The translations under genes and the position numbers were made by a program. Source: Methylococcus sp. Mc7 (GTDB lineage Bacteria; Pseudomonadota; Gammaproteobacteria; Methylococcales; Methylococcaceae). From it: DNA of 64,000 nucleotides. The notes under the pieces are model-generated. The model ran no database searches. It saw nothing but the letters and a program-made list of their open reading frames with translations, and was not told the origin of the DNA. Each line of letters opens with the position of its first letter. Position 1 is the first letter of the stretch. Shown here in pieces: positions 1 to 64,000 of the stretch. The DNA lies in assembly GCF_019285515.1 (NCBI RefSeq), contig NZ_CP079095.1, forward strand, positions 1,302,001-1,366,000. Reading direction: 5' to 3'.

Positions 1-474
1 GAACGTCCCGACGGTGAGCACCACGCAGCGGGAACGGAACTTGAGTCCCATCTGGGTCACGACGCCGGCCGCTCTGCCGCCTTCGACGATCAAATCCACC
101 ACGGTCTGCTGGAACAGGCTGAGGTTTTCCTGGGCGCCCAGTCCCTGCCGCACCGCCTTGCGGTAGAGGCTGCGGTCCGCCTGCGCCCGGGTCGCCCGCA
201 CCGCCGGCCCTTTGCTCGCGTTGAGGGTGCGGAACTGGATGCCGGCCCGGTCCGCCGCCCGCGCCATCAGACCACCCATGGCGTCGATTTCCTTCACCAG
301 ATGGCCCTTGCCGATGCCGCCGATGGCCGGATTGCAGCTCATCTGGCCCAGGGTTTCGACGTTCTGCGTCAGCAGCAGGGTGCGCGCACCCGTCCGCGCC
401 GCGGCAAGGGCGGCCTCGGTGCCGGCGTGTCCGCCGCCGACTACGATCACGTCGAATTCATCGTGGAAAAACAT
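1..474 (-). CDS. mnmG: tRNA uridine-5-carboxymethylaminomethyl modification enzyme MnmG (5' part, cut by window edge)
   Basis: The first 158 codons are present; the rest lies beyond the left edge. Read leftward from ATG at 472-474, the protein begins [20 protein letters not shown], whose GxGGGHAGxE is the FAD-binding (Rossmann) loop at about residues 13-20, followed by the MnmG-typical [19 protein letters not shown] stretch. MnmG with MnmE installs the cmnm5 group on the wobble uridine of certain tRNAs, using FAD and folate in the cytoplasm. The family is about 630 aa. In many gammaproteobacteria this gene lies next to the replication origin, which matters for the gene-free stretch 1.6 kb to its right. 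Identification is firm. Confidence 0.95.
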
Positions 475-559
475 GGGGGGGGCTCCGCCGGTTTCGGCCC
501 GGCTGGGGATGGCTCGAGGGGGGCGAAGTTTATCAGATTTTTCATACCGTTAGGCAAGC

Positions 560-2032
560 CTAGAATTTCAGCGACCGCTGGTACGCCTTGCACAGGGTGC
601 GGAACACTTCGACGCGTGCATGGTATTTGTCGTTGGCGGCGACGATGTGCCAGGGCGCGTAGCTGGTGCTGGTCTGGGTCACCATGTCGTTCACCGCCTG
701 TTCATAGGCATCCCATTTCTCCCGGTTGCGCAAGTCCTCCTCGGTGATCTTGTAGCGCTTGTAGCGGGTCTGCTCGCGCTCGCGGAACCGCCTGGCCTGT
801 TCATCCTTGGAGATGTGCAGCCAGAATTTGAGCAGAATGATGCCATGGCCGGTCAGTTCCTCCTCGAAGTCGTTGATTTCCGAATAGGCGCGGTGCCATT
901 CCTCGTCGCTGGCGAAGCCTTCCACCCGTTCCACCAGCACCCTCCCGTACCAGCTCCGGTCGTAGATGGTGACGTTGCCATCACGCGGCAGGTGCCGCCA
1001 GAACCGCCAGAGGTAATGGTGCGCCTTTTCCTCGTCGGTCGGCGCCGCGATCGGAATGACCCGGTAGTTGCGCGCATCCATCGCCGGCGTGATGCGGCGG
1101 ATGACACCGCCCTTGCCCGCCGCATCCCACCCCTCGAACACCAGCATGGCCGAACGCTTCTGCTGGCGCGCCAGCCGGGTCAGGCGGCTGATCTTGGACT
1201 GAAAGGCCGTTTTTTCCTCCTGGTACGCTTTTTTTCCGACTTTGGCCTTCAAATCCACTGTGCCGAGGATGCTGGGCCCGGGGCTCGAAACCGGGGGTTC
1301 CGGCTTGACGCATTGTTCCCGGACACCTTCCAGACGGGCGGTAATGCACTGCGCCAGATGGCGGCCGACCGCGACCCGACGGTAATACGAGTCGTAGCCG
1401 TTGACCAGGAACCACGGGGCTTCCGGGGTGTTGGTTTCCCGCAGCGCCTTTTCCGCGATCACCAGAAAATCGTCGTAAAGCTTCAAGTGCTCGTGCTCGG
1501 TTTCGGTGATCTTCCAGCGCGTCTCTGGGTCGTTCTCGGTCTTCTCGATGATCTTGCGTTGCTGCTTCTTGCTCAGGTGCAGCCAGCATTTGACTACCAG
1601 GGCGCCATCGCTGGTCCAGGCTTTTTCCAGGCGGTTGACATGGGCCAGCTCGGCCAGGAAGGCGGCCTCGTCAGTGCGTGAATACAGCCGGTCGGCGAGC
1701 GGCGGTCCGTACCACCCGACGGTGAAAATCCCGATCCGGCCGCGCGGCGGCTGAGCCATCCAGTAGCGCCAGTGGTTGGGGCGCTCCCGTTCGTCCTCCG
1801 AAGGTCTCCCGAAGGCATGGGTTTCCATGTAGCGCGGGTCCATCCATTCGTTCAGCGTGTGGATGATGTCGCCCTTGCCCGCGCAGTCCAGCCCCGCCAC
1901 CAGAAAGACGACCGTGATCCCCGCGGCTTCGATCCTCTGCTGCAGATCCAGAAGCTGCATCCGCAGATCGGGAATCTGAGCGGCGTACGAGGCTTTGTCC
2001 AGCGTGGACTTGAGTTCTGCGACTTCGAACAT
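560..2032 (-). CDS. pap: polyphosphate:AMP phosphotransferase (double PPK2 domain)
   Basis: A 490-aa cytosolic kinase made of two tandem PPK2 domains. The first has a Walker A-like AGLDCAGKGD near residues 46-55, the second EGWDAAGKGG near 297-306; each is followed by PPK2 signatures (second: YDRSWYGRVLVERVEG; first: GWYGPPLADR, where the usual D-R-S is degenerate). This two-domain layout is that of class II PPK2 enzymes that phosphorylate AMP to ADP with polyphosphate; the C-terminal domain is normally the catalytic one. The start at MFEVAELK (2032) is preferred over an in-frame ATG 57 bases upstream because it matches family N-termini. It is 85 bases upstream of mnmG on the same strand. Confidence 0.9.
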   Translation of the reverse strand: MFEVAELKSTLDKASYAAQIPDLRMQLLDLQQRIEAAGITVVFLVAGLDCAGKGDIIHTLNEWMDPRYMETHAFGRPSEDERERPNHWRYWMAQPPRGRIGIFTVGWYGPPLADRLYSRTDEAAFLAELAHVNRLEKAWTSDGALVVKCWLHLSKKQQRKIIEKTENDPETRWKITETEHEHLKLYDDFLVIAEKALRETNTPEAPWFLVNGYDSYYRRVAVGRHLAQCITARLEGVREQCVKPEPPVSSPGPSILGTVDLKAKVGKKAYQEEKTAFQSKISRLTRLARQQKRSAMLVFEGWDAAGKGGVIRRITPAMDARNYRVIPIAAPTDEEKAHHYLWRFWRHLPRDGNVTIYDRSWYGRVLVERVEGFASDEEWHRAYSEINDFEEELTGHGIILLKFWLHISKDEQARRFREREQTRYKRYKITEEDLRNREKWDAYEQAVNDMVTQTSTSYAPWHIVAANDKYHARVEVFRTLCKAYQRSLKF

Positions 2033-2354
2033 CGGTGCGGTTCCTTGGTTTGGAATCTGTGTGGGAAAAGCAAGCCGTTCCCTGTGCATAACGTGTGCTG
2101 TCCTTCGCGGTGCGCGGGCGGGATCAAGTTATCCACAATCCATCTACATGTCAGCCTGGATTTGCCCACACCCTCGCCGTGGATGCAAGAAACTGATATC
2201 TATCGAAAAAATTCGTTACCCACAGAGTCGTTCCAAGCTAGTCATAAATCAAATCTCTTTTTTCCAAGAACTTTCTGAATCTGGCCGTGTGGACTGGCGA
2301 GCGATCAAGCTATCCTAATCGCGCTCGATTCGTCAGCTTCCTTGGGAGATGCAC
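2033..2354. other. gene-free divergent region with DnaA-box-like cluster; candidate oriC
   Basis: A 322-bp stretch between leftward pap/mnmG and rightward SPFH/nfeD without a credible gene. It holds a perfect DnaA box TTATCCACA (2129-2137, + strand), TTATGCACA on the minus strand (2083-2091), and looser matches TTACCCACA (2216-2224), TTGCCCACA (2162-2170) and minus-strand TTTCCCACA (2060-2068). The right half (about 2190-2280) is distinctly AT-rich for this genome, as expected of an unwinding element. Position upstream of mnmG and divergent flanking transcription fit a gammaproteobacterial origin. It could instead be an ordinary promoter region with chance boxes; a GC-skew plot over the whole chromosome would decide. 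Confidence 0.5.
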
Positions 2355-3284
2355 ATGTCCGGTTTTGCGCTGTTCGTCCTGTTTTTCTTCATCCTCTGCA
2401 TCATCCTGGTGGTGCTCAGCGTCAAGTTCGTTCCTCAGGGAACCGAATACACGGTGGAGCGCTTCGGCAAATACACGAGAACGCTGAGTCCCGGCATCAA
2501 CTGGATTCGCCCGGTCATCGATCAGATCGGAGCCCGTATGAGCATGATGGAGCAGGTGCTGGACGTGCCTTCCCAGGAAGTGATCACCAAGGACAACGCC
2601 ATGGTCACGGTCAACGGCGTGGTGTTCTACCAAGTGGTGGACGCCGCGCGAGCCGCCTATGAAGTCAGCAGCCTCCAGTTCGCCATCATGCAACTGACGA
2701 TGACCAACATCCGCACCGTCATGGGATCGATGGATCTGGACGAGTTGCTCTCGAAGCGGGATGAAATCAACGCACGTCTCCTCACCGTCGTGGACGACGC
2801 CACCACCCCCTGGGGCGTCAAGGTCACGCGCATCGAAATCAAGGACATCGCCCCGCCGCAGGATCTGGTGGATTCGATGGCGCGGCAGATGAAGGCAGAG
2901 CGCGACAAACGCGCCGCCATCCTGGAAGCGGAAGGCCATCGCCAATCCGAAATCCTGAAAGCGGAGGGTGAAAAGCAGGCGGCAATCCTCGAAGCCGAAG
3001 GACGGCGCGAAGCGGCCTTCCGGGACGCCGAAGCCAGGGAACGGCTGGCGGAGGCAGAGGCGCGCGCGACGGCGCTGGTCTCCGAGGCCATCGCCAAAGG
3101 CGACATCCAGGCGGTCAACTATTTCGTCGCCCAGAAATACGTCGAAGCCCTGCGCGACGTTGCCGCGGCGCCGAACAACAAGCTCATCCTCATGCCGCTG
3201 GAGGCCTCCAGCCTGCTCGGTTCCCTGGGAGGCATCGCCGAGCTGGCCCGGGAGACCTTCGGCGAATCCAAGGTTCGCAAATGA
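2355..3284 (+). CDS. SPFH/Band 7 (stomatin-like, QmcA-type) membrane protein
   Basis: About 309 aa: one N-terminal membrane helix (residues 2-24), a Band 7/SPFH domain (PQGTEYTVERFGKYTRTLSPG onward), then an Ala/Glu-rich coiled coil with repeated ILEAEGxR and LKAEGEKQ segments (about 180-245). The family forms large ring- or cage-like membrane oligomers that organise lipid microdomains. ATG 2355 is preferred over ATG 2349 because the ribosome site GGGAG at 2344-2348 abuts 2349 but stands six bases from 2355. Its stop overlaps the start of the NfeD gene (ATGA), the usual SPFH-NfeD pairing. The precise substrate or client is unknown. Confidence 0.9.
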   Translation: MSGFALFVLFFFILCIILVVLSVKFVPQGTEYTVERFGKYTRTLSPGINWIRPVIDQIGARMSMMEQVLDVPSQEVITKDNAMVTVNGVVFYQVVDAARAAYEVSSLQFAIMQLTMTNIRTVMGSMDLDELLSKRDEINARLLTVVDDATTPWGVKVTRIEIKDIAPPQDLVDSMARQMKAERDKRAAILEAEGHRQSEILKAEGEKQAAILEAEGRREAAFRDAEARERLAEAEARATALVSEAIAKGDIQAVNYFVAQKYVEALRDVAAAPNNKLILMPLEASSLLGSLGGIAELARETFGESKVRK

Positions 3285-3724
3285 TCGGCGATACCCTGGT
3301 TTTCTGGCACTGGTGGACACTGGGCGCCTTGCTGCTGATCCTCGAGCTCCTCCTTCCAGGCATGTATTTCCTCTGGATGGCGGAAGCCGCGCTGGTGACG
3401 GGAGCGGTACTCTGGCTGTTTCCCTGGCTGGGTTGGGAAATCCAGTTGCTCGTCTTTTCCGTCCTTTCCCTGGCCAGTATCTTCGGCTTCGAGAAGTTCA
3501 TCGGCCGCAAACCCATCGTTTCCGACCGGCCATTGCTCAACCGCCGGGCGGCGCAATACATCGGACGGACCTTGACGCTCGAGCAGCCCATCGTCAACGG
3601 CATGGGCAAAATCCGTATCGACGACTCGATTTGGCGGGTGCATGGGGAAGATTGTCCCGCGGGCACGAGGGTCAGGGTCTGCGACGTGGAAGGCGTCATC
3701 CTCAAGGTCGAGCGAGTCGACTGA
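3281..3724 (+). CDS. NfeD-family membrane protein
   Basis: A 147-aa protein with two to three hydrophobic segments in the first 75 residues (TLGALLLILELLLPGMYFL, AALVTGAVLWLFPWLGW, LLVFSVLSLASIFG) and a C-terminal soluble OB-fold-like NfeD domain (about 85-147; RRAAQYIGRTLTLEQPIVNG, then GEDCPAGTRVRV). This is the short NfeD type without the ClpP-like protease domain. It overlaps the upstream SPFH gene by four bases and is therefore translationally coupled. Short NfeD proteins partner stomatin homologues in membranes; their biochemical role is not settled. Confidence 0.88.
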   Translation: MIGDTLVFWHWWTLGALLLILELLLPGMYFLWMAEAALVTGAVLWLFPWLGWEIQLLVFSVLSLASIFGFEKFIGRKPIVSDRPLLNRRAAQYIGRTLTLEQPIVNGMGKIRIDDSIWRVHGEDCPAGTRVRVCDVEGVILKVERVD

Positions 3725-3763
3725 TACCCGCTATTCGAATCGTGTGTTTTTCGGTCTTTGGAA

Positions 3764-6700
3764 ATGCATTTCGAGTCCATTCGGAATAAATATACCCGCG
3801 TTTTGATTTATTCGACGGCGGGTATTTCTTTCCTCGCCGTGTTGTATTCGGCTATCGGTTTCTGGGTCGTTCCATACGTCTTGAAAACATGGTTACCGGC
3901 GATCGCGGCGGCACAATTGCAAGGCTCGTTCCGGTTGGCGGAGGTCAGGTTCAATCCGTTTTCCGGCAGGCTCGAACTCGATCGGGCCGCGCTCGATACC
4001 CTCGACGGCCAATCCGCCCTGACGGCGGAGCATGTCGTTTTCGATATCGTCGTGGCGGCAAGCCTGAAAAGCGGATGCTTGGTCGTGGAAGGCACGGCGG
4101 ACCGGACCGGCATACGAATCGGTCTGGATGCGAAGGGAATCTCCAACTGGACGAAACTCATCGGCGAGACCGGGGAGACGCTTTCCCCGAAGGTTCCCGT
4201 CATGGTCAGGGTATTCTCTATCAAAAACAGCGCCTTGGAATTCAGGGACGAAGGCGGCAAGGTCACGCTCACCGCTTCAGAGGTGAATGCCGATCTTTAC
4301 GATCTGGGTCCGGACTTGAGCCGTCCCGCACGGTTGGAACTGAAAGGTTCGGGCGGCGGCCAAGCCAAACTGGACGGGAAGGCGGCACTCATGCTTGCTC
4401 CGGTTGAGATACATGCCGATCTCCACGTGGAGAACCTCGATTTGATGGCAGTTTCGGCTTATCTCGAAGGCACCGGTATTGTACTGAAGAGAGGGACGCT
4501 GAATGGAAATCTGGCGTTTGAATACAGGTCGATCGATGACGGCTCGGTGTTTTTGCTCGGTAAATCGAATCTGACGGGGCATGACGTTCAATGGCGCACG
4601 GAAAACGGTCCAGCCGCCGATAATGAAGTCGATGAGATCCGCCTCGACGAACTGGAATACGACGGCGCAAAATCGATGCTGACACTGGGCAAAGCCCATC
4701 TCAATACCCTTTCCATCCCTGGTCCGGAAGGGGTCCATGTCCGCGTCGGCAATGCAGACATAGGAAAGCTGTCGGTCGACTTTCCGAAGTTTTCCGTGCG
4801 GGCCGAAAGCGTCGGCATCGGTGCAACCAACCTGATCCGGGAAACGGATTCTGGCAGAATGGAGGCGGTGGTTTCAAACATCCGATTGAACGGCCTTGGG
4901 TGGGGTGGAACCGCCATGTCTGCGAAGAAGCTTGGATTGGACGGCGTCACGCTCCAGGACTTTTCCGATACCTCGGACGTACCGCGGGATATCCGTTGCG
5001 GAAAAACGTCGGCGGAGGGACTGGCGGCCGATTTCCGGAAAAGACTATTATCGGTGAAGAAGTTCGATTCGGCCGACGCGGAAATCAGCGCTTGGCTCTC
5101 GCCGAAAGGGAGATTCGAAATGCCGGGCTTCCTCGGCATCGAAGCCACCCGAAAGCGGGCCGGTTCTTCGGAGGAAAGCTGGGCGTTCAGTCTGGAAGAA
5201 GGGCTGATACGAAACTACCGGCTCAGCCTTGCCGATCACAGCGTCGATCCGCCGGCCGCTATCGGCTTCGACGGCTTGGAAATCCGGCTCCAGGGACTGG
5301 ACACGCGGCAGGGAAAATTCGCGCTCCATTTGGCGTCCGGCGTAGGCCGGCGGGGCAGGATCACGGCGGAGGGCTCCGGAAAGTTCGATCCCCTGGAAGC
5401 CGATCTGCGGCTGCAAGTGGAAGAACTCGGCCTGCGGCCATTCAGGTCCTATCTCGACGGTTTCACCCGGATCGATCTGGCCAAGGGACGGCTCAATCTC
5501 AAAGGGGATCTGGCATACCGACCCGCCAGGAACGATGTCCGTTTCAGCGGGATGGCCGAAATCGCCGGCCTGGTTACCCTGGACAGGAAGGAAGGACGGG
5601 ATTTCATCAACTGGCGGTCCTTGCGTGCGGAAGGGCTGACACTGGAAACGTCCGCGAACCGGCTGAGCATACGCGAACTGATCGCCGATAAGCCGTACGC
5701 CCGCATCGTCGTGAGTCCGGAACGCACGCTCAATCTGATCGAGAATCTGTTTCAGCCGCGGCCCAGGACAGATTCGCCCAGTCCCGCTACGACGCCGGAT
5801 CAAGCGAGCCGGCCGCTCGCGGTCACGGTGGGTTCCCTGCTGGTCCGCAACGGTTCCGCGGATTTTTCCGATCTCAGCCTCCAACCGAGCGTGTCCGTCG
5901 ACATTCACGGCCTGACCGGGGTCATCCAGCCATTGTCCTCCAAGGGCGACGCCAAGGCGGAAGTCTCGATCAAAGGCAGCATCAGCGATGCCTCTCCGGT
6001 GATCATCAGCGGCCGGATCAATCCGTTTCAGATCGGCACCTACGCCGACGTCAGCATGCGCTTCGCGAACGTCGACCTGACCGAACTCTCGCCCTATTCC
6101 GCCAAGTTCGCCGGCTACCGGATCGACAAGGGCAAGGTCGATCTGGACCTGCATTACCGGCTTTCCGACCGGACGCTGCTGGCCGACAACACCATGGTCT
6201 TCGACCATCTGACTCTGGGCGAGCGCGTCGACAGCCCGGACGCGACTTCCTTGCCGGTGAAGCTTGCGGTCTCCCTGATGCGGGGACTGGACGGCAAGAT
6301 CAACATCGACCTGCCCATCAGCGGCCGTCTCGACGATCCCAAATTCAGCATCACCGGTCTTTTGGCGAAAGCTGCCGTGGGGGCGATCACCCAGGTGGTC
6401 AGTTCTCCGTTTTCGGCGATCGGTATGCTGTTCGACAGCGGCAGCGACGATGCCGGCTCGATCGGTTTCCGTCCCGGTTCGTTTGAGCTGGATGGTGCGG
6501 AAAAGACCAAGCTGGACGAACTGGCGGCCGCGCTTTCGGAACGCTCCGGCCTCTCCCTGGAAATCCGGGGAACGGCCCGGAGCGGCAAGGATGCCAGGGC
6601 GCTGGCGGAGCAGCAATTGCGGCGGCAACTGGAGAACGCCAAGGCCATCGAGTTGCGCACGGCTGGGGGAGACCGGGACAAGGGACCGGTCGGTCCCTTG

Positions 6701-7015
6701 ACGCTGTCCGACGAGGATTACCGCCGCCTGTTCAGCCACTTCTACCGCCTGCGTCACCCCGGTGCGGCTGAATGGGCGGAGTTGCCGAAGGGCGAGCGGG
6801 TGCTCGGCGGAGCGCTTTTCGAAAGCGCCCGGGGGAAGGTGCTGAAGGACTGGTCCATCAGCGAAATCGACTTGCGCCGTCTGGCGCAGGCGCGCGCCGC
6901 CGGGATACGCAGCTATCTCATGCGGAAAGGAATCGAGCCGAACAGGATTTACCTGCTCGACGTGGAACTGGCCGCCGGCGACGGCGACACCGTCGCCCTG
7001 CTGAGCCTGAGTTAG
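3764..7015 (+). CDS. DUF748 / AsmA-like large envelope protein
   Basis: About 1083 aa. One N-terminal membrane helix (about 16-40) precedes a very long, beta-rich region with AsmA-like traits, such as the opening LAEVRFNPFSGRLELDRAAL and the later DUF748 signature around MRFANVDLTELSPYSAKFAGY with KVDLDLHYRL. The last 200 residues contain an OmpA-like stretch (FELDGAEKTKLDELAAAL then LEIRGTA). DUF748 proteins belong to the AsmA-like group thought to form long hydrophobic grooves across the periplasm for lipid transport; applying that here is inference. ATG 3764 is chosen over TTG 3758; neither has a strong ribosome site. It runs convergently into the HvfC-like gene, seven bases apart. Confidence 0.82.
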   Translation: MHFESIRNKYTRVLIYSTAGISFLAVLYSAIGFWVVPYVLKTWLPAIAAAQLQGSFRLAEVRFNPFSGRLELDRAALDTLDGQSALTAEHVVFDIVVAASLKSGCLVVEGTADRTGIRIGLDAKGISNWTKLIGETGETLSPKVPVMVRVFSIKNSALEFRDEGGKVTLTASEVNADLYDLGPDLSRPARLELKGSGGGQAKLDGKAALMLAPVEIHADLHVENLDLMAVSAYLEGTGIVLKRGTLNGNLAFEYRSIDDGSVFLLGKSNLTGHDVQWRTENGPAADNEVDEIRLDELEYDGAKSMLTLGKAHLNTLSIPGPEGVHVRVGNADIGKLSVDFPKFSVRAESVGIGATNLIRETDSGRMEAVVSNIRLNGLGWGGTAMSAKKLGLDGVTLQDFSDTSDVPRDIRCGKTSAEGLAADFRKRLLSVKKFDSADAEISAWLSPKGRFEMPGFLGIEATRKRAGSSEESWAFSLEEGLIRNYRLSLADHSVDPPAAIGFDGLEIRLQGLDTRQGKFALHLASGVGRRGRITAEGSGKFDPLEADLRLQVEELGLRPFRSYLDGFTRIDLAKGRLNLKGDLAYRPARNDVRFSGMAEIAGLVTLDRKEGRDFINWRSLRAEGLTLETSANRLSIRELIADKPYARIVVSPERTLNLIENLFQPRPRTDSPSPATTPDQASRPLAVTVGSLLVRNGSADFSDLSLQPSVSVDIHGLTGVIQPLSSKGDAKAEVSIKGSISDASPVIISGRINPFQIGTYADVSMRFANVDLTELSPYSAKFAGYRIDKGKVDLDLHYRLSDRTLLADNTMVFDHLTLGERVDSPDATSLPVKLAVSLMRGLDGKINIDLPISGRLDDPKFSITGLLAKAAVGAITQVVSSPFSAIGMLFDSGSDDAGSIGFRPGSFELDGAEKTKLDELAAALSERSGLSLEIRGTARSGKDARALAEQQLRRQLENAKAIELRTAGGDRDKGPVGPLTLSDEDYRRLFSHFYRLRHPGAAEWAELPKGERVLGGALFESARGKVLKDWSISEIDLRRLAQARAAGIRSYLMRKGIEPNRIYLLDVELAAGDGDTVALLSLS

Positions 7016-7022
7016 GTCGCTG

Positions 7023-7781
7023 TCAGACGAAGCGGAGAATGCCGCGTTCGTCGAGGTCTGCCAGCACCGGCTCGACCTGCCGGCTCAAGACCAAGGCGTC
7101 GCCGCCGGTTTCTGCCGCCAGCCGTTCGATATGCCCCCCGAGGGCCGAGGTCCTCGCTTCGTCGAACAATTCGAACAGCCGGTGAAGGAGGGGCGGGCTC
7201 TCCAGGAACCGGACCCGGTCGTCCAGACCGCGGTAGACCAGGAGGAAGCTTGGCGTCTCCGGCGGAGAATCCGGCATGAAATCCGGGTCGATGCGGTGGA
7301 CCGGGTAGCGGTAGCCGAGATGCCAGGCCAGGGGGGAAATCTCCACGCACCGTTCCGGCCAGTCCGGCGGCAGGCCGGTCGATCGCGGAAATGCCTCGGC
7401 CGGATGGATGGCCAGGGCGAGTTCGACCCATTCGTAATGGGCGAGTTCGAACAGGAAAGGCGGGTCGTCCCCGCCCGCGTTCCGCTCTTCTTCAAGATAG
7501 ACGAGGAATTCTTCGCAGATTTCGGAGAAATACGGCGTGGTGCAAACGTGGCGGGCGAAGAAGTCCCGCACCAGCGCGTTCCAGCGGTCCTCGCCCAGAA
7601 TCCGCTTGATGACCGGGAATCCGTTGCCGATGAAGCTTTCGATGTTGTTGTACAGCAGTTCCCGGTAGATCGCGATGCGCTCGGAGGGAATCCCGGCCGG
7701 GGCCGGATAGCGGGCGGGGTCCCGGATGTGGGAGGCGAATTCCCGCTGCAGGCGCTGGAAGGCGAATTCGGTTTCAGCCAT
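7023..7781 (-). CDS. HvfC-like DUF2063 partner protein of MNIO enzyme
   Basis: A 252-aa protein starting [15 protein letters not shown]. The N-terminal DUF2063 domain (about 1-110) shows family marks [19 protein letters not shown] and [14 protein letters not shown]; a second alpha/beta part follows, with [11 protein letters not shown]. Such proteins are obligate partners of MNIO (DUF692) enzymes and are thought to bind the precursor peptide and hand it to the iron enzyme. Its start overlaps the end of the DUF692 gene by eight bases, indicating coupled translation, and it is the last gene of the cassette. A start 135 bases upstream is possible in frame but would lie deep inside the neighbour and is rejected. 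Confidence 0.85.
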
Positions 7782-8628
7782 GGCGCAGCCGCAGCGCGGG
7801 CTCGTCCGTTCGTCGCTGCAAGATTCGGATCGCGCCGACTTCGCCCAGCAACTCGGCCAGAGGGGGAATGTTGAAATCCCGCTCCAACAGCGTGGGGAAA
7901 ACGCCGAAGGCCTCATAGGCGGTGCCGAGCAGTTTCCAGACCGGATCGATCACCGGCGCGCCGTGGGTGTCGACCAGGAAATCCGGGGCTTGCACGTAGT
8001 GGCCCGCCATATGGGCATAGACGATGCGCTGGGGCGGCAGGCCCAGGAGGAAGGTCAACGGGTCGTAGCCGTGATTGACGCTGTTCACGTAGACGTTGTT
8101 GATGTCGAGCAGCAGGTCGCAATCGGCTTCCGCGAGCACTGCGTTGAGGAAATCGATCTCCTCCATTTCCCGGCCCGGTGCGGCGTAATAGGAAATGTTC
8201 TCGATGGCGATGCGCCGCTCCAGGACGTCCTGGACCCGGCGGATGCGTTCCGCGACGTAGTCCACCGCTTCGGCAGTGAACGGGATCGGCAGCAGATCGT
8301 AGAGATGTCCCTCGTCGCGGCAGTAGCTCAAGTGCTCGCTGTACAGCGAAATGGAATGGAGTTCCAGGAATTCCTTGAGTTCGGTGAGAAACGCCCGATC
8401 CAGCGGCGCCGGTCCGCCGAGGGAGAGCGTCAGCCCGTGGCAGACGAATGGGAGGCGTTCGGTCAGGGAGCGAAACAGGCGGCCGTTGCGGCCGCCCATT
8501 CGCATCCAGTTCTCGGGCGCGACTTCATAGAAGTCCACCGATCCCGGCGGATCGGCGGCAACGGATTCGATGAAGTTGCGCCGCAGACCCAAGCCCGCGC
8601 CGCAAATGCCGGTGGACTCGTCGATCAT
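7774..8628 (-). CDS. HvfB-like MNIO (DUF692) multinuclear non-heme iron oxidase
   Basis: A 284-aa TIM-barrel protein of the DUF692/MNIO family. Metal-site motifs appear in order: [62 protein letters not shown] and DTHGAPV. Family members use two or three iron atoms to modify cysteines of ribosomal peptides, for example to oxazolone/thioamide or thiooxazole groups that bind copper. It sits between the small Cys-motif precursor gene (26 bases upstream) and its DUF2063 partner (overlapping). That the product here is a copper ligand is inference from this arrangement; the chemistry could differ. Confidence 0.92.
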
Positions 8629-8654
8629 CCCGCGCGGCGCTGGCCGTCAGAGCC

Positions 8655-8981
8655 TCAGGGTTTCGGGGTTTCGGCGGGAGCCGGAGCCGGGGATGCGTCA
8701 TCCTTCTTCATGCCGGCGCACTTGCCTTCCATTGCCTTGGCGTCGGTGCCCTGCATCATGGAGGCGCCGCATTTCATCTCCGGGTTGTTTTTCATCACTT
8801 CGGCGCCGCACTTCATCTCCTTCTGTTCCTTGCCGGCTTCGGCGACCTGCATGTAGCCGCTCGTCAGTTCCTTGGCGGCGAAGGGATTCTCGGCGGCGAC
8901 GACGGCGCCGGCCGACAGGGAAGTGGCCAGGGCGGTGCCCACGACGGTCGACAGCGAGGTTTTCTGGAATTTATTGCTCAT
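8655..8981 (-). CDS. HvfA/bufferin-like precursor peptide with three Lys-Cys core motifs
   Basis: A 108-aa exported peptide. Residues 1-30 form a signal peptide (hydrophobic STVVGTALATSLSAGAVVA, likely cut before AENPF). The mature part has only three cysteines, each in a similar context: KEMKCGAE, PEMKCGAS and MEGKCAGM; the last equals the EGKC core known from HvfA-type precursors, the first two are E-M-K-C-G variants. The C-terminus is Ala/Pro-rich. ATG 8981 follows a strong ribosome site (GGAGGATT). As first gene of the cassette it is the expected substrate of the DUF692 enzyme. Copper sequestration is the expected role by family; not shown here. Confidence 0.85.
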   Translation of the reverse strand: MSNKFQKTSLSTVVGTALATSLSAGAVVAAENPFAAKELTSGYMQVAEAGKEQKEMKCGAEVMKNNPEMKCGASMMQGTDAKAMEGKCAGMKKDDASPAPAPAETPKP

Positions 8982-9151
8982 AGCAGCTCGAATCCTCCAA
9001 GGTAAGTAATCACGCATGATCGAAGCATGCGTTTGTTAGACAACGCCGGAACGAAAAGTCACCATGAATCGCCAGGCCGCCGTCCGGGGTGATTTCCCCA
9101 GCGGCTATTCTCACACATGGCCCAAACCTTGGGTACTCTCCGGGGACTATG

Positions 9152-9177
9152 CTTGAAATGGGCGCACCCGCCCTCAC
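9152..9177 (+). promoter_or_regulatory. possible sigma-32 (heat-shock) promoter of clpB
   Basis: CTTGAAA at 9152-9158 is followed 12 bases later by CCCTCAC (9171-9177), resembling the sigma-32 -35 (CTTGAAA) and -10 (CCCCATnT) elements, 42 bases before the clpB start. The -35 is exact but the -10 is imperfect. Heat-shock control of clpB is well established in related bacteria, which makes the site plausible. Confidence 0.45.
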
Positions 9178-9218
9178 AACCTCGGACAACCGAAATACGA
9201 CCTTGAGGGGTTGAACCG

Positions 9219-11798
<2,580 letters not shown>

Positions 11799-11832
11799 CC
11801 TCTCTGCCCCAACCCACCGGTCTGACTCGGAG

Positions 11833-11860
11833 TTGTAACGGGACGGTAATCTTCGGTAAT
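11833..11860 (+). promoter_or_regulatory. Pho-box-like direct repeats upstream of phoB
   Basis: Three heptamers, TTGTAAC (11833-11839), CGGTAAT (11844-11850) and CGGTAAT (11854-11860), are spaced 11 and 10 bases start to start, the helical phasing of PhoB-binding boxes (consensus CTGTCAT with 4-bp spacers). They end 38 bases before the phoB start, suggesting autoregulation. The match to the enterobacterial consensus is partial. Confidence 0.55.
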
Positions 11861-11898
11861 TAGATTAGACGCGGTTTTTTAACGCTGGAATCCGAAGA

Positions 11899-12597
11899 AT
11901 GTCCGATATCAACGTGCTGGTAGTGGAAGATGAGGAAGCCATCCGGGAGATGCTGACCCTGGTCCTCGAACAGGCGGATTTCGCCGTGCACACCGCGGGA
12001 GACGTGCAGCAGGCCTTGAGCCGGATGGACGAACAGGAACCCGACCTGATCCTGCTGGACTGGATGCTGCCGGGAATCAGCGGCGTGGAATGGGCGCGCC
12101 GCCTGAAGAAGGACGAGAATTACGGCGACATCCCGCTTATCCTGGTGACGGCCCGCGGCGAGGAGGAAGACAAGATCAGAGGGCTCGACGTGGGGGCCGA
12201 CGACTACGTGACCAAGCCCTTTTCTCCGCGGGAACTGATTGCGCGCATCCGGGCGGTCCTGCGCCGGAGCAACCGGCAGGCCAAGCTGGACGGACGCATC
12301 GAGATCGGCGGCATTCTGCTGGACACCGACGAACACAGGCTCAGCATCGACGAGGAATCGGTGAACCTCAGCCCGACGGAGTACCGCTTGATGGAGTTTT
12401 TCCTGACCCATCCGAGCAAGGTATACAGCCGGGCTCAACTGCTCGACCAGGTGTGGGGCCGCAGCGCCTATATCGAGGAGCGGACGGTCGATGTCCATAT
12501 CCGGAGGCTGCGCAAGATACTTTCGGAACACGACCGGGAAGACATGATCCAGACCGTCCGCGGATTCGGTTACCGTTTCTCGACGCGGCCGGACTGA
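11899..12597 (+). CDS. phoB: phosphate regulon response regulator PhoB
   Basis: A 232-aa OmpR/PhoB-class regulator. Receiver domain residues 1-120: acidic pocket E10/D11, phosphoacceptor D54 in LILLDWMLPG, T84 and K106 in YVTKPFSP. The C-terminal winged helix (about 135-230) has the typical LSPTEYRLMEFFLTHP and RTVDVHIRRLRKIL. It activates phosphate-starvation genes when phosphorylated by PhoR, encoded three bases downstream. The upstream heptamer array suggests it controls itself. Length and motifs match PhoB closely; among OmpR-class regulators the pairing with a PhoR-type kinase makes the assignment secure. Confidence 0.93.
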   Translation: MSDINVLVVEDEEAIREMLTLVLEQADFAVHTAGDVQQALSRMDEQEPDLILLDWMLPGISGVEWARRLKKDENYGDIPLILVTARGEEEDKIRGLDVGADDYVTKPFSPRELIARIRAVLRRSNRQAKLDGRIEIGGILLDTDEHRLSIDEESVNLSPTEYRLMEFFLTHPSKVYSRAQLLDQVWGRSAYIEERTVDVHIRRLRKILSEHDREDMIQTVRGFGYRFSTRPD

Positions 12598-12600
12598 CGC

Positions 12601-13926
12601 ATGTTCCGGGCCTGGGCTTCCGAGTTCTTCACGATATTCTGGGTGGTGCTGGTAGCGGTCATCGCCGGCCGTATCGCTGAGGACTTCGGTTTCGCCCTGT
12701 GGGTCGGCACGGCCTTGTACCTGCTTCATCACCTGGTCCACGCCAACCGGCTGTATGTCTGGATGCGCGGCGGGCGGGCCGAGCGGATTCCCGCCGGCAC
12801 GGGGATCTGGGAAGAAATCTATTATCTGATCCACAAGCTGCGCCGCCGCAACAAACGGCGCAAGAAGCAGCTCATCCGCATGCTGGAGCAATTCCGGACG
12901 GCGACCTCGGCCTTGCCGGACGCCACGGTGGTGCTGGGCGCGCGGGACGAAATCGACTGGTTCAACGAATCCGCCTGCCGCCTCCTCGGCCTGCGCAAGA
13001 GCGATCTCGGCCAGAACATCGGCAATCTGGTGCGCTATCCGAAGTTCGCCGAACACCTGAAGAATTCCAGGGACAGCGCGACCGTCAGCATCCCCTCCCC
13101 GGTGGACGAGGCCCTGCAGTTGGAGGTCAGGATCGTCCCCTACGGGGGGGACTCCAGGCTGCTGATCGCTCAGGACGTGACGCAGCTTCGTTTCATGGAG
13201 CGGGTGCGCAGCGACTTCGTGGCGAATGTTTCTCATGAGCTCCGCACGCCTTTGACGGTTTTGAAGGGGTACATGGAAACCCTGAACGACGGCGGGCAGG
13301 ATCTCCCGGCGTCCGCCTACGGCAAGATGGTCCAGCGCATGGTGGAACAGACCGGCCGCATGCAGAACCTGGTCGACAATCTGCTGTCCCTCACGCGGCT
13401 GGAATCGGGCCCGCCCAAACCGGCGACCGTGGTTCGGATTCCCGTTCTGCTCGAGCGGCTGTGCAAGGAAGCCAACGTGGTGGAGGCGAGCGAGCACACG
13501 CCCGTGCGGCTGAGGCTCGACTCCCAGGTTTCCTTGCTGGGCAACGAAACCGATCTGCACAGCGCGTTCGCCAATCTGATTTCCAACGCGATCAAGTACA
13601 GCAGGCCGTCCGATACCGTGACGGTACGCTGGTCCCAGGAAGAATCGGGCTGCGCCCGGCTGGATGTCGAAGATACCGGCCCAGGGATTCCGAAAGAACA
13701 TATTCCCCGTCTCACCGAACGTTTCTATCGGGTCGAAATCGAAGGCTGCCGGAACAAATCGGGCACCGGTCTGGGGCTCGCCATCGTCAAACACGTCATG
13801 TCGCGGCATGACGCCGAACTGTTCATCGCCAGTGAACTCGGGCGAGGCAGCCGTTTCACCTGCCTTTTCCCGCCGAGCCGCGTGGTATCCGGGGCGGACG
13901 CCGGCCAGCCGGATCTTCCGGTGTAA
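12601..13926 (+). CDS. phoR: phosphate regulon sensor histidine kinase PhoR
   Basis: A 441-aa membrane kinase. The N-terminus holds hydrophobic segments within residues 8-45, followed by the basic RRRNKRRKKQLIRML linker that is typical of PhoR, a PAS domain (about 100-200; ALPDATVVLGARDEIDWFN), a HisKA domain with phosphoacceptor His near 212 in VSHELRTPLTVLKGY, and the HATPase domain with DTGPGIP and GTGLGLAIVKH. No large periplasmic loop is present, as usual for PhoR, which senses phosphate through the Pst/PhoU complex. No pstCAB-phoU genes lie nearby. It forms an operon with phoB. Confidence 0.93.
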   Translation: MFRAWASEFFTIFWVVLVAVIAGRIAEDFGFALWVGTALYLLHHLVHANRLYVWMRGGRAERIPAGTGIWEEIYYLIHKLRRRNKRRKKQLIRMLEQFRTATSALPDATVVLGARDEIDWFNESACRLLGLRKSDLGQNIGNLVRYPKFAEHLKNSRDSATVSIPSPVDEALQLEVRIVPYGGDSRLLIAQDVTQLRFMERVRSDFVANVSHELRTPLTVLKGYMETLNDGGQDLPASAYGKMVQRMVEQTGRMQNLVDNLLSLTRLESGPPKPATVVRIPVLLERLCKEANVVEASEHTPVRLRLDSQVSLLGNETDLHSAFANLISNAIKYSRPSDTVTVRWSQEESGCARLDVEDTGPGIPKEHIPRLTERFYRVEIEGCRNKSGTGLGLAIVKHVMSRHDAELFIASELGRGSRFTCLFPPSRVVSGADAGQPDLPV

Positions 13927-14122
13927 CCGGCCGGTTCCATTCCGGAACCCCCTTCTCTATCATTTACGCTGAAACTCGTTGAGTCGGCTTCAATTCCGCC
14001 TGTCAAGAAAATTCTATGGAAGTGGTGGGATTGTGGTTGCGCTGGGCTGTAAGGCTGTTTTACTATTGGACCTGTTGTTTTATCGCGCGTGACTTGTTGC
14101 ATTTTTGCTAAGGAGACGGGGT

Positions 14123-15169
14123 ATGATTAAACGCACTTTGATAGCGCTGGGCATGGTGGCCGCGGCGACTGCTTCGGTACAGGCCGAAGAGACTTTCATG
14201 GACGACCGCTGGTACATTGCGCCGGTCGCGGAGTACACCTATACGGGCCGTAGTCCAGGCATTCTTCAGCAAGCCTGGGGTGCAGGTCTTGGCATCGGCA
14301 AGATCATCAATGAATACTTCAACGTCGAAGTACGTCCATTGTGGAATCATTACGAAGGCAACACCGCCAATGTTGGGGGGCCGGAGAACCGTAACGCGGA
14401 TATGTACGGCGGTGTGGTCGACGTACAGTATTACTTTATGAGGGATGCGTTCCAGCCGTATGCTGTCGTTGCCGCCGGTGGTTCGACCTGGGGCTACAAC
14501 GGAAATCAACGTTCGACCCGTTTCCTGGGTGAAGCCGGGTTCGGTGCAAACTACGAACTGAACGACAACTTCCTGCTCCGCGGTGACCTTCGTTACCGTG
14601 CCAACGTGCTGGCGGACGATAACGGTCCCGGGGACCAGCACGGTTTGGTATTGAACATCGGCTTCATGGTACCGTTCGGTGAGAAGCCCCACGCGCCGGT
14701 GGCCGCTGCGCCGGTTGTGCAGGACACTTGCGAAACGCGTGATTCCGATGGCGACGGTGTGAACGACTGCCTCGACAAGTGCCCCGGCACGATGAAGGGC
14801 GCGAAGGTCGACAGCGATGGCTGCTTGATCCGCATCGAGCTCCACGGCGTCAACTTCAAGTACGATTCGGCCGAGCTGACCAGCAGCGCCAAGCGCATCC
14901 TGGACGAGACGGCGGAAAACCTGATCGTCTTCCCCGAGAAGCGCGACATCGAGGTCGCCGGTCATACCAGCACCGAGGGTACCAACGAGTACAACATGCG
15001 CCTGTCGATTCGCCGTGCGCATTCGGTGGCCGACTACCTGAAGGCCAAGGGTGTGACCAACCAGCTCTACCCGAAGGGCTACGGCGAGGAATACCCGCTG
15101 GTTCCGGAGCATAGCGAGGCGGATCGCGAGAAGAACCGCCGCGTGGAACTGATCTGGATGGGCGACTGA
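14123..15169 (+). CDS. OmpA-family outer-membrane protein with calcium-type (TSP3-like) linker
   Basis: A 348-aa protein. The signal peptide is about residues 1-21 (MIKRTLIALGMVAAATASVQA). Residues 25-190 look like an eight-strand beta-barrel with alternating aromatic strands (FNVEVRPLWNHYEGN, GGVVDVQYYFMRDAF). A thrombospondin-3-like calcium loop follows, DSDGDGVNDCLDKCPGT, then an OmpA-like peptidoglycan-binding domain (about 235-345) with FKYDSAELT and the LSIRRAHSVADYL motif. ATG 14123 has a ribosome site (AAGGAG) and is preferred over the in-frame TTG upstream. A strong terminator follows. It anchors the outer membrane to the wall; a porin role is possible. Confidence 0.92.
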   Translation: MIKRTLIALGMVAAATASVQAEETFMDDRWYIAPVAEYTYTGRSPGILQQAWGAGLGIGKIINEYFNVEVRPLWNHYEGNTANVGGPENRNADMYGGVVDVQYYFMRDAFQPYAVVAAGGSTWGYNGNQRSTRFLGEAGFGANYELNDNFLLRGDLRYRANVLADDNGPGDQHGLVLNIGFMVPFGEKPHAPVAAAPVVQDTCETRDSDGDGVNDCLDKCPGTMKGAKVDSDGCLIRIELHGVNFKYDSAELTSSAKRILDETAENLIVFPEKRDIEVAGHTSTEGTNEYNMRLSIRRAHSVADYLKAKGVTNQLYPKGYGEEYPLVPEHSEADREKNRRVELIWMGD

Positions 15170-15215
15170 TGCGGGGCCGGCTCCGGCCGGCCTTCCACAC
15201 AGCCCAGCTTGGCCC

Positions 15216-15247
15216 GCAAACCCGCCTTCCGGCGGGTTTGCTTTTTT
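15216..15247 (+). terminator. rho-independent terminator after the OmpA-family gene
   Basis: Perfect 11-bp stem GCAAACCCGCC (15216-15226) / GGCGGGTTTGC (15231-15241) with loop TTCC, followed by six T (15242-15247), 46 bases after the stop codon. All elements of an intrinsic terminator are present. Confidence 0.93.
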
Positions 15248-15337
15248 CGGCGTGTGCCGAAGAAGTACAATCGGCGTGCGGATACCCGCTTTGGGGAAAA
15301 CGCTTCTGCTGTCGATCCAACCTCACGAGGATATCAG

Positions 15338-16489
15338 GTGCTAAATAGATTTCCGGCGTACGTCGCCGCTTCAGTCCTGTTTTTTCATGCCGCAACGGCG
15401 CATGCGGAATTCGGACGCCCCTATCTGTTGATTGCGGGGTCGTCGACGATTTTTCCCTTGGCCAGTGCCGTGGCGGACCATGTTTCGGCTTCGGGAAAGG
15501 TGCGGAAGCCGAAAGTCGAATCGACCGGAACCGGTGGCGGCATCAAGCTGTTCTGTGAAGGGACGGGTCGGAACTATCCCGACATCGTACTTGCATCCCG
15601 GATGATGAAGAAGGTCGAGCGGGACGAATGCGGGCTCAACGGTGTGAACGAAATCACCGAATTGAAGATCGGCTATGACGGCATCGTCGTAGCCCAGTCG
15701 CGCAAGGACAAGCCTTTGAGCCTGACGAATCGCGACCTGTACCTGGCTTTGGCCAAGACGGTTCCGGATCCCAAATGCGGTGGCTCCTGCGACCGGCTGG
15801 TACCGAACCCCTACAAGAAATGGAATGAAGTCAATCCCGCTTTACCGGATGCCCCGATCGTTGTCTGGGGACCGCCTTTGAGTTCGGGAACCCGCGACAC
15901 ATTCGCCGAGGATGTGCTCGAGGCCGGCTGCGCGAGTTTTCCGGCGATGAAACAGATGATGCTGGCCAACGAGGCCAAGTTCAAGAAACTCTGTCAGACC
16001 ATCCGCGAGGACGGCGTTTACGAGAACGAGCCGGAAAGCGGCATCATCGGTCATGTCGAAGGAGGCCAGGGCCTGGGCATCGTCGATTTCGGCGTCCTGG
16101 CCAAGCACAAGTCCGAGCTGATCGCGGCTTCCATCGAAGGCATCGAGCCGACCTACGAATCCGTCAAATCGCAGCGCTATCCGGTGGGGCGCCCCCTTTA
16201 CATGTACATCAAACAGGCGCATTTGGGCCTTGCACCGGGCATGGAGGCCTACCTCAAGGAATTCACCAGCGACAAGGCATGGGGAGACGAGGGTTATCTC
16301 ATCGCCGACGGTCTGATTCCGATGCCGTCCGCCGAGCGGACCATCGAACTGGAGAAGTTGAAAGGGATCGTGGCCTCGGCGGAGCCCGCGGCAGTCAAGA
16401 ACGGAAAGAAAGCCGGAACCAAGGAAAGCAAGCCGGCCGGCAAGGCCAAATCCGCCAAGAGCAAGGAGTCCAGGAAGACGCAAGGGTAG
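15338..16489 (+). CDS. PstS-like phosphate-binding periplasmic protein with Lys-rich tail
   Basis: About 383 aa from GTG 15338, which has a GAGGA ribosome site and is followed by a signal peptide ending AATAHA. The mature part shows PstS-type signatures: LLIAGSSTIFPLASAVADH near the N-terminus, VESTGTGGGIKLFCEGTG, and DIVLASRMM. It probably binds phosphate for an ABC importer or for sensing, but no pstCAB genes are near. The C-terminal 30 residues are unusually Lys/Ala/Ser-rich (KNGKKAGTKESKPAGKAK), which is not typical of PstS. Its stop lies three bases before nadC. The closest alternative is another PBP-like protein of the PstS superfamily. Confidence 0.82.
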   Translation: MLNRFPAYVAASVLFFHAATAHAEFGRPYLLIAGSSTIFPLASAVADHVSASGKVRKPKVESTGTGGGIKLFCEGTGRNYPDIVLASRMMKKVERDECGLNGVNEITELKIGYDGIVVAQSRKDKPLSLTNRDLYLALAKTVPDPKCGGSCDRLVPNPYKKWNEVNPALPDAPIVVWGPPLSSGTRDTFAEDVLEAGCASFPAMKQMMLANEAKFKKLCQTIREDGVYENEPESGIIGHVEGGQGLGIVDFGVLAKHKSELIAASIEGIEPTYESVKSQRYPVGRPLYMYIKQAHLGLAPGMEAYLKEFTSDKAWGDEGYLIADGLIPMPSAERTIELEKLKGIVASAEPAAVKNGKKAGTKESKPAGKAKSAKSKESRKTQG

Positions 16490-16492
16490 GCC

Positions 16493-17335
16493 GTGAACCA
16501 GGTCCCCGTCGAGCTGAACCTCGACGACATAGAGCGCTATCTCTCGGAAGACATCGGCTCCGGCGATCTGACAGCCGACGTCGTCCCGGCGTCGGCTTTC
16601 GCCAGGGCCGGGGTCGTTACACGGGAGCCGATGGTCTTGTGTGGAAGGGCGTGGTTCGAGGCCGTTTTCCGGCGGCTCGACCCCGCCATCGAGCCGGTCT
16701 GGTTCGTGGAGGAAGGCGGGGAAGCCTCCGCCGGCACACTTCTGTGCGAAATCGAAGGGAACGCCAGGGCATTGCTCAGCGGCGAACGCACGGCGCTCAA
16801 CCTGCTGCAAACCCTGTCCGGCACCGCGACCGTGGCCCGCCTTTACGCCCGGGCCGTCGCGGGCACCGGCGTAAAGGTCCTCGACACCCGGAAAACCCTT
16901 CCCGGCCTGCGGCTGGCCCAGAAATACGCCGTGCGGTGCGGAGGCTGCCATAATCACCGCGCGGGTCTCTACGACGCCGTGCTCATCAAGGAAAACCACA
17001 TCGTCGCCGCCGGTTCCATCGGTGAGGCGGTGGCGATGGCGCGACGACTGCATCCGGACGTCATGGTCGAGGTCGAGGTGGAAAACTTCGCGGAACTCGA
17101 ACAGGCTTTGACCGCCGGGGCCGACCGGATCATGTTGGACAACTTCGAACGGAACGCCTTGAGCAATGCGGTCGCCGTCACCGCCGGGCGTGCCGAACTG
17201 GAAGTGTCCGGCAACATCGATCTGGAGAGCATTCGCGCCGTGGCGGAAACCGGCGTGGATTTCATTTCGGTGGGCGGATTGACCAAGCACCTCCGCGCCA
17301 TCGATCTGTCCATGCGTATCGTCTTTCCGGGGTGA
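16493..17335 (+). CDS. nadC: nicotinate-nucleotide pyrophosphorylase (carboxylating) / quinolinate phosphoribosyltransferase
   Basis: A 280-aa cytosolic enzyme of NAD synthesis that joins quinolinate with PRPP and releases CO2 to give nicotinate mononucleotide. Family marks: EDIGSGDLTAD near residue 20, LLSGERTALNLLQTLSGTAT, the substrate loop DTRKTLPGLRLAQKYAV with GGCHNHRAGLYDAVLIKENH, and VEVEVENFAELEQAL. The GTG start at 16493 stands three bases after the PstS-like gene, with AAGGGTAGG as a likely ribosome site, so the two are probably cotranscribed without obvious functional link. Length matches the family. Confidence 0.95.
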   Translation: MNQVPVELNLDDIERYLSEDIGSGDLTADVVPASAFARAGVVTREPMVLCGRAWFEAVFRRLDPAIEPVWFVEEGGEASAGTLLCEIEGNARALLSGERTALNLLQTLSGTATVARLYARAVAGTGVKVLDTRKTLPGLRLAQKYAVRCGGCHNHRAGLYDAVLIKENHIVAAGSIGEAVAMARRLHPDVMVEVEVENFAELEQALTAGADRIMLDNFERNALSNAVAVTAGRAELEVSGNIDLESIRAVAETGVDFISVGGLTKHLRAIDLSMRIVFPG

Positions 17336-17355
17336 TGCAGTCTCGTGGGCCGAGC

Positions 17356-17374
17356 CCCGGAGACGGTCTCCGGG
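17356..17374. terminator. inverted repeat between convergent nadC and sixA
   Basis: CCCGGAGAC (17356-17364) and GTCTCCGGG (17366-17374) form a perfect 9-bp inverted repeat around a single G, in the 41-base gap between two convergent genes. It could end both transcripts, but neither side carries a T run, so factor-dependent or merely structural use is equally possible. Confidence 0.35.
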
Positions 17375-17376
17375 AG

Positions 17377-17877
17377 TCACGGCGTGAGATGCCTTTTGGG
17401 ATAGTCGAAGAACTTCAGCCGTCCTGTGCCTTCCATGACGTGCGCCCAGCTGTCGACCGTGAATTCGATCGCCGCGATGCCGCAGGTGGGCATCTCTCCC
17501 AGGCTTTCGCCGGTGAGGCAGGAAGCGGCTTCGGACAGGTCGGGATTGTGGCCGATCACGTAAACCCGCTCGTCCTCGTCATTAAGCGCTTGCACAAGCT
17601 CCACGATGGCCCGTCTCCCCCCGAGATAGATTTGTTCCGCGATGACGATGGCGTCTTTGTCGTAGCCGACTTCCCTGGCGATCAGGCGGGCGGTTTTCCG
17701 GGCGCGCCGCGCGGGGCTGGAGACCATGCGATCCGGTTGCATGCCTCGGAACCGCAGCAGGCTTCCCATGAACGGGGCATCGCGCTTTCCGCGCTCGTCG
17801 AGAGGGCGGTCGCGGTCGGTGAGCGATGTGTCGCTCCAAGCGGATTTCGCATGCCGGATCAATAGCAGTTCTCTCAA
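17377..17877 (-). CDS. sixA: SixA-type phosphohistidine phosphatase (histidine phosphatase superfamily)
   Basis: A 166-aa protein of the SixA branch of the histidine phosphatase superfamily. The catalytic RHG-like motif is LLIRHAKSAWSD at residues 6-17 (His nucleophile in RHA), with SSPARRARKTARL and the second catalytic His in YVIGHNPDLSEAAS. SixA enzymes remove phosphate from histidine of phosphotransfer proteins. The start is a TTG at 17875-17877 preceded by GAGGAAAAGG; the frame is open another 345 bases upstream but without family similarity. It is convergent with nadC and divergent from opgG. Confidence 0.85.
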   Translation of the reverse strand: MRELLLIRHAKSAWSDTSLTDRDRPLDERGKRDAPFMGSLLRFRGMQPDRMVSSPARRARKTARLIAREVGYDKDAIVIAEQIYLGGRRAIVELVQALNDEDERVYVIGHNPDLSEAASCLTGESLGEMPTCGIAAIEFTVDSWAHVMEGTGRLKFFDYPKRHLTP

Positions 17878-18113
17878 AAGCCTTTTCCTCGCTCGGGACT
17901 GACGGCTGACGCTCAAGTTCAGGTAATTGGCGCCCCGTTGTATACTATGAATGGCACGATGTGCCAATGCGCGAGCGTTTTTATATCCAATGCCGCCGGC
18001 GAAGATACGCCGGGCGCTTTGACGGGCGTCGCCATATCCGTAGCTCTCCCCGCCCGGCGGCGTGCCGGCACTCAGACTGGTTTTTTGCAACTCTCTTGGT
18101 GAGAACGATTCCA

Positions 18114-19700
18114 TTGAACAGACGCACCGGGATGCTCCTGTATCTGTGCCTGGCATGGGCTGGCGGTATTGCACACGCAGGCCCGGCGAAACAATCCGCA
18201 CCGGTTCCGCTGCCGAGTTCAACCCCGCTGCCGCCGGCCGCAGAAGAGGACAGGCCCTTCGGCTTCGATGTGGTCGAGCAGCGCGCCCACGCCCTGGCGG
18301 CCCAGCCCTATGTCCGTGACGACGGCGGCGTGCCGGAGTTCCTCGGCAAACTGGACTACGACCAGTACCGCGACATCCGCTTCAAGGCCGACAAGGCGCT
18401 GTGGCGCGAGGAGGGGCTGCCCTTCCAGGTCCAGTTGTTCCATCGGGGATTCATGTTCAAGGACCGGGTCGTGATCAACGTGGTCAGCAACGGCGAAGCG
18501 ACCCGCCTGGCTTATTCGCCGGAATTGTTCGACTTCGGCAAGAACCCGGTGCCGGGGCCTCTCGATGCCGATCTCGGTTTTGCCGGCGTGCGGTTCCATT
18601 ACCCCTTGCGCCGCAACGAGGTTTTCGACGAAGCCAGCGTCTTCCTGGGCGCCAGCTATTTCCGTGCGGTGGGGTTGGGCCAGACCTATGGCCTGTCGGC
18701 GCGGGGGCTGGCGGTCGACACCGGGCTCACCAAGGCGGAAGAGTTTCCGATTTTCCGGGAATTCTGGATCGAGAAGCCGGCGCCGGGCGGCTCCGAACTG
18801 GTCATCCATGCGCTCATGGACAGTCCCAGCGTCACCGGCGCCTATCGTTTCGTGCTGCGGCCGGGCCTCGATGCCACCATGGATGTGACCCACCACCTTT
18901 ATTTCCGCCGCAAGGTCGAGCGCCTTGGGATAGCGCCGCTGACCAGCATGTTCTTCCATGGCGAGAACACCGACCGCTTCGCGGACGACTTCCGCCCCGA
19001 AGTCCACGATTCCGATGGTCTGCTCATCTCGCGCAGCAACGGCGAGTGGATCTGGCGTCCGCTGAACAACCCGCGCCACCTGCGCATCAGCGTGTTCCGG
19101 GACGAGAAGCTCACCGGTTTCGGCCTGCTCCAGCGCGATCGCGAATTCGATCATTACCAGGATCTGGAAGCGTATTATCATCGCCGGCCCACCTCCTGGG
19201 TCGAAGCCGTGGGCGACTGGGGCCCCGGTGCGATTTACCTCATCGAGATTCCGAGCGATGCGGAGAAATACGACAACATCGTTTCGTTCTGGGTGCCGGA
19301 TCAGCCGACCGATGCGGGCAAGGAAATGAGCTTCTCGTATCGGCTGCATTTCACTTCCGATGAGTTGATGGCGCCGCGTTCCGGCAAGGTCCAGGCGACC
19401 CGGATCGGCGCGGGCGGCACCAATGCCCAGGAAGCCGGCAGGCGCAAGTTCGTGATCGATTTCGCCAGCGAAACCCTGAAACTGTACGGCGAAGACGCAA
19501 AGATCGAAGCGGACGTCGGCACTTCTTCGGGCTCGATCCGGGACACCGTGGTCCACAAGAACACCGAGACCGGGGCTTGGCGCCTGAGCTTCGAGCTGGA
19601 GCCCGAGAAGGACAAGGACCCGGTCGAATTGCGCGCGGTGCTGCGCGCGGGCAAGGACGTGCTCACCGAAACCTGGCTGTACCAGTGGAGTGCCCAATGA
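18114..19700 (+). CDS. opgG: periplasmic glucan biosynthesis protein OpgG (MdoG)
   Basis: About 528 aa, exported: signal region LLYLCLAWAGGIAHA near residues 8-22. The OpgG/MdoG domain follows (FGFDVVEQRAHALAAQPY, FLGKLDYDQYRDIRFK, LFHRGFMFKD, FLGASYFRAVGLGQTYGLSARGLAVDT, FFHGENT), with the C-terminal beta-sandwich about 400-528. It shapes osmoregulated periplasmic glucans, probably adding beta-1,6 branches. TTG 18114 with GGTGAGA nine bases upstream is favoured; ATG 18132 is the alternative. Its stop overlaps the next start (ATGA), so the glucan genes are translated as a coupled run. Confidence 0.9.
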   Translation: MNRRTGMLLYLCLAWAGGIAHAGPAKQSAPVPLPSSTPLPPAAEEDRPFGFDVVEQRAHALAAQPYVRDDGGVPEFLGKLDYDQYRDIRFKADKALWREEGLPFQVQLFHRGFMFKDRVVINVVSNGEATRLAYSPELFDFGKNPVPGPLDADLGFAGVRFHYPLRRNEVFDEASVFLGASYFRAVGLGQTYGLSARGLAVDTGLTKAEEFPIFREFWIEKPAPGGSELVIHALMDSPSVTGAYRFVLRPGLDATMDVTHHLYFRRKVERLGIAPLTSMFFHGENTDRFADDFRPEVHDSDGLLISRSNGEWIWRPLNNPRHLRISVFRDEKLTGFGLLQRDREFDHYQDLEAYYHRRPTSWVEAVGDWGPGAIYLIEIPSDAEKYDNIVSFWVPDQPTDAGKEMSFSYRLHFTSDELMAPRSGKVQATRIGAGGTNAQEAGRRKFVIDFASETLKLYGEDAKIEADVGTSSGSIRDTVVHKNTETGAWRLSFELEPEKDKDPVELRAVLRAGKDVLTETWLYQWSAQ

Positions 19701-20176
19701 ATGCGGAGCCGGCGGCCGTTTCTGCGGCCATGGCATCGGAATCGACCGCGCACGCGGCCTCCGAGGTCGGGGAAGTCGTCAAATCGTATCTCCGGCGCCT
19801 TCGATTCCGGGACGCGGCCCTCATTGACAGGCTGGCCGCGGAATGCGTGGAACGGGCGCGCCGGCGCGTCGCCAGGCACGACTCCGCCGAGCTGTCTCGG
19901 CGCGCCATCGAGGAAGCCCAGCGGCGGCTGGATCAGGCGCTGGCGCGGGCGCTGGGCGTGAACGCCAGCCGCGAGTCGTCGTTGATCGCGGGTGCACGCG
20001 CCGCCTTGTTGCTGGGGGACTTGGGGATCGGTGCCGACGAGCTCTATCTGAATTCCTCCGCCAATCCGGAATTCGCGTCGCGCCTGCAACGGCATTGGCC
20101 TCAGGCTCAGCCGCCCGAGGCGCCGGTGGCGATGCAGCCGCAGAAGCTTCGCTTCTTTCTTTTCAAGTCCGTCTGA
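19697..20176 (+). CDS. unknown 159-aa protein between opgG and opgH
   Basis: I do not recognise this protein. It overlaps the opgG stop by four bases and ends 14 bases before opgH, so it belongs to the same transcript. It begins MNAEPAAVSAAMASESTAHA, then has a helical, Arg/Ala-rich middle (KSYLRRLRFRDAALIDRLAA, RRAIEEAQRRLDQALARALG) and a C-terminus ending LRFFLFKSV. There is no signal peptide or membrane helix. Canonical opgGH operons have nothing between the two genes. OpgH here starts close to its first membrane helix, lacking the long cytoplasmic N-terminal domain of E. coli OpgH, so this could be a detached counterpart of that domain; sequence similarity to it is not evident. Confidence 0.7.
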   Translation: MNAEPAAVSAAMASESTAHAASEVGEVVKSYLRRLRFRDAALIDRLAAECVERARRRVARHDSAELSRRAIEEAQRRLDQALARALGVNASRESSLIAGARAALLLGDLGIGADELYLNSSANPEFASRLQRHWPQAQPPEAPVAMQPQKLRFFLFKSV

Positions 20177-20190
20177 TTCTCAAGATCCGC

Positions 20191-22230
20191 ATGGCCGTTC
20201 ATTCGCCGATGCCCCGCCGGCCCAGGCTGTTCCGTAGAACCGTGTTTCTGACCCTGGTGACGCTGACGACCTTCGCCGCCATGTTCATGATCACCAGCGC
20301 CTTCCAGCAGAACGGCCTGACGCCCCAGGAACTCGTGCTGCTGCTGCTCTATACCCTGCTCATACTGTGGATCAGCACGTCGTTCTGGACCGCGACGATC
20401 GGCTTTCTGGTCCTGCTGTTCGGCGGCGACGGCAAGTCGATCTGCCGCTTGCCGCCGATGGCGTCGCCGGAGCCGGAGGCGACGCCGCTGCGGACCGCCA
20501 TCGTCATGCCGATCTACAACGAGGACCCGCACCGGGTGTTCTCGGGCCTCGCGGCGATCTGGCAATCCCTGCTGGAAACCGGGCGCTCCGAGGGTTTCGA
20601 GCTGTTCATCCTCAGCGATACCCGCGATCCGGAGACCTGGCTTCAGGAGGAAACCCGCTGGTACCGCCTGTGTGAGGAGTTCGACGGGCACGGGCGCATC
20701 TTCTACCGCAACCGGGAAAAAAACGTCGCCCGCAAGAGCGGCAACATCGAGGAGTTCTGTCACCGCTGGGGCAACCGCTATCGCTACATGATCGTGCTCG
20801 ATGCCGACAGCCTGATGAGCGGCGAGACGCTGGTGCGCATGGTGGACCTGATGGAGGCGCATCCCAACGTCGCGCTGATCCAGTCCCCGCCGCTGCCGGT
20901 CAACCAGAAGTCCCTGTTTGCGCGGATCCTGCAGTTCGCCAGCAGCCTTTATTCGGATATCTTCACCGCCGGATCGTCGTACTGGCAGCTCGCCGACAGC
21001 AATTACTGGGGCCACAACGCCATCATCCGCGTGCAGCCGTTCGTGAAGCATTGCGGCCTGCCCAAGCTGCCGGGCCGTGAGCCCTTCGGCGGCGAAATCC
21101 TCAGCCACGACTTCGTCGAGGCCGCCCTGTTGCGGGAGGCGGGCTGGGAGGTCTGGCTGGCCTATGATCTCGCCGGCAGCTACGAAGAACTGCCGCCCAC
21201 CCTGATCGATTACGCCAAGCGGGACAGGCGCTGGTGCCAGGGCAACCTCCAGCACGTTCGGATGGTGTTCGCCCGTGGACTCTCCGGTATCAGCCGGCTG
21301 CACCTGGTCATGGGCATCATGTCCTACCTCTCGTCCCCGCTGTGGCTGCTGTTCCTGCTCATCACCGGCTTCGAGGCCTATATCCGCAGCCAGACCCTGC
21401 CGGTGTACTTCTTCGGCGACAACATTTTCCCGGTCTGGCCGGAGTCCTACGCCGTCGAGATGACGACGGTCCTCCTTGTCACCCTGGCCATGCTGTTTCT
21501 GCCCAAGCTGTGGAGCCTCCTCCTGCTCTTTACCCGCAACCGCCGCAAACTCAAGGCGTTCGGCGGCGTTTTCCGGGTGACGCTCGGCGTGTTTTTCGAA
21601 AGCCTTTTCTCGATTTTCACCGCGCCGGTGCTGATGCTTTATCAGAGCAAATTCGTAATCTCCATTCTGGCGAGGAAGAGCGTGGGCTGGCCACCGCAAC
21701 AACGGGATGCGCATGGCCTGAGCTTCAAGGAGGCGTTCCTGGCCCACGGCGGACAGACACTGGTCGGCTTCATCGCCGGCGCCCTCAGCTATCATTACGT
21801 GCCCAGCTTTTTCTGGTGGTTCACGCCGGTTCTCGCCGGTCTCGTTTTCGCCATACCGACTTCCATGATTTCCAGCAGCGCAAGGTTGGGCCTCTTCGCC
21901 CGGCGGCTCGGTCTGTTTCTGACGCCGGAGGAATCCCGCGCTCCCCGTGTGATCGAGCTCTTGCACGAAAATCTCGGGCGCGATTCCGGCGTGGAGGACA
22001 GCGGCTACGGCAAGGTCGTCGATCCCGCCGCGTGTGCGCTGCATGCGGCATTGCTGCCGCAGCGGCTCCCGAGAAAGCGCCTGCGCCATCAACTGCATGC
22101 GCTGATGTATCAGTTGGTGGAGGAAGGTCCGGAAACGCTTTCGAACGCGGAGAAGCGCAGCCTGGTTTCCGATCCCGACACCCTGATGCGACTGCACACC
22201 CTCGCCTGGAGCCGGGGCGAAACCCATTGA
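20191..22230 (+). CDS. opgH: glucans biosynthesis glucosyltransferase OpgH (MdoH)
   Basis: A 679-aa membrane GT2 glycosyltransferase that builds the linear beta-1,2-glucan backbone from UDP-glucose. Membrane helices lie at about 15-35 and 48-72; the GT2 domain has IVMPIYNEDPHRVFSGL, the Asp motif VLDADSLMSGE, SHDFVEAALLREAGWEVW, and the (Q/R)xxRW-type KRDRRWCQGNL. Four or more helices follow (370-600). It is shorter than E. coli OpgH (about 850 aa) because the long N-terminal cytoplasmic extension is missing. The ATG at 20191 has a weak ribosome site, perhaps relying on coupling to the preceding gene. Confidence 0.94.
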   Translation: MAVHSPMPRRPRLFRRTVFLTLVTLTTFAAMFMITSAFQQNGLTPQELVLLLLYTLLILWISTSFWTATIGFLVLLFGGDGKSICRLPPMASPEPEATPLRTAIVMPIYNEDPHRVFSGLAAIWQSLLETGRSEGFELFILSDTRDPETWLQEETRWYRLCEEFDGHGRIFYRNREKNVARKSGNIEEFCHRWGNRYRYMIVLDADSLMSGETLVRMVDLMEAHPNVALIQSPPLPVNQKSLFARILQFASSLYSDIFTAGSSYWQLADSNYWGHNAIIRVQPFVKHCGLPKLPGREPFGGEILSHDFVEAALLREAGWEVWLAYDLAGSYEELPPTLIDYAKRDRRWCQGNLQHVRMVFARGLSGISRLHLVMGIMSYLSSPLWLLFLLITGFEAYIRSQTLPVYFFGDNIFPVWPESYAVEMTTVLLVTLAMLFLPKLWSLLLLFTRNRRKLKAFGGVFRVTLGVFFESLFSIFTAPVLMLYQSKFVISILARKSVGWPPQQRDAHGLSFKEAFLAHGGQTLVGFIAGALSYHYVPSFFWWFTPVLAGLVFAIPTSMISSSARLGLFARRLGLFLTPEESRAPRVIELLHENLGRDSGVEDSGYGKVVDPAACALHAALLPQRLPRKRLRHQLHALMYQLVEEGPETLSNAEKRSLVSDPDTLMRLHTLAWSRGETH

Positions 22231-22850
22231 TGGACGTTTCGGAAGCGATAGGCCGGCATCAGGCCGCCTTGCGGCGGTGCGGTCTCTGCCCCGGCATGGT
22301 GCCGCCGGTGGTCATGGGCAAGCCCGTCGCCTCGCCGGTGTACCTGGTGGGACAGGCGCCGGGCGCAAGAGAGGGGGTGCTGGGCAGGCCGTTTGCGTGG
22401 ACGGCGGGGAAGACGATGTTCCGCTGGTTTGCGGGTATCGGCCTGGACGAGGAAGCATTCCGGGAGCGGGTATATATGGCCGCGGTGTGCCGCTGTTTTC
22501 CCGGCAAGAACCCCAAGGGTGGAGACCGGGTCCCGGACCCGCACGAGATCGAGCAGTGTTCGGTCTGGCTGCATACCGAGCTCGATCTGCTCAGGCCGGC
22601 CCTGATCATTCCGGTGGGAAAGCTTGCGGCGAGCCGGTTTCTGGCGTTCGGCCAGCTCTCCGACGTCGTGGGGAAGCGGCACCGCTTCGAAATGGAAAAC
22701 GTGATGGCGGACCTGATTCCGCTGCCGCACCCCTCCGGCGCATCCACCTGGCACCGCCGGGAGCCCGGCAAACGCCTGCTCGAGCAGGCGCTTGCGCTCA
22801 TCCGGAGCCATCCCGCATGGCGTTCTCTCTGTGATCCGCATGCACATTGA
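22230..22850 (+). CDS. uracil-DNA glycosylase family protein (family 4-like, Fe-S)
   Basis: A 206-aa UDG-superfamily protein. Motif A appears as VYLVGQAPGAREGVLGRPFAW (GQAPG where family 4 has GEAPG), the catalytic-loop counterpart as LPHPSGASTWHR. Four cysteines fit an iron-sulfur cluster: CGLC near residue 17-20, then AVC and EQC around VCRCFPGKNPKGGDR and EIEQCSVWL. It should excise uracil or other deaminated bases. The ATG overlaps the opgH stop (ATGA), so it rides on the glucan transcript, probably by chance of operon packing. The subfamily is not certain. Confidence 0.82.
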   Translation: MDVSEAIGRHQAALRRCGLCPGMVPPVVMGKPVASPVYLVGQAPGAREGVLGRPFAWTAGKTMFRWFAGIGLDEEAFRERVYMAAVCRCFPGKNPKGGDRVPDPHEIEQCSVWLHTELDLLRPALIIPVGKLAASRFLAFGQLSDVVGKRHRFEMENVMADLIPLPHPSGASTWHRREPGKRLLEQALALIRSHPAWRSLCDPHAH

Positions 22851-23075
22851 CAGGGCATTCTTTTACGAGTTGTGCACAATTGCCCAGTTCGCCCCGGTTT
22901 GTTGACGGTCTTTGGCCGATGCCGAAGACAAAATTTGCAAGTTTTTGTATTGAAAAGAATCTTATAAAGATTCCGAGACAGGGGACGTGAATGCTGTGGC
23001 AGTTGACGAAGCGATTCGGTCATATCCCGCATTTTTCCCACAAAGTTATCCACAGGTTCTCCGACAGTTGAGCTC
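22851..23075. promoter_or_regulatory. ppnN upstream region with dyad operator candidate and DnaA boxes
   Basis: AT-rich leader of ppnN. GAATCTT-ATA-AAGATTC (22957-22973) is a perfect 7-bp dyad overlapping a -10-like TATAAA (22963-22968). Nearer the gene stand TTTCCCACA (23034-23042) and a perfect DnaA box TTATCCACA (23046-23054), and a palindrome TTGTGCACAA lies near 22869-22878. DnaA-dependent control of ppnN, or a second origin-like element, is possible; function is inferred only from these matches. Confidence 0.4.
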
Positions 23076-24440
23076 ATGTCATCCATGAATGTCCAGGTCA
23101 GCCCGGAAGGCAGCCTCGAAGTCCTTTCCAAACTCGAAGCCGGGAAGCTGCTCGACAGCAGTGAAAGCGCCCTCCACGAACTGTTCCGCAATTGTTCGCT
23201 TGCGGTGCTGAACTGCGGCGGCCAGGTCGATGACAGCAAGCAGGTATTCGAGAAGTACCGTAATTTCGACATCCGCGTTCTTCCCACGGCGCGCGGCGTG
23301 CGCCTGGAACTCATCAATCCGCCGCAAAGCGCTTTCGTGGACGGCGAAATGATCCGCGGGATACGCGAGCATCTGTTTTCGGTGCTGCGGGACATCGTCT
23401 ATACCCGCTTCGAGATCGTCGGCGACCCGAAATTCGATCTGTCCGAATCGGGGCACGTTACCGACGCGGTGTTCCATATCCTCCGCAACGCCAACTGCCT
23501 GGTACCCGACGTGCCGCCGAACATGGTGGTGTGCTGGGGCGGTCATTCCATCGACCGGGGCGAGTACGAGCACACCAAGGAGGTCGGCCACGAGCTGGGT
23601 CTTCGGGGGCTGGACGTCTGTACCGGCTGCGGACCGGGCGCGATGAAAGGGCCGATGAAGGGGGCCACCATCGCCCACGCCAAGCAGCGTATCCGAAGGC
23701 CGCGCTACGTCGGCATCAGCGAGCCCGGCATCATCGCCGCGGAGCCGCCCAATCCGATCGTCAACGAGCTGGTCATCATGCCCGACATCGAAAAGCGCCT
23801 GGAGGCCTTCGTGCGGACGGGCCACGGTATCGTGGTGTTTCCCGGCGGCGTGGGCACGGCCGAGGAGATTTTGCACCTGCTCGGCATCCTGATGCATCCG
23901 GAAAACAAATACCTGCCGTTTCCCCTGGTCTTCACCGGCCCCCGCGAGAGCGCCGGCTATTTCGAGCAGATCGACCGTTTCATCGAGGCGACCCTGGGGC
24001 AGGAAGCGCGGAGACGCTACGAGATCGTGATCGGCGATCCGGCGCAGGCCGCCAGAAAGATGAAGGAAGGCGTCGACCTGGTGCGGCAGTTCCGGCGCCA
24101 CCATGACGACGCCTATTACTACAACTGGCTGCTCCACATCGAACCGGCGTTTCAGACGCCTTTCGTGCCGAGCCATGAAAACATGGCCGGCCTCGCCCTG
24201 CACCGGAACCAGCCCCCTCATGCGCTGGCGGCAAATCTGCGGCGGGCTTTCTCCGGCATCGTCGCGGGGAACGTCAAGGCGGAAGGCATCCGCCGGATCG
24301 AGCAGGAAGGTTTGTTCGAGATCCGCGGCGACCGTTCGATCCTCGATCCCCTGGACGAGTTGCTTGCGACCTTCGTGGCGCAGAAACGGATGAAGCTGCC
24401 GGGGACCAAATACGAGCCGTGTTACCGGCTGGTCGCTTGA
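23076..24440 (+). CDS. ppnN: nucleotide 5'-monophosphate nucleosidase PpnN (YgdH, LOG family)
   Basis: A 454-aa protein collinear with E. coli PpnN/YgdH. N-terminal domain 1-140 (LFRNCSLAVLNCGGQ, RGVRLELINPPQSAFVDG), then the Rossmann LOG domain with MVVCWGGHSI, TGCGPGAMKGPMKGA and FPGGVGTAEEILHLLG, and a C-terminal domain with PSHENMAGLALHRNQ and RAFSGIVAGNVKAEG. PpnN hydrolyses the N-glycosidic bond of purine and pyrimidine nucleoside monophosphates and is stimulated by (p)ppGpp, recycling bases during stress. ATG 23076 matches the usual start. Convergent with the SPOR gene. Confidence 0.94.
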   Translation: MSSMNVQVSPEGSLEVLSKLEAGKLLDSSESALHELFRNCSLAVLNCGGQVDDSKQVFEKYRNFDIRVLPTARGVRLELINPPQSAFVDGEMIRGIREHLFSVLRDIVYTRFEIVGDPKFDLSESGHVTDAVFHILRNANCLVPDVPPNMVVCWGGHSIDRGEYEHTKEVGHELGLRGLDVCTGCGPGAMKGPMKGATIAHAKQRIRRPRYVGISEPGIIAAEPPNPIVNELVIMPDIEKRLEAFVRTGHGIVVFPGGVGTAEEILHLLGILMHPENKYLPFPLVFTGPRESAGYFEQIDRFIEATLGQEARRRYEIVIGDPAQAARKMKEGVDLVRQFRRHHDDAYYYNWLLHIEPAFQTPFVPSHENMAGLALHRNQPPHALAANLRRAFSGIVAGNVKAEGIRRIEQEGLFEIRGDRSILDPLDELLATFVAQKRMKLPGTKYEPCYRLVA

Positions 24441-24453
24441 AGTCCGGGATGGT

Positions 24454-25095
24454 TCAACGCTTCGCGGCGGGAGCGGGGGACAGGCGGGGCGTCATTTTCT
24501 GCACCACGCTGTCGATCCCGTTCTTCTTGAGGATCGAGCGCAGGCGGTCGGCTTCGGCCAGATTGTCATAGGGGCCGACCTTCACGCGGAACCATTCGAC
24601 GTTTTCTATCTTTACGCTCTCCAGCCGGGCTTTGACCTTGAGCTTGATCAGGTCGGCGCGCATTTTTTCGGCATCGGCCCGCGAGCGGTAGGATCCCGCC
24701 TGGACGACATAGCCGCCGCCCGGCGGCGACTTGCCCTGTTTCTCCTCCCGCTTGATGGTCCGGATCTCCGCTTCCGGGATGATTTCTTCCTTTTCCGACA
24801 ATATCTTGTAAAAGGTAAACCGTGGCGGGTTGGGTTTCTTGCCGGCCGTGGGGATGGGCGTTTCCAGGTTCCCGGCTTCGGTCTCGTTTCCCGCTCGTCC
24901 GGATTGCGCCTGGCCGGGCTTGGTTTCCGGGGATGGAATCACCGCGGCCGTTTCGGCATGTTTGGAAAGGATGACATAGGCTCCCCCGCCGGCCGCCAGG
25001 CACACCGCGGCGACGCCCGCCGCCAGCCAGCCGCGCTTGCGCCGGCGCTGTGCCTGGCGGTAACCGGGAACCCTGTGTTTGTAATCCTTAGGCAT
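24454..25095 (-). CDS. SPOR-domain protein, FtsN-like
   Basis: A 213-aa bitopic membrane protein. A short basic cytoplasmic tail (MPKDYKHRVPGYRQAQRRRK) leads into one membrane helix (about 22-45), a Pro/Lys-rich periplasmic linker and a C-terminal SPOR domain (about 128-200: GGYVVQAGSYRSRADAEKM, VEWFRVKVGPYDNLAEADRLR). SPOR domains bind denuded glycan strands at the division site. The layout and its position two bases after argS match FtsN genes of gammaproteobacteria, so a role in septal wall synthesis is likely. Confidence 0.87.
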   Translation of the reverse strand: MPKDYKHRVPGYRQAQRRRKRGWLAAGVAAVCLAAGGGAYVILSKHAETAAVIPSPETKPGQAQSGRAGNETEAGNLETPIPTAGKKPNPPRFTFYKILSEKEEIIPEAEIRTIKREEKQGKSPPGGGYVVQAGSYRSRADAEKMRADLIKLKVKARLESVKIENVEWFRVKVGPYDNLAEADRLRSILKKNGIDSVVQKMTPRLSPAPAAKR

Positions 25096-25097
25096 TG

Positions 25098-26858
25098 CTA
25101 CATGGTTTCGGGAGCGGATACGCCCAGCAAGCCGAGACCGTTGGCGATGACCTGCCGTACGGCGTCGATCAGATTCAGACGGGCATCCCGCAGGTCACCG
25201 TCCTCGACCAGGAACTGGCAGCTATTATAGTAGCCGTGGAATTCCGCGGCGAGATCACGCAGATAGTGCACCAGGTGATGAGGAGCGTATTGCAGTGCCG
25301 CCTGCTCCACGATTTCGGGGTAGCGCGAGAGGCTGCCCACCAGCGTGAGTTCGTGCGGTTCGCTCAGTCTTTCCAGATGCTGCATACCGCGCCCCAGATT
25401 CCGCGCCCAGCCTTTTTCGTCGAGCTGGCGGAACACGCTGCATACCCGGGCATGGGCGTACTGCACGTAGTAGACGGGATTTTCGTTGGTTCGCGAGGTG
25501 GCCAGCTTGAGGTCGAAATCCATGTGCTGGTCGGACTTGCGCATCACATAGAAGAAGCGCGCCGCATCCTTGCCGACCTCGTTGCGGAGCTGGCGCAGGG
25601 TCACGAACTCCCCGGAGCGGGTGGACATCTGCACCCGCTCCTCGCCGCGGTACAGCACGGCGAACTGCACCAGCAGCACCTCCAGTTTGCCGGCATCGCC
25701 CCCCAACGCCTGGATAGCGGCCTTGACGCGCGGGATGTAGCCGTGATGGTCGGCGCCCCAGACGTTGACGATGCGGTCGAAGCCGCGCTCCAGCTTGTTC
25801 AGGTGATAGGCGACGTCGGAGGCGAAATAAGTGGTCTGGCCGTTCTCGCGCACCAATACCCTGTCTTTCTCGTCACCCAGCCGGGTGGACGCGAACCACT
25901 GCGCGCCGTCCTTCCCGTAGACGTAGCCCGAGGCCTTGAGTTTCTCCAAGGCCCGTTCCACGGCGCCGGTTTCGGTCAGGCTCAGTTCGGAGAACCATTC
26001 CTGATAATGGGTGCCGAATTCGCCCAGATCGTCGCGGATGTCGTCGAGGATGCTGTCCAGCCCGGCGGTGAACACCTCGCGGTAACGCTCGGGGCCGAGC
26101 GTGTTTTTCGCCTTGCGGACCATCGCGTCGATGTATTCCTCCTTGTCGCCGCCCTGGGGTTCGTCCGGCGGCAGTCCGGAGAGGACTTCGTCCGCGGAAG
26201 CCCGGTAACGCTCGCCCTGGGTACGGTAAAGGTCGGACGCAACGTCGCGGACGTATTCGCCGCGGTAGCCGTTGGCCGGAAAGGGCAGCACTTCCCCGCA
26301 GTTTTCCAGGTAGCGCAGCCAGACGCTGGCGGCCAGGATGTCCATTTGCCGGCCGGCGTCGTTGACGTAGTATTCCCGGTGCACATTAAAACCCGCCGCC
26401 TCGAGCAGGTCTGCGACCACGGCGCCATAGGCGGCGCCGCGGCCGTGGCCGACATGGAGGGGGCCGGTGGGATTGGCGGACACGAATTCGACCTGCACCC
26501 GTTTTCCCGCTCCGACGCTGCTGCGGCCGAAGCCGGGACCCAGGGCATGGATCTCGGCGATGATCCGGTGCTGGGCGGCCGGGTCGAGGAAGAAGTTGAG
26601 GAAGCCGGGGCCTGCGATTTCGGTGCGGACGACCGCCGGGTCCTCCGGCAGCGCAGCGCGGATTTTTTCCGCCAGTTGGCGCGGATTGCAGCGGGTGGAT
26701 TTGGCCAGCAGCATGGCCGTGTTGGCCGCGAAGTCGCCATGCGCGGGATCGCGGGTGCGTTCGATCTGAAGCGGTACTTCCGCGTCGGCGGGCAGGTCGC
26801 CGGCGGTTTGCAGTCGCTCCAGCGCGCTGCGGAGCAGGATTTCCAGACGCTTTTTCAT
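25098..26858 (-). CDS. argS: arginyl-tRNA synthetase
   Basis: A 586-aa class I aminoacyl-tRNA synthetase. N-terminal Add1 domain ([17 protein letters not shown] onward), HIGH-type motif [14 protein letters not shown] near residue 125-138, the degenerate KMSKS counterpart in [17 protein letters not shown], and the C-terminal anticodon-binding DALR domain ending [17 protein letters not shown]. It charges tRNA-Arg. ATG 26858 is chosen over the upstream in-frame ATG (26969) because family N-termini begin here. The downstream SPOR gene follows two bases later on the same strand. Confidence 0.96.
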
Positions 26859-26910
26859 GAACGGGGAGCCGGGGGAAAAGGAGAGTGGTGAAAAGGAAAT
26901 TATTATCCTA

Positions 26911-26947
26911 TAAAGGCGTGCCCGCCGCGCAATGCGGCGGGTATGCC
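26911..26947 (-). terminator. GC-rich hairpin between argS and the 66-aa gene
   Basis: Fourteen-pair stem (two G-U) from 26915-26928 to 26934-26947 with a 5-base loop. Read leftward it is followed by TTTATAGG, so it could stop leftward transcripts arriving from the bat operon before argS; read rightward the tail is only TTTCG. Terminator function is plausible but unproven. Confidence 0.4.
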
Positions 26948-26974
26948 TTTCGCTATCGGAGATAACCAATCGTC

Positions 26975-27175
26975 ATGACCACACGGGATATTTTCCACCG
27001 CCTCCGCGTGGGGCTGGCCCTGCTCGTCGGTTTCCTGGTGGGCAAATTTCTCGGGGAGCATTTCGGCCACCACGCTTCCGAGTTCTTCATCGGCGGCTTC
27101 CTGCTGGGTTTCCTCCTGACCCATGCGCTCTACTGGATCATCGACAGGGCGTTCGGCGACCGCGCGCCGCTCTAA
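26975..27175 (+). CDS. small two-helix membrane protein, unknown
   Basis: I do not recognise a family. The 66-aa product MTTRDIFHRLRVGLALLVGF... has two hydrophobic stretches, VGLALLVGFLVGKFLG (about 12-27) and FFIGGFLLGFLLTHALYWII (about 37-56), with charged ends (RDIFHRLR, DRAFGDRAPL). It lies alone on the + strand between leftward argS and the leftward bat operon, overlapping the batD 3' end by four bases. The frame is closed and codon choice looks native, but no ribosome site stands out beyond GGAGAT about 15 bases upstream. Confidence 0.55.
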   Translation: MTTRDIFHRLRVGLALLVGFLVGKFLGEHFGHHASEFFIGGFLLGFLLTHALYWIIDRAFGDRAPL

Positions 27176-28908
27176 GGCGCGGCCTCGGCCGGCGGATGCA
27201 GGGAGGCGATCGCGGCCGGACCGCGGTTCTCCGCCCTGGATTTGCCGAGATCGGTGGTGACGATCGCGGCCCACAAGGCCGCGCCTTTCCACTCCATCCG
27301 GGGATGCCCGTAAAGCGCCCGGCTGAGCGTCTTGACGGCGTTCTTGAGCTCGCCTTCGGAGCGTCCGGCAATCCCTTCCAAGGACATTTCGCAATCCGGC
27401 CAGCGCAGCGAGGCCCAGTCGAGCAGGGCGCGGCGGGCCCGTTCCGGATCGTTCGCGGCGCAGGCCTCCTTCAGTTCGCGCATGCGCTGTTTGTCGGAAG
27501 GTTTCCGGGATTCGGGCGGATTTGTTGCGGTTTCCTCCCGGCTCCGCCGGGCCGCTCGCCACCACAGGCCCGCCGTGATCAGCCATCCTCCCGCGAGGAT
27601 GAGGCTGAGCCAGAACCAGACCGGGGAGGCCGCCATGCCGCCTTCCGCCTGTTCGGCGCCGGGGGATGCCGGCGTGGTGCTTGCCGCTTCCGTCGCGGGT
27701 ACGGAAGCTTGGACCGGCGCCGCGGCACTTGCGCCGACTTCGATCTCGCGTGCGGGGAGGCGGGCTACTTCCATTTTTTCGGCCGCGATGTTCCACCACG
27801 GCACCTCGATGGCGGGAAGGGTGTAGCGGCCCGGTTGGTCGGGGATCAGGGCCGTCTTTTCCTGGCGGGTGCTGATGAGCCCGGTACCTTGCCGCTGTTC
27901 GTCCATGGCCGGCTGATCGGGATAACGGCGGATTCCCGCCGGGATTCCTGCCAGGCCCAGTTCCGGCAGCACCCCCACGGTAGCCCCTTGCGCCTTGAGC
28001 GTGAGGGTGCGGGTGAGCGGCTGGCCGGCCTCGACCCTAGCGGTGTCGGGCGACAAGGTTTCCTCCAGCGTCACGTTTTCCGCGGGCAGCCAGTGTTTGC
28101 CCGAAAATGCGGCGGGCGCCGGCCGCACCTGCAGCTCGACGGCCTCGGATTGCAGGCTGACGGTCTTTATCGGGCGCCCGAAGAACGGGTTGAAGCCGCC
28201 CCGTCCGCCGGCCTGCACTTCGGCGTCCAGGGTCAGCGGCGGGATACGCAGGGCGCCGCTCTTCTGCGGAAAGACCGCATAGCGGATTTCGGTCGCCGCG
28301 TAGGTGTTGCCGTTGCGTTCCGTCGAGAAATTGCGCTTGTCCCCCAGCTGCTGGACCAGCGCGTCGGGAATCTCCAGGGGGCTCAACTGGGCGCGTCCCA
28401 GATTGGTCCGGTAGAGTACGCGTACGGTGTAGACCGTCTGTGCCTGGACGTACGGGTTTTTCGGCAAGGCGTCGACTTCGATCAGCAGGGCGTCGTCGCC
28501 CGGGCTGCGCGCCTGCCCCGGCGCCGACCGGTCCGTGACCGTGACCGTCAGGGCCTTGGAGCGGTCGGTGCCGAAAGCGATGGGCGGCACGGTCAGCTTG
28601 CCGGCCTGTTTGGCGACGACCGAGACGGTCCACTCGAAGGTGCGGCTGACCTTGCCGTTGACCATCGAGATCCGGCTGTTCTGGCTTTGGCCCAGCATCC
28701 GGAAATCCTGGTTCAGCGGCGTGAAGTCCGGCTCATCGTCGGGCGATTCGTCGGCGCTGAAGGTGAGGTTGAAGGATTCGTTGACGGGTACCGGATCGCG
28801 GTCGGCGGTGACGGTGATCTCCGCCGCCCACCCGGCGCCGCTCAAGCCCAACCACAGCAGCAGCCCGAGGATGACCGGGCTACACGCCGGTGCGCATCGT
28901 TTCGCCAT
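27172..28908 (-). CDS. BatD-like protein (oxygen-tolerance family)
   Basis: A 578-aa membrane-anchored periplasmic protein. Signal peptide about residues 1-29 (VILGLLLWLGLSGAGWAA), BatD beta-sandwich region (ITVTADRDPVPVNESFNLTF; TVYTVRVLYRTNLGRAQLSP; AATEIRYAVFPQKSGALRIPP), a membrane helix near 425-450 (WFWLSLILAGGWLITAGLWW) and a cytoplasmic tail with a helical domain. It closes the DUF58-DUF4381-BatA-BatB/C-BatD operon; the start ATG 28908 is two bases before the BatB/C stop region, with GTG 28914 as alternative. Bat proteins act as an envelope complex of uncertain biochemical role. Confidence 0.85.
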   Translation of the reverse strand: MAKRCAPACSPVILGLLLWLGLSGAGWAAEITVTADRDPVPVNESFNLTFSADESPDDEPDFTPLNQDFRMLGQSQNSRISMVNGKVSRTFEWTVSVVAKQAGKLTVPPIAFGTDRSKALTVTVTDRSAPGQARSPGDDALLIEVDALPKNPYVQAQTVYTVRVLYRTNLGRAQLSPLEIPDALVQQLGDKRNFSTERNGNTYAATEIRYAVFPQKSGALRIPPLTLDAEVQAGGRGGFNPFFGRPIKTVSLQSEAVELQVRPAPAAFSGKHWLPAENVTLEETLSPDTARVEAGQPLTRTLTLKAQGATVGVLPELGLAGIPAGIRRYPDQPAMDEQRQGTGLISTRQEKTALIPDQPGRYTLPAIEVPWWNIAAEKMEVARLPAREIEVGASAAAPVQASVPATEAASTTPASPGAEQAEGGMAASPVWFWLSLILAGGWLITAGLWWRAARRSREETATNPPESRKPSDKQRMRELKEACAANDPERARRALLDWASLRWPDCEMSLEGIAGRSEGELKNAVKTLSRALYGHPRMEWKGAALWAAIVTTDLGKSRAENRGPAAIASLHPPAEAAP

Positions 28909-28910
28909 GC

Positions 28911-30707
28911 TCACCGCCCTCCCGTGCCCTGCTGGCGCTGCCGGTACTGGTAGAGGAACTTGCGCCGCAGCAGGCCGCCGGGGTCGTCCGGGATGCGCTT
29001 GAGCCATTGTTCGGTGGCCTGCTCCTTTTCGTGCTCGGACCGGGATTCGGCTTGCTGCATCTGCTCCTCCTGGGCTTCTTTGTCTTCCGCCGATGGCTCG
29101 CTGGCCTGGGGGGCCGGCGATGCGGATTGGGCCTGGTCTTTTGCGTCCGGCTCCGGGGCTTGCCGTTCCCCCTTTTCCTGGCCGGGCTGTTGCTCGGACG
29201 ATTTTTCGTCCGGCTTGGGTTCTTTCTGAGACGGGTCCTGGTCGGGCTTTTGTTCCTGCGAGTCCTTGCCGCCGCCGTTCGGCTCCTGTTGCTGGCCGTC
29301 CTTGTCTTCCTGATCCGGGTCCTTGGAATCGGATTGCTGTTTCTGCTGCTCCTGTTGCTTCAGGGCCTGCTCGACCACTTCGCGGTTGTGGCGTGCGTCT
29401 TCGTCGTCGGGGGCGAGCCGTTCGGCATGTTTGTAGGCCTCGAGCGCCTCCTGGAGTTTGCCCGACTTCGCCAGGGCGTTGCCCCGATTGTAGGCGGCGT
29501 CGGCGCTGTCCAAGCCTTCCAGCGACTCGGCCGCCTCCTCGTATTTGCCGGCGCGGTACTCGGCCGCGCTTTTCCAGGCCGGATCGCGGAAGCCGGCGGC
29601 GGCCCGGTCGAATTGCCCGGCTTCGAAGGCTTCCGCCGCCCGCTGGTCCGGGGTTTTCCAGAGCCCCTGCCAGTCCAGCGCATGGGCGGGGCGCGGCCAA
29701 GGCAGGGCGAACACCAGTACGGCCAGCCAGCCGCGGCGGAAGCCCAGTGCCGCCAAAGGCAGGACCAGCAGCAGCAGCCAAGGGCCGCGGTCTTCCCACA
29801 GCTCCAGCTTCATGGCTGCCTCCCTGCCCTCATTGCGGCGGGCGCTTTGCTCGAAGAAGGATGTGAGGGCGTCGGTGGCCGCGGCGCCGGCGCTCAATTC
29901 GAGGTAGCGTCCGCCGCCCTGCCCAGCCAGCTCGCGCAGCGCGGGTGCGTCCAGGCGCGACAGTTCGATCTCGCCGTTGGCGCCCTTGCGGAAGCCGCCG
30001 CTTCGCTGCGGAATCGGCGCGCCCGCTTCGGTGCCGATGGCCAGCACCGAAACCCGGAAGCCTTCGCCGCGCAGTTTCGCCGCCAATGCCTCGGCCGCCG
30101 GGTCCGCCTGCACCGCGGCCAGCAGGATGTCGCCGCGGCCGAAGCCGCCGTCACGCAGGAGCTGGGCGGCCAGCGCCAGCGCGCGCCCGGCGTCGTGGCC
30201 CGTGGCCGGCACCAAGTCGGAACTCAGGGCCGGGAGCTGGGCGTCGATGGTGTCGACGTCGTCGGTCAGCGGCGTGACCGTGAAAGCGTCGCCGCCGTAG
30301 ACGAGCAGCGCCGTCTGGCCGTCCTTGCGCTGCTTCAGCAGGTCGGTGACCGCATAGCGCAGGCGGGTGAGGCGCGAGGGCTGAAGGTCCGCCGCGTCCA
30401 CGGCCGGGGACAGCTCCAGCGCGATCACCAGCGCCGACTGGTTGCGGAATGCCGGCGTCTGCTGGCGCTCCCAGGTGGGGCCGGCCGCGGCCAGGATCGC
30501 CAGGACGCCGGCGATCGCGCCGAGCCACCACGACAGCTTGCCGGCTTGCCCCGGCGTGCCGATCAACAGATGCGGCAGCAGGCCGTCGTCGCAGATCTTT
30601 GCCCAGTCGCCCTCACCCTGCCTGCGGCGGTGCCAGTACCAAAGTGCCAGCGCCAGGGGAATCCAGGCCGCCAGCCAGAGCGGGCGGAGAAAATGGAATT
30701 CCATCAT
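28911..30707 (-). CDS. BatB/BatC-like fusion: VWA domain plus TPR and charged tail
   Basis: A 598-aa protein joining the functions usually called BatB and BatC. N-terminal helices (about 7-25, 58-75), a von Willebrand A domain (about 90-280) whose metal site is degenerate (ALELSPAVDA in place of D-x-S-x-S), another helix pair (about 310-345), TPR-like repeats (about 355-440: AEYRAGKYEEAAESLEGL, AAYNRGNALAKSGKLQEALE) and a long Q/E/K/P/D-rich low-complexity tail to the end. Start ATG 30707 has GGAGGAA upstream and overlaps the BatA stop. The lost MIDAS residues suggest a structural rather than metal-dependent role. Confidence 0.85.
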   Translation of the reverse strand: MMEFHFLRPLWLAAWIPLALALWYWHRRRQGEGDWAKICDDGLLPHLLIGTPGQAGKLSWWLGAIAGVLAILAAAGPTWERQQTPAFRNQSALVIALELSPAVDAADLQPSRLTRLRYAVTDLLKQRKDGQTALLVYGGDAFTVTPLTDDVDTIDAQLPALSSDLVPATGHDAGRALALAAQLLRDGGFGRGDILLAAVQADPAAEALAAKLRGEGFRVSVLAIGTEAGAPIPQRSGGFRKGANGEIELSRLDAPALRELAGQGGGRYLELSAGAAATDALTSFFEQSARRNEGREAAMKLELWEDRGPWLLLLVLPLAALGFRRGWLAVLVFALPWPRPAHALDWQGLWKTPDQRAAEAFEAGQFDRAAAGFRDPAWKSAAEYRAGKYEEAAESLEGLDSADAAYNRGNALAKSGKLQEALEAYKHAERLAPDDEDARHNREVVEQALKQQEQQKQQSDSKDPDQEDKDGQQQEPNGGGKDSQEQKPDQDPSQKEPKPDEKSSEQQPGQEKGERQAPEPDAKDQAQSASPAPQASEPSAEDKEAQEEQMQQAESRSEHEKEQATEQWLKRIPDDPGGLLRRKFLYQYRQRQQGTGGR

Positions 30708-31690
30708 GAGGCGTTCCTCCCGCGCAGCCACAGCGCGCCGGCGCCGGCCAGCAGCGCGAGTGCCAGCGGCCAGGGAAAAAGCTCGTCGCGGGGTCGGAAA
30801 TACTGGGCATCGCGCGAGGCGGGTTCGAGCCGGTCCAGCAGGGCGTAGATCTGATCCAGCTCCTCGGTGTTGCGGGCGCGGAAATAGCGTCCCCCGGTCT
30901 TTTCCGCGATGGCGGTCATCGTGGCCTCGTCCAGGTCCTCGGAAGGATTGACCCGGCGGGTGCCGAAAAAGTCGCGCACGATCATCTCGTCCGCGCCGAC
31001 GCCGATGGTGTAGATCTTGAGCCCTTCCCGCGCCGCCAGTTCGGCGGCCTGCAGCGGCTGCACCTGGCCGGCGGTGTTGGCGCCGTCGCTGAGCAGGATC
31101 AGCACCCGCTGGCCGGCGGGATTGTCGCGCAGGCGCTTGATCGCCAGGCCGATGGCGTCGCCGATCGCGGTCTTGTCGCCGGCCAGCCCGATCGCGGCCT
31201 CGTTGAGCAGGTTCCCGACGGTCTTGCGGTCGAAGGTGAGCGGCACCTGGAGATAGGCCTCGTCGCCGAACAGGATCAGGCCGATGCGGTCGCCGCTGCG
31301 ACGCTCGATGAAGGCGCTCGCGACCCGCTTGACCGCCTCGAGCCGGTTGGAGACCTCGCGGTCGACCACGAAATCCTCGATGTCCATGCTGCCGGACAGG
31401 TCCACGGCCAGCATCAGATCGCGTCCGCTCACGGTCTGTTCGATGGGTTCGCCCAGCCACTGCGGCCGGGCCGCGGCGGCGACCAGCAGCAGCCAACCCA
31501 AAGCGGCCAGGATCAGCGGCGTGCGGCTGCCCGGCACCGCGGTCCCCGCGGTTCCCAGATCGGCGAATTCTCCGGCGAAAGCGACCCGCAGCGCCGCTCC
31601 TCCGCCGCGCGGCGCGGGCCGCCAGAGCCAGCGGACGGCGAGCGGCAAAGGCAGGGCGAGAAACAACAGGGGCCAGGCGAATTCGAACAT
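30704..31690 (-). CDS. BatA-like VWA membrane protein
   Basis: A 328-aa protein with two N-terminal hydrophobic segments (about 3-22 and 54-72), a von Willebrand factor A domain (about 85-280) with intact MIDAS motif LAVDLSGSMDI, and a C-terminal membrane helix (WPLALALLAGAGALWL). BatA-type proteins sit in the inner membrane with their VWA domain in the periplasm or cytoplasm and work with MoxR ATPases. It overlaps the downstream BatB/C gene by four bases and follows the DUF4381 gene by 11 bases. Methanotroph MxaC/MxaL are relatives, but no other methanol dehydrogenase genes are here. Confidence 0.88.
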   Translation of the reverse strand: MFEFAWPLLFLALPLPLAVRWLWRPAPRGGGAALRVAFAGEFADLGTAGTAVPGSRTPLILAALGWLLLVAAAARPQWLGEPIEQTVSGRDLMLAVDLSGSMDIEDFVVDREVSNRLEAVKRVASAFIERRSGDRIGLILFGDEAYLQVPLTFDRKTVGNLLNEAAIGLAGDKTAIGDAIGLAIKRLRDNPAGQRVLILLSDGANTAGQVQPLQAAELAAREGLKIYTIGVGADEMIVRDFFGTRRVNPSEDLDEATMTAIAEKTGGRYFRARNTEELDQIYALLDRLEPASRDAQYFRPRDELFPWPLALALLAGAGALWLRGRNAS

Positions 31691-31701
31691 GGCGGTGAAG
31701 T

Positions 31702-32178
31702 TCAGAGCGAGCGGTGCCGGGGTCTGGGGAGTTTACGGGCCCAGTCCCGGCAGAGGGCGAACAGGGCGGCCGGGTCCGCTTCGCTGCCGGGGCTGTAGGG
31801 ACTCTCGATCAGGCAGCGGCCGGGGCCGTCGCGGAACCGGTGGCCGCCCAGCACGGAATCCAGCGTTTCCAGCCAGGCTGGGCCGGTCAGTCCCGCCACC
31901 TCCTGGCGCGGATAGAGAGTCAGGCAGGCGCGCCGCAGCAGGATCGAGACCCGCCCGATCTTCTCGGCCGGCTCGAGCCCGTCCAAGGCTTCGATTGCGG
32001 CCAGCTCGCGCAGCACTGCTTTTCTGAGCGGGTTGCGGATGAGGCGTCTCCACACGATCCGCAGGATCAGGATCAGCGCGATGGCGAGCAGCGGCGCCAG
32101 CCACCAGCCGGGCGCGGGAGGCCACCAGCCCACTGCGGGGGGCAGATGGATGTCGCGGAGATCGAGTTGCTGCTCCAT
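31702..32178 (-). CDS. DUF4381 membrane protein of the bat operon
   Basis: A 158-aa protein starting MEQQLDLRDIHLP. Its opening LRDIHLPPAVGWWPPAPGWW before a single membrane helix (about 30-50, LLAIALILILRIVWRRL) is the DUF4381 signature; the C-terminal cytoplasmic part ends with ALFALCRDWARKLPRPRHRSL. DUF4381 proteins are found between DUF58 and VWA genes in bat-type operons; the function is unknown. The start 32178 is four bases after the DUF58 stop. The longer in-frame ORF upstream is a shadow of the DUF58 gene. Confidence 0.82.
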   Translation of the reverse strand: MEQQLDLRDIHLPPAVGWWPPAPGWWLAPLLAIALILILRIVWRRLIRNPLRKAVLRELAAIEALDGLEPAEKIGRVSILLRRACLTLYPRQEVAGLTGPAWLETLDSVLGGHRFRDGPGRCLIESPYSPGSEADPAALFALCRDWARKLPRPRHRSL

Positions 32179-32182
32179 GCCT

Positions 32183-33124
32183 TCAGCGTGTTTTCGACGA
32201 GGCGCGGAGCGCCCGCTGGAGGAAAGCCAACGGATCGTCCGCAGTGGAACATACGAGCCAGCGCATGCCGTGGCCGCGGGCGAAACGCTCCAGCTCGCCG
32301 CGGCGGGCTTCGAACTTTTCGCGCCAGCGCTCGGCGCTGCGGTGGCCGGCGTCGAATGCCAGTTCCCGGACGGTGTCACTGACCCGGAAACGGCCGGATT
32401 CCGGCAATCCCGCCTCCAGCGGATCGTACACGAACACCGGCACCACCGAGGAATGCCGCGTCAGGGCGCCCAGTGCGGTCTGCGCGGCGGTGTCGAAGCC
32501 GCGGAAATCGCTGAGCACGAACACCAAAGTCCCCGGCCTCACGTGCTGCTGCAGGCGTTTCATGGCCGTGGCCGGCACGGCTTCGGACGCCGCTGCCGGC
32601 AGCGCCGGGGCCTGCGCGTCCGCCAGCTGCCGGATGAGGCGCAGCACCCCGCGCTGGCCGTGCTCGGGCTTGAATTCGCTGCAGCCTTGCTCGGAAAACA
32701 CCTGGCCGCCCACCCGGTCGCCGTGGTGGCTGGCGCTCCAGGCCAGGAGCGCGGCGAGCTGGGCGACGCGTACCGATTTGAACGCTCCGCGGGTGGCGAA
32801 CCACATCGCGGCGCGGTAGTCCACCGACAACATCACCGGCCGCTCACGCTCTTCCCGGAACAGCTTGGTGTGGGTCCGGCCCGTCCGCGCCGTGACCCGC
32901 CAGTCCAGGTTGCGGACGTCGTCTCCCGGGGCGTAGGGCCGGGATTCCGCGAACTCCATGCCGCGGGCCTTGAAACGCGACAGGTAGCCGCCGCTCTCCA
33001 CCGCCTTCACGGCGATCCGGTAAAGGCCGATGCCGGAGGCCGGATGGTTCAGGCGGATCAGCCCGGCCAGCGAGGGACGGACCAGGTCGGCGGAAGGGCT
33101 CGCCGGATGCGGAACACTACTCAT
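32183..33124 (-). CDS. DUF58 domain protein, first gene of the bat operon
   Basis: A 313-aa cytosolic protein of the DUF58 family (MxaS/YeaD-like). Marks include ESGGYLSRFKARGMEFAESRPYAPGDDVRNLDWRVTARTGRTHTKLFREERERPVM, here cited as RPYAPGDDVRNLDWRVTAR, then a VWA-like fold with LVFVLSDFRGFD. DUF58 genes normally follow a MoxR AAA+ ATPase; here no MoxR is encoded within 245 bases upstream or anywhere in the window, so the ATPase partner must be elsewhere. The start ATG lies at 33122-33124 without a clear ribosome site. The operon order DUF58-DUF4381-VWA-VWA/TPR-BatD is otherwise standard. Confidence 0.87.
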   Translation of the reverse strand: MSSVPHPASPSADLVRPSLAGLIRLNHPASGIGLYRIAVKAVESGGYLSRFKARGMEFAESRPYAPGDDVRNLDWRVTARTGRTHTKLFREERERPVMLSVDYRAAMWFATRGAFKSVRVAQLAALLAWSASHHGDRVGGQVFSEQGCSEFKPEHGQRGVLRLIRQLADAQAPALPAAASEAVPATAMKRLQQHVRPGTLVFVLSDFRGFDTAAQTALGALTRHSSVVPVFVYDPLEAGLPESGRFRVSDTVRELAFDAGHRSAERWREKFEARRGELERFARGHGMRWLVCSTADDPLAFLQRALRASSKTR

Positions 33125-33369
33125 CGGAACTCAATGGCAAAGCGGGGGCTGATCGGGAGCGAACGGGGTGTGCTATGAAAAGCGGACCGGAAGCGGCATT
33201 TCAATGCGTTCGGAAACGACGATTAAAGCGTTACGCGGCAGCGCGGTCAAATCGAGCAAATCCCCGGGGTAGGGTCGGCAGGGATCCGAGGCCATGGTAC
33301 TTATGGCATCTGCCGCGCTAAACTGCAACGGTTGTTGCCCGATTCGTCGAACAGATACGGAGGCATCAC

Positions 33370-33714
33370 GTGGTTGCGTTTCTCGTGCATCTCTTTTTCA
33401 CGGCGGCCCTGCTGCTGCTGGTGGCCCATCTCGTGCGAGGAGTCGAGGTGGAAGGCTGGGGTTCGGCGATTCTCGGCGCCATCATGCTGGGCCTGGTGAA
33501 CGCCTTCGTGCGGCCGGTCATGGTGCTGCTCACCCTGCCGTTCACGATTCTGAGCTTCGGGCTCTTCCTCCTGGTGGTCAACGCCTTCATGCTATGGCTG
33601 GTGTCGGTCCTGGTTCCGGGCATCCGCGTCCGTGGTTTCGCTTCGGCCTTGTTGGGGAGCCTCCTGCTCACGCTGCTCAACATGGGCGTCGCCTCCCTCA
33701 TGGGACCGGTGTGA
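33370..33714 (+). CDS. phage-holin-superfamily IV (PF04020-type) membrane protein
   Basis: A 114-aa, four-helix membrane protein (helices about 3-22, 30-50, 55-80, 88-110) of the bacterial 'phage holin family' often seen in chromosomes away from prophages. Family marks are the ILGAIMLGLVNAFVRPVMVL core with its NxxxRP motif and LTLPFTILSFGLFLLVVNA. GTG 33370 is preceded by GGAGG. Despite the name, nothing phage-like surrounds it, and a housekeeping membrane role is more likely. It converges with hemW, seven bases apart. Confidence 0.8.
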   Translation: MVAFLVHLFFTAALLLLVAHLVRGVEVEGWGSAILGAIMLGLVNAFVRPVMVLLTLPFTILSFGLFLLVVNAFMLWLVSVLVPGIRVRGFASALLGSLLLTLLNMGVASLMGPV

Positions 33715-33721
33715 AGCTGGC

Positions 33722-34864
33722 TCAGGCAGGCGGAAGGAAGCGCTGCAACACGTCGTCGAGAAAATTCCAGCCGGCGTCGGTACAGCGGATAAGGCAGCCC
33801 GAGCGCTCCAGCAGTCTCTCGCTCAGGCATTCCGACAGGGCTGGTTCCAGGGCGTAAGCCTCCAGTCCCGTGCCTTCGGTGAAGCCGCCAAGCTCGAAAC
33901 CATCCCGCAGCCGCAAGTGGTTCATCAGGAATTCGAAGGGCAGGTTCTCCGGATTGACGAGGTGCTCGCCGCCGATGCCTAAGGTTTCCAGGTATTGCGC
34001 GGGGTGGCGGGTTTTCCATAGCCGCGTGACCCGTCCGGACGCCGGGTCGGTGATCTTGCCATGAGCACCGGCGCCGATGCCTAAATAGTCGCCGAAGCGC
34101 CAATAGTTCAGGTTGTGGCGGCAGCGGAAGCCGTCGCGGGCATAGGCCGAGACCTCATATTGGCGGTAGCCGTGTTCGGCGAGCAGGGCTTGGCCGGCGC
34201 GCTGGATGTTCCAAATATCGTCGTCATCCGGCAGGGCGGGCGGAAAACGGTGGAACAGGGTGTTGGGTTCGAGCGTGAGCTGGTAGAAGGAGAGATGGGT
34301 TGGCCCCAGCGCGATGGCCGTTTCCACATCCCGTTCCGCCTCGGCGACGGTCTGGTTCGGCAGGCCGAACATCAGGTCCAGGTTGAAGTTGGCGAATCCG
34401 GCCTCGCGCGCCATCGTCGCCGCCTCGATGGCGGCGTGGCCGTCGTGGATGCGGCCCAGAGCCGCGAGCTTGGCGTCGTCGAAGCTCTGCGCGCCGATCG
34501 ACAGGCGGTTGACGCCGGCTTCGCGGAAGCCCTTGAATTTGGCGCTTTCCGCCGTGCCGGGATTGGCTTCGAGCGTGATTTCGGCGTCGGCGGCCAGGGC
34601 GATGCGCGACCTGACGCCATCCAGCAGGAGTCCGATGGCTTCCGGGCTCAGCAGGCTGGGCGTGCCGCCGCCAATGAAGACCGATTCGACGCGGCGGCCC
34701 CTTACCCTGTCCGCGTCCCGCGCCAGATCATTCAACAAGGCCGCGATATAATCGCGTTCCGGCAGGATTCCCTCGAAGCGGTGGGAGTTGAAATCGCAGT
34801 ACGGACACTTGCGCACGCACCAGGGCACGTGGATGTAGAGTCCCAATGGGGGCCGTTTCAGCAT
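33722..34864 (-). CDS. hemW: radical SAM heme chaperone HemW
   Basis: A 380-aa radical SAM protein. The 4Fe-4S cluster cysteines are C16, C20 and C23 in YIHVPWCVRKCPYCDFNSH, the first two being separated by three residues as in HemW and HemN. The sequence continues with SVFIGGGTPSLL, EANPG, GVNRLSIGAQSF and the HemW-type C-terminal domain. The extra upstream cysteine of true HemN (C-x3-C-x2-C-x-C) is not present: position 25 is N, which marks HemW. It binds heme and delivers it to cytochromes. The long in-frame extension upstream is antisense to the ABC gene and is not coding. Confidence 0.92.
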   Translation of the reverse strand: MLKRPPLGLYIHVPWCVRKCPYCDFNSHRFEGILPERDYIAALLNDLARDADRVRGRRVESVFIGGGTPSLLSPEAIGLLLDGVRSRIALAADAEITLEANPGTAESAKFKGFREAGVNRLSIGAQSFDDAKLAALGRIHDGHAAIEAATMAREAGFANFNLDLMFGLPNQTVAEAERDVETAIALGPTHLSFYQLTLEPNTLFHRFPPALPDDDDIWNIQRAGQALLAEHGYRQYEVSAYARDGFRCRHNLNYWRFGDYLGIGAGAHGKITDPASGRVTRLWKTRHPAQYLETLGIGGEHLVNPENLPFEFLMNHLRLRDGFELGGFTEGTGLEAYALEPALSECLSERLLERSGCLIRCTDAGWNFLDDVLQRFLPPA

Positions 34865-34927
34865 GGACGGGGCCGTCCGTCCCGGCAGACTTGCATTTTG
34901 TACAAACTTTCGTATCTTACGCGCAAC

Positions 34928-35872
34928 ATGACGAGCCTGATTCAAGTTCAAGAACTCTATAGGTATTACGGCGATCATTGCGCCGTGAACAACGTGAGCT
35001 TTACGCTGGAAAAAGGCGAGATTCTCGGATTTCTCGGCCCCAACGGCGCCGGCAAGTCCTCGACCATGCAGATGATCTGCGGGAACCTCGCTCCGACCTC
35101 CGGCCAGATCCTGATCAACGGGATCGATATCCTCGACCAGCCGCGCGAAGCCAAGCGAGAACTCGGCTACCTTCCGGAAATTCCGCCGGTCTACCGGGAT
35201 CTGACCGTGGACGAATACCTGGAGTTCTGCGCCAGGCTCCACGGGATCAGCCGGGACCGGATGCGGCGGGCGGTCGACACCGCGAAGGAGCGTTGCGGCC
35301 TGACCGAGGTGGGGCCGCGCCTCATCAACAACCTGTCGAAGGGTTACCAGCAGCGCGTCGGCATCGCCCAGGCCATCGTGCACATGCCGGCGGTGATCGT
35401 GCTGGACGAGCCCACGGTGGGCCTGGACCCGATCCAGATCCGCGAGATCCGCGAGCTGATCCGGGAACTGGGCCAGGAGCACGGGGTGATCCTGTCGACC
35501 CACATTCTGCCGGAAGTGCAGGAGTCCTGCACCCACGTCCAGATCATCCACAAGGGCAAGCTGGTGCTCAACGGCACCATCGCCAGCCTGGAGCAGCGGA
35601 TGCGCGCCTCCAGCCTGCTGGTGGCGACCCGCGACCCGGCCGACTTGCGGCAGCTCTACAGCCTGGAGGGCGTGCAGTCCATCGAGGACACGGGGCACAA
35701 CCGCTACCGCATCTTCCACGACAAGGACAAGGACCCGGCGGTCCGGGTCGCCGAGGTCGTGGTCGGCGCCGGCTGGGGACTGGCCGAACTGGTGCCGGAG
35801 CGGCGCAGCATGGAGCAGATCTTCATCGACATCACCCAAACCGATCCGCAGGGCGAGGAGCAGGCCGCATGA
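34928..35872 (+). CDS. ABC transporter ATP-binding protein (GldA-like)
   Basis: A 314-aa ABC ATPase: Walker A GPNGAGKS (residues 37-44), Q-loop in GYLPEIPPVYRDLTV, signature LSKGYQQRVG, Walker B VIVLDEPTVGLDP and switch His in STHILPEVQ. It belongs to the ABC-2/Gld exporter type and is followed by its permease (overlap ATGA), then by an auxiliary GldG-like protein and a DUF4340 protein. The substrate is unknown. ATG 34928 was chosen because the ORF extension upstream runs antisense through hemW. The divergent spacing to hemW (63 bases) probably holds both promoters. Confidence 0.9.
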   Translation: MTSLIQVQELYRYYGDHCAVNNVSFTLEKGEILGFLGPNGAGKSSTMQMICGNLAPTSGQILINGIDILDQPREAKRELGYLPEIPPVYRDLTVDEYLEFCARLHGISRDRMRRAVDTAKERCGLTEVGPRLINNLSKGYQQRVGIAQAIVHMPAVIVLDEPTVGLDPIQIREIRELIRELGQEHGVILSTHILPEVQESCTHVQIIHKGKLVLNGTIASLEQRMRASSLLVATRDPADLRQLYSLEGVQSIEDTGHNRYRIFHDKDKDPAVRVAEVVVGAGWGLAELVPERRSMEQIFIDITQTDPQGEEQAA

Positions 35873-36624
35873 TGGCGTTCACGATCGCAGCGCGCGAATT
35901 GCGCACCCTCTTTCTGTCGCCGCTGGCCTGGTCCGTGCTCGGCGTGATCCAGATCATCCTGGGCTACATGTTCCTGGCTCAGCTCGACTATTTCCTGATG
36001 GTCCAGCCGCGGATGGCCGGCATGGAGGACATGCCCGGCGTGACCGACCTGATCGTGGCACCGCTGTTCGGCAATGCCGGCGTCATCCTCCTTCTGGTGA
36101 CCCCGCTGCTCACCATGCGCCTGATCAGCGAGGAGCGCCGCAACCGGACCCTGAGCCTGCTGTTCACCGCGCCGGTGTCGATGACCGACATCATCCTGGG
36201 CAAATACCTGGGCGTGTTCTTCTTCCTGCTGATCATGGTCGGCATGTTGGCGCTCATGCCGCTGTCCCTGCTGATGGGGGGGGCGCTCGACCTCGGCAAG
36301 CTGGCTTCCTGTATCCTGGCCCTGGTGCTGCTGCTGGCCGGTTTCGCCGCGGTGGGCCTTTACATCTCGGCCTCGTCCAACCAGCCCACGGTGGCGGCGG
36401 TCGCGACCTTCGGCGCCTTGCTGCTGCTGTGGATCATCGATTGGACCGGCGGCGCGGAAGGCAATGCCAATGGCGTGCTGCAGTACCTGTCCCTGCTGCG
36501 GCACTACGAAGCCTTGCTGAAAGGTTTGGTTTCGACCACCGACCTGATCTATTTCCTCCTGTTCATCCTGACGTTCCTGGTCCTGAGCGTCCACCGTCTG
36601 GATAACGACCGGCTGCAAAAATGA
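35869..36624 (+). CDS. ABC-2 type transporter permease (GldF-like)
   Basis: A 251-aa inner-membrane permease with six hydrophobic segments (about 12-35, 60-82, 105-130, 142-165, 172-192, 225-245). The conserved ISEERRNRTLSLLFTAPVS motif of ABC-2 permeases follows the second helix. It overlaps its ATPase gene by four bases and the next gene by four bases (ATGA), so the three are translated as one unit. Bacteroidetes use GldAFG in gliding, but the same set occurs widely in non-gliders. Confidence 0.9.
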   Translation: MMAFTIAARELRTLFLSPLAWSVLGVIQIILGYMFLAQLDYFLMVQPRMAGMEDMPGVTDLIVAPLFGNAGVILLLVTPLLTMRLISEERRNRTLSLLFTAPVSMTDIILGKYLGVFFFLLIMVGMLALMPLSLLMGGALDLGKLASCILALVLLLAGFAAVGLYISASSNQPTVAAVATFGALLLLWIIDWTGGAEGNANGVLQYLSLLRHYEALLKGLVSTTDLIYFLLFILTFLVLSVHRLDNDRLQK

Positions 36625-38018
36625 AGATCAACCGCAAGACTCACATGGAGCTGCGGCTCCAGAACCTGCTGTTCACCCTGTTGTTCCTCGGCGTGGTGGC
36701 TCTGGCCGCCTGGCTGAGCACCCGCTATTCCGTCCAGTTCGACTGGACCGCCGCGCACCGCCATACGTTGTCCGAAGCCAGCGTCAAGGTGTTGGACATG
36801 CTGAAGGAGCCGGTCCGGGTGACGGCCTATGCCCGCGAGACCAAGAGCCTGCGCGACCAGATCAGTGACCAGGTCGGCCGCTACAGCCGGCACAAGAAGG
36901 ACTTGAGCCTGAGCTTCGTCAATCCCGATACCCAGCCGGACAAGGTCCGCGAACTGGGCATTTCGGTCGACGGCGAGCTGGTCATCGAATACCAGGGCCG
37001 CAGCGAAAACGTGCAGGAGGCGAACGAGACCACCATCACCAATGCGCTGCAGCGCCTGGCCCGGGCCAAGGATCAGCGCATCGTGTTCCTGGAAGGCCAC
37101 GGCGAGCGTTCGCCCAGCGAACGCGCCAGCCACGACCTGGGCCAGTTCGGCGACGAGCTGGGGCGCAAGGGCCTCACCGTATCCACGGTGAACCTGGGCG
37201 TGACGCCGAAGATCCCCGAGAACACCGACGTGCTGGTCATCGCCAGCCCGAACGCCAATCTGCTGCCGGGCGAGGTGAGCCTGATCGGCGACTGGGTGAA
37301 GCAGGGCGGCAACCTCCTGTGGATGATCGATTCCGGCAGCCTCAAAGGCCTCGGCCCGCTCGCCCAGCAGCTCGGCGTGCAGGTGCTGCCGGGCACGGTG
37401 GTGGACGCATCGACCCAGTTGTTCGGTATCGACGATCCCACCTTCGCCCTGGTCGCCGAATATCCGCCGCATGCGATCACCTATGGCTTCCAGACCATGA
37501 CCCTGTTCCCGTCCGCGCTGGCGCTGGACGCGGTGCAGGACAACCATGACTTCGAGCGCGAGGCGCTGCTGAACACCCTCGCGCGCTCCTGGACCGAGAC
37601 CGGCCCCATCGAGGGCAAGATCAGCTTCGATGCCGACAAGGGCGAACGCCAGGGTCCGCTGCACATCGCCTATGTCCTGACCCGCGAACTCAAGGCCGAG
37701 CCGAAGGAAGGGGAAAAGAAGGACGGCGCCGAGGCGGCCAGGCCTCGGGAACAGCGCATCGTGGTGGTCGGCGACGGCGATTTCCTATCCAACGCCTTTC
37801 TCGGCAACGGCGGCAATCTCAATCTCGGCCTCAACATGATCAACTGGCTGAGCCAAAATGACCAGTTCATCAACATTCCCGCCAAGACCTCGCCGGACCG
37901 CGACCTGCAGCTCACGCCGCTGGCTTCGGGCATCATCGGCTTCGGGTTCTTGATCGTGCTCCCGGTGGCGCTGATCGGCAGCGGCGTGCTGATCTGGTGG
38001 CGGCGGCGCCAGCGTTGA
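36621..38018 (+). CDS. GldG-like ABC transporter accessory protein
   Basis: A 465-aa membrane protein with one helix near residue 12-30 and another near 435-458, flanking a large periplasmic region of the Gldg/ABC_transp_aux family (RHTLSEASVKVLDMLKEPVRV; NTDVLVIASPNANLLPGEV; VVVGDGDFLSNAFLGNGGNLNL). Such proteins are subunits of ABC exporters of the GldA type and carry a beta/alpha domain resembling type 1 glutamine amidotransferase folds. It overlaps the permease gene by four bases. The transported substrate cannot be told from sequence. Confidence 0.87.
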   Translation: MKINRKTHMELRLQNLLFTLLFLGVVALAAWLSTRYSVQFDWTAAHRHTLSEASVKVLDMLKEPVRVTAYARETKSLRDQISDQVGRYSRHKKDLSLSFVNPDTQPDKVRELGISVDGELVIEYQGRSENVQEANETTITNALQRLARAKDQRIVFLEGHGERSPSERASHDLGQFGDELGRKGLTVSTVNLGVTPKIPENTDVLVIASPNANLLPGEVSLIGDWVKQGGNLLWMIDSGSLKGLGPLAQQLGVQVLPGTVVDASTQLFGIDDPTFALVAEYPPHAITYGFQTMTLFPSALALDAVQDNHDFEREALLNTLARSWTETGPIEGKISFDADKGERQGPLHIAYVLTRELKAEPKEGEKKDGAEAARPREQRIVVVGDGDFLSNAFLGNGGNLNLGLNMINWLSQNDQFINIPAKTSPDRDLQLTPLASGIIGFGFLIVLPVALIGSGVLIWWRRRQR

Positions 38019-38100
38019 GATCTATGGCCGGGACGGCTCTGATTCGGACGATCCGAGGCCCATCGTCTGCCTTGGCTTCCGGTTTTTTGGTGGAGGGACT

Positions 38101-39030
38101 ATGAAATCTCGGATGCTGCTCAATCTTTCCCTGCTGGCCGCCCTGGCCGTGCTCGGCGTCATCGCCTATTTCGAGCCCGGCAAAAAGGAGCTCGCCGAGA
38201 CGCCGCTGACCCAGGTGGAGATCGACGAGGTCGATACCCTGAGCTTGCAGCAGGGCGACGAGACCATCGTCCTGGCGAAGAAGGACGGGCGTTGGTGGGT
38301 GTCGGCGCCGTTTTCCGCACCGGCCAACGACTTCCGGGTTCGCCAGTTGCTGGAGATCGCGAAAACCACCAGCGACGCCAGCTATCCGCTCGAGCCGGAA
38401 GAACTGGCCAAGTTCGAACTGGACAAGCCCATCGCCAGCCTGACCGTGGGCGACGCGGTGCTGGTCTTCGGCGGAGCCGATCCCATCAACATGCGGCGCT
38501 ACGTTCGCATCGGGGACACCCTGCATCTGGTGCGCGACGATTTCTCGCGTCATCTGACGGCCCAGGCGACGGACTACGTCGACAAGAAGCTGCTGCCGGA
38601 GGACGCGCGCATCCAGGAGATCGCCTTGCCCGAATGGAAAGCGCGGCTGGGGCAGGACGGCAAATGGGTTTTCGAGCCGCCGCAGGAGGGGGGGGAGACC
38701 CACATCGGCGATCTGCTGACCAACTGGCAGTCGGCGCGCGCGATCGACGTCAAGCACCTGGACAAGACGGCCGAAGGGCAAAAACTCCACATCGGTTTGG
38801 CGAACGGGGAGTCGGTGGACTTCGTCATCGTCCAGCGCGAACCCGAGTTGCTGCTGGTCCGCCAGGATTACGGGCTCCAGTATGAAGTCGTGGGCGAGCC
38901 GGCCAGGCGCCTGCTCAGCCTGAATCCCAAGCCTGCCGAAACCAAGGCCGAGGAAGCGTCTCCACAGTCCTCGCCGGCCCCCGAATCTCCGATGGAAGAT
39001 GGCGGGGCCGAGGAAATCGAGGCGGACTGA
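38101..39030 (+). CDS. DUF4340 protein of the Gld-like ABC operon
   Basis: A 309-aa protein with an N-terminal membrane helix (about 6-22) and a long periplasmic beta-rich DUF4340 region (WWVSAPFSAPANDFRVRQLLEIAKTT, VLVFGGADPINMRRYVRIGD, LHLVRDDFSRHL). The C-terminal 35 residues are Glu/Ser/Pro-rich. It starts 82 bases after the GldG-like gene with a good ribosome site (GGAGGG). DUF4340 genes commonly close GldA-F-G operons, suggesting an extracytoplasmic partner; its role is unknown. Confidence 0.85.
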   Translation: MKSRMLLNLSLLAALAVLGVIAYFEPGKKELAETPLTQVEIDEVDTLSLQQGDETIVLAKKDGRWWVSAPFSAPANDFRVRQLLEIAKTTSDASYPLEPEELAKFELDKPIASLTVGDAVLVFGGADPINMRRYVRIGDTLHLVRDDFSRHLTAQATDYVDKKLLPEDARIQEIALPEWKARLGQDGKWVFEPPQEGGETHIGDLLTNWQSARAIDVKHLDKTAEGQKLHIGLANGESVDFVIVQREPELLLVRQDYGLQYEVVGEPARRLLSLNPKPAETKAEEASPQSSPAPESPMEDGGAEEIEAD

Positions 39031-39169
39031 AGGCGAGGCGTCCCCGCTTCCGGCCCGCCGCCGCGGGCTCCGGGCCGGAGCGCGGGCCGTGCAGAGGCCT
39101 TGAAGGCTGCGCCACGCCTTTTGTTCGGACCGGTCCCGGCCCCGGTCGCCCACCGCTCGAGCCGGTCCG

Positions 39170-40717
39170 ATGCTGTTCAATTCCTACGAATTCCTGTTCT
39201 TCTTCCTGCCGGCCGTGCTTGCCGGCTTCTACGGCCTCCTCCGGTATCGCAGCGATCTCGCGATCGCCTGGCTGGCGCTGGCCTCGCTGTTCTTTTACGG
39301 CTGGTGGAATCCGGCCTGCGTCCTGCTGTTGCTGGCCTCGATCGGTTTCAATTTTCTCGCCGGCCGGCGGATCAGCCTGATGCCGGAAGGGTCGACGGCG
39401 CGAAAGTGGCTGCTGGCCGGTTCGATCGCCGCCGACCTCGCCCTGCTGGGCTACTACAAATACGCCAATTTCTTCGTACGCGCAGTGAACGATCTGGCCG
39501 GCACGCACTGGCGGCTGGAGGAGATCGTGCTGCCCTTGGGCATCTCCTTCTTCACCTTCACGCAGATCGCCTTCCTGGTCGATGCGTACCGGGGCCGGGC
39601 GCGGGAATACCGTTTCGTGCCCTATCTTCTGTTCGTCACTTATTTTCCCCACCTGATCGCTGGCCCCATCCTGCACCACGGCGAGATGATGCCGCAGTTT
39701 TCGAGGGATCAGGGCGGCCGACGGACGGCCGACGATTTCGCCGCGGGGTTCACCTTGTTCCTGTTCGGTTTGTGCAAGAAGACCGTGCTGGCCGACGGCA
39801 TCGCGCCCCATGCCCAGCAGTTGTTCGTGGCGGCGCAGAGCCAGCCGCCGATGTTTCTGGAAAGCTGGATCGGCGCCCTCGCCTATACCTTACAGCTCTA
39901 TTTCGATTTTTCCGGCTACTCCGACATGGCGATCGGCCTGTCGCTGCTGTTCGGCATCCGTTTACCCGTCAACTTCGATTCGCCCTACAAGGCGGCGGAC
40001 ATCGCCGATTTCTGGCGGCGCTGGCACATGACGCTGTCCCGCTTCCTGCGCGACTACCTCTACATTCCCCTGGGCGGCAACCGCTGCGCGCCCTGGCGGC
40101 ACAGCCTGAACCTGTTTCTCACCATGCTGCTGGGCGGGTTCTGGCACGGCGCCAACTGGACCTATCTGGCCTGGGGCGCGCTCCACGGCACCTACCTCGT
40201 CATCCATCACGGCTGGCGTAGGTTGCGGCAGCGCGTGGGGTGGGACGCCGACCCCGTTTCCCGTCCGGCGCGCTGGGCGGGGAGACTCCTCACCTTCCTC
40301 GCCGTGGTGTTCGGCTGGGTGCTGTTCCGTGCCGACAGCTTGGCGACTGCCGGCGGCATCCTGCGCGGCATGCTGGGCTTGAACGGGCTGGCGCTTCCGG
40401 CCGGGCTGAAAGACGGCGCGCTGGGCGGGCGCTTGACGGCGGAAGGCTGGAAGTTCAGTGAGTCCCCACTGCTGCACGGCGCCGGGCCCGTCCTGTGGAT
40501 CGCGGCCTTGTTGCTGGTTGCCCTCGCCATGCCCAACACCAATGAAATCTTCGCCCGCTTCAGGCCCAGCCTGAACATGGCGAGGGGCGTCCCGCGCGAA
40601 GCACGGTTCTGGCAATGGCGGCCGGATCCGGGCTGGGCGCTCCTGAGCATCGCCGTCGGCGTGGCCGCGGTGTGCTCGATTTCCGAGCTGAGCGAATTCA
40701 TCTACTTCCAGTTCTGA
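39170..40717 (+). CDS. MBOAT-family O-acyltransferase (AlgI-like)
   Basis: A 515-aa polytopic membrane enzyme of the MBOAT superfamily. Start of the family pattern: MLFNSYEFLFFFLPAVLAGFYG; then LPLGISFFTFTQIAFLVD, YLLFVTYFPHLIAGPILHH, LQLYFDFSGYSDMAIGLSLL, FWRRWHMTLSRFLRDYLYIPLGG and the catalytic region GGFWHGANWTYLAWGALHG, where the His near residue 325 is the expected active site. AlgI-type proteins move acetyl groups across the membrane to extracellular polysaccharides. It is followed two bases later by a partner of unknown fold. No alginate genes are near, so the target polymer is not known. Confidence 0.93.
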   Translation: MLFNSYEFLFFFLPAVLAGFYGLLRYRSDLAIAWLALASLFFYGWWNPACVLLLLASIGFNFLAGRRISLMPEGSTARKWLLAGSIAADLALLGYYKYANFFVRAVNDLAGTHWRLEEIVLPLGISFFTFTQIAFLVDAYRGRAREYRFVPYLLFVTYFPHLIAGPILHHGEMMPQFSRDQGGRRTADDFAAGFTLFLFGLCKKTVLADGIAPHAQQLFVAAQSQPPMFLESWIGALAYTLQLYFDFSGYSDMAIGLSLLFGIRLPVNFDSPYKAADIADFWRRWHMTLSRFLRDYLYIPLGGNRCAPWRHSLNLFLTMLLGGFWHGANWTYLAWGALHGTYLVIHHGWRRLRQRVGWDADPVSRPARWAGRLLTFLAVVFGWVLFRADSLATAGGILRGMLGLNGLALPAGLKDGALGGRLTAEGWKFSESPLLHGAGPVLWIAALLLVALAMPNTNEIFARFRPSLNMARGVPREARFWQWRPDPGWALLSIAVGVAAVCSISELSEFIYFQF

Positions 40718-40719
40718 CG

Positions 40720-41913
40720 ATGGATAGCGGCGCCTACCTCAAGACCGTATTGATCGGGATCTTCGCCCTGCTGGCGGCGCTGGCGGCGTTCTGCCGTTTG
40801 GTCGATCCGTTCTGGTACTACCGCGAGGTGAGCATTCCCGGCTTCAACGCCGTCAAGCCGGAGTTCAAGCGCTACGAGCGCCACGTCAAGCCGCAGATCG
40901 TCCGGCGCGAACGCCCCGAGGCCCTGGTGTTCGGCAATTCCTACGCGGAAATCGGCTTCGATCCGCTGCATCCGGCGCTGACCCGGCCGGACCGGAACGA
41001 GCGGGGCTACAACTTTGGCCTCGCGGGCGCGGACTGGGAGCGGGTGTATTGCTCCGCGCGGTTCGCCCTCGAGCACGCCGCGCCGAAGCGGGTGGTCATC
41101 GGTTTCCAGCCCGGCCATCCGCTCCGGGCGGTCGATTGTGGGACGCTTTTTGCGGAGATGGAACGTTTGCCGGCCGGTGCGCTACTGCTGTCCGGCAAGG
41201 CCATCAAAGCCTCGATACGGACGGTGAAAGGCCAGCGCAAGCAGCCGACCCATACCGCCGAGGGCCTGTTCTATTACACCCGCTTCGAGGTGGAGGACGT
41301 GGAGCGCCGGTTCCGGGCCGATTTCGCCCGCTACCTGGGCAACCTGAAGCCGGACGCGCCCTGCCTGCTCAAGCCCTCGGCCACGGTGGTCCCGCCGGAC
41401 TTCGATCCGCCCGAGGGGAAAGGCGTTCCCGCGGATCTCGCCGGCCTCCATGACTTGTTGGTCCGTCTTGCTCGCGCCGGCGTCGAAACCCGGCTGGTTG
41501 CCTATCCGGTGCACGCCTTGAGGGCGGAAGCCGACATCGCCTGCGGCTTCGCCAATCTGCGCTGGGAGGCTCTGCTGTCGGTCGGGCGCGCCGTCCGCAA
41601 GGCCGACCCGGAGGGGCGCTGGGTGGAGGTCTGGGATTTCCAGGGCTACGACCCCGATCTGCTGGAGCCCATCCGCGACAACCAGACCCGGTTGTGGCAG
41701 GACGTCGGCCATTTCAACCATGAATTCGGCGACCGGCTGCTGGACCGGATGTTCGGCCGCGGCGAGGAGGGTTTCGGCAACCGGGTCGAACCGGCGGCGG
41801 TACCGGCGCTGCGGGCGGCGTTTTTCCGCGACCGTGCCGCATTCCTGGCGAGCCACCCCGGGTTCATGACCGAATTCGCCGGCCTGATCGAGTCCTTCCG
41901 CAAGACCCCCTGA
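40720..41913 (+). CDS. AlgJ/AlgX-type partner of MBOAT acyltransferase (SGNH-like, tentative)
   Basis: A 397-aa protein with an N-terminal membrane helix (about 7-25) and a periplasmic domain. The short motifs LVFGNSYAEIGFDP near 68 and QDVGHFNHEFGDRLL near 335 resemble block I (G-x-S with N for D) and the Asp/His block of SGNH-like acyl transferases such as AlgJ/AlgX, which finish the transfer begun by MBOAT enzymes. Overall similarity to a named family is not visible to me, so the link rests on these motifs and on the two-base spacing after the MBOAT gene. The start at ATG 40720 is preferred over an earlier in-frame codon. Confidence 0.68.
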   Translation: MDSGAYLKTVLIGIFALLAALAAFCRLVDPFWYYREVSIPGFNAVKPEFKRYERHVKPQIVRRERPEALVFGNSYAEIGFDPLHPALTRPDRNERGYNFGLAGADWERVYCSARFALEHAAPKRVVIGFQPGHPLRAVDCGTLFAEMERLPAGALLLSGKAIKASIRTVKGQRKQPTHTAEGLFYYTRFEVEDVERRFRADFARYLGNLKPDAPCLLKPSATVVPPDFDPPEGKGVPADLAGLHDLLVRLARAGVETRLVAYPVHALRAEADIACGFANLRWEALLSVGRAVRKADPEGRWVEVWDFQGYDPDLLEPIRDNQTRLWQDVGHFNHEFGDRLLDRMFGRGEEGFGNRVEPAAVPALRAAFFRDRAAFLASHPGFMTEFAGLIESFRKTP

Positions 41914-41919
41914 GCCGCC

Positions 41920-42735
41920 ATGCCCGAACTGCCCGAAGTCGAAACCACCCGCCGCGGCATCGCCCCGCACATCGCCGGGCGGCGAATCGTCGATGTGAGG
42001 GTGAGGGAGCCGCGGCTACGCTGGCCGGTCCCCGCTGATCTGGCGGAGACGCTGGCCGGCCGGCGGGTAGAGGATGTTCGCCGCCGCGGCAAGTACCTGC
42101 TGCTCGATTTCGAGGGAGGCACCTTGATCGCCCATCTCGGCATGTCGGGGAGTTTCCGTATCTGCGAGCCGAACCTTCCGCCGCGCAAGCACGATCACGC
42201 CGATCTGGTGTTCGAAGGCGCCGTCTGCCTGCGCTACCACGACCCGCGGCGCTTTGGCTGTCTGCTGTGGACCGCGGATCCTCCGGAGCGGCACCCGCTG
42301 CTGGCCGAGCTCGGTCCGGAACCCTTGGAGGGCGAATTCGACGGCGCACACCTGCACCGCCTCGCCGCGGGACGCAACACGGCGGTCAAGTCCTTCATCA
42401 TGGATAGCCATGTCGTGGTCGGGGTGGGCAATATCTACGCCAACGAAGCCTTATTCCTGGCCGGCATCCACCCCGGGCGCTCCGCCGGAAAAATCGGCCT
42501 CGCACGCTACCGGAACCTGGCGGGCCGCATCGCCGAGGTGCTGGCGGCGTCCATCGAACAGGGCGGCACGACCTTGCGGGATTTCGTCAACGAATCCGGC
42601 GCGCCGGGCTATTTCCAGCAGGTCCTGCGGGTCTATGACCGCGCCGGCCAGCCTTGCCGGGTTTGCGGTGAGCCGATCCGCTGCATCCGCCTCGGGCAGC
42701 GCGCGACTTATTACTGTCCACGCTGCCAGCGTTGA
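41920..42735 (+). CDS. mutM: formamidopyrimidine-DNA glycosylase (MutM/Fpg)
   Basis: A 271-aa base-excision enzyme that removes 8-oxoguanine and formamidopyrimidines. The N-terminal [12 protein letters not shown] supplies the catalytic Pro2 and Glu3; Lys58 lies in [11 protein letters not shown]. The helix-two-turn-helix region ([21 protein letters not shown]) and the C-terminal zinc finger ([26 protein letters not shown], cysteines CxxC and CxxC) are intact. It follows the MBOAT partner by six bases and converges on the IDH gene. Confidence 0.97.
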
Positions 42736-42751
42736 ATGGCGCTATTCGGGT

Positions 42752-43774
42752 CTACGCCTGGCGCACCCGTTCGATGATGGCCTCGGCCATCTGCGCGGTG
42801 CCGCAGGGGGAGGCTTTGGCCAGGTCCGGCGTGACCGAGCGGCCGTCCTTGATGACCTCGCGCACGGCGCGTTCGATCCGGCGGGCGGCGTCCGGTTCGC
42901 CGATGTGTTCCAGCATCATGGTGCCGGCCATGATCATGGCGGTGGGATTGGCGATGCCCTTGTCGGCGATGTCCGGCGCGCTGCCGTGCACGGCTTCGAA
43001 CAGTGCCGCGTCGGTGCCGATGTTGGCGCCCGCCGTCAGGCCCAGGCCGCCGATCAGGCCGGCCGCCAGGTCCGACAGGATGTCGCCGAACAGATTGGTG
43101 GTGACCAGCACGTCGAAGCGTTGGGGCTGCATGACCATCTGCATCGAGCAGGCGTCGACGATGCGGTCGTCGAACTCGATGTCCGGGTAGTCCTTGGCGA
43201 TCTCGCGGCCGATTTCGAGGAACAGGCCGGAGGTGCACTTGAGGATGTTGGCCTTGTGCACCAGGGTGACCTTCTTGCGCCGGGCGCGGCGGGCGTAGTC
43301 GAAGGCGTAGCGGATGATGCGCTCGGAGCCCTTGCGGGTGACGACCGCGATGCTTTCCGCCGCGATCTTTTCCTCGTCGACCTTGATGAAATGCTCGATG
43401 CCGGCGTACAGCCCTTCGGTATTCTCGCGCACGGTGACCAGGTTGACGTCGCTGAAAGCAGTATCGGTACCTTCGAAGGAGATGGCGGGACGCACGTTGG
43501 CGTAGAGGTTGAAGGCTTGGCGCAGGGTGACGTTGACGCTGCGGTAGCCGCCGCCGACGGGGGTGGTGAGCGGTCCCTTGAAGCAGATGCGGTTGGCGCG
43601 GATGGAATCCAGCGTGGCGTCCGGCAGCGGATTGCCGAATTTCCCGACCGCCGCCATGCCGGCGGACTGGACGTCCCACTGGACCTGGACGCCGGTAGCC
43701 TCGATGACCTTGACGGCGGCGTCGACGATGGAGGGGCCGATGCCGTCGCCGGGGATGAGGGTGATCTTGTGCAT
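42752..43774 (-). CDS. icd: isocitrate dehydrogenase, NAD-type (homodimeric, IMDH-like)
   Basis: A 340-aa member of the isocitrate/isopropylmalate dehydrogenase family of the short NAD-linked IDH type, not the long Icd of E. coli. Marks: ITLIPGDGIGPSI at the start, LYANVRPAISFEGTDT, TVRENTEGLYAGIEH, KANILKCTSGLFLEI, DACSMQMVMQP, NLFGDILSDLAAGLIGGLGLT and GSAPDIADKGIANPTAMI. Such an NAD-dependent IDH is the TCA-cycle enzyme known from Methylococcus. Isopropylmalate dehydrogenase is the alternative but lacks the RENTEGLYAG pattern. The gene is alone on the minus strand between mutM and xthA. Confidence 0.87.
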   Translation of the reverse strand: MHKITLIPGDGIGPSIVDAAVKVIEATGVQVQWDVQSAGMAAVGKFGNPLPDATLDSIRANRICFKGPLTTPVGGGYRSVNVTLRQAFNLYANVRPAISFEGTDTAFSDVNLVTVRENTEGLYAGIEHFIKVDEEKIAAESIAVVTRKGSERIIRYAFDYARRARRKKVTLVHKANILKCTSGLFLEIGREIAKDYPDIEFDDRIVDACSMQMVMQPQRFDVLVTTNLFGDILSDLAAGLIGGLGLTAGANIGTDAALFEAVHGSAPDIADKGIANPTAMIMAGTMMLEHIGEPDAARRIERAVREVIKDGRSVTPDLAKASPCGTAQMAEAIIERVRQA

Positions 43775-43856
43775 GGAGACTTTCCTTGGAGTTTGAGGTA
43801 ACCGTCCGATTATCCGACAGACACCGGCAAAAATTAAGCCGCGTCAGACTTGGGCT

Positions 43857-44627
43857 TCAGAAGCCGTCGAATTCGGCGACGACCGGTGCGTGGTCCGAGG
43901 GACGCTCGAGCTTGCGCGGCGCCTTGTCGATGGTGCAGGCGGTGCAGCGTTCGGCGAGCTGCGGGGAGGCGAGGATGTGGTCGATACGGAGCCCCAGGTT
44001 GCGGCGGAAGCCGGCGGCGCGGTAGTCCCACCAGGAGAAGCTCCCATCGGGCTGCTCGAAGCGGCGGAACAGATCGGACAGCCCCAGCCCGGCCAAGGCG
44101 CGGAAGGCATCGCGTTCGGGCGTGCTGCACAGGATCTTTTCGCGCCAGCTTTCCGGGTCGTGCACGTCGCGGTCTTCCGGCGCGATGTTGAAGTCGCCCA
44201 GCACCACCGCATGGGGGTGCGTCTCCATTTCGCCGGCGACGAAATCGCGGATCTTCGCCAGCCAGTCGAGCTTGTAGGCGTATTTGTCCGAGCCGACTTC
44301 GCTGCCGTTGGGGACGTACAGGTTGATGACGCGCAAGGGCCCCGCGGTCACCGCCAGGATGCGGCGTTGCGGATCGTCCAGATTCGGGGGATCGGTCTGC
44401 GCGTCCTCGACCGGTGTCTTGCTGAATACCGCCACGCCGTTGTAGGTCTTCTGGCCGCTGTAGGCCGCGTGGTAACCGGCAGCACGCAGTTCCCCGACCG
44501 GAAACGCGTCGTCGGTCAGCTTGGTTTCCTGCACGGCCAGAAGGTCCGGCTGCGCCGATTCGAGCCAGTCGAGCACCTGCGGCAGCCGGATCCGCAGGGA
44601 GTTCACGTTCCAGGTAGCTATCTTCAT
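43857..44627 (-). CDS. xthA: exodeoxyribonuclease III
   Basis: A 256-aa DNA-repair nuclease of the EEP/AP-endonuclease fold. Motifs in order: ATWNVNSLR, catalytic Glu34 in AVQETKLTDD, INLYVPNGSEVGSDK, GDFNIAPEDRDVHDP, GLRIDHILASPQL and RPSDHAPVVAEF. It cuts DNA at AP sites and trims 3' ends. ATG 44627 starts directly with MKIATWNVN, as in the family; an upstream in-frame ATG is rejected. It follows the small wHTH gene on the same strand, 67 bases downstream of it. Confidence 0.95.
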   Translation of the reverse strand: MKIATWNVNSLRIRLPQVLDWLESAQPDLLAVQETKLTDDAFPVGELRAAGYHAAYSGQKTYNGVAVFSKTPVEDAQTDPPNLDDPQRRILAVTAGPLRVINLYVPNGSEVGSDKYAYKLDWLAKIRDFVAGEMETHPHAVVLGDFNIAPEDRDVHDPESWREKILCSTPERDAFRALAGLGLSDLFRRFEQPDGSFSWWDYRAAGFRRNLGLRIDHILASPQLAERCTACTIDKAPRKLERPSDHAPVVAEFDGF

Positions 44628-44694
44628 GGGGCGGAAGGAGGGACCGCCGGCAGGGGGGCGCCCCTCTTCGCCGGGGAGCAGGGGCGCCACCGTG

Positions 44695-44910
44695 TCATTC
44701 GACGGTCAGCCGGAAAAACTCGTAACGGCCGCGTTTCTCGGTGACGAGCTTGCCTTCGCGCGCCAGCCAGCCGATGGCGCGCTGCACCTCGTTCCGGTCC
44801 AGGCCCGTTTCATCGGCGAGCCGGCTGGCGCTGGCTTCGCCGTTCTGGTCGAGGAAATGCCATATCTTGCCGGCGGCTTTCCCAACGGTGGTAGCGATGT
44901 CGTCGTGCAT
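44695..44910 (-). CDS. small winged-helix protein, DUF2582-like
   Basis: A 71-aa protein, MHDDIATTVGKAAGKIWHFL..., with the pattern of DUF2582 winged-helix proteins (SASRLADETGLDRNEVQRAIGWLAREGKL) and a final RGRYEFFRLTVE. It has no recognisable sensor domain and probably binds DNA as a small repressor-like protein, but no target can be named. It sits between minE and xthA on the same strand. A ribosome site GGGAGATC precedes the start. Confidence 0.72.
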   Translation of the reverse strand: MHDDIATTVGKAAGKIWHFLDQNGEASASRLADETGLDRNEVQRAIGWLAREGKLVTEKRGRYEFFRLTVE

Positions 44911-44952
44911 GGAGGATCTCCCGTAGCTTGGGCAGGTCGGAAATGAGGCGGT

Positions 44953-45234
44953 TCAGCCGCGCTTACGCTTCGGCCGAGGTTCGACGGTGTCCGGAAGGAC
45001 GACGTTGAGTTCGAGCACTTCCCGGTTGTCGTCCTTTTCCATGGTGACCGTGATGGCGTCCTGGCTGACGTTGACGTACTTGCGTATGACTTCGAGCAGT
45101 TCCTTCTGCAGCATGGGCAGGTAATCGGGCTTGTTCCGCTCGGCCCGTTCGTGGGCGACGAGGATCTGCAGCCGCTCCTTGGCGACCGCCGCGCTGTCGG
45201 TTCTAGAACTGCGAAAATAGTCCAGAAGTCCCAT
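44953..45234 (-). CDS. minE: cell division topological specificity factor MinE
   Basis: A 93-aa protein: amphipathic N-terminus MGLLDYFRSSRTDSAAVAK, anti-MinCD helix (AKERLQILVAHERAER), then the dimerising beta-rich topological specificity domain (PDYLPMLQKELLEVIRKYV; NREVLELNVVLPD). It stimulates MinD ATPase and drives pole-to-pole oscillation. The start ATG 45234 is the family one; the upstream in-frame extension belongs to minD. Last gene of minCDE, four bases after minD. Confidence 0.95.
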   Translation of the reverse strand: MGLLDYFRSSRTDSAAVAKERLQILVAHERAERNKPDYLPMLQKELLEVIRKYVNVSQDAITVTMEKDDNREVLELNVVLPDTVEPRPKRKRG

Positions 45235-45238
45235 GGTC

Positions 45239-46048
45239 TTACCCTCTGAAAAGCCGGCTGATGAAGCCTTTCTTTTCCGCCGCGACGAACCGGTGCGGGA
45301 CGTCCTCGCCCAGATAACGGCGTACGGCGTCATCATACGCCTGTCCCGCATCGCTTTTTTCGTCCAGGATCACCGGCGAGCCCGCGTTGGAGGCATTGAG
45401 CACCGCGCGGGAGTCGGGGATCACACCCAGAAGGTGCAGGGACAGGATCTCCTGAACGTCGTCCACGCTGAGCATTTCGCCGATCTTGGCGCGCTGGGGC
45501 GAATAGCGGGTGAGCAGCAGGTATTCCTTGATCGGCTCCTCGCCGGCTTCGGCCCGCCTCGACTTGGAGGCGAGGATGCCGAGCATGCGGTCGGAGTCGC
45601 GCACCGAGGAGACCTCGGGGTTGGTGACGACGATGGCGTCATCGGCGAAGTACATGGCCAGGGTGGCGCCGCGCTCGATGCCGGCGGGGGAGTCGCATAC
45701 GATGTAGTCGAAGGTTTCGCCGAGCTCGTTGAGCACCCGTTCGACGCCTTCTTTCGTCAGGCTCTCCTTGTCCCGGGTCTGGGAGGCGGGGAGGATGAAC
45801 AGGTTGTCGCAGCGCTTGTCCCGGATGAGAGCCTGATTGAGGGTCGCTTCCTGGTTGATGACGTTGACGAAGTCGTAAACCACCCGGCGTTCGCAGCCCA
45901 TGATGAGATCCAGATTGCGCAAGCCTACGTCGAAATCGATCACCGCGGTGCGGAAACCCTTGAGCGCAAGCCCCGTCGCGAAGGCTGCGCTGGTCGTGGT
46001 TTTTCCGACCCCGCCTTTTCCGGAGGTTACAACGATGATTCTGGCCAA
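45239..46048 (-). CDS. minD: septum site-determining ATPase MinD
   Basis: A 269-aa ParA-like ATPase: deviant Walker A KGGVGKT (11-17), DFDVGLRNLDLIMGCERRVV, YIVCDSPAGIERGA and a C-terminal amphipathic membrane-targeting helix ending KGFISRLFRG. It recruits MinC to the membrane and oscillates with MinE. Second gene of the min operon, 31 bases after minC. Confidence 0.97.
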   Translation of the reverse strand: MARIIVVTSGKGGVGKTTTSAAFATGLALKGFRTAVIDFDVGLRNLDLIMGCERRVVYDFVNVINQEATLNQALIRDKRCDNLFILPASQTRDKESLTKEGVERVLNELGETFDYIVCDSPAGIERGATLAMYFADDAIVVTNPEVSSVRDSDRMLGILASKSRRAEAGEEPIKEYLLLTRYSPQRAKIGEMLSVDDVQEILSLHLLGVIPDSRAVLNASNAGSPVILDEKSDAGQAYDDAVRRYLGEDVPHRFVAAEKKGFISRLFRG

Positions 46049-46079
46049 ATTTCGATCCTCCCAATATTCGTCGAAAACG

Positions 46080-46802
46080 TCATAAATCCTGGATGATCAG
46101 CGCATTGTCGCGCAGCATGATCTGTACCGGCTTGCCGCGCACGGTGCCGTCGAGGTTCTCGCTGATCTTGTAATGGCCGCCGATGGCGATCAGCTCGGCC
46201 TGGAGATCCCTGCAGAAGATGCGGGCGTCGAGGTCGCCCTTGACGCCGGCCATGGCGCGCCCGCGGAGCGAGCCGTAGACATGGATGTTGCCGTCGGCCA
46301 TCAGTTCCGCGCCCGGGCTTACCGTGGCGATCACGACCAGATCGCCGTCGTTCGCGTAGACCCGCTGGCCCGACCGTATCGGCTGGTCGATGATTTTCGT
46401 CCCCTGCCGGGGCGGGCGAACCGGCTCCGGGGCCGGCTGAGGGTGTTCGGCCGCGGGGTGGGTTTCGTGATGCTTGCCCTCGGACAGCAGGGCCAAGCCA
46501 GCCGCATCGGCCGCGGCGTTCTGCTCCGCATTGCCGCCGCGGACGCCCACCGGCGTCAGCCCGCTCTTGCGAAGGACTTCCAGCAGTGCGTCAAAGTCGG
46601 GGACATGATCGCGTCCGGCCAGCTCGTGCAGATCGAGAATGACCGGTGCATGCCGGAAGAAGTCCGGGGCCTGCCGCACCCGGGCCGCGAGCAGGTCGGC
46701 GATGGCGTCCGCGCTGTCGCTGGTCAGCTTGAGTACGGGCAGGTTGAACGAGCCCGCGCGGATTTCGAAGGGGGTATCGTGGGCTAGCGATGAATCGAGC
46801 AT
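46080..46802 (-). CDS. minC: septum formation inhibitor MinC
   Basis: A 240-aa FtsZ antagonist. The N-terminal domain (about 1-105; FEIRAGSFNLPVLKLTSD, PVILDLHELAGRDHVPDF) binds FtsZ, and a Pro-rich linker (EHPQPAPEPVRPPRQG) leads to the beta-helical MinC C-domain (QPIRSGQRVYANDGDLVVIATVSPGAELMADG, GSLRGRAMAGVKGD, ARIFCRDLQAELIAIGGHYK), which binds MinD. Gene order minC-minD-minE on one strand is standard. Confidence 0.95.
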   Translation of the reverse strand: MLDSSLAHDTPFEIRAGSFNLPVLKLTSDSADAIADLLAARVRQAPDFFRHAPVILDLHELAGRDHVPDFDALLEVLRKSGLTPVGVRGGNAEQNAAADAAGLALLSEGKHHETHPAAEHPQPAPEPVRPPRQGTKIIDQPIRSGQRVYANDGDLVVIATVSPGAELMADGNIHVYGSLRGRAMAGVKGDLDARIFCRDLQAELIAIGGHYKISENLDGTVRGKPVQIMLRDNALIIQDL

Positions 46803-46884
46803 GTCGTAGGCGGCAGGGGGGCGGGCTTGGTCAGGTATATTTTCGAAATTCTAACATTGCGCTCATCGGCCGCCCACGCTTGAG

Positions 46885-47535
46885 TTACGGCATCGCCGGA
46901 GCTGCGGTGTCCGGGGATTCTTTTTTGAGATGCAGCAAGGTGAACAGCCCCATCGGCGGCAGCGTCTGCCGCCTGACCTCGTGCAGCGAGGTATGGGCGA
47001 GAATTTCGTCGATGGGCATGTCGGGACGCCAGCCGAGTTTGTGGGACAGCGGGGACAGCAGGGCCTCGAAATGTCGGCGGGCGCCCCCTTGGTCCGCCGC
47101 GAAGTGGTTGACGATGATGACGTCCCCCCCGGGTTTGCAGACCCGCTCGATTTCGCGCAGCACCCGCTGCGGTTCGGGGACCACCGACATCACGTAGGCC
47201 GCCACGACCGCATCGAAGTAGTCGTCGGGGAATGCCATCTCGCGCGCGTCCATGATCTCCAGCCGGACCACGTGATTCAGGCTCTTGCGGTGTACCCGCT
47301 TGCGGGCGCGTTCCAACATGTGGGGCGAGATGTCGATGCCGTGCACCTGGTGTTCCTTGCGGTAGAACGGCAGGCTGATGCCGGTGCCCACGCCCACTTC
47401 CAGGATGCGGCCCGGCCGGCGGTTGGTGAGGTGCGCGGCCAGCGAGCGGCCGCGGAAGTTCAAGAGCCAGCCGAAGGTGTGGTCGTAGACCGGCGCGTAA
47501 CGCGCATAGGACCTCAAGATGTGTTCCAGTTGCAC
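46885..47535 (-). CDS. class I SAM-dependent methyltransferase (phosphatidylethanolamine N-methyltransferase-like)
   Basis: A 216-aa Rossmann methyltransferase. SAM motif I is ILEVGVGTGISLPFY (about 44-58), motif post-I VHGIDISPHML, then MDAREMAFPDDYFDAVVAAYVM and a C-terminal part typical of the PmtA (Rhodobacter-type) phosphatidylethanolamine N-methyltransferase group, beginning with SYARYAPVYDHTFGWLLNFRGRS. This would methylate membrane phospholipid toward phosphatidylcholine, a lipid found in methanotrophs. UbiE/menaquinone-type enzymes are the alternative. It is upstream of minC but separated from it by 82 bases. Confidence 0.72.
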   Translation of the reverse strand: MQLEHILRSYARYAPVYDHTFGWLLNFRGRSLAAHLTNRRPGRILEVGVGTGISLPFYRKEHQVHGIDISPHMLERARKRVHRKSLNHVVRLEIMDAREMAFPDDYFDAVVAAYVMSVVPEPQRVLREIERVCKPGGDVIIVNHFAADQGGARRHFEALLSPLSHKLGWRPDMPIDEILAHTSLHEVRRQTLPPMGLFTLLHLKKESPDTAAPAMP

Positions 47536-47720
47536 GAGATTCCTCTTTAATGGGGCTGAACCGAAGCGTGGGAAATGCCGCCCTCGTCCCAGGCGGTTCT
47601 TATGGGGTACGGGCGGGAATTATACCCGTGCAAGGCGATCGTTGCCGGTCCGTCGTCATCGCCAGTTCCGACCAATTCCGCTACCATACCGGCCGGTATT
47701 CCTCAGCTCCTCACAGGACC

Positions 47721-47966
47721 ATGAGCAAAGTCATCGAGATCAAGATCGGTTCCGAACCCCAGTCGCTCGTTGCCAAGGCGGAGAAGGCGGCGCGCGAGAA
47801 AGGCATGGAGTTCTCCGGCGACGAAACCACGGGCCGTTTCAGCGGCAATGGCGTGGATGGCGTTTATGAATTCAGGGGCGACCTCCTGGCCATCACGATC
47901 ACGAAGAAGCCTTTCGTATTGCCCTGGGCGGTGATCGAAGCGAGCGTGAAGAGTTTTTTCGCCTGA
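47721..47966 (+). CDS. small unknown protein, possibly PHA-granule-system-like
   Basis: An 81-aa protein, MSKVIEIKIGSEPQSLVAKA..., with a helix rich in A/K/E, a beta region FSGNGVDGVYEFRGDLLAITIT and a helical end VLPWAVIEASVKSFFA. The GxGVDGxYEFRxDxLxI stretch resembles the polyhydroxyalkanoic acid system family (PF09650-type), but the match is by eye and weak. It lies 26 bases before ubiD on the same strand, so it may share its transcript; a dedicated function cannot be assigned. Confidence 0.6.
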   Translation: MSKVIEIKIGSEPQSLVAKAEKAAREKGMEFSGDETTGRFSGNGVDGVYEFRGDLLAITITKKPFVLPWAVIEASVKSFFA

Positions 47967-47992
47967 CCATTCGTTTTCCCCGCTGAGCGCAA

Positions 47993-49489
47993 ATGACCCG
48001 GAACGGTGCCAAATACCGGGATCTGAGGGATTTCATCGACCGGCTCGAGGCGGAAGGGGAACTGCGGCGTGTCGGCGCGGTGGTGGACCCGAATCTCGAA
48101 ATCACCGAAGTCTGCGACCGGACGTTGAAATCGGAAGGTCCGGCTCTGCTTTTCGAGCATCCCAAAGGCTCCTCCGTCCCCTTGCTCGGCAATCTGTTCG
48201 GCACCCCGCGGCGGGTGGCCCTGGGGATGGGGGAGACCTCGGTCGGAGCGCTGCGGGAGGTGGGCACGCTGCTCGCGTCCCTCAAGGAGCCCGAGCCTCC
48301 CAAGGGCATGCGGGACGCCTTCGAGAAGGTGCCGCTGTACCGCCAGGTGCTGCACATGGCGCCGAAGGAGGTCCGCAACGCGCCCTGCCAGCAGGAGGTG
48401 CTGCGCGGCAGCGAAGTCGATCTCGGCCGCTATCCGATCCAGACCTGCTGGCCGGGCGACGCCGGGCCGCTGATCACCTGGCCGTTGGTCATCACCCGCG
48501 GGCCGCACAAGCCGCGGCAGAACCTCGGCATTTACCGCCAGCAGGTCATCGGCCGCAACAAGACCATCATGCGCTGGCTGGCCCACCGGGGCGGCGCCCT
48601 GGATTTCCGGGACTGGCAGGAGGCAAGACCCGGCGAGCCCTTTCCGGTGGCCGTGGCCCTGGGAGCCGATCCGGCCACGGTGCTGGGTGCGGTCACGCCG
48701 GTGCCGGATACGCTGTCCGAATACGGCTTCGCGGGCCTTTTGCGGGGTGCCAGGACGGAGGTCGCACCCTGCATCCTGAGCGATCTCCAGGTGCCGGCCA
48801 GCGCCGAAATCGTGCTGGAGGGGTTTCTGTATCCCGGCGAGACGGCGCCGGAAGGGCCGTTCGGCGACCACACGGGGTATTACAACGAGGTGGAATCGTT
48901 TCCGGTCTTCACCATCGAATGCATCACCCAGCGGCACTCGCCGATCTACCACAGCACCTATACCGGCAGGCCGCCGGACGAGCCGGCGGTGCTGGGCGTG
49001 GCGCTCAACGAAGTGTTCGTGCCCATCCTGCAAAAGCAGTTTCCCGAGATCGTGGATTTCTACCTGCCGCCGGAAGGCTGTTCCTATCGCCTGGCCGTGG
49101 TGAGCATGAAAAAGCAGTACGCCGGCCACGCCAAGCGGGTGATGTTCGGTGTCTGGTCGTTCCTGCGGCAGTTCATGTACACCAAGTTCGTGATCGTGGT
49201 CGATGACGACGTCGACGCCAGAAACTGGAAGGACGTGGTCTGGGCGATGACGACGCGGATGGACCCGGCCCGGGATCTCACGCTGATCGAGAACACGCCG
49301 ATCGACTATCTGGATTTCGCCTCCCCGGTGTCGGGCCTGGGCTCGAAGGTCGGATTCGACGCCACCAACAAGTGGCCGGGCGAAACCAGCCGGGAGTGGG
49401 GACGGCCCATCGCCATGGATGCGGCGGTACGTCGCCGCGTGGATGAAATCTGGGATTCGCTGGGGATATTCGCCGGCAGCCGAGGCTGA
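47993..49489 (+). CDS. ubiD: 4-hydroxy-3-polyprenylbenzoate decarboxylase UbiD
   Basis: A 498-aa prenylated-FMN-dependent decarboxylase of ubiquinone synthesis. Marks include [22 protein letters not shown] at the start, [21 protein letters not shown]-like helical region, [21 protein letters not shown]-type loop (cited here as [15 protein letters not shown]), and [20 protein letters not shown] with the catalytic Glu. Length and order fit UbiD rather than the shorter aromatic-acid decarboxylases. The prFMN-making UbiX is not in this window. Confidence 0.94.
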
Positions 49490-49497
49490 GGGCGCGG

Positions 49498-50772
49498 TCA
49501 GTCCGGCGTTTCGGTCTCCAGCCCGGCGGGTTCCGATTCGCCGCGGGGGTTCTGGTCGATCTGGGCGATGACTTCGTTCGAGGCGAGCAGCAGCCCGCGG
49601 CGGAAACAGGCGCAGGCCGCCGCCGTCTCGTTCTGCTCCAGGAGCAGGTCGCCCATGAGCTGGCAGGCTTCCACGCTCGGCTCCAATTCCAGGCTCTGGT
49701 CGAGATAGCGCAGGGCGGGTTCGATCTGCCGGGCGCGCACGGCAAGCTTACCGAGCACCCGCAGCAGCACGGCGTCGTTGCCGTGGCGAACCAGCCATTT
49801 CTCTGCCTGGGCGAGCTGCTGGCCGGCGTCGGGCGCCTGGATGCAGTCGTAAAGCACCAGTACGGTCTGATTCCATTCGCGGTCCAGGCTCGCGCGTACG
49901 GCGGGCTCGATCTCCAACCCCGCTCCCGCGTCGATCATGGCGGCGAAATACAGGGTTTCGATACCAGGCGCCTTGCGGATATGGGCGGGGATGTTTTCCC
50001 AAAGCTTTTTCAGGCGCGCGGCATCGCGGGCTTCCGCGTGCTGCTTGAGGAGGGCGCTGTAGGTTTCGGTCTCCAGCAGCTTGATCTCCGCCTCCATCAT
50101 CACCTTGTTGGTATGAAGGCTGGGGATGAGATTACGCAAGCCTTCCCAGTCTTCCATCTGGGCATAGGCCTGGTGGAGCAGCCTCAGCACGGCCGCGTGG
50201 GTGGGCGCGATCCGGTTGAGCTGCGACAGCGATTCCAACGCCTGGTCGAACTGTTTGTCGGAGAGCTGCAATTCCGCGCGGGTGAGGCCGATGGCGATTT
50301 CCGCCTCGGGCATGGCTTCGTGGGCCAGTTTCAGATATTCGTCGCGCTGTTCGGCCGCGCCGCGCGAGTGCGCCGCCCGGGCCGCGGTCAGGTAGTTGAT
50401 CAGGGGAACGCCGCTGTCGGCGGCGTGGCGGATGAGGGTCTTCTCGGCCTTTTCCCAGTTGCCTTCGGCGGATTCGATCAGGCCCGTGATGAGCGCTTCC
50501 TGCGACTGCCGGCTGCGCCTGCGGCCTCCCCGCTGACGGAGTATCCGCGGCAGCCGCAAGGCATGGATGACCAGGCGAATGATGGCATAGAACAGGATGA
50601 AGGCCAGCGTGAGGGCGCCGGCGAGTATCACCAGCGAAGATTCCAGCGTCCAGGGGCCATAGCCGATGATGACGTAGCCGGGATCGCCCTGGGCCAGGAA
50701 ATGGCGGTAGACGTAATACGCCGCCCCGGCGACGAGGGCCAGGATCGCGGCCGCGATGGCGAGTCTTCTCAC
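49498..50772 (-). CDS. hemY: HemY-like TPR membrane protein
   Basis: A 424-aa protein, MRRLAIAAAILALVAGAAYY..., with two N-terminal membrane helices (about 4-22 and 42-65), the HemY_N region (GYVIIGYGPWTLESSLVIL, RLVIHALRLPRILRQRGG), and TPR repeats to the end (EQRDEYLKLAHEAMPEAEIA, FDQALESLSQLNRIAPTHAA, PALRYLDQSLELEPSVEA). The gammaproteobacterial HemY is a membrane TPR protein of the heme operon, distinct from protoporphyrinogen oxidase of the same name. It overlaps hemDX by four bases; the C-terminus is convergent with ubiD. Confidence 0.92.
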   Translation of the reverse strand: MRRLAIAAAILALVAGAAYYVYRHFLAQGDPGYVIIGYGPWTLESSLVILAGALTLAFILFYAIIRLVIHALRLPRILRQRGGRRRSRQSQEALITGLIESAEGNWEKAEKTLIRHAADSGVPLINYLTAARAAHSRGAAEQRDEYLKLAHEAMPEAEIAIGLTRAELQLSDKQFDQALESLSQLNRIAPTHAAVLRLLHQAYAQMEDWEGLRNLIPSLHTNKVMMEAEIKLLETETYSALLKQHAEARDAARLKKLWENIPAHIRKAPGIETLYFAAMIDAGAGLEIEPAVRASLDREWNQTVLVLYDCIQAPDAGQQLAQAEKWLVRHGNDAVLLRVLGKLAVRARQIEPALRYLDQSLELEPSVEACQLMGDLLLEQNETAAACACFRRGLLLASNEVIAQIDQNPRGESEPAGLETETPD

Positions 50773-52826
50773 GGTTTGCCCCCCGGCGCGTCGCTTCCAG
50801 GAGAGGCGGCAGGCGCGGCCGTGCTTGCCGGTGTGACGACGTCGGTTTCGAGCCGCAGTTTTTCGATGTTGCGGAGCAAAGTGAGCGATCCGCTGATGTC
50901 GGGGAAGGAGGCCTTGAGCCGGACGCCGGCCATGGCCCGGAGGTCGCTCGATATGTCCTTGAAGGCGGAGGAGTCGCGGTCGAAGTTTTCGTTCAGCCAG
51001 GCGGTTGCGGATTCCAGGTTGCTGTGGAACAGCGCATCGTCGCCGCGCAAAATGGAGGTGCGGGTCATCTCCAGTTTGAGCAGCAGGATTTCCCGGAGGC
51101 CGGCGGCTTCCTGCGGAGTCAGGACGGCATGCACGGGGCGGTCGCTGCGGCGCACGGTGACCAGCCCCTTGAGCTGCTCGAGGGTGGAGTCGACGGCATC
51201 GCCGGTTTCAGCCTCCGGCGATTTTGTCTTTGGCGTTTCCCGCGGTTCCTTCGACATATCGGGATGCGGCAGGAACAACGGCAGCTCCCGTGTCTTGGCC
51301 TCGATCGCCAGCAGCTTGGCCGACAGCCCGACCACGTCGGGCGCCTGGAAGGCCTCGAGCCGATTGATTTCTTCCGCCAGCGCTTCCCGCACCTTGAACA
51401 CGCCCGGGTCGCCGCTGTCGTGGAGCCGCTGGTCCGCGGCCTGCATGGCTTCGAGGACGGACTTCACGTCGCCGCTCAGGTGCAGCTTTTGGTTGGCGAT
51501 GCCCAAAAGATATTCGGCGTCGGCGATCAGGACGTCGCTGTGGGTCCGGCTCAGCTGGCGCTGGATGGCCTGGATGGATTGCGCCAGTTCTTTGCGCGTG
51601 TCCTCGAGTTTCTGGCCGAAACCGGCGGATTGCTCGCCGAGCAGGCGCTCCAGCTTGCTGTCTTCGGTTCCGAGCTGGGACTGCAGGGTGGCGACCTGTG
51701 AATGCAGGGTGGCGAGCTGGGTCTGGAGGCTGCTGACCTGGCGGCTGAGTTCCAGCACGTGCAGATCGCCCTTGTTGAGTTCGCCGCCCAGGCCTTCCTG
51801 CTTGGAACGCAGCTCCTGGATCAGAAAATAGCCTGCGGTGGCCAGCAGCAGTATGGCCGCCAGCATCGAGTAACCCAGCCAGGCGACTATCCGTGATTTG
51901 CGCGGCGGATGCGCCGGAACCGGGGCGGCGGCTTTCCCCTGCAGGGGGTGTGGGTCTTCCCCGGCTGCCGGTCGCTGCGGCGCGTCGGTCATTTGTTTTT
52001 CCTCTTCGGCCAATGGCTTATCCCCGTCGTTTGGCGCGGCTCGCGAGGATGCCAGATGGGTGGCGACATCCTCCAGGGCTTGCAGCACGGCGGCGTCCGA
52101 CGCTGTGTCGGCTACGCTCACGTGCCGGAAACCCAGCGATCCGGCTTGATTTTTCAATCGTTCGCTGATGACGACCAGCGGCGTCTCGATCAGCCGCGGC
52201 CGGTCCTCCGGTGGAACCAGGCTGTACAAGTGCTCGATGGCTTCGCCGCTGGTGGCGGTCAGAATGTCGAGCCCGGCCGTCCGCAAGCCGTCGACCAGTG
52301 GCTCGGTGCCCGTGTACACCGGCACCCGCCGATACAGCTCGGCATACTGGACCAGTGCGCCGCGTTCGACAAGCCGCTCCTTGAGCGTTTCCCGCCCGCC
52401 TTCGCCACGCACGATCAGGATCCGCCGGTCCGCGACGTCCCGCATCTCAGGCATATTCAGCAACCCTTCCGAATTCGCTTGCGACTCCGGAATGAGGTCC
52501 ACGGTGATCCCGGTTTCGACCAAAGCATCGGCCGTGGCTTTGCCGATGGCGGCGATGCGCGGCCTGGCGCCGTCCGGTGGAAGCGCGCCGAGTACTCTGG
52601 CCTGGTTCACCGCATTGGCACTGACGAAGATCCACCAGTCCCAATCCGACACTTGCCGAAGGAGAGCCGCTGCTTCCGCCGCCCGCGCGCTCGGCTCGAT
52701 GTCGAGCAGAGGGAAACGGACCGCGCTGCCGCCTGCCGCTTCGACCAGCTTGCACAGCGGTTCGGCCTGATCCTTCGGTCGCGTGACGAGGACGCGCAAT
52801 CCCGACAAGGAGGGAGGCATGCTCAT
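50769..52826 (-). CDS. hemDX: uroporphyrinogen-III synthase fused to HemX (HemDX)
   Basis: A 685-aa natural fusion. Residues 1 to about 255 are HemD (SGLRVLVTRPKDQAEPLCKL; DWWIFVSANAVNQARVL; LDILTATSGEAIEHL), closing the tetrapyrrole ring to uroporphyrinogen III; the conserved tyrosine of HemD may be represented by QYAELYRRVPVYTG. A charged linker, one membrane helix (about 311-335, IVAWLGYSMLAAILLLATAG), a coiled coil (LSRQVSSLQTQLATLHSQVAT) and the HemX periplasmic domain follow to the end. In E. coli these are two genes. The frame is continuous with no start or ribosome site at the joint except an internal ATG near 51990, so fusion is the likeliest reading. Confidence 0.88.
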   Translation of the reverse strand: MSMPPSLSGLRVLVTRPKDQAEPLCKLVEAAGGSAVRFPLLDIEPSARAAEAAALLRQVSDWDWWIFVSANAVNQARVLGALPPDGARPRIAAIGKATADALVETGITVDLIPESQANSEGLLNMPEMRDVADRRILIVRGEGGRETLKERLVERGALVQYAELYRRVPVYTGTEPLVDGLRTAGLDILTATSGEAIEHLYSLVPPEDRPRLIETPLVVISERLKNQAGSLGFRHVSVADTASDAAVLQALEDVATHLASSRAAPNDGDKPLAEEEKQMTDAPQRPAAGEDPHPLQGKAAAPVPAHPPRKSRIVAWLGYSMLAAILLLATAGYFLIQELRSKQEGLGGELNKGDLHVLELSRQVSSLQTQLATLHSQVATLQSQLGTEDSKLERLLGEQSAGFGQKLEDTRKELAQSIQAIQRQLSRTHSDVLIADAEYLLGIANQKLHLSGDVKSVLEAMQAADQRLHDSGDPGVFKVREALAEEINRLEAFQAPDVVGLSAKLLAIEAKTRELPLFLPHPDMSKEPRETPKTKSPEAETGDAVDSTLEQLKGLVTVRRSDRPVHAVLTPQEAAGLREILLLKLEMTRTSILRGDDALFHSNLESATAWLNENFDRDSSAFKDISSDLRAMAGVRLKASFPDISGSLTLLRNIEKLRLETDVVTPASTAAPAASPGSDAPGGKP

Positions 52827-52831
52827 CGTCG

Positions 52832-53764
52832 TCAGGGCGCGGCGTAAACCCGGCGGAGTATTTCATCCGCCCCCTGGCCGAGCAGTTCCTCGGCGACCCG
52901 TTCTCCCAGCGCCTCGGCGGCGGACAGGTGACCGGCGGCTTCGGCGCGGATGATGCCCGAGCCGTCCGGATTGCCGACCAGCCCTCGCAAGCGCAGGGTG
53001 TCGCCTTCGATCTGGGCGAAGCCGGCGATCGGTACCTGGCACCCGCCATTGAGGCGCCGGTTCATGGCCCGCTCGGCCAGGACGCAGCATGCGGTGGGCG
53101 GGTGATGCAGCGGTTCCAGCAGGGCGTTGGTCCGGGCATCTCCGCTCCTGCACTCCACGCCGATCGCGCCTTGACCGATGGCCGGGAGGCTGTGTTCCGG
53201 CGCCAGCGTTTCGGCGATACGTTCCTGGAGGCCGAGCCGCTTCAGGCCGGCGGCGGCGAGTACGATGGCGTCGAACTCGCCCGCGTCCAGTTTGGCGAGC
53301 CGGGTGTTGACGTTGCCGCGCAGGTCGTACAGCGTGCAGGCGGGAAGGCAGGATTTGATCTGGCACTGGCGCCGCAGGCTGGACGTGCCGATGCGGGCGT
53401 CGGCCGGGAGTTCCGCGAAATTCCGGTAGCGGTTGGAGACCAAGGCATCGCGCGGATCTTCCCGCTCCAGTATGGCGGCGAGATGGAGCCCTTCGGGGAA
53501 TTCGACCGGCACGTCCTTCATGGAGTGGACGGCGATGTCGGCTTTGCCCTCGAGCATGCCCTGTTCCAGCTCCTTCACGAACAGCCCCTTGCCGCCCACT
53601 TTCGCGAGGGGGGCGTCGAGCAGTTTGTCGCCCCGGGTGGTCATCCCGACCAGTTCGACCCGGAGGCGGGGGTGGGCTGCCTGAAGGCGGGATGCGACGT
53701 ATTCCGCCTGCCACAAAGCCAGCGGGCTCTTGCGGGTCGCTATGCGTAGGAGGTGACTGGCCAC
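52832..53764 (-). CDS. hemC: porphobilinogen deaminase (hydroxymethylbilane synthase)
   Basis: A 310-aa cytosolic enzyme that polymerises four porphobilinogens to hydroxymethylbilane. Marks: [67 protein letters not shown], and the dipyrromethane-cofactor Cys242 in [13 protein letters not shown]. It begins the hemC-hemDX-hemY run; hemDX starts five bases after its stop. Confidence 0.97.
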
Positions 53765-53864
53765 GGTTGAAGGGAAACCCGGAAAGATGATCCGTGCATT
53801 CTAACAGATCGCAATTTGCAGGGCCGAAATCCTGGTGCCGACCTTCCCCCGGGCGGCGGCTCGG

Positions 53865-54359
53865 TCAGCGTTCGGCGTTCCACCATTGCAGGAGACTGAA
53901 GGCGCCAAGTCCCAGGAAGCAGATCAATACCCAGGCGGGCATGCTCAGGCCGAGGAAGGTCCAGTCCACCTTGGCGCAATCGCCGGTGCCGCTCAGCATC
54001 GCCTTGAGTGTGTCGCCGAGCGGGAAATTCCGGAACATGTAGCTCAGGCCGGGGCCGCATTCGGGGACCTCCTCCGGCGGCAGATGCATCAGCCAGACAT
54101 GGCGGCCGGAAATCGAGGCGCCGCCTAGAGCCACAGCCGTACCCAGCACCGCGTACGCCCGGATTCCGGCGGAGCCTGGGTGGTGGAGCGCCGCGGCCAG
54201 AAAAACCAGCGCTACGGCCAGCACCATGATGCGCTGCGAGATGCACAACGGGCAGGGCTCGAGCCCGCCGGAGAACTGGAAGTAAAGCGCGGCCGCCAAC
54301 AGGGCGGCGCAGAACAGGAAGCCGAGGAAGAAACAGGTGCGGGCGCTGGGTATGGTCAT
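53865..54359 (-). CDS. dsbB: disulfide bond formation protein DsbB
   Basis: A 164-aa inner-membrane protein with four helices (about 9-29, 40-59, 67-86, 139-158). The first cysteine pair is C36/C39 in EPCPLCISQR, the second C101 and C128 in the second periplasmic loop, exactly the DsbB redox relay. It reoxidises DsbA and passes electrons to quinone. It lies upstream of hemC on the same strand with 100 bases between, and downstream of dodecin. Confidence 0.93.
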   Translation of the reverse strand: MTIPSARTCFFLGFLFCAALLAAALYFQFSGGLEPCPLCISQRIMVLAVALVFLAAALHHPGSAGIRAYAVLGTAVALGGASISGRHVWLMHLPPEEVPECGPGLSYMFRNFPLGDTLKAMLSGTGDCAKVDWTFLGLSMPAWVLICFLGLGAFSLLQWWNAER

Positions 54360-54390
54360 GAGGTGTGAAGCAGCGGAGAAAAAGTAGTCT

Positions 54391-54600
54391 TTAGTCTTCG
54401 ATTCGAAAGCCCACTTTCAGCATGACCTGGAAATGGGCGACCTCGCCGTCGACGATGTGTCCGCGGGTTTCGACGACTTCGAACCAGCTCATGTGGCGCA
54501 GGGTTTTCCCGGCTTTGGCTATGGCCGTGCGGATCGCATCGTCGGTGCTGACTGTGGACGAACCGACGATTTCGATGACCTTGTAGACGTGATCGGGCAT
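54391..54600 (-). CDS. dodecin flavin-binding protein
   Basis: A 69-aa protein, MPDHVYKVIEIVGSSTVSTD..., with the entire dodecin fold: VYKVIEIVGSST, DDAIRTAIAKAGKTLRHMSWFEVVE with the conserved tryptophan that sandwiches the flavin, and GHIVDGEVAHFQVMLKVGF. Dodecins form dodecameric shells that store flavin or CoA. The gene has a ribosome site (GGAGAAC) and stands alone between bestrophin and dsbB. Confidence 0.92.
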   Translation of the reverse strand: MPDHVYKVIEIVGSSTVSTDDAIRTAIAKAGKTLRHMSWFEVVETRGHIVDGEVAHFQVMLKVGFRIED

Positions 54601-54709
54601 GGCTGTTCTCCAACGGAAGGTAGCTGAAAGGGCGGCGCGGCGGCCGGACCCCCGGTTTTCGCCGGTATTCTTATATCACACATCGGTGCGATGGGCGTTG
54701 ATCGAACAG

Positions 54710-55543
54710 TCAGCGTTGGGGTTCGCCATGAACCAGGAGTTCGCGCACCCGTAGGCGGATGTTCGCTGCGATCTCGTCGGTGGGAAGATCGTTCGCGTCG
54801 TCGCCGAACGGATTCTCGATTTCCTCGGCGATCAGTTCGAGGCTGGCCAGCACATAGAAAACCAGGGTCGTGATCAAAGCCGTCCAATAATGGAAGTCCG
54901 GCACGAAGCAGAAAGGCATGGAAACGATGTAGAGGAAGATGAATTTCTTCAGGAACAGGCTGTAGGAGTACGGAATGGGCGTCTTCTGGATCCGCTCGCA
55001 GCCGCCGCAGATTTCGGCGAATGCGCTCAAGTCGGGATTGAGGCAGAGCAGCTTGTCGCCGGAGAGTTCGCCTTTGCCGTTCAGCCGGGTCGTCTCCGCG
55101 AACAGCCGGGCCGCGATGCGATTGGGGCGGTGTTCCGTCGTGGCGGCGACCCGGAGGTGCCGTGTCAGGCTGTCCGCATACGCGCCGATGAGTTCGGCGA
55201 GCAGCGGCCGGGAGGGGTGGCCGTCCGGCAGATAGGCATCCAGCTTGAGCGCCAGATTGCGCGAAGCATTGGTCAGGCTGCCCCAAAGCCGCCGGCCTTC
55301 CCACCAGCGCTCGTAGGCGGTGTTCGTTCTGAACACCAGCAGCATCGAAATGACGAAGCCCAGCAGGGCATGCAGCGCGGTGGTGCTCTTGAGCTGATTC
55401 GGGAGGAGGTGCTGGTCCGCGTAGGCGATGCCGGCGGAGAACAGCGCCACGGAGAGCATGGCCGGCAGCAGGCGCCGGAACGTGTCGCTTTTGTGGAACT
55501 TGAAAATCAGTCCCCACCAGGACTTGGGGTTGTAACTGATCAT
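54710..55543 (-). CDS. bestrophin-family channel protein
   Basis: A 277-aa membrane protein of the bacterial bestrophin (UPF0187) family: SWWGLIFKFHKSDTFRRLLP near the N-terminus, RTNTAYERWWEGRRLWGSL in the central region, then YSLFLKKFIFLYIVSMPFCF and ASLELIAEEIENPFGDDANDLP. The last is the calcium-clasp-like motif of the family. Bacterial bestrophins are pentameric ion channels, some cation-selective. It stands 40 bases after DUF2288 on the same strand. Confidence 0.9.
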   Translation of the reverse strand: MISYNPKSWWGLIFKFHKSDTFRRLLPAMLSVALFSAGIAYADQHLLPNQLKSTTALHALLGFVISMLLVFRTNTAYERWWEGRRLWGSLTNASRNLALKLDAYLPDGHPSRPLLAELIGAYADSLTRHLRVAATTEHRPNRIAARLFAETTRLNGKGELSGDKLLCLNPDLSAFAEICGGCERIQKTPIPYSYSLFLKKFIFLYIVSMPFCFVPDFHYWTALITTLVFYVLASLELIAEEIENPFGDDANDLPTDEIAANIRLRVRELLVHGEPQR

Positions 55544-55583
55544 CGTGGCGGCGATGCGTTTGCGGGGTGTTTGATGGTCGAAC

Positions 55584-55895
55584 TCATTCCGGGCGGGAGG
55601 GGATTTCCTGCACCAGAACCCAAGGGGCGACGACTACGGCCCGGAACAGGGGGCGGCGCTCATTCCAGTCACGGGCCTCGGTTTCGGTCGCCCGCCCTAC
55701 CCGCCCGTCTCGAATCCAGCGGGACAGGGTTTCCGCCTCGTCGGCGGCCATGACTGTGCCGACCTCGATGAGATCCAGCCCGGGAGCGACCCGGACGACG
55801 GCTCCCCGTGCGAAGTGCGGCTGCATTTCCTGCCAGGTGAGCTTGCCGGAATCGAGGTTCAGTTTTGCGTAAATCGAGGTTTCGTGTTCTGTCAT
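55584..55895 (-). CDS. DUF2288 protein
   Basis: A 103-aa cytosolic protein with the DUF2288 pattern: MTEHETSIYAKLNLDSGKLT, WQEMQPHFARGAVVRVAPGL, DLIEVGTVMAADEAETLSRW, RPLFRAVVVAPWVLVQEI. Function is unknown. It follows moaE by 13 bases, so it is probably on the molybdopterin transcript. No signal peptide or membrane segment is visible. Confidence 0.78.
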   Translation of the reverse strand: MTEHETSIYAKLNLDSGKLTWQEMQPHFARGAVVRVAPGLDLIEVGTVMAADEAETLSRWIRDGRVGRATETEARDWNERRPLFRAVVVAPWVLVQEIPSRPE

Positions 55896-55908
55896 CGAGG
55901 AAAGAGGA

Positions 55909-56370
55909 TCACGGGCTGGGTGGGAAGGCCGGAGCGTACCCGTCGGTATTCGTCTCGACCCAGCGCTCGCCCTGCTCCAGGACCTCCTTTTTCCAGAAAG
56001 GGGCGCGGTGCTTGAGGGCTTCCAGAATATGGCGGCAGGCGTCGAAGGCGGTTCCGCGATGGGACGACCAGACGGCGACCAGGACGATTGGATCGGCGGG
56101 AAGCAGTTCGCCGACGCGGTGAATCACGAGGGCGTCGTCGAACGGCCAGCGGCTCCGGGCTTCGTCGACGATGTTTTGCAACTGACGCTCGGTCATGCCG
56201 GGATAGTGTTCGAGCGTCATCTTTCGGACCGACGAACCCTCGCTGTAGTCGCGCATGGTACCGACGAAGACCGCGAGTGCGCCGACGCCTGTTGCGGGGA
56301 CGGACGTCCCCCGGTAGCGGGAAAGTTCGGCGAGAGGATCGAAAGCGTCACCGCGGACTTCGATCAGCAT
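55909..56370 (-). CDS. moaE: molybdopterin synthase catalytic subunit MoaE
   Basis: A 153-aa subunit that, with MoaD thiocarboxylate, adds sulfur to precursor Z to give molybdopterin. Family marks: GALAVFVGTMRDYSEG, LEHYPGMTERQLQNIV, IHRVGELLPADPIVLVAVWS and catalytic lysines K120 and K127 in LEALKHRAPFWKKEVLE. ATG 56370 has a strong ribosome site (GGAGG); the in-frame ATG 45 bases upstream lies inside moaD and is rejected. It follows moaD directly. Confidence 0.95.
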   Translation of the reverse strand: MLIEVRGDAFDPLAELSRYRGTSVPATGVGALAVFVGTMRDYSEGSSVRKMTLEHYPGMTERQLQNIVDEARSRWPFDDALVIHRVGELLPADPIVLVAVWSSHRGTAFDACRHILEALKHRAPFWKKEVLEQGERWVETNTDGYAPAFPPSP

Positions 56371-56371
56371 G

Positions 56372-56605
56372 TCAACCTCCGGTGACCGGCGGGAAAAAGG
56401 CCACTTCGTCGCCATCCCTCACCGGCGTGTCGGCGCCGGCGTATTCCATGTTCACTGCGCACAGGACATTTTCGGGCAAGGGCCTGCCCTGGCAGACGGC
56501 TTTCCAGACGTCGGCGACGCAGGCCAGGTCTTCGAAGGCGAGCTGTTCTTCGGCACGACCCATCTGTTCCCTCAGGCCGGCAAAATATCGGACGCGGATT
56601 GTCAT
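56372..56605 (-). CDS. moaD: molybdopterin synthase sulfur carrier subunit MoaD
   Basis: A 77-aa ubiquitin-like carrier ending in the essential Gly-Gly (PPVTGG). Marks: MTIRVRYFAGLREQMGRAEE at the start and NVLCAVNMEYAGADTPVRDG, DEVAFFPPVTGG at the end. Its C-terminus becomes a thiocarboxylate that gives sulfur to precursor Z in MoaE. Its stop lies one base from the moaE start; together they form the synthase. It is 31 bases after the DUF1631 gene. Confidence 0.94.
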   Translation of the reverse strand: MTIRVRYFAGLREQMGRAEEQLAFEDLACVADVWKAVCQGRPLPENVLCAVNMEYAGADTPVRDGDEVAFFPPVTGG

Positions 56606-56636
56606 GGTGCTGGATCGAGGCTGGTGATGCGGGGTA

Positions 56637-58868
56637 TCAGGGAGTCCAGGGAGTGCCGGCGTCGTCGTGCCGCTCGGCCGATCGCCCGAGGCTGTCGACT
56701 ACCGCGTCCAGCGCCCGGTCCAGCAACGGCCCGGTCGTTCCCGCGATCAGCCGGATAGTGTTGGTGGCGAGCCCGGAAGCCAGTTCATGCAGGCCGACCT
56801 CGCGAAGCTTCATGCCGCGCCGGTTGACGAAAACATAACGGGAAGTGAAGTGGCTCTTCAAGAGAAGCTTGGCGCGGAAGGGCGATGCCGGGCTATCGCA
56901 AAATTCGACCCAATCCCCCGCCCGGAGGTTCCTGGCCTGTTCGATGAAACTATCATCCAGGGTTGGGGAGGGCGAAGCGTCGGGTCGCGCGCCCACCACG
57001 CCTTGGATGAGAATTTCTTCGATATCGCCCAGTTCCAGCGCTGCAGCGTCCGCGCCCGGAGGAGAGCCGGGCTTCTGGCGGCTGACGAGCCAAAGTTCGA
57101 CGTCGTTGAGGAACGCGTGCATTTGCACCGGATCGAATGCGATGTTCTCCAACCGATCGCGTACGGACCGGATGATTTCGGGCTCGTCTGCCCCGGCGTC
57201 CGCTTGCTGGACCATGGCGTCATGGGCGCCTGCCCAAGCGATGAGCCGATCCATGATGGAGATCGCGTCGTCCCAGTCCGCGGGTTCTTTTTCTCTGCGC
57301 AGATAGGCGATCACCAGGACGTCCTTCCAGGCATTGAGCAGCAGTGAAACCAGTGCCGGCGGAAGCGGACGCCTTTCGACGCGGGCCGTGATTTCGACCG
57401 CGGCGGCACGCTTGGCCAGGGCGAGGCGTTCCTGGCTGACCGCTGCCTGCCGCGTGCGTTCTTCCATGGCCGTGACGCCCTTGCACTCGCGTTCGACAAA
57501 AGCGGAAAAATCCTCGAGCAGCACTGCAAACAGGCGGGTATCTTCGTCGAACTCGGTAAGTATGCGGTAGACGACCTCCTCGATCTTCTTCAGCACGACC
57601 TGGTCCTTCCTATCGCCCGAATTCAGGCCCACGCCGGCCTGGGCCAGAGCATTCAAGAGCAGCCGCAGGGGATGTGTTTTCTTGGCCAGGAACGAACGCT
57701 CGATGATCGCGACTTTGACGACGGGAATCTGCAGACGGGCGATGAGGGCCTTGACCGGATCGGGAAGGTTGCGGTCTTCCAGGATGAAATCGAAGATCAT
57801 CGATACCATATCGATGACGTCTTCCTCGAACTGGCCCAGGCGTCGTCGTTCGCCATCCGGAAGAAATCTGGCCAGCTGGTCGACCAGGGACTGCTTCAGC
57901 AGCGGAATCTGGGCGCCGGGATCGTATTCGTCGGACGCCAGAGCACGGCTGTTTTGCTGCAGCAGACTCAATGCGTCGACGACTTCGCCGGCATCGAAGT
58001 GTTTTCCGCCGGCTTGGGCGTTGGACTGGCTCGCCGCGGTCCCCGTCCGGCGTTTCCAGAGGCTGAGCAGGTGCAGCAGGTCGTTTAGCCGGTCTTCGTT
58101 GTCGTCTTCCGTGGAGCGGGAGCCGGGCGGGTCCTGATTCGGCGGCATTGCGGAAGTCTTCGCCTTCAGCGCGAGGGAGGCATCCGGCAGGACGCCGTGT
58201 TCGGCCAGGAGGTCGTTCATGTGCCGATAGGTCGTTCCCATCTTGCACAAAACGTGGCGGTCGAATAGCTTCAATATCAGCAGGGTCGCCCGGATGTCGA
58301 CCGGCAGCCCGGCGAGCGATGCGGTGAAGGCGTGGCACAGTGCCTCGGGGGTGAACGGATGAGCTGGCAGGGAGCCGGTTTGATGGCCCTTGAGAGCGGC
58401 GAGACGGAGTTCGAGCTGCCCCAAAGTGTCCTGGAACAGGAGGTTTGTCTTCTGCGCGGCATTGGTTACGGCCAGTTCGATTTCCAGGGCATCGTTTTCC
58501 AGGAGCGTCAGACCGCGATCGGCGGGGTCGCCTGGCGCCACGGCCTGCGGCGGAGCGGACGGATTTTCGGCCGGGTTCCAGAAGCGCTCCTCGGCATCGA
58601 GCACCTCTCGCAGGCAGGACGCCAGCATGCTGGGTTTTTCCCGGCGGACCTGGCGCATGGCATCGAAATACAGCGCCTGCAATGCGCCGCTGTCGGCCTT
58701 GTCGGAAAGCTCGAACAATTCGTCGTCGATCTGGGCGAACAAGTCTTGCAGCAGTCGCCCGAAGCCAGCCTCGAAAATGGCACGAATTTGCGTTGCCAGG
58801 GGGTGGAGGTCCGGAAGACCGGCGGCCGGCTGTTCATGATCGGGGTCGGGTTGAAGTCCTGATCGCAT
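56637..58868 (-). CDS. DUF1631 family protein
   Basis: A 743-aa, mostly helical cytosolic protein of the DUF1631 family (often misannotated as thymidine phosphorylase). Marks include IFEAGFGRLLQDLFAQIDDELFELSDKAD, here cited as FGRLLQDLFAQIDDELFELS, then LFDRHVLCKMGTTYRHMNDLL, VDMVSMIFDFILEDRNLPD and ARLQIPVVKVAII. The C-terminus (WVEFCDSPASPFRAKLLLK, YVFVNRRGMKLREV) resembles a PilZ-like domain, suggesting a c-di-GMP link. ATG 58868 is chosen over in-frame codons inside a region of tandem repeats upstream. No operon partner is evident beyond moaD. Confidence 0.8.
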   Translation of the reverse strand: MRSGLQPDPDHEQPAAGLPDLHPLATQIRAIFEAGFGRLLQDLFAQIDDELFELSDKADSGALQALYFDAMRQVRREKPSMLASCLREVLDAEERFWNPAENPSAPPQAVAPGDPADRGLTLLENDALEIELAVTNAAQKTNLLFQDTLGQLELRLAALKGHQTGSLPAHPFTPEALCHAFTASLAGLPVDIRATLLILKLFDRHVLCKMGTTYRHMNDLLAEHGVLPDASLALKAKTSAMPPNQDPPGSRSTEDDNEDRLNDLLHLLSLWKRRTGTAASQSNAQAGGKHFDAGEVVDALSLLQQNSRALASDEYDPGAQIPLLKQSLVDQLARFLPDGERRRLGQFEEDVIDMVSMIFDFILEDRNLPDPVKALIARLQIPVVKVAIIERSFLAKKTHPLRLLLNALAQAGVGLNSGDRKDQVVLKKIEEVVYRILTEFDEDTRLFAVLLEDFSAFVERECKGVTAMEERTRQAAVSQERLALAKRAAAVEITARVERRPLPPALVSLLLNAWKDVLVIAYLRREKEPADWDDAISIMDRLIAWAGAHDAMVQQADAGADEPEIIRSVRDRLENIAFDPVQMHAFLNDVELWLVSRQKPGSPPGADAAALELGDIEEILIQGVVGARPDASPSPTLDDSFIEQARNLRAGDWVEFCDSPASPFRAKLLLKSHFTSRYVFVNRRGMKLREVGLHELASGLATNTIRLIAGTTGPLLDRALDAVVDSLGRSAERHDDAGTPWTP

Positions 58869-58917
58869 GGGCTGGACTCGGTGGGGGAAGGAGTTCGGCT
58901 GCCGATAGTTTAGCCTA

Positions 58918-58944
58918 CCGCTTGGCCGCTTGGCCGCTTGGCCG
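58918..58944. repeat. short tandem repeat, three copies of CCGCTTGG
   Basis: Three head-to-tail copies of an 8-bp unit (58918-58941) plus a partial CCG, in the gap between the leftward DUF1631 gene and rightward ampD. It is small and could be a slippage product; phase variation is conceivable only if it lies in a promoter spacer. Confidence 0.85.
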
Positions 58945-59032
58945 CCGCGACCGGGGTCACGGATAAGAACCGTTAGAATCGATATTTTATATGTGGCTGG
59001 CTGTCGAAACGGCAATGAGGGGCGCGAGAGAT

Positions 59033-59608
59033 ATGAAGGGCAACGCGAGGGGGGGCTGGGACGAGGAAAAGGTGTCGTCGCCCAATCAGGACGAGAGGCC
59101 CGAGGGCGAGACGATTTCTCTCGTCGTGATCCATGGGATCACTCTCCCGCCGGGCCAGTTCGGCGGCCCCTGGATCCGGCAGTTGTTCACCAACACACTC
59201 GACGGCGCCGTCCATCCCTTCTTCGAATCCCTCCGGAACCTGAGGGTGTCGGCACATGCGCTGATCCGGCGGGGCGGTGAAGTCGAACACTACGTTCCGC
59301 CCCATCGCCGCGCATGGCATGCCGGAGTGTCCGAGTTCCGGGGACGGAGCGCCTGCAACGACTTTTCGATTGGAATCGAACTCGAGGGAACCGACGACCT
59401 TCCTTACTTGCCGGAACAATACAGGAGCCTCGCCGGCCTCGTGATGGAACTGATGGCCCGTTATCCGGAGATCACGGAGGATCGAATCGTCGGGCACAGC
59501 GCGATTGCCCCGCAGCGGAAAACGGACCCCGGGCCCGCGTTCGACTGGGGGCGTTTCTATCACGAACTGGCGAAACTGCGGGGAGACATCCCGCCGGCGG
59601 GCTGCTGA
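59033..59608 (+). CDS. ampD: 1,6-anhydro-N-acetylmuramyl-L-alanine amidase AmpD
   Basis: A 191-aa cytosolic zinc amidase that recycles muropeptides. With this start the zinc ligands fall at His34 (LVVIHGI), His154 (RIVGHSAI) and Asp165 (RKTDPGPAFDWGRF), the positions known from enterobacterial AmpD, which supports ATG 59033 over two in-frame ATGs upstream (58991, 59015). Other marks: SLVVIHGITLPPGQFGGPWI and RRAWHAGVSEFRGRSACND. It converges on prk, 26 bases away. Confidence 0.93.
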   Translation: MKGNARGGWDEEKVSSPNQDERPEGETISLVVIHGITLPPGQFGGPWIRQLFTNTLDGAVHPFFESLRNLRVSAHALIRRGGEVEHYVPPHRRAWHAGVSEFRGRSACNDFSIGIELEGTDDLPYLPEQYRSLAGLVMELMARYPEITEDRIVGHSAIAPQRKTDPGPAFDWGRFYHELAKLRGDIPPAGC

Positions 59609-59634
59609 CGCCGAATCGAGCCGCGCGCGGCGGG

Positions 59635-60513
59635 TCACCCTTTCTGGCGGTCTGCCATCATGCGTTCGAGGATTGGCCGGAAAATGATCTCCATCGCCAG
59701 TCCCATCTTTCCTCCCGGAATCACGATCGAGTTGTGTCGTGACATGAAGGAGTTTTGCAGCATGGACAGGAGATAAGGGAAATCCACGTTGAATTTGCCC
59801 GGCTCCTTGAAACGGATGATGACGAAACTTTCATCCGGCGTGGGAATGTCCCGAGCGATGAACGGATTGGAAGTATCGACCGTCGGAACGCGCTGGAAAT
59901 TGATGTCCGTCTGTGAGAACTGAGGCGTGATGACTTTGACGTAGTCGTCCATTCGGCGCAGTATCGTTTCCGTGACGTCCTCGGGTTTATAGCCGCGTTC
60001 GGCGGTATCGCGGTGGATTTTTTGAATCCATTCGAGATTGACGATGGGAACCACGCCGACGAGAAGATCGACGTATCGTCTTACATCGATGCCTTCGGTA
60101 ACCACGCCTCCGTGCAAGCCCTCGTAAAACAGCAGATCCGTTCCCGCAGGCACTTCTTCCCATGGGGTGAATGTCCCCGGCTTGTAACCTCCCAGACGCT
60201 GGCTTTCCGCCTCGTTATGGACATAAAAGCGGCGGTGAGCCGTTCCCGTTTCACCGTAATGCCGAAAAACGTTTTCAAGCTCGTCCAGGATATTGGCTTC
60301 GATCGAAAAGTGGCTGAAATGCCGGCCTTCGCGTCTGGCCTTGTCGATCTGCGCGCGCATCTCCACGCGGTCATAGCGATGAAAGCTGTCGCCCTCGATG
60401 ACGAGCGGCTTGAGACCGAGCCTGAAGAAAATGTGCTCGAATGCGCATTTTACGGTGGTCGTGCCCGCACCGGAGGAACCGGTGATGGCGATGATGGGGT
60501 GTTTCTTGGACAT
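59635..60513 (-). CDS. prk: phosphoribulokinase (proteobacterial class)
   Basis: A 292-aa kinase that makes ribulose 1,5-bisphosphate, so it serves the Calvin cycle. Walker A GSSGAGTTT lies at residues 12-20; marks include VKCAFEHIFFRLGLKPLVI, EGDSFHRYDRVEMRAQID, GTFTPWEEVPAGTDLLFYEGLHGG and VTPQFSQTDINFQRVP. The length and the lack of the plant-type redox cysteines fit the octameric bacterial form. It reads leftward, with a TATAAT -10-like element upstream. It is placed next to the RuMP genes, so both one-carbon routes are near each other. Confidence 0.95.
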   Translation of the reverse strand: MSKKHPIIAITGSSGAGTTTVKCAFEHIFFRLGLKPLVIEGDSFHRYDRVEMRAQIDKARREGRHFSHFSIEANILDELENVFRHYGETGTAHRRFYVHNEAESQRLGGYKPGTFTPWEEVPAGTDLLFYEGLHGGVVTEGIDVRRYVDLLVGVVPIVNLEWIQKIHRDTAERGYKPEDVTETILRRMDDYVKVITPQFSQTDINFQRVPTVDTSNPFIARDIPTPDESFVIIRFKEPGKFNVDFPYLLSMLQNSFMSRHNSIVIPGGKMGLAMEIIFRPILERMMADRQKG

Positions 60514-60534
60514 TCTTGCCTCCCGTGCTTTTCA

Positions 60535-60540
60535 ATTATA
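60535..60540 (-). promoter_or_regulatory. candidate -10 element of prk
   Basis: On the minus strand TATAAT (60535-60540) stands 21 bases before the prk start codon, with GGGAGG as ribosome site between. No good -35 is visible at 17 bp, so an activator may be required. Confidence 0.4.
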
Positions 60541-60710
60541 CGCGAGATCGTCTTTCGAACATTGGCCGGGGGCCTGTGATGGTATTGCGTCCAAGAGGGG
60601 GGCTATGAGGATGGTCCGGAGCTTGAGCGAAAACCGCTTCCTCGGCAGTTTCGGTGAAAGCCGCCGAGGAGTCGGAAAAACATGCCCAGCGAGCCAAGAA
60701 CGAACGGCCG

Positions 60711-60737
60711 AAAAGGAATCCGCCCGTTCCGGATTCC
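60711..60737 (-). terminator. rho-independent terminator of the RuMP cluster
   Basis: Read leftward: stem GGAATCCG / CGGATTCC (60730-60737 and 60715-60722 on the + strand), 7-base loop, then TTTT (60711-60714). It begins three bases after the phi stop codon and closes the leftward carbon-assimilation genes. Confidence 0.75.
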
Positions 60738-60740
60738 GGG

Positions 60741-61271
60741 TTATTCCAGGTTAGCGTGTCGAGTTCTCATTTCTTCTTCGGGGATGCCTTTCTCGTGGAT
60801 GATGTGAGAGATGGTGGCTTCGAGGAAGAGGAGGGTAGAGAGCTCGAAGACGGTGCCCATGGGCATGCCGACGACTTTTCCGAAGAGCTCGGGGAGCCGA
60901 TGCGGAAGAGGTTGTCGGCGAGGTCGCCGAGGGAGGAGCTGTCGCGGGTGGAGATGAGGGCGATGTTGGCGCCCTGCTCCTTGGCTTTCTTGGTGAAGGC
61001 GAGCATGGTTTCGGTTTCGCCGGAACCGGAGATCACGATCAGCAAGTCGCCCTTGCGGATGCTGGGGGTGACGATTTCGCCGACGACGAAGACGTCATAG
61101 CCGCCGTGCATGAGGCGCATCGCGAAGAACCTGGCGACCAGCCCCGACCGGCGCCCCCGCGACGAAGACGCGGGAGGCCTGGTCGAGCATGGCAGTCAGT
61201 TTTGCATCATAGCCGGCATCGGTGGCAGCGAGGATGCCGGAGATTTTGTCTATGATCAGTTTCTGATGCAT
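60741..61271 (-). CDS. hxlB: 6-phospho-3-hexuloisomerase (PHI), frameshifted as read
   Basis: SIS-domain isomerase that turns hexulose-6-phosphate into fructose-6-phosphate, second step of the RuMP route. ATG 61271 begins MHQKLIIDKISGILAATDAG; the core GEIVTPSIRKGDLLIVISG and SGSGETETMLAFTKKAKE and the end HEKGIPEEEMRTRHANLE are all recognisable, but in three different frames. A net loss of two bases lies near 61150-61160 (in the expected A-G-A-G-R-S-G loop) and one base is lost in the C run read at 60891-60894. Restored, the protein is 177 aa, normal for PHI. Expression as read would give a truncated product, so error in the sequence is more likely than decay. Confidence 0.85.
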
Positions 61272-61283
61272 GCAAATTCCCGT

Positions 61284-61928
61284 TTAGGCGGAAGCGGCGA
61301 CGACCTGTTCGTAGATTTCGCGCGCGGCATCGGCGGGGAAGCGGCGCCGTAGATGGCGGCGCCGACGACGATGATGTTGGCGCCGGTCTTGACGACCTGC
61401 TGGGCGGTGGAGGCCTTGATGCCGCCGGCGACGGAGATGCGGACGGGGAGGCCCAGCTTGGCGATGGCCTGGAGGTCGGCGAAGGGGTCTGGCCGGCGGC
61501 CTGGGCGTCGAGGCCGGTGTGGATGCCGACGATCTGGGCGCCGGCGCGGGCGGACTCACGGGCGCAGGTGGCCTTGTCGGGGACGTTGATCAGGTCGACC
61601 TGGACTTCGGCGTTGTGCTTGTTGGCGGCATTGATGACGCCCTTGATGGTGGCCAGGCCGGCGACGCCGAGGACGGTGGTGATGTCGGCGCCGGCGGCGA
61701 AGAACGGCGCGGCCTCGTACTCACCGGCGTCCATGGTCTTGAGGTCGACCAGGAGCAGCTTGTTGGGAAGCGCTTCTTGAACTCCTTCACCAGGGCGATG
61801 CCGTTGTGCTTGATGCTCGGGGTACCGATCTCGAAGATATCGACATAAGGCGCGGTGAGGCTTGCGAGCTTCAAAGTCTGCGGGATGTCCAGCGTGTCCA
61901 GTGCGAGCTGAATCAATGGTCTTGCCAT
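61284..61928 (-). CDS. hxlA: 3-hexulose-6-phosphate synthase (HPS), frameshifted as read
   Basis: Aldolase-type enzyme joining formaldehyde with ribulose-5-phosphate, the entry of the RuMP cycle. ATG 61928 has a strong ribosome site (GGAGGAG). Recognisable parts: PLIQLALDTLDIPQTLKLAS, IFEIGTPSIKHNGIALVKEF, MDAGEYEAAPFFAAGADITT, VQVDLINVPDK, AREIYEQVVAASA. Three single-base losses, each in a C run on the coding strand (near 61765, 61484 and 61335), break the frame; corrected length is 215 aa, normal for HPS. It lies just upstream of phi, 12 bases apart, the standard order. Confidence 0.88.
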
Positions 61929-62026
61929 GAGATCTCCTCCGATCAAAAAAGTAGAGAAAAAGTCGAGTGAAGCCTTAAGTTTTATGGGGTATTGCTAAAC
62001 GCACAATTTCCCAACTGTAAAGAGTG

Positions 62027-62051
62027 AGGGGCCGCTGTCAATGCGGCCCCT
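62027..62051 (-). terminator. hairpin after the repeat-protein gene
   Basis: A 9-bp stem AGGGGCCGC (62027-62035) / GCGGCCCCT (62043-62051) with a 7-base loop begins 14 bases after the stop codon (62066) when read leftward. The following CACTCTTT is only a weak T tract, so it may act as an attenuator or processing site before hps rather than a full stop. Confidence 0.5.
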
Positions 62052-62065
62052 TCCCTTTCGAGGGA

Positions 62066-62747
62066 TCAGCCGTTGAGGCTTTTCAGGTACTTGGTGACGC
62101 CGGTTTCGCCCGTCGCCACGACGGCGGGCTTGGGCAGGTTCTTGATGTACTTGGCGACACCGGTTTCGACCGCGGCGGCCACTTCGGGCAGCGGCAGGCT
62201 CTTGAGGTACTTGGCCACGCCGGTTTCGGGGCCCGGACGGACTCCGGCAGCGCCTTGAGGTATTTGGCGACACCGGTTTCGGCGCCCGCGGCCCCGGCCG
62301 TGAGGCCCTGGGCCTGCAGGTACTTGGCGACGCCGGTGGCGCGGCGGCCGCCGGTGCCGGAGCGGCGGCCGGCGCTGCGGCGGCCGGGCGGGCGGGTGCC
62401 GGCCGGCGGCTGCTCCAGACCACGAAGCCGATCAGGGCCACGACCACGCCGCCGAACAGGTAATAATCCGAGCCGGTGTCCTGGGCGGGTTTCGCGGCGC
62501 TGGGCGCGGCTTCGGCGGGGGCCGCCACGGCGGGCTGAGCGGCCGGCGCCTGGCTGGCGGGCGCGGCCGGTGCCGCCGGGGGCTCGGCCGCCGGGGCGGC
62601 GGGGGCCGCCGCGGGCTTGCCGATCAGGCTGGGATCCTGATAGATCACCGACGGCTTGAAGTCGGGCGGATATTCAGCGGCGCCCGCGAGCGGGGCGGCC
62701 AGCAGCAGGGCTGCGAACACGGTGTAGGTCGAGAACGGTTTCTTCAC
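62066..62747 (-). CDS. exported protein with Ala/Pro linker and five TGVxKY repeats, frameshifted as read
   Basis: No family recognised. From GTG 62747: signal peptide (FSTYTVFAALLLAAPLAGA), a short globular start (YPPDFKPSVIYQDPSLIGKP), a long Ala/Pro tract (about 45-90), a membrane helix (about 96-112, YYLFGGVVVALIGFVVW), another Ala/Pro tract, then five repeats 18-20 residues apart: ATGVAKYLQAQ, ETGVAKYLKAL, ETGVAKYLKSL, ETGVAKYIKNL, ETGVTKYLKSL, ending NG. Single-base losses near 62340 and 62227 break the frame; corrected length is about 227 aa. The repeats are exact across the breaks, so the protein is real. Placed between fba and hps, it may relate to their expression or location; that is inference. 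Confidence 0.7.
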
Positions 62748-62892
62748 GTGGTTGTCCCCATAAGTCTTGTCAGTGGGTATAAAAGCTCGGCCGGGCCGGT
62801 TTCAAGTTCAGCCCTGTCTCAAATTGCATCGCTTGCGTTCCGTTGCCGGCGCTTTCGCGTCCGCCTTTTCCGCGCCCGTTCCGCCCGCCGCG

Positions 62893-63955
62893 CTAGCGGA
62901 CGATCGGATCGAGTTCGCCCCGGGCATACGCCAAGCTCATCTCCTCCAGGCGCCGGGGCTTGAGCTTGGCGGCCTGGCCGGCGGCGCCGAAGGCCTCGTA
63001 GCGGGCCCGGCAGATCGCGGTCATGGCGGTTTGCGCGGCCTTGTAGAGCTTGCGCGGGTCGAAGTTCTTCCTGTCTTCGGCCATGAACTTGCGCATGGCG
63101 CCATAGGAGGCGATGCGCAGATCGGTATCGATGTTGACCTTGCGGACCCCATGGCGGATGCCCTCGACGATTTCCTCGACGGCACGCCGTAGGTCTGGCC
63201 GATGTCGCCGCCGTAGTCGTTGATCATCTGCGCCCAGTCCTCGGGGACCGAGGACGAGCCGTGCATCACCAGATGGATGTTGGGAATCCGCTGGTGGATG
63301 TCCTTGACCCGATCGATCCGCAGCACCTGACCGGTGGGTTTCCGGGTGAACTTGTAGGCGCCGTGGCTGGTGCCGATGGCGATCGCCAGGGCATCGACCT
63401 GGGTCTTGCGGACGAAATCCGCCGCCTCGTCGGGATCGGTCAGCAGCATCGAGTGCGCCAGCTCGCCCGCCGCGCCGTGGCCGTCCTCCTCCCCGCCCGG
63501 CCGGTCTCCAGCGAGCCCAGGCAGCCGAGTTCGCCTTCCACCGAGACGCCGCAGGCATGCGCCATCTCGACCACCTTGCGGGTGGTCTCGACATTGTACG
63601 CATAGCTGGCCGGCGTTTTCATGTCCTCCTCGAGCGATCCGTCCATCATCACCGAACTGAAGCCGGACTGGATGGAGCGGATGCACACCGCCGGGGAGGC
63701 GCCGTGATCCTGGTGCATGCACACCGGGATGTGCGGATACATGTCGATCGCGGCCAGCACCAGATGGCGCAGGAACGGCTCGCCGGCATACGTCCTGGCG
63801 CCGGCCGAGCCCTGCAGGATCACCGGGGCGTCCACGGCCGCGGCCGCCTCCATGATGGCCTTGATCTGCTCCATGTTGTTGACGTTGAACGCCGGCAGGC
63901 CGTAGCCGTGCTCGGCGGCGTGATCCAACAGCTGACGTAGGGAGATCAATGCCAT
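62893..63955 (-). CDS. fba: class II fructose-bisphosphate aldolase, frameshifted as read
   Basis: Zinc aldolase of the Calvin-type class II group, used in both the RuMP and Calvin cycles. ATG 63955 begins [20 protein letters not shown]; marks include [20 protein letters not shown], zinc-site [66 protein letters not shown] and [17 protein letters not shown]. The frame breaks twice by single-base loss, near 63500 (G/C-rich E-E-D-G stretch) and near 63189 (Y-G-V-P-V-E-E). Corrected length is 354 aa, normal for the type. First of the leftward gene run in this window. Confidence 0.9.
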
Positions 63956-64000
63956 GGGATGCCCTCGGGCGCTGACGGTTAAAACAAGGCTTCGGCCTGG

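Follow-up and report, generated by a model that had tools for sequence, protein, structure and literature searches.

A family of repeat proteins, undescribed as far as our searches of the open-licence literature reach, is closely tied to the RuMP pathway, and its most likely function, which we put at just short of an even chance, is that of a multivalent, often membrane-anchored tail that docks 3-hexulose-6-phosphate synthase (HPS). One member is encoded in the window, by which we mean the whole 64,000-nucleotide stretch of Methylococcus sp. Mc7 DNA analyzed here, on the minus strand between fba and hps (62066..62747, with a GTG start at 62747 and the stop codon at 62068-62066). As the original prediction held, it has the layout of an exported, single-pass protein. 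A signal-peptide-like N-terminus, recognized from the sequence and kept in the homologue alignment (MKKPFSTYTVFAALLLAAPLAGA, 62679..62747), is followed by the conserved periplasmic motif (EYPPDFKPSVIYQDPS, 62628..62675; YPxxDFxPxVIYQD across the family alignment). An Ala/Pro tract then leads to a single membrane helix (YYLFGGVVVALIGFVVW, residues 95-111, 62415..62465, assigned from the sequence by a hydrophobicity rule) with SSRRP directly after it, and a second Ala/Pro tract leads to five repeat cores located by motif scan. These cores, on the minus strand like all the features above, read TGVAKYL (repeats 1 to 3; 62317..62337, 62257..62277, and 62204..62224), TGVAKYI (repeat 4; 62144..62164), and TGVTKYL (repeat 5; 62084..62104). 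Their core-to-core spacing of 20, ~18, 20, and 20 residues agrees with the five T-G-V-x-K-Y repeats at 18-20 residues that had been predicted, and they are the sole matches to [TS]GV.[KR][YF][LIVM] in six frames of the whole 64 kb. Because five near-identical 7-mers share one spacing, the repeats are not due to chance.

The predicted span of the gene, 62066 to 62747, and its architecture stand, but, a point absent from the original prediction, the frame is broken twice in the assembly, and the gene is split over three frames that carry, respectively, the start to the linker, repeats 1-2, and repeats 3-5. Between 59638 and 63955 the minus-strand neighbors are frame-broken as well: hps, which encodes the proposed docking partner (61293..61928, with TIGR03128 matches), lies in four pieces, the hexulose-phosphate isomerase gene (60744..61268) in three, and the upstream neighbor fba, for fructose-bisphosphate aldolase (62899..63955), in three; the downstream phosphoribulokinase gene (59638..60513, also minus) is intact. 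Because close relatives have intact copies of the repeat gene and the neighbors here are also broken, assembly indels are the likely cause, in preference to decay of the cluster. A second copy of the repeat gene lies 6,656 bases from the first. Excerpts of the genome paper on M. capsulatus Bath describe the pathway region as tandemly duplicated and list the enzymes of the duplicated region, and the repeat protein is absent from the description in those excerpts (PMC517821).

The 23 homologues that were aligned share the signal peptide, the YPxxDFxPxVIYQD motif, a variable linker, one helix, and the C-terminal repeats. Three repeats keep their G, V, and Y without exception across the 23 sequences while the linkers are not conserved, which rules out chance or low complexity as the source of the repeats. 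A wider collection of 112 distinct ORFs, which includes a few of the kinase type, holds 832 repeat units. V is present in ~100% of the units, Y in 99%, and G in 77%, the position after V is mostly A, E, or S and the next K or R, and each ORF carries 3 to 18 units by a loose motif; the collecting expression itself requires V/I/L, Y/F, and a minimum of three motifs, and the figures for composition and count are therefore partly built in. Unit spacing peaks at 15-17 and at 20 residues, and several families possess a second, more repeat-rich protein with up to 18 units by the loose motif. Across the 112 ORFs the short motifs are spaced along a low-complexity chain, as in EPYC1- and CsoS2-like linkers.

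A Pfam search of the repeat proteins returned zero matches over the cut-off and an NCBIfam search of seven of them no credible family match; these profile searches found no catalytic or DNA-binding domain. An LPXTG anchor called by NCBIfam in one of the seven proteins (16.9 bits against a cut-off of 15.9) covers the membrane helix alone and was judged spurious, and a match to a diatom pyrenoid family (E 0.0099) and the other weak Pfam and NCBIfam matches are below the cut-off and were judged to be chance. Among solved structures there is no credible relative, and the weak matches of the profile fall on the linker and helix. A plasmid-borne origin and a phage gene were likewise rejected, the searches having given no plasmid match and no credible PHROG match. 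Single motifs at four loci (L218-L221; TGVSRYIK, TGVARYLK) sit in a loop of an enzyme that we take to be cysteine synthase and were judged a coincidence, and no ORF with the strict motif was found at three others (L216, L217, and L222). The open-licence literature searched contains no mention of the motif strings, of the family, or of the locus tags MCA3042 and MCA3048, whose numbers we inferred.

Membrane topology was judged by two simple rules, one that calls a helix by hydrophobicity (threshold 1.6) and one that compares K/R in the ten residues after the helix with those before it. A helix precedes the repeats in 63 of 117 distinct repeat ORFs, and K/R are more numerous after it than before it in 58 of these, equal in 4, and fewer in 1. 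Where positive charges are in excess on the C-terminal side of the helix, the repeats most likely face the cytoplasm, the orientation that had been proposed. The rule finds no helix in the other 54 ORFs, among them those of L053 and L057, which have a signal peptide and score 1.57. In the Methylophaga-like family the same rule finds neither signal peptide nor helix in the pathway-linked protein; these proteins mostly start with an amphipathic-looking stretch, for example MSEKGFFSSICGLFKGIF. The periplasmic motif is doubled in several families. The membrane-anchored docking scaffold of the original prediction has partial support: linkage and topology speak for it, but the anchor is not universal and two structure predictions, described below, showed no binding.

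The distribution of the family is closely tied to the pathway. Two nine-residue patterns, run against 84,980 species genomes, yielded 167 stretches, of which 56 are confirmed relatives, a lower bound given that the patterns miss variants such as TSVERYI. Nearly all 56 loci are titled Methylococcales, the remainder being a Methylophaga, a Piscirickettsiaceae MAG, a few loosely named MAGs, and one locus titled Methyloversatilis (L079). At 50 of the 56 a pathway gene is present (HPS, isomerase, transketolase, or transaldolase); the others are L103, L105, L120, L126, L127, and L130, and in the last three the contig begins less than 1 kb from the repeat gene. Gene orders vary by group and include repeat-hps-isomerase, hps-isomerase-tkt-repeat-tal, and hps-repeat-tal-hps-isomerase. 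A 53-residue repeat peptide has a match (E <=0.1) in 33 of 61 near relatives of the window's genome. In a sample of 121 genomes from the order, HPS occurs in 92 and the repeat in 78; 76 have both, 16 HPS only, 27 neither, and just 2 (G871 and G897) the repeat only, for a Fisher p of ~1e-13 that ignores kinship and so overstates independence. In the class sample (369 genomes) the repeat and HPS over the cut-off occur in the same 6 genomes, and in the phylum sample (398 genomes) HPS passes the cut-off in 4 and the repeat is found in 1. The expectation that the repeat would be linked to RuMP, and not spread broadly without the pathway, is borne out in these scans and samples. The pathway can do without the repeat protein: in one family (G772), which we take for Methylophilaceae from its gene order, 30 of the 31 genomes have HPS and none of the 31 has the repeat.

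HPS itself carries a signal of the association. In a FastTree phylogeny of 92 HPS sequences, rooted at the midpoint, a clade of 72 contains all 70 from repeat-bearing loci, those of the distant Methylophaga-like family included, together with two sequences from G023 and G882, which lack the repeat. The remaining 20 sequences, all from repeat-less genomes, make up the other clade and come from the Methylococcaceae (7, in G008, G010, G015, and G018), from family f5 (7), and from the G772 family (6). In a larger HPS tree G028 and G036 group with G023 and G882, and two HPS-isomerase fusions from repeat-bearing genomes lie beside the repeat-less clade. Of the eight repeat-less Methylococcaceae genomes, half (G023, G028, G036, and G882) accordingly have HPS of the methanotroph clade and half that of the other lineage. 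In the latter four (L245-L250) the HPS lineage is unlike that of their relatives, and in three of them (G010, G015, and G018) the isomerase follows the family, nesting within those of repeat-bearing genomes, although local support is weak; replacement of HPS together with loss of the repeat protein is a possible reading of these sequences.

At the level of residues, L58 and R164 occur together in 96 of 102 distinct HPS from repeat-bearing genomes (126 HPS in total), and among the 24 from repeat-less genomes R164 is found in 1 and L58 in 4. The six exceptions all belong to the Methylophaga-like family, being its second copies of HPS, with K58/K164 in 6/6; the HPS adjoining the repeat gene in that family has L58/R164 in all 7 sequences from 6 genomes. 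Among 213 HPS positions, 164 comes first (phi 0.98) and 58 second (phi 0.91), a ranking in which the second copies were labeled as minus after their residues had been seen and which reflects just three label changes on the tree. Of the four repeat-less genomes with methanotroph-clade HPS, three have K58/T164 and G882 has L58/R164, with Q108 in 4/4. G051, left out of these counts, gives a repeat match (E 1.9e-12) although its HPS is K58/Q164. We had expected HPS-isomerase fusions, which do not adjoin the repeat gene where seen, to be without L58/R164, and this was wrong: because 21/21 carry both, the residues track the genome, not the gene neighborhood. As far as sequence comparison can tell, then, residues 58 and 164 track the repeat, with exceptions. 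In an AlphaFold2 model strands 3, 5, and 7 begin with L58, E108, and R164, respectively, which places these residues at the bottom of the barrel, where they could form a docking surface or serve internal barrel packing.

We propose that the methanotroph repeat protein would have its N-terminus exported, one helix anchoring it in the membrane, and a flexible cytoplasmic tail carrying a few short, probably amphipathic TGVxKYL helices, with the second protein of several families supplying additional repeats. Each helix would dock HPS, which catalyzes the first step of formaldehyde fixation, and might do so near the barrel bottom (L58, E108, and R164). HPS relatives are dimers, and several repeats per chain might cross-link such dimers into a cluster close to where formaldehyde arises in the periplasm, presumably to the benefit of the cell. 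An old report is said to describe Methylococcus HPS purified at ~310 kDa and dissociating, when the ionic strength was low, into units of ~49 kDa; a scaffold may bear on so unusually large and dissociable an enzyme, which, if confirmed, would suit HPS dimers on a scaffold, and to which we give no weight until it is checked. We know of no settled answer to how methanotrophs control the leakage of toxic formaldehyde between its periplasmic source and its cytoplasmic sink, and a dedicated scaffold, if true, would be a genetically testable one.

Structure prediction lends no support to a particular docking site. In an AlphaFold2 model of the natural read-through chain of repeats, HPS, and isomerase (65-row alignment), the enzymes are mostly confident and the repeats, at pLDDT 27-40 and a pTM of 0.47 for the chain, are each a short helix left unplaced on the enzymes. 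The read-through chain of repeats and transaldolase (60 rows, pTM 0.61) likewise gives short helices with pLDDT <50, unplaced. Both runs are of monomer chains with shallow repeat alignments and are a weak test, so that the outcome is an absence of support, not disproof.

Two genomes, G429 (behind the locus titled Methylomonas sp. SURF-2) and G894, encode an additional protein of this architecture inside the methanol dehydrogenase cluster (L265 7922-8506 and L266 9263-9835). Its gene neighbors are a PQQ dehydrogenase, a response regulator, and a Polyketide_cyc2 gene (MxaD-like), and G894 continues with genes for the small subunit of methanol dehydrogenase (PF02315) and for a cytochrome. This position fits, in these two genomes, the earlier suggestion of a scaffold placed where formaldehyde is made. 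The repeat is also found in a large protein of 0.8-2.0 thousand residues in 6/6 Methylophaga-like genomes looked at, all of which had been found via the repeat (L120 8312-13780; L205, L207, L209, L211, and L213; repeat form T[GS]V[AED]RY[IL]). The one scanned, at L213, has Hpt, HATPase_c, CheW, and receiver domains and is a chemotaxis-type kinase. A bolder version of our proposal, rather unlikely in its entirety, would combine these observations into a membrane metabolon: the periplasmic motif would hold methanol dehydrogenase or methane monooxygenase and the cytoplasmic repeats would assemble HPS in a cluster bound to the membrane, which would let formaldehyde be fixed on entering the cell, and in the Methylophaga-like family the same code would also tie the chemotaxis kinase to the pathway.

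Docking could operate as proposed with transaldolase, transketolase, or the isomerase as the direct partner and HPS merely a frequent neighbor. In Methylomonadaceae-like loci, and in several others, tkt and tal flank the gene directly, and tal is the next gene in the Methylophaga-like family; hps, however, is the next gene in most Methylococcaceae loci, and the isomerase tree, on its three sequences, leaves the repeat-less Methylococcaceae unseparated. For transaldolase and transketolase the 4 and 2 repeat-less sequences, respectively, are too few for a comparison, and we rate this explanation as unlikely. Another, quite unlikely, is that the repeat is a general docking peptide by which the tail and the chemotaxis-type kinase recruit one shared hub protein, for example to the pole or membrane. 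The Methylophaga-like genomes, with the repeat both in the large protein and at the pathway locus, speak for it, but three Methylococcales genomes examined gave no kinase-type match, and the HPS correlation would become a coincidence. We give little credence to a sensor or regulator in which the periplasmic motif would detect methanol, formaldehyde, or the dehydrogenase while the tail signals to the pathway enzymes: the conservation and doubling of that motif and the copy adjoining methanol dehydrogenase would suit it, whereas the failure of the profile searches to find a catalytic or DNA-binding domain, the widely varying number of repeats, and the soluble versions without a periplasmic part argue against it. 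Very improbable is a role of the repeats as amphipathic helices that bind or shape internal membranes. They are predicted to be short, lysine-bearing helices and methanotrophs form internal membranes, but the repeat is present and pathway-linked in the Methylophaga-like family, which to our knowledge lacks such membranes. A drifting low-complexity protein with no binding role is hardly credible, for the Ala/Pro-rich linkers do vary freely but the G, V, and Y of the repeats do not.

Docking of HPS by a repeat tail would have parallels in known systems, which we compare by layout. EPYC1 is a Rubisco linker protein of pyrenoids (PMC11570498). Like EPYC1 and other disordered Rubisco linkers, the repeat protein has regular short motifs on a flexible chain and a tie to a carbon-fixing enzyme; it differs in its membrane anchor, its periplasmic motif, its formaldehyde pathway, and in that its binding is putative. 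With the carboxysome scaffold CsoS2 it shares a bacterial, repeat-based design and a gene beside that of the gathered enzyme, but its repeat is different, it is often membrane-anchored, and no shell or Rubisco role was seen. CcmM also has several docking units per chain, its small-subunit-like repeats, which are folded domains, whereas the units here are by prediction helices, each about 7-11 residues long. Enzyme assemblies engineered for the use of methanol (titles cited in PMC8879981) share the aim of bringing pathway enzymes together; they are man-made, and the repeat protein would be a natural solution. If our proposal is true, the linker principle of pyrenoids and carboxysomes extends to another carbon-assimilation route, and synthetic methylotrophy gains a natural peptide code.

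Several copies lie away from pathway genes (L054, L056, L058, and L060). That at L058 (9778-10554) is a soluble-looking repeat protein with a Cys/His-containing C-terminus, and a pathway gene is absent from the surrounding 20 kb; the copy at L054 (9979-10662) is near a long collagen-repeat protein with DUF937 (11110-13644). A further copy in G016 (L068 8657-9313) is near purD and ribose-5-phosphate isomerase genes. In G043 (L072 3198-17719) hps-isomerase-transketolase occurs three times in tandem, units 1 and 2 each followed by an identical 458-residue repeat protein and unit 3 by one of 223 residues.
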